36,155 nucleotides of DNA, from the NCBI GenBank assembly GCA_030609055.1, contig JAUWCZ010000010.1:1-36155 (forward strand), in the 5' to 3' direction. Source of the DNA: Chloroflexota bacterium (GTDB taxonomy: Bacteria; Chloroflexota; Anaerolineae; Anaerolineales; UBA11858). The translations under genes and the position numbers were made by a program. This document shows, piece by piece, positions 1 to 36,155 of this stretch; position 1 is the first letter of the stretch; every line of letters begins with the position of its first letter. The notes beneath the pieces were generated by a model. That model was not told where the DNA came from. It saw only the letters and a list, made by a program, of their open reading frames with translations, and ran no database searches.

Positions 1-60
1 TCCCAATTCGATAAAAACTTCCGACCTGAGGATGAGGAAGAACCAATTGCCGTAGGTTAA
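1..60 (+). CDS. 3' end of a CDS truncated by the window edge (…SQFDKNFRPEDEEEPIAVG*)
   Basis: Open frame 1 to TAA at 58-60, followed by a terminator-like hairpin at 112-152. Confidence 0.5.
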   Translation, partial: SQFDKNFRPEDEEEPIAVG

Positions 61-111
61 TAATCAAAACGGCGCACGGAGCAGGTACGCCGCATTGTAT
101 AAACCACAGAC

Positions 112-152
112 CGGTGCATCTAAAGTTTGGTAGAAGATGCACCGATCTTTTT
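112..152 (+). terminator. Rho-independent terminator
   Basis: CGGTGCATCT (112-121) pairs with AGATGCACCG (135-144), followed by ATCTTTTTATTT. Confidence 0.75.
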
Positions 153-156
153 ATTT

Positions 157-624
157 CTAGCCCCTTAATTCATCCAGGACTTCAATGCTGTGATTGGCGG
201 GAGATACTTTCTCATAAACTTTCTGAATGCGTCCATCAGGATCAATTAGATATGTGGTCCGATGTACGCCCTCATATTCTTTCCCGAAGCTTTTCTTTGG
301 TCCCCAGACGCCGAATAGTTCACAGACCTTATGATCCTCGTCAGCCAGTAATGTAAAGGGAAGGTTATATTTGCTCTTAAACTTGGCATGCGATTGGGGG
401 GAATCCGGGCTGACCCCCAGAATAATCACATTTGCATCATCATATTGGCTGTAGTCGTCCCGGAAGTTACAGGCTTCTTTAGTGCAGCCTGGGGTATCAT
501 CCTTGGGATAGAAATACAGCAGCACATACTTTCCCTGGTAATCTGACAGGTTGTGAATTTGCCCATTTTCATCCGAGAGCATAAAATCTGGTGCTTGCTG
601 TCCAACTTCTATTATCATCTCCAA
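157..624 (-). CDS. bcp: Thioredoxin-dependent peroxiredoxin (Bcp/PrxQ type)
   Basis: GQQAPDFMLSDENG…VLLYFYPKDDTPGCTKEACNFRD, the typical PrxQ active site with C-x4-C. Confidence 0.93.
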   Translation of the reverse strand: MEMIIEVGQQAPDFMLSDENGQIHNLSDYQGKYVLLYFYPKDDTPGCTKEACNFRDDYSQYDDANVIILGVSPDSPQSHAKFKSKYNLPFTLLADEDHKVCELFGVWGPKKSFGKEYEGVHRTTYLIDPDGRIQKVYEKVSPANHSIEVLDELRG

Positions 625-654
625 CTCCTGTTAATTAGTGATTTGTTTTAATTA

Positions 655-1452
655 CTAGTGGGAAAAGCCAGTTGTATTCTCCTGGAAACTGAATTTATCG
701 TGAGCACTGATTGCCCGAACCTCCTGCCCATGTTCTTGAAGCAAGTTGCGGAGTTGGGGAACATAAGGTCCGATGACTCGGCTGGCAAAACCTGATGATA
801 GGAAATCTAATCTGTGGACGGATTCTCCTCGGTGATAGAGGTATGTATCCTTATGGTATGGCGATGCGGCATCTCCACAGTGTAAGAGCCAATTCCCGGG
901 TTTACCAATGGCGACTCCGCAATGCCCACGAGTATGACCGGGGAGAGGTATGAGCAAGAAATCAGCTTCGGATGTCTCCAGGACCGGGATAGAATCAAAT
1001 CCAAACCAATTAGACCCATCTTTTTCATGAAAAATCCAGTTTGGATCATGTGCCCAATGGCTTTGATCATAGGCAAATTCCATAATACCTCTAGGATTCA
1101 TCACGGCTAAATACTCCCGTTTATAGATGTGGATGTTTACCCAGGGAAAATCCCCCAATCCGCCTGCATGATCAAAGTGCAGATGGGTTTGAATAATATG
1201 CCTGACATCTTTTACATCATACCCGAGCGCTTTAACCTGAAAAATCGCTGTCTCTTCCAAATTACATGGTACCCCCATGTAACGCAGGAAAAAACGCATC
1301 TTCCGGGAAGGGGCGGAATAATCCCGGGAACCAAAGCCGGTATCCACCAAAACTAGACCGCTGCTGGTCTCTACCAGTAAGCAATAGACGATTGAATCCA
1401 CCTGGACAAAGGGTGCTTTTAGCGTGCCGCAATTCAGGTGGTGGATAACCAT
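655..1452 (-). CDS. MBL-fold metallo-hydrolase (lactonase-like)
   Basis: HLHFDHAGG metal-binding motif, later PLPGHTRGHCG and CGDA motifs. Confidence 0.9.
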   Translation of the reverse strand: MVIHHLNCGTLKAPFVQVDSIVYCLLVETSSGLVLVDTGFGSRDYSAPSRKMRFFLRYMGVPCNLEETAIFQVKALGYDVKDVRHIIQTHLHFDHAGGLGDFPWVNIHIYKREYLAVMNPRGIMEFAYDQSHWAHDPNWIFHEKDGSNWFGFDSIPVLETSEADFLLIPLPGHTRGHCGVAIGKPGNWLLHCGDAASPYHKDTYLYHRGESVHRLDFLSSGFASRVIGPYVPQLRNLLQEHGQEVRAISAHDKFSFQENTTGFSH

Positions 1453-1497
1453 AGATCAATCTCCGGGATATTAGATTGGATGCTTCCGCTTTAATGC

Positions 1498-2637
1498 TTA
1501 ACGGTTCTCTGGTTTATACGATTGCGCCCTCAGGATCCGCTTTTCAAGAGCTGGATGGGAGTGAAGGAAGAACTCGATCCAGGGTTCTGGATCAACTTCA
1601 GCCAGGTTCTGGTTGCTGAGCCGGGTTAATGCGGAGGCATATGAGAACCCTTTTCCGGTCAGCTGAAGGGCAAACTCATCTGCCAATTGTTCCCGCCAGC
1701 GACTGAAACCATTGCTCAGCGGCATGGTAATTAATCCAAATACACCGAGGAACAAACCGAACAAAGGCAGGGCAGCAATGTCGGAAATTGATTCAAATCC
1801 AAATCTGTTTATACCCCAGGATAATCCCCGAGAGGTAAGATACAAACCTCCCAATGTGATGACGGTTTGGACAGCCATTCCTAATGGGATATCATGATTC
1901 GCATGATGTCCTAATTCATGGGCGAGCACAGTTTCAATTTCATCCGGTGAGAATTCTTTCAACAGCGTGTCCCCAAGGATTATTCGGCGGGTATTTCCCA
2001 GTCCGGTCAGCCCCGCATTGGCTGCTTTTGTCCTGCGACTCATGTCAAATTTAAATACCCCGGCTACATTTGTACCGGCTTTTTCCGCCAGTGAAATCAA
2101 GCGTTCCTGAAGATCCAAATGCTCTTCATCCAGTGGTAAAAACTTGTAAAAAATGGGAAACAAAAGGACAGGAGCCAGGTTAGCGAGTATGACATTAAAC
2201 AGTAGTAAAAAACCTGCAGTCCACAGCCACCAGGTGTCCGAGGCAGTCCTTAGTATCAGATAGAGAACTTCTAGCAGGAAGCCGCCAATAACAGCTGATA
2301 GTAGGAGGCTTTTGATCAAGTCGCCCCACCATCCCTTTAGTGTCTGGTTAGATTGCTGATAGCGATGGGGAAGGACATATCCGGTATAGTAGGAGAGTGG
2401 TAGATCTAGAAGAGAAAATACAGCGCCAAATACAGCGCCAAAAACAACTACGGCAATCCACTGATTTTGAGTCCAGCTGAAAATCCAATCCCGGAGCAGG
2501 AAAGACCATCCCACCAGGAGCCAAACCAATAGCATAACTGCACCCAACGCCAGATCGAGGAGCATGAACTGGCGGCGGATTTTGGCATATTGTTTAGCTT
2601 GCTGCTGTCGCTGAGGGTCAAGTGTTTGATGATCCAT
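1498..2637 (-). CDS. M48-family zinc metallopeptidase (Ste24/HtpX-like, membrane)
   Basis: HELGHHANHD zinc motif, multiple TM segments, SRRTKAANAGLTGLGNTRRIILGDTLL typical of Ste24-like proteases. Confidence 0.92.
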   Translation of the reverse strand: MDHQTLDPQRQQQAKQYAKIRRQFMLLDLALGAVMLLVWLLVGWSFLLRDWIFSWTQNQWIAVVVFGAVFGAVFSLLDLPLSYYTGYVLPHRYQQSNQTLKGWWGDLIKSLLLSAVIGGFLLEVLYLILRTASDTWWLWTAGFLLLFNVILANLAPVLLFPIFYKFLPLDEEHLDLQERLISLAEKAGTNVAGVFKFDMSRRTKAANAGLTGLGNTRRIILGDTLLKEFSPDEIETVLAHELGHHANHDIPLGMAVQTVITLGGLYLTSRGLSWGINRFGFESISDIAALPLFGLFLGVFGLITMPLSNGFSRWREQLADEFALQLTGKGFSYASALTRLSNQNLAEVDPEPWIEFFLHSHPALEKRILRAQSYKPENR

Positions 2638-2860
2638 TGTTTAAGATTAAGATATACTATGATACTAAGCTGATCAAGATTATATTCTGTATATTATACA
2701 AGACTGTAGTTTTTATCTCTATAGTCAGTAGCTGATTCCTGGTCAGAAAGTGATTTTGACGAAAGTGATATTTATAGTAATAAATTGTATATAATTCATA
2801 AGGATCATTAGATTGTTTTATTGGGAAATCTGGACTTGCTAGAGTGAAAGGTAAACGCGA

Positions 2861-4408
2861 ATGGGCTTAGGGGATAAGATTAATCTTTATGCTTTGGACT
2901 GCGGAACGGTAAATTGGCGCCTGTACCGCATGGAATATCATTTTGAAGAGGGGATTGCTCAACATGTGACAAGTCCACTTTCCTCTCCATTATCCAATTT
3001 CACAGATCGTAAACTACCCGCTGTCATGACGTTAACCGAAGATGGTACTGGCGTGGAAGCCATCGGAGAAAAGGCGCTGGGATATTTGGAAGATAGTCAG
3101 ATCCGGAATCGGGTGCGGGAGTTCTTTAAACCTTCCATCGGGTCCCATCTTATCGAGAATCCTTCACCTCACCAGGAGCGCTACAGCCATTTTGAAGCGC
3201 TTCTATTCACGCGCTTGTTGTTAAAATCTCTCATATTCCAAATTCAAGAAGAAAAATATAATTCGGAACCATTTGATGACCAGATTCACTTTTCAATTAC
3301 CTATCCTGATCGGTGGCTTTCAGATTATGATGGAAAAATCTTTGATGATTATTACCACGTGATCCTGGAATGTTTTCCTCCGGAACTCAATGAGCGGGTC
3401 CATTTTATCCCGGAATCGGAAGGAGTGGTCCTGGGATTGCGTGATCAATCTCTTTTGGATCAATTACATGCTAAAGAAATCAACCTGATCCTTGATGTAG
3501 GGGGAAGCACTACAACGGTATATGCCAAAAAATACAATACCGAGACCGGTATCCTGGATAATATCAATCGCCATGAAGAGCCATTTGGTGGTGGATTGTA
3601 TGACGCGTTGTTGGCAAAATATCTATCCGATGAACTCCAGATCCCCCCTCAGGAATTGGCTGCAGATACTTCTGCTTTTATGGCGTTGAGAATTTGGGGA
3701 CAACTCTTAAAGGAGACCCTCAGTAGGAAAATCATTGGTGGAGAAGAAACAGTTAACGATCTCACTGAGCAGCATTCAATAACCCTGGTTATGAAGAATA
3801 ACCAGGTCTTTAGAAAAAACATAAATATTAACTTAGACGAATTTATCCAGTTGAATCTTCCCCTGGATGAAGCGTTTCAGGATGTTGTTTCCAGAGCGCT
3901 GGATACTATGGATATCGATGAGAAAGCCGTCGGAAGAGTAATTCTTCTGGGCGGGGGCGTTTTGATGCCCGGTATATTAGAAGGGATTAAAACCCGCTTT
4001 GGAACTGATAAAGTGATTTTCCCTGATCATCCGGAAGAAATTGTTGTCAGAGGAATTGGATTGGCATTCACCAGCGCATTACCAGAACAGGCAGCAGTCG
4101 AATATAAACATAAATCGAGCAAGAAGACCAGCTGGCGGATGGTTCACGAAAATGGCACAATGGTTGAAATCAATAAAGAGATAATGATCGCGGGCCGGAG
4201 CAGGGAAGCAGATATCCATTTGGATAGCAAAAAATGTTCCAGAACGCATGCCCTTATCCGGTTAGAAGGAAAGTCTCTGACTCTGCTTGATCTGAATAGT
4301 AAAAATGGCACCGTAGTAAATGATACCGAGCTCTCAGCTAATACACCTCAGTTGCTCCGGGAAGGTGATGAGATCCGATTTGGAGACCAACAATTCACCA
4401 TAGAATAG
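2861..4408 (+). CDS. Actin/Hsp70-like ATPase fused to a C-terminal FHA domain
   Basis: ALDCGTVNWRLYR (phosphate 1-like), DVGGSTTTVYA (phosphate 2-like), ILLGGGVLMPG (adenosine-like); C-terminal AGRSREADIHLDSKKCSRTHALIR…LLDLNSKNGTVVN FHA signature. Confidence 0.85.
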   Translation: MGLGDKINLYALDCGTVNWRLYRMEYHFEEGIAQHVTSPLSSPLSNFTDRKLPAVMTLTEDGTGVEAIGEKALGYLEDSQIRNRVREFFKPSIGSHLIENPSPHQERYSHFEALLFTRLLLKSLIFQIQEEKYNSEPFDDQIHFSITYPDRWLSDYDGKIFDDYYHVILECFPPELNERVHFIPESEGVVLGLRDQSLLDQLHAKEINLILDVGGSTTTVYAKKYNTETGILDNINRHEEPFGGGLYDALLAKYLSDELQIPPQELAADTSAFMALRIWGQLLKETLSRKIIGGEETVNDLTEQHSITLVMKNNQVFRKNININLDEFIQLNLPLDEAFQDVVSRALDTMDIDEKAVGRVILLGGGVLMPGILEGIKTRFGTDKVIFPDHPEEIVVRGIGLAFTSALPEQAAVEYKHKSSKKTSWRMVHENGTMVEINKEIMIAGRSREADIHLDSKKCSRTHALIRLEGKSLTLLDLNSKNGTVVNDTELSANTPQLLREGDEIRFGDQQFTIE

Positions 4409-4426
4409 AAAGTAGATCGTACCTAG

Positions 4427-4456
4427 AAACCCTTCTTGTTGAGAAGGGTTTTTCTT
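4427..4456 (+). terminator. Rho-independent terminator
   Basis: AAACCCTTCT / AGAAGGGTTT stem then TTCTTT. Confidence 0.8.
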
Positions 4457-4488
4457 TGTCAAATAAGAATGATTTTTTATTTCTAAAT

Positions 4489-4938
4489 CTATTCTTCCAA
4501 TGTGAGAATCCACTCTGCCAGAGCATTGATTTCTTCAGCGGATAAACGACCTTCCCACGAGGGCATACCACCTGACCCGTTGGTGATTATATTGGCATAA
4601 AAGGACGCTTCTTGGGTAAGGCGCTCTGGAAGCAGGGACGGTCCGCGTGCGCCAGATCGATCTGCACCATGGCAGCCGGCACACTTACTTGAGAATATAG
4701 CAGCAACGTCAATACCAGGCGCCTCAGCTTCACTTACCTCATCTATGGCTTCCGCCTTTGTATCCTCCCCTTCTGTTGACTCCTGTTCCGAATCCGCAGG
4801 TGCCTGCTGTTCTTCCTGTTGGGGCTGACTCTCGATCGGTACAGGCGTGGGAGTTGGGGGCACTTCCCTGGGTGTACATGCGGTTATCAGAATCAGTAAT
4901 CCAATGACAATGATCCAATAAACGTTAATCTTTTTCAT
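4489..4938 (-). CDS. c-type cytochrome lipoprotein (monoheme)
   Basis: Lipobox-like LLILITAC, P/E-rich linker, FSSKCAGCHGADRSGARGPSL CXXCH heme motif. Confidence 0.88.
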   Translation of the reverse strand: MKKINVYWIIVIGLLILITACTPREVPPTPTPVPIESQPQQEEQQAPADSEQESTEGEDTKAEAIDEVSEAEAPGIDVAAIFSSKCAGCHGADRSGARGPSLLPERLTQEASFYANIITNGSGGMPSWEGRLSAEEINALAEWILTLEE

Positions 4939-5054
4939 CTGAGACTCCTATTTCTACGGACAAATAGCACTCGTACTATATATCACATTGCCCTGTATTT
5001 GAGTATCTAAATTTATATATTAATGCCGTTCTCCTGGAAGAAACTGAAACCCAA

Positions 5055-5810
5055 ATGATAGGTTTCATGTACAATTCTAAATACCTGCTCCGACCATTGC
5101 AAACCCACCCAGGATATGATCTGATGAAAAGAGTACTCTCTTCTAGGGAAAGCAGAATGCAGGTATTGAGGGACAATAGATATCTGACAGGTTTAAGTGA
5201 TTCTATCCTGCAATACCTGGTTCAAAACACGCACTTATCTGAGTACGATGCGGAAGAAATCATCATCCGTGAGGGCCAGCCTTGTCAGGGTTTGGGTATT
5301 ATTGAGTCCGGCTGGGTGAAAATGTATAAGAATTCTCCTACCGGACGAGAAATGATTATCAATATTATCGAAGCGGGGGACTCATTTAATGAAGTCCCGG
5401 TTTTTGATCAATTAGATAACCCGATTAATGTGGGAGCCATCACAGACAGCAGGATCTGGTTGATTGATGCCATGGCGTTGCGATCGGTGATATCCAATCA
5501 TCCGGAGGCTGCTCAACAAATCATTATCAACTTATCTCAGAATTTACGCAAACTGGTCGGCATGGTTGCTGAACTATCATTTTATACCGTGACTTCCCGG
5601 TTGGCACGGTTGCTGCGAGAACTGCCCCAAGACCAGCTTTCTGGGAGCGGTTCACAGCGATTGACCCAAGATGATTTGGCAGCCCGCATAGGTACTGTAC
5701 GAGAAGTTGTTGCCCGCTCCCTAAAAGAGCTTGAGAAGAGCGGGGCGATTGAACTCAACAGGGGCAAGATTAAGATTGTAAATCTGGACAAGTTGATCGA
5801 TTGTGAATGA
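5055..5810 (+). CDS. Crp/Fnr-family transcriptional regulator (start may be 5124)
   Basis: cNMP-binding-like domain; winged-helix RLTQDDLAARIGTVREVVARSLKELEKSGAI. Confidence 0.9.
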   Translation: MIGFMYNSKYLLRPLQTHPGYDLMKRVLSSRESRMQVLRDNRYLTGLSDSILQYLVQNTHLSEYDAEEIIIREGQPCQGLGIIESGWVKMYKNSPTGREMIINIIEAGDSFNEVPVFDQLDNPINVGAITDSRIWLIDAMALRSVISNHPEAAQQIIINLSQNLRKLVGMVAELSFYTVTSRLARLLRELPQDQLSGSGSQRLTQDDLAARIGTVREVVARSLKELEKSGAIELNRGKIKIVNLDKLIDCE

Positions 5811-5871
5811 ACAGCCGAGGTGATTGATATCACGTGAAATAAAACAATAACAGTACTTGTTGATTTAACCC

Positions 5872-5908
5872 AAGGACCGCTATCTCAGATTGATAACGGT
5901 CCTTTTGT
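5872..5908 (+). terminator. Rho-independent terminator
   Basis: AAGGACCG (5872-5879) pairs with CGGTCCTT (5897-5904), inner TATC/GATA pairing, then TTTGTTT. Confidence 0.75.
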
Positions 5909-5968
5909 TTAATAATCAAATTGTTCTCTGGGCCAACGTCTTGAAAATGAATATAAAACCAGGTGAGC

Positions 5969-6568
5969 TTACGAAATCATTTTTTCCAAGCTGGCGGGAG
6001 AATGGTGGAAAAGCACAGATTTGGAGATCAGCCATATACCAAGTAGGATCAATATGCTTCCGCAAATGAACAATGCATTATGAAAAGCGTCTGCATAGTT
6101 GATGACATCCATCGTGTGAGTTGGACCTGCCCACATCTGCACACTGAGAACTAACAAACCTGCTACGATTGCTGTGAGACCACCGGCTGCGCCAGATGAA
6201 TCAGTCGTGTCTTTCTCGAATAGTGCCATTTCCCGAAACCTAGGTAATCGGAAGAGTAGGAAAATCACCAGTGTGATGATTGTAAAATAGACGATAAAAT
6301 CAACTGGCTTCGAGGATCCCCTTAGGGCGCGGGAAGTAAGCATATGGGTACCCCCGGTGACGATTCCCAGTATCAGCGCAACAAGAGCGGCACTTTCAGC
6401 GTTTTTCTTACCTTTGATAAGATCGATTGTTGCCCGGATGCCTAGGATACCGATAAAAATACCTACCAGGACATAAAGAATATACAACCATTGATAAGGG
6501 AGCAGCGTTTCCATATCATATTTGGCTGGCCAAAGCGCAGCGCAGGTTGTCCCTGCGCCACCTAACAA
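5969..6568 (-). CDS. Polytopic membrane protein of unknown function; apparent true start at 6627 separated by a frameshift
   Basis: About 5 hydrophobic segments; upstream ATG with strong RBS is in a different frame (see findings). Confidence 0.7.
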   Translation of the reverse strand: MLGGAGTTCAALWPAKYDMETLLPYQWLYILYVLVGIFIGILGIRATIDLIKGKKNAESAALVALILGIVTGGTHMLTSRALRGSSKPVDFIVYFTIITLVIFLLFRLPRFREMALFEKDTTDSSGAAGGLTAIVAGLLVLSVQMWAGPTHTMDVINYADAFHNALFICGSILILLGIWLISKSVLFHHSPASLEKMIS

Positions 6569-6678
6569 GGTGATAGCGGCTGTGATGCCTAGAAAAGAAT
6601 GCCGATGAACCGCAAAAATTTCTTCATTGTATTCCTCTCCCTAATCTCTGATAATAATTCGCTTCCTAGTATGGTAGA

Positions 6679-7284
6679 TTATCCAAACGAAAATCCGGCT
6701 ACAAATGCAGCTGTCATTAAGAGCAACAACACCGGGAGCAACGTGAGGATGGTCTTCTGGGAGAGAATGGGCTGGCCCGCTCTTAGGAAAGCCAGTAGTA
6801 ATCCTCCCATACCGATCAATGCGCCGCCCAGACCAACAAGTGAAAATCCAACTGGCATGGTTCCCTGAATACTGAGTATGATAGGCAGGAGAAATATGAT
6901 CAAACCCGCGATTCCATGCACAATTGCCAGGACAATGGTGGCACTTTTGCCCGTGACGGAAAATCGTGTGATCACAATCGCGGTAAATCCCACCACGGAA
7001 AAAATGAGATAGAGGATAGTATACTCGGGCAAGTGTTCTGAGATCAGCCCCAGGGAAAGGCTGAGGGGGATAAGGGTTGAGACTATTACCACTGTCTTAC
7101 TCTCCAGCCCTTCGAATCCCAGGATGATTAATATCAATCCTGCCACTAATAATGTGCCAAATCCGATGGTATAGAACCAGATCGTCAGCGGTTCCATTCC
7201 ATCCATTCCTGCTGTAATTTGGTAGGCCGCAAGTAAACCTGTTGCCAGCAGAAGAATCCGATCCGCAATTGATATTCTTTTCAT
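6679..7284 (-). CDS. Small polytopic membrane protein, paralogue of 10897-11523
   Basis: HGIAGLIIFLLP…GFSLVGLGGALIGMGGLLLAFL shared with the second copy. Confidence 0.8.
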   Translation of the reverse strand: MKRISIADRILLLATGLLAAYQITAGMDGMEPLTIWFYTIGFGTLLVAGLILIILGFEGLESKTVVIVSTLIPLSLSLGLISEHLPEYTILYLIFSVVGFTAIVITRFSVTGKSATIVLAIVHGIAGLIIFLLPIILSIQGTMPVGFSLVGLGGALIGMGGLLLAFLRAGQPILSQKTILTLLPVLLLLMTAAFVAGFSFG

Positions 7285-7288
7285 CTGC

Positions 7289-8164
7289 TTAGAATCCTAC
7301 TGAGAACAAGAGAAGCATGGAGCTCAACATGTACAAAGAGGCATATTTAAACAGACCCAATGTGATCCTGTCTGAGGGAAAAGTTAGGCTTCGTACGGCG
7401 AGGACCAGCAAACCGACTGCCATCACAGCCATCAATCGCAGGAAACCCCAGGTCATTCCTACCCCGTAGGCAGCTAAGCCCATTGCCAGAGCGGTCAAGA
7501 TACTGGAGACAGCGATTATCAGCCGGGTAGTTTGGAAATTGTATGCACTCGGGAAGGTTGGGATGTTTGCGGCCTGGTAATCTTCATGATAGCGGATGCT
7601 GAAGGTGAGGATATGGGTCGGTATCCAGAATAAAATCGCCATAGCTAGGGCAATTCCGATCCAGTCAATTTGACCTGTTCCCAATACCCGGCCCGCCAAC
7701 ACTGGCATACCACCTGAAATTCCCCCCCAGACAATTGACCAGGCAGTCCGTCTCTTCAACCATATGGTGTATATCACTACATCAAAGAACAATCCCGCAA
7801 AAACCACAGCACCGTACAGTAGATCCAGGGCAAGTGCCCAGGTGATCCCCACAAAGGAAAGGATGAGGCCGAGGATCAAGGCTTCCTGGGGACTTGTTTT
7901 CCCGGTGCTTAAAGGACGATTGCAGGTCCTAGGCATCATGGCATCAATATCTCGGTCATACCACATATTCAGCACTGTGCTGCCGCTGATTGCCAGAAAT
8001 AAGCTTCCTGACAAGGCTAACAGCGTGGGGATATTCAGGATAGGGCAGCGAGCGCTCATGTATCCAGCCAAGCCGGTGATGAGAAGCAGCCCGGTTTGGA
8101 GGGATTTGATAAGTGGGAAGTATTTTGTTTTTATTATTTTTAAGTCAGTTATGATCCTAATCAT
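7289..8164 (-). CDS. UbiA-family prenyltransferase, likely protoheme IX farnesyltransferase (heme O synthase)
   Basis: NMWYDRDIDAMMPRTCNRPL (DxxxD plus TxxRPL, typical of CyoE/CtaB), multiple TM. Confidence 0.85.
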   Translation of the reverse strand: MIRIITDLKIIKTKYFPLIKSLQTGLLLITGLAGYMSARCPILNIPTLLALSGSLFLAISGSTVLNMWYDRDIDAMMPRTCNRPLSTGKTSPQEALILGLILSFVGITWALALDLLYGAVVFAGLFFDVVIYTIWLKRRTAWSIVWGGISGGMPVLAGRVLGTGQIDWIGIALAMAILFWIPTHILTFSIRYHEDYQAANIPTFPSAYNFQTTRLIIAVSSILTALAMGLAAYGVGMTWGFLRLMAVMAVGLLVLAVRSLTFPSDRITLGLFKYASLYMLSSMLLLFSVGF

Positions 8165-8272
8165 AAATCATCCAACTTTTCTGGAACAAGGGGGGTTTTC
8201 GCAAATCTCCTCACATTGTACATCTTTTTCCTGAATTTGTTTTGGTTGAATTCCTCACATCAGGGAAATTGT

Positions 8273-9223
8273 TTAGGGATCTTGAGCACAGCGGAATCCG
8301 ACGTCGGGAGCATAATAGGTGGGTCCTGCACTATTTCTTTTCCAAACCCGCAGGTCTACTTCGTAAGAGTAAAAGCTGCCTCCCCGCAGGTAGCGGTAAT
8401 GCTGTTTGGGATAATCATCCCCGGTCCACTGCCAGACATTCCCCGCCATATCGTATAAGCCGTAGGGGCTGGCTTGATCCAGCGTTTCATAATCCTGATA
8501 GGTTGACCCATTGTATAAACCTACCGGAGTTGTATTACCCAATTTGCCGGAGATCTTTTCAAACAGGTCATGGGAGGAATAATAATTGGCATGGTTAAAT
8601 TTAACTTCCATTCCCCAGGGGAATGCCAGGCCATGTCCATCTACAATCGCAGTCCCCCGGGCCGCTTTTTCCCATTCAATCTCAGTTGGTAATCGCCATC
8701 CATAATAGGCGCAGTAGGCTTCTGCTCCAAACCAGGTCACCATAGTGACGGGGTGGTTGGTATATTCTGGGATAGTGGAGAAAGTCTGACCATCAAATCT
8801 AATACGTTCGCCCGAAGTGTTGAGTGGGTAATGAAGTTTATTGCCAGCTTCAATCTGATCCTCATGTTCGTAGCCATCAAACTGATCTCCGGGATAGAAT
8901 CCGAAAGCACCATAAACGATTGAGATATTTTCGTTCTCCACTACTGTCACATCTCCTATGCTGATACCATCAGAAACAACCTCATTCAGATAGTGAGAGT
9001 ATTGTTGATTGGTGACATCTGTGATCATGATTTTGTAATCATAATCCAGATCGATCATGTGATCATGTTGTCCGCTGGGAAACTCTCCAGAGGGAATTAA
9101 AACCCACGACTCGGGATCTACTCCGGTGTCAATATACTCCGAAGGGGTTACACTTGAGATGTCAATTGCAGGACTGCAGGCAGCCAAAAAAAGCAGCAGC
9201 AGAATTATCAAAAAGCGTTTCAT
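8273..9223 (-). CDS. Lipoprotein with formylglycine-generating enzyme (SUMF1/FGE-sulfatase) fold
   Basis: LLLLFLAACSPA lipobox; WRLPTEIEWEKAARG, GNVWQWTGD, RYLRGGSF, VGFRCA signatures. Confidence 0.88.
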   Translation of the reverse strand: MKRFLIILLLLFLAACSPAIDISSVTPSEYIDTGVDPESWVLIPSGEFPSGQHDHMIDLDYDYKIMITDVTNQQYSHYLNEVVSDGISIGDVTVVENENISIVYGAFGFYPGDQFDGYEHEDQIEAGNKLHYPLNTSGERIRFDGQTFSTIPEYTNHPVTMVTWFGAEAYCAYYGWRLPTEIEWEKAARGTAIVDGHGLAFPWGMEVKFNHANYYSSHDLFEKISGKLGNTTPVGLYNGSTYQDYETLDQASPYGLYDMAGNVWQWTGDDYPKQHYRYLRGGSFYSYEVDLRVWKRNSAGPTYYAPDVGFRCAQDP

Positions 9224-10761
9224 TCTGACACCTCCTCCAGGGAAGCAGTTAATTCCTCTAATTTTCTCTTTCCCTCAGCGATTTCAGCTTCGGTTGCGAT
9301 TTTTGTCTCCTGTTTCAGTTCCTCAGCCCAGCGCCCCTGCTTCAGGAACAGATCATACAGGCGCCAGAGCAAAAAGACAGCCAGGATCACCAGAACACTT
9401 GCTAGGCCAATGTCAACGAGCAGCATGGTCCAATTCACCACTGCTTGTTGTGCGGCTTGTTCAACAAAAAGTCGCTTCATAGAAAACACGGTTACTGCAC
9501 CGAATGCCAGGTCGGATCCCAGGATGATCAACCACCCGAACCATTTCCTCGCTTTTCCCTTCAAGCCGGAAAGATCAGCATAATAAAAAAGGATAATGGT
9601 CGCGATTAACCCGGAAAGAATATGCCAGTGCCCGGTTAAAATGATGCGCTCTTCCCTGTGGGGCCAGACCCGGAATATTTCATCCAGCTTTACAGCCATG
9701 AAGATTCCCACTCCACTGACTGTAAAGTTCATGAACACCATCTGCCAACCGGTACCGAACTTGAGGGGATCGTGAACCAAGGCTTTGATTTTTTGCCAGG
9801 CGGAAGGTTTTGCCAGCCCTAATTCTTTAACGCGGCCTCTGATCAAAGCATCCCAGGAGTAGATAACATACATCAAGGCAGCCAGTAGGATAAAAGTTGA
9901 TCCAATGTATATTGTTGTATGGGCCCATTCCAGCCAGACAACAGAAAGTGCACCAGCTGTAGTGATGATCATACCGAGGTTCATCAGCGGCATGGATATC
10001 TTATGATAAATACCTTTAAATTTCATCCAGCGCCCGACGATCAACGTGATAGCCACAGCAATCAGAGTAAGCATGATATGCAAATGACCTATAATGGCTT
10101 TCTGCAGCAGGGTCTTTTCCGGAGTCCGGATCAGGTCTTCTGCCAGGAAGGTTTCATGACCATTTCCCCAATACGAACCTGTTACAGCGCCGAAAGTGGA
10201 CGAGACCAGCGTGGCTATCGCCATCACAAAGAATGCCAGTCGTTCCAGATCCACTCCCTTTTTTGTCCTGGCAAAAGGAGAATCAGGGGGAAGAAGGTAC
10301 TCTTTTTTCCAGGGCCAAAGAGCGGCAGCCAGTAATAACCCTGCAAAGAACACCAGAGACAATCCCAGGATATATAGACCATGGAAAACGAAATTATGTC
10401 CGAAGTAACCAAACCACAATCCAAAGATCAGACTGGTCAAATAACCAACAGTGATAGTGGCGTTGATAGTTACCTGCTGATGCCGTTTCATGGGAACGAT
10501 ATCAGTTATAAAATATACTTCCGCAGCGACGACAGTCATGGCAATGGTGTGGTAGAGCAGGATTATCCGGCCTTCACGCTCAGCCTGAATCAGGTCTAAG
10601 CCGAGAACTCTAACGGTTATATCTCTTACTCCCCATTCCACCATCGGTCCAGAGAGAGTACCAAAAATTGCGGTTACCAGGGCGACAGCGGCGATCGCTA
10701 CCAATGCTAATCCGCGTGTTGAAGTGAATAAGTATGTAAATCGTTTTGAAATGGCCTGCAT
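9220..10761 (-). CDS. Large polytopic membrane protein, heme-copper-oxidase/NorB-like or cytochrome b-like, lacking a recognisable CuB site
   Basis: About 12 hydrophobic segments; intramembrane His motifs LLYHTIAM, IIGHLHIML, WAHTTIY, LTGHWHILSG; GGAGG-type RBS at start. Confidence 0.65.
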   Translation of the reverse strand: MQAISKRFTYLFTSTRGLALVAIAAVALVTAIFGTLSGPMVEWGVRDITVRVLGLDLIQAEREGRIILLYHTIAMTVVAAEVYFITDIVPMKRHQQVTINATITVGYLTSLIFGLWFGYFGHNFVFHGLYILGLSLVFFAGLLLAAALWPWKKEYLLPPDSPFARTKKGVDLERLAFFVMAIATLVSSTFGAVTGSYWGNGHETFLAEDLIRTPEKTLLQKAIIGHLHIMLTLIAVAITLIVGRWMKFKGIYHKISMPLMNLGMIITTAGALSVVWLEWAHTTIYIGSTFILLAALMYVIYSWDALIRGRVKELGLAKPSAWQKIKALVHDPLKFGTGWQMVFMNFTVSGVGIFMAVKLDEIFRVWPHREERIILTGHWHILSGLIATIILFYYADLSGLKGKARKWFGWLIILGSDLAFGAVTVFSMKRLFVEQAAQQAVVNWTMLLVDIGLASVLVILAVFLLWRLYDLFLKQGRWAEELKQETKIATEAEIAEGKRKLEELTASLEEVSE

Positions 10762-10896
10762 TTAATTGCCTCCTGAAGAAAGCAAATCGGTTAGATATGC
10801 AATGAAAACAACTCACCCAGCGCTGTGAAATCTACCAAGAGCATAACACAGCGCGGATGAGAGGTCTTTATTAAAAGGCAATATTCTTTTTCAAAG

Positions 10897-11523
10897 TTAT
10901 TTCAATGAGCCGATATCTTTTCTGAATCCAAACGTGAATGCTAGTGTCATTAAAAACAACAGCGGTGCCAGGATTGTAAACACGAACGCTGCACTGAAAA
11001 ACAAAAACTGACTGCCGGAGACCAGGAACGCTAACGCGATGCCCCCCAAACCGATCAAGGCGCCGCCGATACCAACCAACCAGAAACCCTTGGCGGCATC
11101 TTTCTGGAAAAACGGCAATAAAAAGATGATCAAACCGGCTACGCCATGAAAAACAGGCACGGCCAAACTTTTTAAGGACATTCCACCTATACTGGTGACA
11201 GCGACAGCCAACAAACCCAGCAGTGCAAACCAGGAATAGATTTTTTTATAATCAGGGGCAAATTGGTTCATTAATCCCATCGAGATTCCCAGAGGAATTA
11301 AGGTTGCCACAGTAAGCACATAGGATGAAGCCAGGATATCCCAGCCGAAGAAAATCAACAGTAGGCCGGAGACAAGTAAAACACCAAAGCCCATCATGTA
11401 GTAAACATCATAGAGAGCTTTTTCTGCCTGGTATCGTTTATAGAAAAACCAGAGCATATAGATGGCGGTAAGGCCGGTCAAGAGTAGAATCAATCCATCA
11501 AAGTTAATCATTGGGTTGAACAT
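10897..11523 (-). CDS. Small polytopic membrane protein, paralogue of 6679-7284
   Basis: HGVAGLIIFLLPFF…GFWLVGIGGALIGLGGIALAFL; AAAGGAG RBS upstream of ATG. Confidence 0.8.
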   Translation of the reverse strand: MFNPMINFDGLILLLTGLTAIYMLWFFYKRYQAEKALYDVYYMMGFGVLLVSGLLLIFFGWDILASSYVLTVATLIPLGISMGLMNQFAPDYKKIYSWFALLGLLAVAVTSIGGMSLKSLAVPVFHGVAGLIIFLLPFFQKDAAKGFWLVGIGGALIGLGGIALAFLVSGSQFLFFSAAFVFTILAPLLFLMTLAFTFGFRKDIGSLK

Positions 11524-11565
11524 GGGGAACTCCTTTATGATAAAGATATTTTAGGTCACTCCGCA

Positions 11566-11581
11566 CGTGAAAAAATTCACG
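11566..11581. promoter_or_regulatory. CRP-like operator, proximal
   Basis: CGTGA-AAAAAT-TCACG, CRP geometry. Confidence 0.5.
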
Positions 11582-11620
11582 CGGGTTTAATTTATTATTA
11601 TTCAAGAACTCTCTCCTGTC

Positions 11621-11636
11621 TGTGATTTAAGTCACA
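11621..11636. promoter_or_regulatory. CRP-like operator, distal
   Basis: TGTGA-TTTAAG-TCACA, exact match to TGTGA-N6-TCACA. Confidence 0.7.
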
Positions 11637-11882
11637 AAAGATATTTAATAACAGGAAGAGTACTACTAAAGAAAGACAATTCCCTTACTGCGTTTGACTG
11701 AATAGTATCCCTTTTGCCACGGATCTCTTTAGAAATCTGGTTTTCGATGAATTGGCCTTAATAGTATTTTAATATTCTCTTCATAAAACATCAATAATTA
11801 CTAGTTATGATCCCTAGCAGTATGAAATAGAACCTGTTATGTACGTTCCCCTGAAGGATCAGGGAAAAGGAAATTTACAATC

Positions 11883-12527
11883 ATGGAGAAAAAAAGAATA
11901 TTTTCAGTTCAAACACGGAACAATATAGTCTTGGATATTTTCTTATTGATATCGGGGCTGGTTACAGCACTTTCGGGTATTTACTTCTTATTCCTCCCTG
12001 TAGGCGGGTATCAAGGGGGAAGAAACCCGCTTTACGGTGTAACGATCTTCTTTGAACGCCATACCTGGAGCGATATCCATATCTGGGCAAGCGTTTTGAT
12101 TCTTGCGCTGGTTCTCTTGCATATTCCTTTGCACTGGGAGTGGATCGTAAAAATGACCAAAAGTGGATTTCGATCTATGCTCGGGAAAAGCAGATTAAAT
12201 AAATACAGCAAATTCAATCTGGCAATCAACATCTTAGTTGGGTTGTCCGGCTTGATCTGTGCTATCAGCGGAGTATATTTCCTGCTGGTGCCTGGGGCTT
12301 CCCACGCATCACCGGTAGGAGATCCAGAGTGGCTTTTTAGCCTATTGACATGGGATTTAATCCACACCTGGAGCGGGGTAGTGGCGATCTCAGCTGCCGT
12401 TCTCCATTTCTGGATTCACTGGAAGTGGGTCTTAAAAGTCCTTAATAAATATTGGAAAGTGTGGACTAAAAAACTAGTCTTCCAGAAATTAGATCAAGCC
12501 ATTGTGGTACCCAGTAGTGAGGGGTGA
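11883..12527 (+). CDS. DUF4405-like cytochrome b-type membrane protein with internal duplication
   Basis: Two repeats: GLVTALSGIYFLFLP…HTWSDIHIW…LLHIPLHWEWIVK and GLICAISGVYFLLVP…TWDLIHTWSGV…VLHFWIHWKWVLK. Confidence 0.8.
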   Translation: MEKKRIFSVQTRNNIVLDIFLLISGLVTALSGIYFLFLPVGGYQGGRNPLYGVTIFFERHTWSDIHIWASVLILALVLLHIPLHWEWIVKMTKSGFRSMLGKSRLNKYSKFNLAINILVGLSGLICAISGVYFLLVPGASHASPVGDPEWLFSLLTWDLIHTWSGVVAISAAVLHFWIHWKWVLKVLNKYWKVWTKKLVFQKLDQAIVVPSSEG

Positions 12528-12572
12528 AGATTATTAATTAGAGAGGATTAACTACTACAAAAGAGGTATAAA

Positions 12573-13073
12573 ATGATGAAAAAAATCTTGATGTGGACTT
12601 TATATGCAGCATTGGTAGGGATATTGATTTTTGGGGCTGTAAACCGCACCGCAGCCAAAATAGAACCGAGCGGCAAACCGTATGCCGAATCGTCAGAGGG
12701 ATTATCAACTGGATTTGGGAGAGGTGGTTCCGGAAAAAACGAGCAGCCTGGTGGGTTTGAGGATGAAATCCACGCCTCGAATCTTGAAGAGCATGAGTGG
12801 GTGACCCTTTCCGGGGTGATCTCATCCTTTTCTGCTCAAGAGATGCTCGCAGTAATGGATAATGGAGAAACCATATATGTTGCTGGTCGCGCCTGGAGGT
12901 TTGCCCTGGAGCAGGGATTTGATCCCCGCCTGGGAAATCAGCTTACAATGCATGGTTTCTTTGAGAATGGGGAGTTTGAACCGGCTAAGATTAACAATCT
13001 CAGCACCGGTCAGGTCGCGAATCTTAGAAGTGAAACCGGCCGACCCCTTTGGGCGGGCAATAACACATATTAG
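12573..13073 (+). CDS. Secreted/membrane-anchored hypothetical protein, possibly OB-fold-like
   Basis: N-terminal hydrophobic anchor; VTLSGVISSFSAQEMLAVMDNGETIYVAGRAWRFALEQGFDPRLGNQLTMHGFFENGEFEPAKI; immediately downstream of the DUF4405-like gene. Confidence 0.7.
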   Translation: MMKKILMWTLYAALVGILIFGAVNRTAAKIEPSGKPYAESSEGLSTGFGRGGSGKNEQPGGFEDEIHASNLEEHEWVTLSGVISSFSAQEMLAVMDNGETIYVAGRAWRFALEQGFDPRLGNQLTMHGFFENGEFEPAKINNLSTGQVANLRSETGRPLWAGNNTY

Positions 13074-13090
13074 GTTTGAAGCACTCCAGA

Positions 13091-13125
13091 AAGGATGGAA
13101 TCTGAGGGATTCCATCCTTTTTTCT
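13091..13125 (+). terminator. Rho-independent terminator
   Basis: AAGGATGGAA TCTGAGGGA TTCCATCCTT then TTTTTC. Confidence 0.85.
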
Positions 13126-13336
13126 TTTCCCTATATTCCCTGCATGTTTTATCAGAAATAATAGTCTGCTCTTGCAGGAGTATATATTCAGGCAGGTTCC
13201 CTTAATTATCGATCAGGAATTCCCTCCCGTCAGTGTTTAATGTTTCCAAGTGGGTTGTTAATAACAATCACGGATCTTGAAAAGATCCGTGATTTAACTA
13301 TTTATAAGGATGACCGGCTCAGTCACCCCTACTCAT

Positions 13337-14113
13337 CTACTCTGATTTCCCTTCAATTTTTTGCCACAGTTTGGGTATTACAAATAGGACCACCAAGATT
13401 GTGGAACTGATGGGTGCCAAAGAGAACAGGGAAAATCTCCCCAGTTGTTGCGCTGTGATAACCGCAAGGGGATACCCGACTACAATTTCCAGTACACCGG
13501 CGGTCAACCCGAGTACTCGCATCCATTCTTTCGGCTGCATTATGACCCCCACTGTGACAATTCCCCAACCAAGCATGGCTGCCCAATGCAACCTCTGGAC
13601 AAACACGAAGAAGGGCATGCCAATGGTAATGATTCTACTTAAACTAGCGATACCATTCATCAGGCAAAATACCCAGGCCATCCCCAGGAGCAAACCCAGC
13701 AGCGCTCGACCCCAGGTGCGTTTCCCGACCAGAAGGACGAGAAGGAAGTAGAGAACCAAATATGGCCAAAATAGGATGAAATACACTGGGGGCAAATTAG
13801 CTGCCATGAAGGGGACATTGATGAACCAGGCTCCCTGCAACGCCAGCACAATGGCTATCATGGAAAGCAGAAAAGCCCATTTCTTCTTGGTGAAGAATCC
13901 ATAGGCGCTGATCAGAAAGATCACTCCCGCAATCATACCGAAATCTGACATTGCGGGATGGATGAATTTTAAAAGGATCTCACACCCCGGTTCAGCCGAT
14001 TCTGCATTCATGCCGGTAACATACCATTTCAGGAAAATGACTGAATGGCCAATAATACCCATCAGGCCGCCGATAATGGCGAGAACTCCACCAAGGACCC
14101 TGTTTTGCTTCAT
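13337..14113 (-). CDS. Polytopic membrane protein of unknown function
   Basis: MKQNRVLGGVLAIIGGLMGIIGHSVIFLKWYV…; internal ATG at 14113 preferred over the 14209 extension because of the AGGAGTG-like RBS. Confidence 0.7.
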   Translation of the reverse strand: MKQNRVLGGVLAIIGGLMGIIGHSVIFLKWYVTGMNAESAEPGCEILLKFIHPAMSDFGMIAGVIFLISAYGFFTKKKWAFLLSMIAIVLALQGAWFINVPFMAANLPPVYFILFWPYLVLYFLLVLLVGKRTWGRALLGLLLGMAWVFCLMNGIASLSRIITIGMPFFVFVQRLHWAAMLGWGIVTVGVIMQPKEWMRVLGLTAGVLEIVVGYPLAVITAQQLGRFSLFSLAPISSTILVVLFVIPKLWQKIEGKSE

Positions 14114-14178
14114 TGGAACACACTCCTTTGTATGCTGTTTCATAAAAGTGAAATATAATACAAAGTAATCAAGATGTC

Positions 14179-14194
14179 TTTGCCTTAACGCAAA
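14179..14194. promoter_or_regulatory. Palindromic operator candidate between divergent genes
   Basis: TTTGC-CTTAAC-GCAAA, same 5-6-5 geometry as CRP sites. Confidence 0.4.
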
Positions 14195-14221
14195 TAATGA
14201 GTAAATCAATACGATAGAAGA

Positions 14222-14935
14222 TTGTTAGATGTTGGAAGCTGGAAAGGAACATGTATTATGTTGATGGAATTGCTCAACAAAAATCCTGTTTTCGCATGCC
14301 TGGATCAGGAAGAACTGAAATCGGTTGCTAAATCAGCCAACAGACACAAGTACCAGAAAGGAGAATGGATTGCCCATCATGGCCAGGATTGGCCATTTCT
14401 TTTCCTGATTGAAAGTGGAACTGTTCAGGCGCTCAAAGAGTCACCTGAAGGTCGCAGCTTGCTGGTTGTGGAACTAGAAAAAGGGGAAATATTTTGGGGC
14501 TTGAGTTTTTTCATTGAAAATGCCCCCATGCCTGTTGCATTGGTTGCCAAACAGAATACCAACTTATTTCTCTGGTCCTTGGATTATCTGAAACCGATCA
14601 TTCTTAGAAACGGAGAAATGTCCTGGGAGCTAACCCAGCTGATGATCTTAAAAATGCAGTATGCTAGTGAGATACTAAATGAATTTGCGTTTCAACCTAC
14701 TACGGGACGTCTCGCTCGACTCCTTCTGGAACACTTTGAAGATGCCGTTGGGGATTATGTTTCAAGAGACATGACCCTGGATGAGATGGCAGCCCGGATT
14801 GGCTCTACGAGGGAGATGGTTTGCCGCCATCTGTATCACTTTGCAGATCAAGGCGTGATCCAAATTAACCGCACGGAGTTAAAGATCACGAACCAGACCT
14901 TCCTGGAAGGATTAGCAGGAAAGGGAAAACAATAA
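14222..14935 (+). CDS. Crp/Fnr-family transcriptional regulator (start may be 14258)
   Basis: cNMP-binding-like domain; MTLDEMAARIGSTREMVCRHLYHFADQGVIQI wHTH. Confidence 0.9.
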   Translation: MLDVGSWKGTCIMLMELLNKNPVFACLDQEELKSVAKSANRHKYQKGEWIAHHGQDWPFLFLIESGTVQALKESPEGRSLLVVELEKGEIFWGLSFFIENAPMPVALVAKQNTNLFLWSLDYLKPIILRNGEMSWELTQLMILKMQYASEILNEFAFQPTTGRLARLLLEHFEDAVGDYVSRDMTLDEMAARIGSTREMVCRHLYHFADQGVIQINRTELKITNQTFLEGLAGKGKQ

Positions 14936-14985
14936 GAGGTCCTGGGTTCGGAATCTAGTTGACAGGTTGGAACGGTCACAGATGA

Positions 14986-15903
14986 TCAACTATTTGAGAT
15001 ATAGTCCTGCTCCCCGGGATCAAACAAGGTAATTAATCCCAAAGCGCCCATATTGGCAAACAGCAGGGGAGCTAAAAAAGGTGCACCTCGGATGAAACGC
15101 TCTGGGACAAACTCTCCTCTCGAGGTTAAATTGTCCAGGATGTGTAATCCAGTGCCGAGAACGCCTACCAGGATCAAACCCAGCATCACCAGAAAATAAA
15201 TCAGGATATCCCCCCGCCTGGGATGGGGGATCAGCGCCATGATCACTGGAGAAATTACGCCCAGAATTCCTGCAATCACTGGAACCCACAGCCAGGGATT
15301 CACAAAAGATGTTCTCGCATGATCCAACACGCTGCTGACTAAGGTAGCCAGTGTACCAAGGCTGACCATGAGTAAAAAAGCCCTGGTTTTGTTATATGGA
15401 AGTTGGAAGTATTTCCCGCTCCAGATCAACAACCTCCCGCTATCAATCGGTTCTTCCCTCCAGACTGCGCTGAGCCCCAATAAACCAACCAATGAGAATA
15501 CGAGTGGTCCTACGACTGGGGGAGCCCAAACCAGTAGTTGAATTGATATTTTCATACCTGGAGGGGCAGTGGGTAAGATAGCCCGGATAAAGTGAAAGTA
15601 TGCCCCCAGTAATCCAATCCCAATACTGGATATAAAAACCAGATTGGCTACCGTGATAGCAATTTTTCGTTTCCTAATGGCAATCCACCCAGCAATCAGT
15701 AGCAGTACTCCAGCGACTGGACCGAAAATAATCGGGATCCACTCCCGGAATACAATAGTTCCGCTGAGTTTATGAGCCAGGTAAATATCAATCCCTAAAA
15801 AGATTTCGTTCACAGCTGCCATCAGCAGCATCATTTGATCTCTGGAAAACGGGAATCGGACTCGGGCGAGCGGAGGAAAAAGGACTTCTAAATATCCTTT
15901 CAT
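14986..15903 (-). CDS. Polytopic membrane protein, putative partner of the octaheme cytochrome
   Basis: About 8 hydrophobic segments; begins 4 nt after the upstream cytochrome stop. Confidence 0.75.
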   Translation of the reverse strand: MKGYLEVLFPPLARVRFPFSRDQMMLLMAAVNEIFLGIDIYLAHKLSGTIVFREWIPIIFGPVAGVLLLIAGWIAIRKRKIAITVANLVFISSIGIGLLGAYFHFIRAILPTAPPGMKISIQLLVWAPPVVGPLVFSLVGLLGLSAVWREEPIDSGRLLIWSGKYFQLPYNKTRAFLLMVSLGTLATLVSSVLDHARTSFVNPWLWVPVIAGILGVISPVIMALIPHPRRGDILIYFLVMLGLILVGVLGTGLHILDNLTSRGEFVPERFIRGAPFLAPLLFANMGALGLITLFDPGEQDYISNS

Positions 15904-15906
15904 TTC

Positions 15907-17193
15907 TTAATCACCCTCCCCGACCTCGTGCAACTTTTCATTAACCATTTCTTGCAGTTCTGCTAGGTCATGCAGGACTTCATACGCGCCATGCCATTGA
16001 GCGTAATCAGGTCCCTGCATCCAGGTGCCAAATTTTGCTGTTCGACCCCAGTGATGCCAGAGGTTAAAGAAGGTATAGTCGATTGGTTCATCAAAGGGAG
16101 CTGCAGTTAATAAACCTGCTTCCTGGAGTGGTTTGATGATTTCCTGGCTCTTCAGAACCCATATATTTACGCGTTCTGTGGCTTTATCTGCATCGATGTA
16201 AAAATTTGAGATGAAATTCTCGTTGTGGCACTCGATGCATATGCCTTGCATAGCATTCATGTTATCTTCCCAATTAGGCCGGCGGGTGCTGACAGGTGCA
16301 AATAGATACCAGGTTAATCGGTCTCCAACATCATGGGTGGTGGATTGATTACCGAAACCACTCATATGGCAAATAGCGCAAGTCGCAGCAGGGAAATCTT
16401 CTGTGGACAAAGTGCCGGCTTCAGCGTCCCAATGCCAGTTATCACCCATAGTGGCATAGGCGATCCCATGGGGTGATTCCTGGTATATTTCGAATTGGGG
16501 ATGGTCGGGACCAATATGGCAGGCATTACATGTTTCTGGTTTTCGAGCCTGCTCCAAGCTGTATTGATGCCGGAGATGGCATTTCTGGCACTGCCCCACA
16601 GACCCATCAGCTGCGGGTTTGCCGACGTTATGGCAACCTTCACAGGTAAATTTGGTCATGTCCGGTCCTTCAAGAGCGGCAATCGCATTCCGGGATTTGT
16701 CGGGTGCATATTGCCCTTCAGGGATAGATTCATAGAGTGCTAAATGTTCAACTGAGAGATCTTTTGATCCAAAAACAGCAATATAAGCAGGAAGGCCATG
16801 GCGGCTTTGATTAAATTCTGCCACTTCCTGCTGATGACATTCAGCACACATCCCTGATGTAGGTGCAGAGAGAATAAAAGTTCCCTCATGCTCTACTGCC
16901 ATTGGATATTCTCTCTGGACTTCATGGCAATCCCGGCAGGAAACTTCCGCGGCTGCCATAGTGCTGAATGAATACTGCTGCACAATTCCGGGAGTCTCAT
17001 CGCGATGACAGGTCACACAATCATCATTGCTGGTTGCAAGCGCATCTCTTGGCTCTGTGGCATTTGTTAGGCTTTGGACGGATTGATTGATCGATATAAA
17101 TACCAATCCAAAACCGATCAGGATAAATACAACAACGAGTCCAGCAATCCAATATCTTGAAATCCGGCTGCTCCTTTTTTCAGAATTGGTCAT
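15907..17193 (-). CDS. Octaheme c-type cytochrome, hydroxylamine oxidoreductase (HAO)-like
   Basis: Eight CXXCH motifs: CVTCH, CRDCH, CAECH, CEGCH, CQKCH, CNACH, CAICH, CIECH; N-terminal TM anchor; HAO-like DETPGIVQQ and PDYAQWHGAYEVL segments. Confidence 0.85.
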   Translation of the reverse strand: MTNSEKRSSRISRYWIAGLVVVFILIGFGLVFISINQSVQSLTNATEPRDALATSNDDCVTCHRDETPGIVQQYSFSTMAAAEVSCRDCHEVQREYPMAVEHEGTFILSAPTSGMCAECHQQEVAEFNQSRHGLPAYIAVFGSKDLSVEHLALYESIPEGQYAPDKSRNAIAALEGPDMTKFTCEGCHNVGKPAADGSVGQCQKCHLRHQYSLEQARKPETCNACHIGPDHPQFEIYQESPHGIAYATMGDNWHWDAEAGTLSTEDFPAATCAICHMSGFGNQSTTHDVGDRLTWYLFAPVSTRRPNWEDNMNAMQGICIECHNENFISNFYIDADKATERVNIWVLKSQEIIKPLQEAGLLTAAPFDEPIDYTFFNLWHHWGRTAKFGTWMQGPDYAQWHGAYEVLHDLAELQEMVNEKLHEVGEGD

Positions 17194-17320
17194 GGTCTAC
17201 CTCCCACGATAATAATATCTGATGCGGATTGCATGAAGTCTTATGTTTTTAATAATGAAATCGGTTGACTATTAACAAATCATTCCCCGGATCCAGTCCC
17301 AGGAACTCTGATGTGTGGTT

Positions 17321-18085
17321 TTACTCAGAATATTTCCCAGGTTTAAATGTTCGCACCTGTTTGAAGGGTTTTACCTGGGCGCCGACATTATTTTTAAGAA
17401 TTTGCCCGGAGACATGCATCAAGGTGTCATGATCAAAATGAGGGAGTTTTTGCATACTTGCCAGGCAGGGATAGTGATGGTGAAGTAAACCGGCTTTTTC
17501 TTCGGCTTCATCTGCTGAGAGACCAACCAATCCATCCGCCGCATACCTCGCACATCCGCATACTGCGTCACGGACAACTTCAACCGAGGTAATAGTACGG
17601 GTATCAGGATCAATCTCCAGGGTTAATTCTGGTTGACCAAAATAACGGGCAAACTCGGAGATGAGTGGATTATCATACTCTGCCGTCTCGTGACGGGTGA
17701 CACCGTAGGTAGATTCAGTTAGAGAGCAGAGCGGTTTGGGAGTGGCGCAATCAATGCCAGCTTCTTCTAGCCAGCCATGCAATTGGCGGTCCAAACCGCG
17801 GGGCAGCCAGAGTTCATCGTCAACCGCGACCAGCACTGCCTGGGCATTTGTCATTCTGGCGATGTCTGGCAACAATTCAGCAGCCCCTTTGTGCTCTGCA
17901 AAGGAGAGGATTAGATCTGACGGGGGAAGTTGGTCGGGAAGGAAATCTTCTGGATCATCAATAAAAGGAGGAAAAACTGGGGGGGTTTGCCAGATTTCTA
18001 TTTCCCAATCCTTCGGACCGAATTCCTGGATATTCCGGACGTGCCGTTTCCCATATTCTCCAGAGACGATAGCTAGAATTTTCAT
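17321..18085 (-). CDS. DUF166-family protein
   Basis: MKILAIVSGEYGKRHVRNIQEFGPKDWEIEIWQTPPVFPPFIDDPEDFLP; conserved CGCARYAADGLVG and HHHYPCLASM. Confidence 0.75.
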   Translation of the reverse strand: MKILAIVSGEYGKRHVRNIQEFGPKDWEIEIWQTPPVFPPFIDDPEDFLPDQLPPSDLILSFAEHKGAAELLPDIARMTNAQAVLVAVDDELWLPRGLDRQLHGWLEEAGIDCATPKPLCSLTESTYGVTRHETAEYDNPLISEFARYFGQPELTLEIDPDTRTITSVEVVRDAVCGCARYAADGLVGLSADEAEEKAGLLHHHYPCLASMQKLPHFDHDTLMHVSGQILKNNVGAQVKPFKQVRTFKPGKYSE

Positions 18086-18108
18086 TGAGATGCTCCTTAA
18101 TAACACCA

Positions 18109-18435
18109 CTAATCGTCTAACAATAAATATAACAACATCAATACTTCAGTTTTGGCATGGATGCTGTGAGGAATCCGGGGCGGGATTCGCACCCAGGTTC
18201 CGGTTTGGGCGGTTTTTGTATCCTCTCCGAGGACGAGGTCTGCTTCGCCTTTAATAAAATGTAGCAGTGCCGGGACAGCGGCAGTGTGTTCTGATAGTTC
18301 CTGTCCGGGATGAAATCCAAACAAGATGGTTTTGATAGAACCGTTCTGGTAAATGGTTCTACTGAGGATGCTGTCCGGGGGGAAGGATTCGATAAGGTCC
18401 TCAAGCTTTTCAAAATAGATAGTTTCTGAAGTCAT
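18109..18435 (-). CDS. Cupin-domain protein
   Basis: GFHPGQELSEHTAAVPALLHFIKGEADLVLGE…GTWVRIPPRIPHSIHA. Confidence 0.85.
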   Translation of the reverse strand: MTSETIYFEKLEDLIESFPPDSILSRTIYQNGSIKTILFGFHPGQELSEHTAAVPALLHFIKGEADLVLGEDTKTAQTGTWVRIPPRIPHSIHAKTEVLMLLYLLLDD

Positions 18436-18607
18436 AGCACATCCCTTTAGAAATTGATCCGATTTTTATTATTCCTGACTGAACAATGGAAATTACATCA
18501 AACGGAGGTCAGGAACAACCCAATTGTACCCCAGGAGTTTCCAAAGATTATTCAGACACAATCTCATTTCGTATAACCAACCTGATGACCAGTCAAACCC
18601 TACCTGC

Positions 18608-18636
18608 TTGATTTAATAGGTAGCTTTTTGTACAAT
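18608..18636 (+). promoter_or_regulatory. Sigma-70-type promoter for spoVS
   Basis: TTGATT-17 nt-TACAAT. Confidence 0.6.
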
Positions 18637-18701
18637 GAAAAGTACAAATGAATACTTCAATGTTGTAAGACTGGCAAACGTCTTACCCTAGGGAGCTTGT
18701 C

Positions 18702-18989
18702 ATGGATACCGACAAAGTGGATATCATCAAGGTTGCAGCGACGTCCCGGACCTCAGCCGTAGCGGGGGCAATTGCAGGCATATTTCGTGAGCGTCAATTT
18801 GTGAATGTTCAGGCAATTGGAGCCAGTGCAGTCAACCAGGCTGTTAAGGCGCAGGCACTAGCTCGTGATTACCTCGCTGAGGATGGATATGATGTTGTCA
18901 GCATTCCCGAATTTGTTGATGTTGAAATTGACGGAAACATTCGGACAGCGATCAGGTTCACTGTAGTACCTCGTTTGGTTGAACCCTGA
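18702..18989 (+). CDS. spoVS: Stage V sporulation protein S
   Basis: IIKVAATSRTSAVAGAIAGIFRERQFVNVQAIGASAVNQAVKA highly conserved SpoVS; GGGAG RBS. Confidence 0.95.
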   Translation: MDTDKVDIIKVAATSRTSAVAGAIAGIFRERQFVNVQAIGASAVNQAVKAQALARDYLAEDGYDVVSIPEFVDVEIDGNIRTAIRFTVVPRLVEP

Positions 18990-19273
18990 CTCTCCGCTGA
19001 TGATTAACGCGTTTCAATTCCGATCCTAATACTCGGAAGGAAGGTTGCTTAACGCGGACTGGATCTATTGATTTTCTCTCCCGGATCAAACTAATTCTAA
19101 TCTCGAAAATTTGCCTCCGTTTAACCCGCGTGGTAGAATCAGGATGCAGTCAGAAATCTCTAATCCTTCCCTGCATTGACAGGGTGGGATGTGTTTAAGT
19201 GTGAATTATGAGTTCGTCTGGACAGTTCTGTTTGTGATCTACAGATGAGCGAATAACCAGGACGGTGGTGAAT

Positions 19274-20161
19274 ATGGAGTCCCAAGTAAGTACCTTTACT
19301 ACAAAAAAAGGATTAGCCCAAATGCTGAAGGGGGGCGTGATCATGGATGTAGTCACTGCTGAACATGCAAAGATCGCCGAAGAGGCTGGTGCAGTTGCCG
19401 TGATGGCGTTGGAGCGAGTGCCCGCAGATATCCGGGCTGACGGTGGCGTTGCCCGCATGAGTGACCCAGAGTTGATCACAGAGATTATGAAAAGGGTCTC
19501 AATTCCTGTTATGGCCAAGGTCCGTATCGGGCATTTTGTTGAAGCACAGATCTTGGAATCTTTGGAAGTTGATTATATTGATGAATCTGAGGTGTTAACG
19601 CCGGCAGATGTAGCTCACCATATCAATAAACACGTCTTTAAAACCCCCTTTGTCTGTGGATGCAGGAATTTAGGGGAAGCACTGCGTAGAATAGGTGAAG
19701 GCGCAGCAATGATCCGGACCAAAGGGGAAGCTGGAACAGGAGATGTTGTTGAGGCTGTCCGGCATGCCAGGACAGTATTTAGAGAAATTCAACAGTTGTG
19801 CAATATGCCGGAAGAGGAATTAATGACTTTTGCCAAGAATATAGAGGCACCGTATGAGCTAGTCAAAGAAACTCGCCAGCTTGGCAAGCTTCCAGTTGTA
19901 AACTTTGCTGCAGGCGGTATTGCTACTCCAGCTGACGCAGCTTTGATGATGCAGTTGGGCGTTGATGGTGTGTTTGTTGGATCGGGTATCTTTAAATCCG
20001 GAAACCCAGCCAAACGAGGGGCTGCGATCGTCAAAGCAGTTACCCATTTCGACAATCCTGAAATTCTTGCTGAGGTCAGCCGGAATTTAGGGGAGGCGAT
20101 GGTGGGAAGGAACGTCACCGATCTAGCAGACAACGAACGCCTGGCAGAACGAGGTTGGTAA
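19274..20161 (+). CDS. pdxS: Pyridoxal 5'-phosphate synthase subunit PdxS
   Basis: [51 protein letters not shown]…. Confidence 0.97.
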
Positions 20162-20194
20162 TCCCTGTCAGGTGGATAACATAAATCCCAGCCT

Positions 20195-20824
20195 ATGAAA
20201 AAAACCCGACAACCTTTTGACCCTGGTCATTTTAAGGTGGGTGTTTTAGCCTTGCAGGGTTCGTTTCGGGAACATCTGGCTGTGCTAAAAAGGATTGGGG
20301 TAGAGGTTGTTGAAATAAGGCTCCCGGAGCAGATTCAGGATCTGGATGGGATCATTATACCTGGTGGGGAATCGACCACAATAGGAAAACTTGCGGTTGA
20401 TTTTGATTTGCTAAATCCTTTACGTGAATTTGGTGGGAAAAAGGCCATCTGGGGTACCTGTGCTGGCGCAATCATGTTATCTAAGGATGCCCATCGTAAT
20501 CAACCCCTGCTTGGGTTAATGGATATCACCGTTGACAGGAACGCATTCGGAAGACAGATTGCAAGTTTTGAAACCGAGCTGGATATTCCCGCGCTGGATA
20601 TCATTTCATCAGCTCCATCATCCTTTCCTGGAATTTTTATTCGGGCACCATTGATCACCGCGGTAGAAGGTGAGGCAGAAATCCTGGCGAACTTGCCGGA
20701 TGGTCGGATTGTCGCAGCCAGACAGGGGCATTTGTTGGCGACTGCCTTCCATCCTGAATTAACGGATGACGATCGGGTTCACAGGTATTTTTTACATCTT
20801 ATTCAAGAAAAGCGAGCAAGCTGA
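20195..20824 (+). CDS. pdxT: Pyridoxal 5'-phosphate synthase glutaminase subunit PdxT
   Basis: VGVLALQGSFREHLAVL…IIPGGESTTIGKL…GTCAGAIML. Confidence 0.96.
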   Translation: MKKTRQPFDPGHFKVGVLALQGSFREHLAVLKRIGVEVVEIRLPEQIQDLDGIIIPGGESTTIGKLAVDFDLLNPLREFGGKKAIWGTCAGAIMLSKDAHRNQPLLGLMDITVDRNAFGRQIASFETELDIPALDIISSAPSSFPGIFIRAPLITAVEGEAEILANLPDGRIVAARQGHLLATAFHPELTDDDRVHRYFLHLIQEKRAS

Positions 20825-20836
20825 GAGCTAGACATT

Positions 20837-21775
20837 ATGGCACGAAAAATTGTGTGGAAGGATTTACTACCCTTACCGCGCTACCAGAGACAACAGCAAT
20901 ATCTGGATAATACCTTGAGTTTGGTCTTCAATCCGGGATTATTCTCAAGTGCCCTGCTGTCTCTCACAGCTCCATCCAGCGGTTATTGTACTGCAGTACA
21001 ATCACTTGATGGCGATCCTTATCCCTATCTAATTAGCCAGATCTATCATTCCCCAGCCAGTTTATCAGCCCGGGTAAGTTTCCTGGCGCCGATAGAAATG
21101 AGTTCCCACACCGGGTTTGTGAGGCTACTTACTCATCTCGCTGCTCGGGCAGGAGAAAGAGGTGCTGTGCAGGTTCTAGCAGAAGTTACCCGGGACACTC
21201 CTGAGGAAGACGCTCTCTACCAGGCTGGTTTTCGAACCTATGCCGAACAACAAATCTGGAAACTTCCCTCACATATTTCATCCAGTACTGCGAGTAAGAA
21301 TTGGATCCCATTTTCAAGAGCGGATCAGAATCAAGTAGCAGAAATTTACCAAAGGATTATCCCCGGTACAGTCCAGAGGGTGGAACCACCCCCCACTTTA
21401 TCGATGGCAGAAGGTTTGATATGCTGGCAGGAGGGAAAAGCAGCGGGTTTTGCAGAAACCAGGTTTGGTCCCAAAGGAATCCTGGTGGATTTCATACTAG
21501 CGCCAGAAATATCAGATCTGGATGAATATCTGGCTGGGTTATTTTTCTATTTGCCTTACAGGAATACCAGGGACATATTTGTCAGGGTTCGTTCTTACCA
21601 GGAAAGGATCGCAGCTGCCCTGGAAAGAAGTGGTGCTGAGCCTGGACCTAAGCAAAACGCAGTGGTGAAAAGATTGGCTGTCCACTATAATGCCAAGCAA
21701 ACCTTCACTTACCAAACTTTTGAGAAACAACCGGATATCACCACGCCGATATCCAATACAAAGATTAAGAACTAA
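20837..21775 (+). CDS. GNAT-acetyltransferase-like hypothetical protein
   Basis: GNAT-like layout (…RAGERGAVQVLAEVTRDTPEEDALYQAGFRTYAEQQIWKLP); tightly packed between pdxT and the R3H ATPase. Confidence 0.55.
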   Translation: MARKIVWKDLLPLPRYQRQQQYLDNTLSLVFNPGLFSSALLSLTAPSSGYCTAVQSLDGDPYPYLISQIYHSPASLSARVSFLAPIEMSSHTGFVRLLTHLAARAGERGAVQVLAEVTRDTPEEDALYQAGFRTYAEQQIWKLPSHISSSTASKNWIPFSRADQNQVAEIYQRIIPGTVQRVEPPPTLSMAEGLICWQEGKAAGFAETRFGPKGILVDFILAPEISDLDEYLAGLFFYLPYRNTRDIFVRVRSYQERIAAALERSGAEPGPKQNAVVKRLAVHYNAKQTFTYQTFEKQPDITTPISNTKIKN

Positions 21776-21777
21776 AT

Positions 21778-23340
21778 ATGTCAAACCACCGCATAACTGA
21801 TAATTTAGACTCCCTGTTTGAAGTCCTTCCCCCTGATATCAGCAGTTCGATTACGGAAATAGGAAAAAATGCTGACCTGATTGAAATCATTCTCGATCTC
21901 GGGCGAATTCCAGCTGCGCGTTTTGCAGGAGAAGAATTTTACCTGACCAGCGAAGAGGTTACCCGGATTGAGATTGATTATGTTGTGCAGCGCATCGGTG
22001 AATTTGATGGTGATAACCGGGCTGGCCTAGCGCGTACCCTGCACCGGATTGCAGCGATCAGGAACCGAATGGGTGACATTGTTGGATTAACCTGCCGGGT
22101 CGGACGAGCAGTTTACGGGACGACGGAAATAGTAAAAGACCTGATTGAAAGTGGAAAAAGTCTCCTGATCCTAGGACGACCGGGAATTGGAAAAACAACC
22201 ATGCTGCGAGAGGCAGCCAGGATTCTGGCTGAGAATAAACGAGTGATTATCGTGGACACCTCCAACGAAATTGCGGGGGATGGGGATGTTCCCCATCCTG
22301 CAATTGGAAAAGCCCGCAGGATGCAAGTTGCCCAGCCCTCCCATCAGCACGAAGTGATGATAGAGGCAGTGGAAAACCACAATCCGGAAGTAATCGTCAT
22401 CGATGAAATAGGGAGAGAATTGGAAGCGCTGGCAGCCCGCACTATCGCGGAACGGGGAGTGCAGCTGATCGGGACTGCTCATGGTAATACTCTCCAGAAC
22501 CTGTTAATCAACCCAACCCTGGCAGATCTTGTGGGTGGAATTGAGTCGGTCACCCTGTCTGATGAGGAAGCCAAGCGGAGAGGGACACAAAAAACTGTCC
22601 TGGAACGCCGGTCAAATCCCACTTTCCATGTTCTGATAGAAATCCAAACCAGAGATAGTCTGGCTATTCATCAGGATGTCGCAACCGCAGTAGATTCATT
22701 GCTGCGGGGCGAATTGCTGGTTCCTGAAATAAGGTCACGGGCAGAAGATGGAGAGATTAAGATCATAAAGACGCCCACCCGACCGGTTTTACAAAGTATA
22801 GGAGTGGATTCAATCCCTGTGGGAGATTATAAGGGGGGTGAAACTCATTGGAAGCGAGAACGAGGAGAACTGGAAACACTACATATCTTTACCTATGGTG
22901 TAGCCCGAGACCGCATGCTGAAAGCAGCCAAAATACTTAATGTTCCAATCGCGATTGAAAGAAATGTCAGGGACGCCCGGATAGCTGTTACATTGAAGCA
23001 TCACTACCGGGATAATCCCAAAGCGATTATGGAAGCCGAAGAGTTGGGTTTGCCTATCTTTGTCCTCCGGTCCAATACAACCAAAAGAATGGAACATCTA
23101 TTAAAGGATGTCTTTAACCTCAAGAACGGATCTCTTTCCAAGAGTGAGGAACAAGCTTTGCAGCAAACCCAGGGTGCCATCCAAGCAGTACTCACTGGAG
23201 AACGGTGGGTTGAACTGCCGCCGGCTTCATCGTATATTAGGCGTCTCCAGCACCAAATGGTAAATCAAGCAAACCTGGTTTCTCATTCCTGTGGAAAAGA
23301 TCCCAACCGAAGAGTGAGGATCTTCCGCGAAGACACTTAA
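21778..23340 (+). CDS. AAA/SpoIIIAA-like ATPase with C-terminal R3H domain (Ycf45-like)
   Basis: LILGRPGIGKTTMLRE Walker A, VIVIDEIGRELEALAA Walker B, C-terminal RRLQHQMVNQANLVSHSCGKDPNRRVRIF. Confidence 0.9.
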   Translation: MSNHRITDNLDSLFEVLPPDISSSITEIGKNADLIEIILDLGRIPAARFAGEEFYLTSEEVTRIEIDYVVQRIGEFDGDNRAGLARTLHRIAAIRNRMGDIVGLTCRVGRAVYGTTEIVKDLIESGKSLLILGRPGIGKTTMLREAARILAENKRVIIVDTSNEIAGDGDVPHPAIGKARRMQVAQPSHQHEVMIEAVENHNPEVIVIDEIGRELEALAARTIAERGVQLIGTAHGNTLQNLLINPTLADLVGGIESVTLSDEEAKRRGTQKTVLERRSNPTFHVLIEIQTRDSLAIHQDVATAVDSLLRGELLVPEIRSRAEDGEIKIIKTPTRPVLQSIGVDSIPVGDYKGGETHWKRERGELETLHIFTYGVARDRMLKAAKILNVPIAIERNVRDARIAVTLKHHYRDNPKAIMEAEELGLPIFVLRSNTTKRMEHLLKDVFNLKNGSLSKSEEQALQQTQGAIQAVLTGERWVELPPASSYIRRLQHQMVNQANLVSHSCGKDPNRRVRIFREDT

Positions 23341-23413
23341 TCCGTGTCAGATAGGTCAGGCTTGGATTTTAGCCAAGGCTGTTCAAAAAACAAGATAGGA
23401 TTTTCAAGTGCCT

Positions 23414-24055
23414 ATGCCGGTAAAACAGGGCAAGTTTATCACATTTGAGGGACCTGATGGCAGCGGGAAAACTGCCCAGCTGGATATCTTAGCTGATGAG
23501 TTAATCCAGGACGGGTACCCTATACTGAAAACCAGGGAACCTGGTGGGACAGCCATCGGAGATCAGATTCGGGCAACCTTGCTTGACCTGAAGAATACAG
23601 CCATGGTTGATCGCACAGAAGCTTTGCTGTACCAGGCTGCCCGCTCCCAACTGGTAGAAGAAATCATTCGACCACACCTAGCAAAAGGTGGGATCGTGTT
23701 ATGCGATCGTTATGCAGATTCTACTCTGGCATACCAGGGCTACGGTCACCGGAACACCATGGAATCGCTACAAGGAATTATTCACTATGCAACCGGAGGA
23801 TTAATTCCGGATTTGACGATCCTGTTAGATCTGGATCCGGAAGTAGGGTTACAACGCCGGCTGGATGCAGGAGGAGTTAATAGATTGGATTCCTACGACA
23901 TACACTTTCACCAGCGGGTAAGAGCGGGGTATCTGGATCTGGTCCAGGAAAACCCTGAACGCTGGGTAATCGTGGATGCTGGCCGGCCTATTAACCAGGT
24001 ACAAAAAGAACTCAGGGAAATACTCTTGCAGTGGTTGACATCTTGGGGGTATTGA
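23414..24055 (+). CDS. tmk: Thymidylate kinase
   Basis: GKFITFEGPDGSGKTAQ…TREPGGTAIGDQIR…DRYADSTLAYQGYG. Confidence 0.95.
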   Translation: MPVKQGKFITFEGPDGSGKTAQLDILADELIQDGYPILKTREPGGTAIGDQIRATLLDLKNTAMVDRTEALLYQAARSQLVEEIIRPHLAKGGIVLCDRYADSTLAYQGYGHRNTMESLQGIIHYATGGLIPDLTILLDLDPEVGLQRRLDAGGVNRLDSYDIHFHQRVRAGYLDLVQENPERWVIVDAGRPINQVQKELREILLQWLTSWGY

Positions 24056-24109
24056 GCGGTTTTGTTGAATTGGTTGAGGGAAAGAAAAATCCTGTGAGCA
24101 GGAAAAGAT

Positions 24110-24502
24110 TTAGAGATCAAGGCTGGGATCGAGCCCACTCCCTTCGGATCCCAGATCGGGAAGATCTTTTTCGATTTCCTCTGGTGGCTGACCTTTTTCC
24201 AGGCGGTCGACAACTTCATCAAATTCAGGTCCCATATCCTCTCCAAGTTCTCGGCTCATCCGGCGCATCATCTTTCCCAGCGCCTGGGGATCATCTTCTA
24301 GACCAGCTAATTGTTCTGGATCGGACAGCGATTCGAATCGGTCTTCCTCCGACCGGGCAACCCGGACTGGTTTAATTATTCGTTTGATTTTTGAGCTCTT
24401 GCACTTAGGGCAGCTTAATGGCCGGATTCCATAATCCTGGTAAGTCTGGAATATTTCGAATTTGTGATTACAATCAGTGCACTGGTATTCGTAATTTGGC
24501 AT
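24110..24502 (-). CDS. FmdB-family zinc-ribbon protein
   Basis: MPNYEYQCTDCNHKFEIFQTYQDYGIRPLSCPKCKSSKIKRII. Confidence 0.9.
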   Translation of the reverse strand: MPNYEYQCTDCNHKFEIFQTYQDYGIRPLSCPKCKSSKIKRIIKPVRVARSEEDRFESLSDPEQLAGLEDDPQALGKMMRRMSRELGEDMGPEFDEVVDRLEKGQPPEEIEKDLPDLGSEGSGLDPSLDL

Positions 24503-24567
24503 ACCTTCAGACTCCAAAGGTTTGTACAATCATGCGATCCAATTATAATGGATAAGGATATTATGTT

Positions 24568-25200
24568 ATGAATAATAACTCACCAGTAACTCCGTTTAAT
24601 CTGATTTCACCAAATCCTTTGTTAATTGTCATATCCGGTCCTTCCGGTGTTGGTAAGGATTCCGTGTTGGAGGAGATGAAAATCCGCGGTCTTCCTTTTC
24701 ATTTTGTGATTACAGCCACCACCCGTAAACCTCGTCCCGAGGAGGTGAATGGCGCGGATTATTTTTTCCTGTCCCAAGATGAATTCGCCAGAATGATTGA
24801 TGAAGGAGAACTCCTGGAGTATGCTGTTGTGTATCAGGATTATAAAGGCATCCCTAAATCCCAGGTAAGGGAAGCTCTGGCAAGTGGAAAAAATGTCATC
24901 ATGCGTATCGATGTTCAGGGAGCGGAAACAGTCCGGAAATTGGCTAAAGACGCGCTGTTGATTTTTTTATTACCTCAGGACGAAGAGGAATTGATCAACA
25001 GATTGAAAAAGAGAAACACTGAAACCAAAGAAAGTTTAAAATTGAGAATTGCTACCACCCGCCAGGAGTTCAAGAAGATAGATCTTTTTGATTATATTGT
25101 CGTCAACAAGGATGACCGGTTGAGCGAGACCGTTGATATGATTGAGGCTATTATCAAAGCGGAACAACACCGTGTTCACCAGCGAGAAGTAGATTTATGA
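24568..25200 (+). CDS. gmk: Guanylate kinase
   Basis: LLIVISGPSGVGKDSVLEEM…TTRKPRPEEVNGADYFFLS. Confidence 0.95.
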   Translation: MNNNSPVTPFNLISPNPLLIVISGPSGVGKDSVLEEMKIRGLPFHFVITATTRKPRPEEVNGADYFFLSQDEFARMIDEGELLEYAVVYQDYKGIPKSQVREALASGKNVIMRIDVQGAETVRKLAKDALLIFLLPQDEEELINRLKKRNTETKESLKLRIATTRQEFKKIDLFDYIVVNKDDRLSETVDMIEAIIKAEQHRVHQREVDL

Positions 25201-26228
25201 CCCATGTTTCATACTCCGTCTCTAACGAAAAGAATGGTCCGGTTCAACAGTTAATTCCTAAAATTCTCTCGGATTTCTCACGGGATTATAACCTGGATTT
25301 ATCTCAAGATCCAATTGCTATGGATCGCATACGGGAAGCAGTGGAAAAAGCCCGGCTGGAACTGGATACTGCCTACCAGACTGAGATAAACCTTCCTTAT
25401 ATTAGTGCCAATGCTTCTGGTCCTATTCATTTGATTCGGGTGGTGACCCGGGAGGATATGAACCAGCAAACCTTGGAATCGGAAGGATCAGGAGAGGGGC
25501 ATGTTAAGGCTCAACTACCCTTCCGAATTAAGTTGCCAGACCGGAAACCATTAGTTACTTACTCACTGATGGGCATTACTATAGCATTCTATTTACTGCA
25601 GCTTCTTACCCAACTATTAATGGGATTTGATCTTCCCGCCGCTTTTGGATTAAAAATTAATGAATCAATCGTAGCAGGTCAAGTATGGCGGCTGATTACG
25701 CCAATGTTTCTGCATGGGTCGATACTCCATCTTGGGTTTAATATGTATGCCCTCTTTATCCTGGGAAGGAGAGTAGAGCGCTTTTTTGGATCTTTTCGTT
25801 ACTTGGGATTGTATGTGATTGCAGGTATTACCGGGAATGTGTTCTCTTTCTTCTTTACTCCATCGCCCTCATTGGGATCATCCACAGCGATTTTTGGTAT
25901 CTTAGGAGCAGAGGCCGTCTTTATCTACCAGCACAGATACCTTTTTGGGGATCAGTCTAAGGTCGCTCTGCGACAAATTATCCAGGTTGCAGTGATCAAT
26001 CTCCTGATAGGATTGTCTCCGAGTATCGATAACTGGGGGCATATTGGCGGCCTGATCGGAGGTAGTGCTTTTTCCTGGTTCGCAGGCCCCCAATTTTTGG
26101 TTCAGGGATCACCACCGCTGCTGTACTTAGAGGATGAGCGGAAGGAAAGAACAACTGGTATCATCTTTGTCCTGCAGATGATTGTACTGATTGGGCTGGT
26201 GGTCTTGATCATCCAGACTAGATTATGA
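25197..26228 (+). CDS. Rhomboid-family intramembrane serine protease with N-terminal DnaK-like (Hsp70 NBD) fragment
   Basis: N-terminus [46 protein letters not shown] matches the DnaK subdomain IIB consensus; rhomboid motifs [33 protein letters not shown]. Confidence 0.9.
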   Translation: [343 protein letters not shown]

Positions 26229-26317
26229 TGATTTTTATGAGATAATTATCCCCCTGAGTAATCAGTTCATCATGAAAATCAAAATCTAGATCCTGCGGTA
26301 AACCCCGAATGGGGTTA

Positions 26318-26346
26318 TTGACTGGGTTATTGCCATCTGGTAAAAT
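26318..26346 (+). promoter_or_regulatory. Sigma-70-type promoter for rplI
   Basis: TTGACT-17 nt-TAAAAT. Confidence 0.65.
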
Positions 26347-26419
26347 TTTCCGCGTCTTGTGCGTTGTACCCTTCGCACTGGGCAAACTCTATTAAAATTT
26401 TTAGAAAGGGCTAGATACT

Positions 26420-27064
26420 ATGAAAGTACTGTTGTTAGAAGATGTGTATAAATTGGGCCGTGCCGGAGATATAAAGAAAGTGGCTCCCGGATATGCCCGG
26501 AATTTCCTTATGCCCCAGGGATTGGCTGTCTTGGCGACCCCGGGTGCGTATAAACAGGCACCGCGCATACAGAAAGAGGGTGAAATTAAGCGGGCTAAGG
26601 TTAATCAGGAGCTAGGTGGAGTTGCAGAACAACTGGAAGGAAAACGATTCACTTTTGCCGCCAAGGCCAGTGAGACCCGCCGTTTGTATGGTTCCATAAA
26701 TATGCAGATGATCGCTGAAGCAGTCAGTGAGGCAATCGGTGTGACCGTCGAAGCAAAACAGATCGAATCCCAGCCTTTACGCATGATTGGGAAACACGAT
26801 GTTGCCGTTCGCCTGACAGTGGATCTGATCCCCGAAATTGAAATAATTGTTCACCGGGAAGGTGAAACACCCGAATCCGCATTAGAAGAAGAACAGGAAG
26901 CAATCATGGCGGAGGAAGCCCTGGCTCAAATCCTGGATGAGGATGGTGAACAGGATGCAGGAACTGAAGACTCCGCTGATGAAAGTGAACAGGTCGCAGA
27001 AGATAATCAGGCTGATGAGAGTGCTGAAGAGGAAGTAGAAACTGAGGCAGACGAGGCAGAGTAA
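26420..27064 (+). CDS. rplI: 50S ribosomal protein L9 with acidic C-terminal extension
   Basis: [36 protein letters not shown] signature; GAAAGGG RBS. Confidence 0.95.
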
Positions 27065-27095
27065 GAGTCCTTCAGCTTGTTGATAATTATGATAA

Positions 27096-27140
27096 ACCGG
27101 TCTGGGATCAGCCAAACAGCTGGCCAGACCGGTCTTTGTA
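27096..27140 (+). terminator. Terminator/attenuator-like hairpin directly upstream of the RodZ-like gene
   Basis: ACCGGTCTGG (27096-27105) pairs with CCAGACCGGT (27124-27133), then CTTTGTATT. Confidence 0.65.
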
Positions 27141-27147
27141 TTGACTT

Positions 27148-28398
27148 ATGATGGAAACCAAACGTACAGTTGGGGAGATCCTAAAACAAACCCGTGAAGA
27201 ACAGAAACTCACATTAGATGAGATTTCTGTTATGACACGTATTAGGGTGAAGTATTTATCCGCCATTGAAGCGGATAATTATGATGTACTACCCTCCTCT
27301 GTCCAGAAAAAAGGATTCGTGCGTTCTTATGCAAGAGCTCTGGATTTAGACCCCTCCCCGTTGATAGCTCAACTGCGATTAACTATCGAGGAGGAATCGG
27401 GTGAATCCGAATATCCTGACGAGGTTTCAGTCCAGTCCTCCACAGCGGCAGAAACGCAGCCTTTGGGAGAGATTGGTGCCACATTAAAAACACAGCGTGA
27501 AAGACTGGGTTTTTCGTTGGCCAATGTGGAAAATCAGATCTTTATTCCCCAAAGGTATCTAATAGCAATTGAGAATGGCAGTCTCGAAGAATTACCTTCC
27601 ACAGTTCAGGGTAGAGGTATGGTTAAGAATTACGCTCAATTCCTGGGATTGGATCCGGAACCATTGTTATTAGGCTATGCAGATGCCCTTCAAAATCGTT
27701 TGACTGCAGTCAGAGAACGCGCTCCTGATAGCGGCATTAACTCCTTGCGTGTTTGGTTTCGCCGTTTCCTTGCCAGTCCTACAATTGTATGGGTTGGAGT
27801 AATGCTGCTGATTGGTAGTGTGTCAATCTGGTCTGGCATGCTAGTCTTCGGGAATCGGGGAGGGACTCCTGGTCTTACAGAAACCATTCCCGGGGTTGCA
27901 GATATATTACTACCATCCCTAACATTCACACCAACACCTGAGCAGCCCCAGACTACTCCTGGTGAGATTGAGGTAGATATAGCTATCTCACCGGGATCTT
28001 TAGAGACCGAACCTGTTGGGGGAGAACCAACGACGACTCCGCAGATAACCGGAAATGAAAAAGTTCAAATTCAACTGATCATCCTCCAAAGATCCTGGGT
28101 AAGAGTGACTGTCGATGGTATCACTGCCTTTGAAGGAAGGTTGTTGCCGGGAAGCGTGAAAGTCTTCGGAGGGGAGCAGAGCATTGAGATTTTAACAGGG
28201 AACGCTGGAGGAGTAGAAGTGATCTTTAATCAACGGGATTTGGGTGTGATGGGGCTCTTTGGTGAAGTTATTGATCGGGTATATACCGCGGAAGGAATTG
28301 CAACACCCACACCGACGATTACACTCACACCCACCCCAACGGATACGCCTGAAGCAACCGTTACGCCAACTCTAACAGCAACTTCTGAACCCGAGTAA
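27148..28398 (+). CDS. RodZ-like protein with two tandem N-terminal HTH_25 domains, a TM segment and a DUF4115-like domain
   Basis: EILKQTREEQKLTLDEISVMTRIRVKYLSAIE… and ATLKTQRERLGFSLANVENQIFIPQRYLIAIENG…; TM IVWVGVMLLIGSVSIW; TP-rich tail. Confidence 0.88.
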   Translation: MMETKRTVGEILKQTREEQKLTLDEISVMTRIRVKYLSAIEADNYDVLPSSVQKKGFVRSYARALDLDPSPLIAQLRLTIEEESGESEYPDEVSVQSSTAAETQPLGEIGATLKTQRERLGFSLANVENQIFIPQRYLIAIENGSLEELPSTVQGRGMVKNYAQFLGLDPEPLLLGYADALQNRLTAVRERAPDSGINSLRVWFRRFLASPTIVWVGVMLLIGSVSIWSGMLVFGNRGGTPGLTETIPGVADILLPSLTFTPTPEQPQTTPGEIEVDIAISPGSLETEPVGGEPTTTPQITGNEKVQIQLIILQRSWVRVTVDGITAFEGRLLPGSVKVFGGEQSIEILTGNAGGVEVIFNQRDLGVMGLFGEVIDRVYTAEGIATPTPTITLTPTPTDTPEATVTPTLTATSEPE

Positions 28399-28423
28399 CG
28401 GCATCAACAAGTAAACATTCTTC

Positions 28424-29785
28424 ATGAATAATAAAACCTTTCATCTGGTCTCTCTTGGGTGCGCTAAAAACACCGTAGACTCCAATTCCATGGCGCAACT
28501 GCTCCAGCAGGATGGATATTCTACAGAAGAGGACCCCGCTAAAGCTGAAGTCCTGATTGTCAATACCTGTGGATTTATCGATCCAGCCCGGGAAGAATCT
28601 TATGCTGTTTTAAGAGATCTGGCTTTGGAAAAAGGAAAAAACCAGTTGCTGATTGCGGCAGGTTGCCTTACTCAGCGATATGGTGCGGATGTTGTTAAGA
28701 GGATTCCCGGAATCGATGGTGTCATCGGAACCCGACGTTGGATGGATATTTGTCAGGTGGTAAGTCAGCTAAGGAAGGAAAAATCACCTCAACCTTTATA
28801 TCATCTGCCGGATGCAGAAGTCGTCGGACGATCCCCACAGGGGATAGTAGGCTCCCACATCCAGGGAAGTAGTGCATACCTGAAGATCGCGGATGGCTGC
28901 CGCCGCCCCTGTGCGTTTTGCGCAATTCCTATGATAAAAGGTACAGCAGTCAGCCGGCCAATAGAAAAAATCCTGCAGGATGCTCACTATCTGCAAAGCC
29001 AGGGTATCCGGGAAATAAATTTGATCGCCCAGGATACAACTGATTATGGGCATGATTTGGGTCTAAATGACGGTTTGGCTTCTTTATTGACGGAACTAAC
29101 CAAGGCGGTCCCCGATGTGGATTGGATCCGCATCCTCTATGCTTATCCTGGGTACATAACCGACCAATTGATTGAGGTGATGGCTACCCATGATCAAATC
29201 CTGCCCTATATAGATATCCCCCTCCAGCATGCAGCCCCGGAGATATTAAGGAAAATGCGCCGTCCCGCAAATATGGATTGGGTATATCAGACGGTAGAAA
29301 AACTCAGACGGGCTATGCCTGAACTGGCGCTCCGCACAACCTTTATCGTGGGCTATCCGGGAGAATCAGAAAAGGCTTTCGCTACCCTGCTTGATTTTAT
29401 TAAAGGGGTGCGTTTTGACCGGGTTGGTGTATTCGAATTTTCCTTTGAACCGGGAACGACATCTGAAGCTCTTGGAGATCCGATCCCGGCGGCTGTAAAA
29501 TCGGAACGGAAAGAACACTTGATGCTTGCCCAGCAGGGCATCTCTCTGGAGATAAACCAGGTACTTGTGGGGCAAAGGATGGATGTATTAATTGAAGGGC
29601 AGGGAACTGTGGCTGGCTCGACGGAAGTGATCTCTCTAGGTAGAACCTATCGGGATGCGCCAGAAATAGACGGCATGGTGATTGTAGAAGGGGAGCTTCC
29701 TGAAGGGGAACTATCTCAGGTGAGAATTACAGGGGCCATGACTTATGATCTGATAGGCGTCCCAGTAACATCTCCAGAATCCTGA
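28424..29785 (+). CDS. rimO: Ribosomal protein S12 methylthiotransferase
   Basis: LVSLGCAKNTVDSNSM, ADGCRRPCAFCAIPMIKG radical-SAM CxxxCxxC, C-terminal TRAM-like domain. Confidence 0.95.
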   Translation: MNNKTFHLVSLGCAKNTVDSNSMAQLLQQDGYSTEEDPAKAEVLIVNTCGFIDPAREESYAVLRDLALEKGKNQLLIAAGCLTQRYGADVVKRIPGIDGVIGTRRWMDICQVVSQLRKEKSPQPLYHLPDAEVVGRSPQGIVGSHIQGSSAYLKIADGCRRPCAFCAIPMIKGTAVSRPIEKILQDAHYLQSQGIREINLIAQDTTDYGHDLGLNDGLASLLTELTKAVPDVDWIRILYAYPGYITDQLIEVMATHDQILPYIDIPLQHAAPEILRKMRRPANMDWVYQTVEKLRRAMPELALRTTFIVGYPGESEKAFATLLDFIKGVRFDRVGVFEFSFEPGTTSEALGDPIPAAVKSERKEHLMLAQQGISLEINQVLVGQRMDVLIEGQGTVAGSTEVISLGRTYRDAPEIDGMVIVEGELPEGELSQVRITGAMTYDLIGVPVTSPES

Positions 29786-29868
29786 AATAATATCCCTGGT
29801 CTTCTCCTATAGTCAGCCTATTTCCGGATTCCTTGCATAGTTAAGCATTCCATGTTAAGTTAAACCAT

Positions 29869-30870
29869 ATGATAGATATCAATGATTCACGCATTGAATT
29901 TGCTTTGTCCGCGGTACGACAGGCTGCTTCCTTGGCCGGGGATATCCAGCAGGAGTTGGTATCCGAAGCATTAACAAAAGACGATCGATCTCCCGTAACC
30001 GTGGCAGATTTTACCGCCCAGGCAATTGTGGGTTATCTTCTGGAGGAGAAGTTTCCCGGAGCGATCCTGGTTGGAGAAGAGAATGCCGATATCCTGCGTT
30101 CACAGGAAGAGAAAAAAACCCTGGATCAGGTGACAGGTTACGTGAGTCGTGTGATTCCCGGAGTCACTCCGGATCAAGTGTGTGATTACATCGACCGGGG
30201 AGTTGATGATCCGGGAGATAGTTACTGGACGCTGGATCCTATAGACGGGACAAAAGGATTTTTACGGGGAGCCCAGTATGCCTGCGCCCTGGCTTATGTT
30301 GAGGGCGACAGAGTACAGCTGGGTCTCCTTGGATGTCCTAATTTAACACCTGATCTCCGGGAAGAAATTTGGGGGAAAGGGTCACTTTTGGTCGCCAAAA
30401 GAGGCGCAGGAAGTTGGATAATGGAGCTCCGAGATACCCCAAAGATTAATGGGTTTATCCAGCTCTCAGTATCAACCCGGTCAGATCCAGAAGAGGCGCG
30501 CCTGATGCGCTCATTTGAGTCCGGCCATACCAATATTTCTCAAGTTGATCAATTTCAAAATGAGTTGGGAGGGCAAGCGGATCCAGTACGGATGGATAGT
30601 CAAGTGAAATATGCTCTGCTTGCCGGGGGGAAAGGAGAGATCTACCTGCGCCTATTATCGCCTAGTAGAAAAGAGTACCGGGAAAAAATCTGGGATCAGG
30701 TAGCGGGATCGGTGATAGTCGAAGAAGCCGGTGGAAAAGTAACCGATCTGGATGGAAACCCGCTGGATTTCTCTCAGGGCAGGACGTTGAAAAATAATCG
30801 GGGCATATGCGCTACAAACGGCCTCTTACACATTGAGGCGCTGGAAGCGCTGAGGGTGATTAACGCCTGA
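29869..30870 (+). CDS. 3'(2'),5'-bisphosphate nucleotidase-like (HAL2/inositol monophosphatase superfamily)
   Basis: KDDRSPVTVADFTAQA…LVGEEN…YWTLDPIDGTKGFLRG…QYACALAYV. Confidence 0.9.
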   Translation: MIDINDSRIEFALSAVRQAASLAGDIQQELVSEALTKDDRSPVTVADFTAQAIVGYLLEEKFPGAILVGEENADILRSQEEKKTLDQVTGYVSRVIPGVTPDQVCDYIDRGVDDPGDSYWTLDPIDGTKGFLRGAQYACALAYVEGDRVQLGLLGCPNLTPDLREEIWGKGSLLVAKRGAGSWIMELRDTPKINGFIQLSVSTRSDPEEARLMRSFESGHTNISQVDQFQNELGGQADPVRMDSQVKYALLAGGKGEIYLRLLSPSRKEYREKIWDQVAGSVIVEEAGGKVTDLDGNPLDFSQGRTLKNNRGICATNGLLHIEALEALRVINA

Positions 30871-30874
30871 AAGT

Positions 30875-32398
30875 ATGACCACTATTGACCGCTTTGCAGT
30901 ACTTCTTAGTCTGATTTCTGTTCTGGGTGCAGCCCTAATTGCAGGGCTGGTCTTTGAAAACATGGCTCACCTGGAAGATGAGTTCGCCTATATCTGGCAA
31001 TCGAAGGTCATTGCTGGTGGGGATCTTACCTTGCCTTCCCCGGAATTCTCGAGCAGTTTTTTAGTCCCCTTTGTGGTTGATTATCAGGGACAGCGATTTG
31101 GTAAATATCCCCTGGGCTGGCCAGTTACACTCTCCCTGGGTGAGCGTTTCGGGTTAAGAGATTGGGTGAATCCAATCCTGGCAGGGATAGCGGTCTGGTT
31201 GAACTACCGTTTAGGAAAACGCCTGTTTAACGAAAAAATAGGTTTGCTGGCGTCAGCCCTCTTAGTTTCTTCTCCATTATTTTTAATGCATGCAGGCTCA
31301 CTGCTTTCCCATCTGTGGGGTCTTGTATTGGGTACTGCTTTTACTCTATTTTGGATCGATACCCTGGATAAGGATGAAGAACAGTGGGAGTGGCTCAAAG
31401 CCGCCGCCGCCGGGTTATGTTTGGGGGTACTAGGATTAACCCGACCACTGACGATGATTGCGTTTGTGATTCCTTTTGGTATCCATGGACTCGGATCAAT
31501 GATTAGAGGTACAAGAAGACAACGAGAGAAGATTATGCTGGTGGGTGGGATAATCCTTTGCCTCCTTCCCCTGCATTTTGTGTGGCAGCGGGTTTTAACA
31601 GGAAGTTTCACTACCAATCCATACACTCTGTGGTGGCCGTATGATAAAGTTGGTTTTGGTCCTGGATATGGGGTAACTGAACTGGGACATAGTCTGCTGC
31701 AGGGTTGGCGGAATACAAAACACAGCCTCAGAGCAGGGTTTGGAGATATGTTTGGCTGGGGAAAGCTGTCGTGGATTTTCCTTCCGTTTGGTCTGTTTGC
31801 AGCCCGTAAATCCCGGGGTACACCCTTATTTTTGGGGATATTAATTTCTCTGGTCGGTCTCTATACAGCCTACTGGGTTGGTTCATGGCTGTATGGACCC
31901 CGATATTATTTTGAAGCCCTGCCGGGCTTGGCAATCCTCTCAGCTGTTGGGGTTTTCTGGCTAGCCGGATGGCCAATAGAAAATGGTCTCCAAGGGATAA
32001 ATCAGATCGGCTGGCGTAGGACCCGGAGGGGATTAATCGCTGGTCTTACCGCAGTACTGATTTTTGTGAATCTATATTTTTACATACCTGCCCGAATGCA
32101 AGGATTAAAGGGATTGTATACCATAGAAAGATCTGATTTGTTGGTTTTCACCTCACCGGAAGCCCATGCGCTGACGCCAGCCTTGGTGATTGTACACACT
32201 GATCCCTGGATGTCCTACGGAAGCTTGCTGGAGTTGGAATCACCCGCCCTGGATTCCCCTTTTATTTTTGCCTGGAGCATCGGTCCCCGGACAGATCAAG
32301 CATTGGCGGATCATTACAGCGAGGCCCGGAATATCTACCACTATTATCCCGAGGTTGAACCGGCAAAGCTCTACACCCATCCTGTCTTAGGATATTGA
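30875..32398 (+). CDS. GT39/ArnT-like membrane glycosyltransferase
   Basis: HLEDEFAYIWQSKVIAGGDLTLP early luminal loop; multiple TM segments; TRPLTM. Confidence 0.75.
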   Translation: MTTIDRFAVLLSLISVLGAALIAGLVFENMAHLEDEFAYIWQSKVIAGGDLTLPSPEFSSSFLVPFVVDYQGQRFGKYPLGWPVTLSLGERFGLRDWVNPILAGIAVWLNYRLGKRLFNEKIGLLASALLVSSPLFLMHAGSLLSHLWGLVLGTAFTLFWIDTLDKDEEQWEWLKAAAAGLCLGVLGLTRPLTMIAFVIPFGIHGLGSMIRGTRRQREKIMLVGGIILCLLPLHFVWQRVLTGSFTTNPYTLWWPYDKVGFGPGYGVTELGHSLLQGWRNTKHSLRAGFGDMFGWGKLSWIFLPFGLFAARKSRGTPLFLGILISLVGLYTAYWVGSWLYGPRYYFEALPGLAILSAVGVFWLAGWPIENGLQGINQIGWRRTRRGLIAGLTAVLIFVNLYFYIPARMQGLKGLYTIERSDLLVFTSPEAHALTPALVIVHTDPWMSYGSLLELESPALDSPFIFAWSIGPRTDQALADHYSEARNIYHYYPEVEPAKLYTHPVLGY

Positions 32399-32509
32399 TA
32401 GAATAAGATAAATGGCGGAAAGCCTATCTCCAGTTGAAAACTACTGATTAATGCCTCCCAAAGTGAGCTTCTATTTCTGACCTGCACTTAAACTGGTCAA
32501 GGAGTTTCC

Positions 32510-33241
32510 ATAGCGGATTTTAAGTACCCTCGCAGAAAAATTCCCCGATCTATCCTCAAAGGGCTGATTAACCTGGCATTTCATGTTTTCAGCGATTTTG
32601 AGATCATCGGGGAGGAAAACATTCCTGACAAAGGTCCTTTGATCATCACCGGGAATCATTTCAGCTTTGCCGATTCGGTGGCGATGCTGCATGTGGCTCC
32701 GCCAGAGATTGAAATGTTTTCCGGGGCGAATCCAGCATTTACTCCCGGGTGGGCTAAACTGCTTCCCCGGTTGTGGGGTGTGCTGTATGTATACAGGGGA
32801 ACTGGATCCAAGCAGGCGATCCGGGATGCCGAGTATGTCTTGAGTAGAGATGGTTTTTTTGGTATTTTCCCAGAAGGTGGAGCCTGGGCAGAGATGATCC
32901 GTCCCGCCCGTCCGGGAGCTGCTTACCTGGCTGCCCGAACGGATGCCATGATTCTGCCGGTCGCTTTTACCGGGTTTAAAGACGTATTTCCACTCCGCAT
33001 CAGGAATCAGAGCAAAGTTACCATCCGGATCGGAAAACCTTACGGACCGGTGTCTGTTTCCGGGAGAGGGCGAGAAAGACGCCAGCAGCTGGATGAGTTG
33101 GGGGATCGAATAATGCGGGAAATTGCAGACCTGCTCCCGGATCATCTAAGGGGGAAATTCTCCTCTGTCCCGGCTGTGCGGGAAAAAGCTAAACAGGTTG
33201 AAGATTATCCTTGGGAAACCGCATCCTGGGATGAGGTCTGA
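32510..33241 (+). CDS. 1-acyl-sn-glycerol-3-phosphate acyltransferase (PlsC-like), probable ATA start
   Basis: GNHFSFADS (HX4D) and FPEGGAW motifs; in-frame coding continues upstream of the track start at 32639 to GGAG(32501-32504)-tttcc-ATA. Confidence 0.8.
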   Translation: MADFKYPRRKIPRSILKGLINLAFHVFSDFEIIGEENIPDKGPLIITGNHFSFADSVAMLHVAPPEIEMFSGANPAFTPGWAKLLPRLWGVLYVYRGTGSKQAIRDAEYVLSRDGFFGIFPEGGAWAEMIRPARPGAAYLAARTDAMILPVAFTGFKDVFPLRIRNQSKVTIRIGKPYGPVSVSGRGRERRQQLDELGDRIMREIADLLPDHLRGKFSSVPAVREKAKQVEDYPWETASWDEV

Positions 33242-33242
33242 G

Positions 33243-34157
33243 TTATAGAATCCACTGAGATAAATAATAGATCACAGTTAAACCAATAAAACTGAAGATG
33301 GAAGTCAGGCTGACAATTCCAGCTGTCTGGTTGATTTTATAGTTGTATCTTTCAGCAAAAACCACCAGGGCAATAGCTGCCGGCATACTGTTTTCAAGCA
33401 ACAGGAATGTATTAAGACCTCCGTTTCCAGGGAGGAATAACACAATAGTCAGGTACGCTGCCAGCGGCAGCCCCACCATCCTGAAGACGGAATATAGCAG
33501 CGCTTCCTTGACAATCTCCAGAGAAAACCGATCAAAGATAAACATTCCCAAGACAAAGATGGCGATTGCGCTGGCGGTCTGCCCAATCAGGCTGAACGCG
33601 TTGTTTAAGAATTGGGATTGAAAGCCAATCAGGGAAGAAACAGCCCCAATCAGGATGGACAAAATCAACGGATTAGTGAAAATTTTTTGGATGAGACTCC
33701 GGCCCTGTTCCTGTCTATTGGCGTATTCCAGCAGCAGCAGGGTGGTGATGATGCCCATTACTCCCAGCAGGGAAGCGGCCAGGATGGATATCTCCAACCA
33801 TTTTCCATCCTGGAAAGTCTCAAAAAAAGCCACTCCAAAAAAGGCATAACTGCCAAAACTGATCGACAGACTGAGCAGGACATAGGTATCCTTGTTGATC
33901 AATTTGATCCCTTTTAAAACCAGCAGAAGGACCAGTAAGAAAATGGTCGGCAGCAAGGTTCCCAGCACCAAATGCAGGTCGAGGGAATATATATCCAGGT
34001 TGGAGATTTTAACGAAGAACAGGGTCGGCAAGCCGAAATAATATACAAAGGAGGACAGCGTTTTGGCGTGCTCCGCTTTAAAGATCCCGATTTTCCTGCT
34101 CAGTATGCCCAGCAGGACGATGATCAGGATGGTGAGTAAACTAGTTAGGACTTCCAT
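33243..34157 (-). CDS. AEC-family (auxin efflux carrier-like) transporter
   Basis: MEVLTSLLTILIIVLLGILSRKIGIFKAEHAKTLSSFVYYFGLPTLFF; C-terminal half NSMPAAIALVVFAERYN. Confidence 0.9.
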   Translation of the reverse strand: MEVLTSLLTILIIVLLGILSRKIGIFKAEHAKTLSSFVYYFGLPTLFFVKISNLDIYSLDLHLVLGTLLPTIFLLVLLLVLKGIKLINKDTYVLLSLSISFGSYAFFGVAFFETFQDGKWLEISILAASLLGVMGIITTLLLLEYANRQEQGRSLIQKIFTNPLILSILIGAVSSLIGFQSQFLNNAFSLIGQTASAIAIFVLGMFIFDRFSLEIVKEALLYSVFRMVGLPLAAYLTIVLFLPGNGGLNTFLLLENSMPAAIALVVFAERYNYKINQTAGIVSLTSIFSFIGLTVIYYLSQWIL

Positions 34158-34283
34158 GAACAATAATCCCTTATGGGAAGAATAGTCTTGGATACGGTAT
34201 GTCAAATCGCAGCAATTATACCCGTGAACCCAGAATAAATTTCTTAAGAATGGATATCTAATAATACTCTGAGAATAAAAAAA

Positions 34284-34316
34284 AGAGGGTTCGGTTCTGC
34301 TCATTCCGAACCCTCT
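34284..34316 (-). terminator. Rho-independent terminator of the lipoprotein gene
   Basis: AGAGGGTTCGG/CCGAACCCTCT 11-bp stem with an A-run on the left, which reads as a T-run on the minus strand. Confidence 0.85.
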
Positions 34317-34324
34317 CGGGAGTT

Positions 34325-35653
34325 TTACTGCATCCCAGTGATTTTCACACAAAAACAGTTCAAGAAGTAACTCCAATCATTAGGAATCTTTTCATCTTGA
34401 CTTGCAGCGTATTCCCACTTAAAAGATTTTCCTTCCATTGTCACCGCTCCCGAGATTATATGGCTTCTGAATAGAGCACATTCGCAATCGGGATTTGACG
34501 TGCAGCCAATACATTCACACCAACTATAGCTGCGTTCTTTCTTCTCCCATGACCAATCACTAAATAAACGGCACCCTCGCGCTTGGCATCTTTCATATCT
34601 ATCCTCTAAATATTGTTCATCATGCGTGAATTGCTCTGTGTCTACTTCAGCTGCAATTGTAACAAGTATAGGTGGTTTTGTAGGAACTTCGCCACACACA
34701 TTCCCGGTATAGTTAATAGGATCCATCATGCCCAGATGCGAGTCTGTTGCACATCGGTAGCCCGGTTCCTCACTAGCGATGTCTATCTTGGGAATTATCA
34801 AAGCAACCGTATTGTCAACAAAAAGAGCCCTTGCCTCACTTTTTACCTCTTGAAAGTTTTCTCCAGTTATTATTGGTTTCCAACCTTCCTGGGGAGTAGA
34901 CATCCACATATACCAGAGATCTGTACCTTGGTAAAAGTCATAGTCGTATTGTGGTAAAGGCACAAAGTTATTTTCCTGAGAGTTATCAGAATCAAGGACT
35001 ACGGCGATTGTTCTGAAGTAGGTATCATCATAACGAGGAATTGTATCCTGCATTGTTATTATAAACACGTACCAAGATTTGATATCATCTGTATTGCCCT
35101 CACCGGCGCAGGAAACCCAAACTGAAGGAACATCAGTTGTGCTTTCCATTCCACAGGGAACCCTGAAATCCATGGGCGCGACGGATCCATCCTCAGGAAA
35201 ATTTAGGACAAAATGACCTGAGAGGATGATATCCGCTGATGGGTCTTCTCCTTGGGGTGTTACACTAGAATCACCGTAGATATTATCCCCAATCTTCTCT
35301 TCCTTAAACACAACCTTCGCTCGAGCTAAAGGCATTGGTCCGCGAAGAATGATGTCGAGAGCAGCATCCGTTGATTCATACAAAGTGTTATTGAAGGTTT
35401 CAGCGACCGAAAAAGTTGATGGTTCCTCGACTTTTTCATCCTCTGTTTTGGTTTCGCCAGTATCTCCGGAATCTGAGGTATCAGCTGATTCCGCGAACTC
35501 ATCCGCTTCTCCTTTCTCTTCTAAGAACTCATCTGCCATTTGTTGTGCTTGATCTTTTTGTTTATCGGTGGCATTTGAACACCCAACGCTTAAGAGCATG
35601 GTAAACAGCAGGAGAGCAACTAAAGATACAACAGCCCATCTTTTTATGTTCAT
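34325..35653 (-). CDS. Secreted lipoprotein of unknown function with Cys-rich C-terminal region
   Basis: MNIKRWAVVSLVALLLFTMLLSVGCSN lipobox; CQARGCRLFSDWSWEKKERSYSWCECIGCTSNPDCECALF. Confidence 0.75.
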   Translation of the reverse strand: MNIKRWAVVSLVALLLFTMLLSVGCSNATDKQKDQAQQMADEFLEEKGEADEFAESADTSDSGDTGETKTEDEKVEEPSTFSVAETFNNTLYESTDAALDIILRGPMPLARAKVVFKEEKIGDNIYGDSSVTPQGEDPSADIILSGHFVLNFPEDGSVAPMDFRVPCGMESTTDVPSVWVSCAGEGNTDDIKSWYVFIITMQDTIPRYDDTYFRTIAVVLDSDNSQENNFVPLPQYDYDFYQGTDLWYMWMSTPQEGWKPIITGENFQEVKSEARALFVDNTVALIIPKIDIASEEPGYRCATDSHLGMMDPINYTGNVCGEVPTKPPILVTIAAEVDTEQFTHDEQYLEDRYERCQARGCRLFSDWSWEKKERSYSWCECIGCTSNPDCECALFRSHIISGAVTMEGKSFKWEYAASQDEKIPNDWSYFLNCFCVKITGMQ

Positions 35654-35993
35654 TATTTTCTCCTTTTGGCTTACAATAACCAATCCATTTTTTGAATCAA
35701 TGCGTATGCCAATGACAGGTAAATTAATGGCTTACTGGAATACCGATAAGAGAATATCTAATTATGAAATACTGCAGAATATTCAGGAATGATCTCTTTT
35801 TCCATATACTTGAAGGATAGAAAACATCATCCTTGTTGATAGCCCGGATGATGATGGAAGATACATGAGCATAATGAGGGTGGATAAGGAGATCAAGTGC
35901 ACTGGAACAATTGATTTCTTGTAGTGTACACAATGAAATGGGGCATGTCAACAAATTATCCAATCACTGCTTCAGTGAACAATCTATTTCATG

Positions 35994-35999
35994 TATAAT
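35994..35999 (+). promoter_or_regulatory. -10 element TATAAT just upstream of the ATG at 36006
   Basis: TATAAT 6 nt before ATG. Confidence 0.5.
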
Positions 36000-36005
36000 G
36001 CAAAC

Positions 36006-36155
36006 ATGACTGACTACCGTTTTACCCACCCCATCGTGGTCCGCTATGGCGACCTGGATCCCCAGGGGCATGTCAATAACGCGGGATTTTTAACGTACAT
36101 GGAACATGCCCGAATGTCGTATATCCGGGAACTGGGCTTATGGGACGGGAAATCA
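36006..36155 (+). CDS. Acyl-CoA thioesterase (4HBT hotdog, YbgC/FadM-like), truncated at window end
   Basis: MTDYRFTHPIVVRYGDLDPQGHVNNAGFLTYMEHARMSYIREL, typical RYGDLDxxGHVNN motif. Confidence 0.92.
   Translation, partial: MTDYRFTHPIVVRYGDLDPQGHVNNAGFLTYMEHARMSYIRELGLWDGKS

Follow-up and report, generated by a model that had tools for sequence, protein, structure and literature searches.

The functions of rhomboid intramembrane proteases are largely unknown. GlpG has a small cytosolic domain of its own, which is not derived from Hsp70. In B. subtilis YqgP, an N-terminal domain with a restriction-endonuclease-like fold binds Mn/Zn and controls cleavage, and YqgP cooperates with FtsH (PMC7231995). 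As a rhomboid with a folded cytosolic N-terminal domain, YqgP is the nearest functional precedent for the protein described here, although the likeness is functional only and the two are set apart by description: a restriction-endonuclease-like fold in YqgP and Hsp70 subdomain IIB in the present case.

In DnaK, subdomain IIB of the nucleotide-binding domain (NBD) is an insertion within IIA, so that its two ends are near one another and it is excisable as a unit. J-domains dock on the IIA/IA face of DnaK and on the linker, not on IIB. IIB is the target of all nucleotide-exchange factors (NEFs; PMC4753570). Its long β-hairpin touches the four-helix region of GrpE in solution and is present in GrpE-dependent DnaKs but shortened in HscA/Hsc70 (PMC10825016). 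The grip of GrpE on DnaK also involves IB and IA, so that IIB alone may bind GrpE weakly; residues E236 and Y257 are important for GrpE in M. tuberculosis. IIB also contributes to the binding site of the ClpB middle domain, which lies in the cleft between IB and IIB and in which the E. coli DnaK residues R261 and N282 are implicated.

The DNA analysed here (the window) is a stretch of 36,155 nucleotides from a Chloroflexota bacterium of the order Anaerolineales. It carries, on the forward strand, an open reading frame of 343 codons (25197–26228, stop included) whose start ATG shares the sequence ATGA with the stop codon of gmk, encoding guanylate kinase (24568–25200, +; PF00625, 1.7e-39). The gene for ribosomal protein L9 follows (26420–27064, +), and gmk adjoins the rhomboid gene in fusion and non-fusion relatives alike. 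Alignment of relatives shows a poorly conserved leader (residues 1–17; 25197–25247, +), whose opening residues (MT/MN..) resemble the start of the rhomboid in fusion-free relatives. The leader is followed by the IIB module, a low-complexity linker (residues 91–112; 25467–25532, +), recognised by species comparison and with pLDDT values mostly below 50, and a rhomboid intramembrane serine protease conserved in relatives (residues 113–343; 25533–26225, +).

Elsewhere on the same strand are a SpoIIIAA-like AAA ATPase that carries an R3H domain at its C-terminus and a stretch resembling the Pfam model 'PTPase' PF25516 (21778–23340), a RodZ-like protein with two HTH_25 stretches (27148–28398) and a 515-residue protein (2861–4408) with a C-terminal FHA domain (1e-18). 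Residues 204–398 of the latter are Hsp70-NBD-like (profile positions 184–367, E 1.5e-8), and several relatives have frames of about 530–610 codons whose Hsp70 matches are similar.

Within the rhomboid part, residues 161–296 match PF01694 with an E-value of 1.5e-37 and 129.4 bits (curated cut-off 22.6). The motifs H173xxxxH178xxxN182 and GSSTAIFG, which includes S229, are present together with H282; S229 and H282 are the catalytic residues and H173, H178 and N182 belong to the oxyanion region. All of these remain unchanged throughout 11 aligned relatives, and from these motifs the rhomboid part is probably an active intramembrane protease. It shares the catalytic core with its Ser-His dyad and the PF01694 match with GlpG and plain prokaryotic rhomboids but matches the GlpG equivalog TIGR04239 only weakly (56.7 bits, below the curated cut-off of 250).

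The N-terminal module (residues 18–90; 25248–25466, +) corresponds to E. coli DnaK 235–307. It matches the Hsp70 profile PF00012 with an E-value of 2.1e-11, above the gathering cut-off, and the NCBIfam DnaK model at 4.5e-18; against PDB sequences, the N-terminal part aligns with E. coli DnaK 235–305 at about 2e-17, in printed alignments that are free of gaps. Judged by these scores, the Hsp70 match is far beyond chance. The match covers only positions 229–300 of the 599 in PF00012, and the NBD phosphate loops, the linker and the substrate-binding domain of a complete Hsp70 are absent from the N-terminal domain: the DnaK-homologous stretch comprises hardly more than NBD subdomain IIB. An earlier note, made from the sequence alone, had proposed that a fragment of the DnaK/Hsp70 NBD, drawn from its GrpE-contacting part and without the rest of Hsp70, sits on the N-terminus of an intact rhomboid, and had expected Pfam to return a partial HSP70 match on the N-terminal part and a Rhomboid match on the C-terminal part. 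This description is borne out, and the boundaries of the module are those of subdomain IIB.

The module consists of the elements of IIB: helix, helix and long β-hairpin. In an AlphaFold model of the module built from fusion and DnaK sequences, the mean pLDDT is 82–91 per ten-residue block over residues 21–90. Foldseek superposes this model on structures of DnaK, among them the complex with GrpE (1dkg), at 0.9–1.2 Å over 76 columns with 45% identity, in agreement with the superposition that the note had suggested as a check. A full-length model computed from six fusion sequences alone gave the same IIB elements (pLDDT mostly 69–82; its membrane part is of low confidence) and the predicted fold is therefore independent of the DnaK sequences. 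The hairpin (residues 59–85; 25371–25451, +; DnaK 276–302), the GrpE-contacting element of DnaK (PMC10825016), is gap-free and of full length in all six fusion species. The module thus resembles DnaK IIB in sequence and fold (about 1 Å over 76 columns) and in a hairpin as long as that of GrpE-dependent DnaKs, but differs from DnaK in lacking IA, IB, IIA and the substrate domain, in having lost the adenosine contacts and in being joined to a membrane protease. With 16 DnaK sequences of the same family as a reference, all six fusions have lost K270, I271 and S274 (E. coli DnaK numbering). In Hsp72, the residues that correspond to K270 and S274 make contact with the ribose and adenine of ADP (PMC9438496). 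The loss of these two adenosine contacts in all six proteins leads us to reject binding of a nucleotide by the module. The module is a nucleotide-free IIB that is folded according to the models.

Fusions were found in six species of the window's genus (G000, G001, G002, G004, G005 and G007), in all cases at the same gmk locus; the five other proteins are 55–71% identical to that of the window. Three members of the genus (G003, G006 and G008) have a rhomboid with a short tail after gmk and no module, and in G009 no rhomboid was found among the matches listed. Outside the genus, in a set of 101 relatives covering 54 genera, no rhomboid match among those listed extends before residue 83; in the other genera sampled the listed rhomboids are without the module, and most relatives' rhomboids have short low-complexity tails. 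A search for the same architecture in related genomes, as the note had proposed, was rewarded in five other species but, among the matches listed, in none outside the genus. The carrier records named among public genomes are JAUWEC010000030.1, JAIORG010000051.1, JAGHAU010000121.1, DRBO01000092.1 and JANTFT010000002.1, all labelled as Anaerolineales or Chloroflexota metagenome-assembled genomes; the other loci kept in that contig scan are DnaK. When a profile of the fusion N-terminal domain was run against 400 genomes of the phylum, the matches listed besides the window were mostly DnaK-sized, with a few of 410–535 residues that were assumed to be truncated DnaK.

The distance from the gmk stop codon to the catalytic motif is 677–698 nt in carriers and 410–425 nt in the genus's non-carriers, which indicates an insertion of about 265 nt. 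The six carriers form one clade, with 100% bootstrap support, both in the rhomboid tree (100/97) and in the IIB tree (100/99). A single gain with vertical descent afterwards is most simply the origin of the fusion: a copy of IIB entered the N-terminal cytoplasmic tail of a gmk-linked rhomboid once, in one Anaerolineales lineage.

In the IIB tree the fusions stand on a long stem, nearest to Patescibacteria DnaKs but with poor support, and the AU test does not reject a DnaK of their own family as donor (p 0.44). The module may have come from nearby, since 19–23 kb downstream of gmk-rhomboid, on the same strand, lies grpE-dnaK (G007 contig 2 and G008 contig 24) or grpE, the only one of the two genes seen before the contig ends (G005 contig 11). 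This linkage is present in a non-carrier too (G008). Residues 34–45 of the fusion (window 25296–25331) read DLSQDPxAxxRI or nearly so, as in many bacterial DnaKs; the closest outside matches are from Patescibacteria, and same-genus DnaKs read DLREQRQALQRL or similar. This pattern may reflect ancestral retention or foreign origin, both of which fit the tree.

The module is translated and under purifying selection and the adjoining linker is not. Pairwise omega over IIB is 0.10–0.36 for pairs with finite dS, values that are rough for most pairs because dS is near saturation; in the closest and least saturated pair (G005–G004, dS 0.50) omega is 0.20 for IIB, 0.73 for the linker and 0.14 for the rhomboid. 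Linker identity between species is 0–41%, with omega near 0.7–1 at finite dS. Over the six species, 24 positions of the module are invariant, 14 of the 27 in the hairpin and 10 of the 46 in the remainder. Positions invariant in DnaK are retained at a rate of 0.65 within the hairpin, against 0.35 in the rest of the module (Mann-Whitney p 0.028), although part or even all of the hairpin's conservation may reflect the fold core.

We tentatively propose, as a reading that is quite possible if short of probable, that the module is a membrane-tethered docking site for an NBD ligand of DnaK, most probably GrpE. Rhomboid topology places the N-terminus in the cytoplasm and therefore places the module alongside DnaK and GrpE. 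There, IIB would present a DnaK-like surface, devoid of ATPase activity and substrate binding, to a cytoplasmic ligand, most likely GrpE through the hairpin, with the ClpB middle domain as an alternative. The ligand, and with it DnaK-held clients or stress status, would be brought to the rhomboid active site, a coupling that can be likened to YqgP of B. subtilis, where a cytosolic domain ties a rhomboid to a signal in a protein that acts together with FtsH. We place GrpE first among the candidates because the element that contacts it is the most constrained and because every carrier has it (one grpE per genome in all six). A more specific version, in which the mock DnaK surface captures GrpE and intramembrane proteolysis thereby reports on chaperone load or on the capacity for nucleotide exchange, is rather unlikely as it stands. 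GrpE of the six carriers (L066, L057, L060, L065, L062 and L059 in G000, G001, G002, G004, G005 and G007, respectively) has nine clade-fixed positions absent elsewhere in the family, three of them C-terminal (K in ALMKEES, W and K in GYW.GDK); these differences may reflect shared ancestry or co-change. Recruitment of J-proteins, also raised in the earlier note, is rejected, as the J-domain site on the IIA/IA face and linker lies outside IIB. The earlier interpretation as a whole is in this way partly supported, with recruitment of GrpE and chaperone-coupled proteolysis as its candidate functions.

The main rival to docking on an NBD ligand is exaptation, in which the compact, stable IIB fold has taken on a regulatory or substrate-binding role in the cytosol, or one in self-association, with a new partner outside the Hsp70 system; we regard this as possible, though less than an even prospect. 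Four hairpin changes, T287S, D289N, K294I and R at 298 (fusion residues S70, N72, I77 and R81), are uniformly fixed in the six fusions and unlike the DnaK of the same organisms, which from the alignments suggests specialisation away from the DnaK interface and tells against GrpE docking. Nor are the GrpE-relevant positions invariant: with fusion residues mapped from phmmer coordinates, M. tuberculosis E236 corresponds to residue 47, which is A in G007, and Y257 to residue 68, which is S in G005. Exaptation is also favoured by the long stem and by the identity of only about 47% between the module and the organism's own DnaK although DnaKs of the genus are 83–92% identical to that of the window genome, and YqgP provides a case of a rhomboid N-terminal domain that senses other signals (PMC7231995). 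Against exaptation, many of the invariant residues are DnaK's own (among them E280, L283, P284, A288, G292, P293, H295 and R302), and both the full-length hairpin and R261 are retained.

ClpB (Hsp100) is the second candidate ligand after GrpE and its docking would couple disaggregation to membrane proteolysis, which we think improbable. R261, one of the two residues implicated at the IB/IIB cleft, is kept in all six fusions and N282 in four, being Y or D in the two others. ClpB scores above the curated cut-off in four of the six fusion genomes and was not found above it in G000 and G005, where it may still be encoded, as these are drafts of 92–93% completeness; every carrier, by contrast, has GrpE. 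Equally doubtful is a passive spacer or folding aid without a partner, for which any stable tail domain would serve. The short low-complexity tails with which most relatives manage do indicate that the rhomboid tail is tolerant of change, but the low omega values over IIB, the concentration of invariant positions on one element and the conservation of polar residues (E63, N72, H78, R81 and R85) would not be expected of a mere spacer. That the fusion is an assembly or binning chimera, for which one could cite that all named carrier records are metagenome-assembled genomes, is ruled out for practical purposes, as the note had anticipated, by recurrence of the same join at the same locus in six species, in separate assemblies at 55–71% identity and with selection at the coding level.

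The architecture is new but built from known parts: both are known separately, as are rhomboids with an accessory cytosolic domain. No report of the IIB-rhomboid architecture or of a free-standing IIB was found in the open-licence papers searched; the fusion may stand without comment in automatically labelled protein databases. We know of no other case in which evolution has produced a domain of IIB alone. An IIB that occurs in nature, under selection and without nucleotide, offers a direct test of the share of IIB itself in recognition by GrpE (or ClpB), and its presence and absence inside one genus provide a natural before-and-after comparison. The findings suggest a protease physically linked to the protein-folding machinery of the cell, which would connect the Hsp70 system to intramembrane proteolysis in bacteria.
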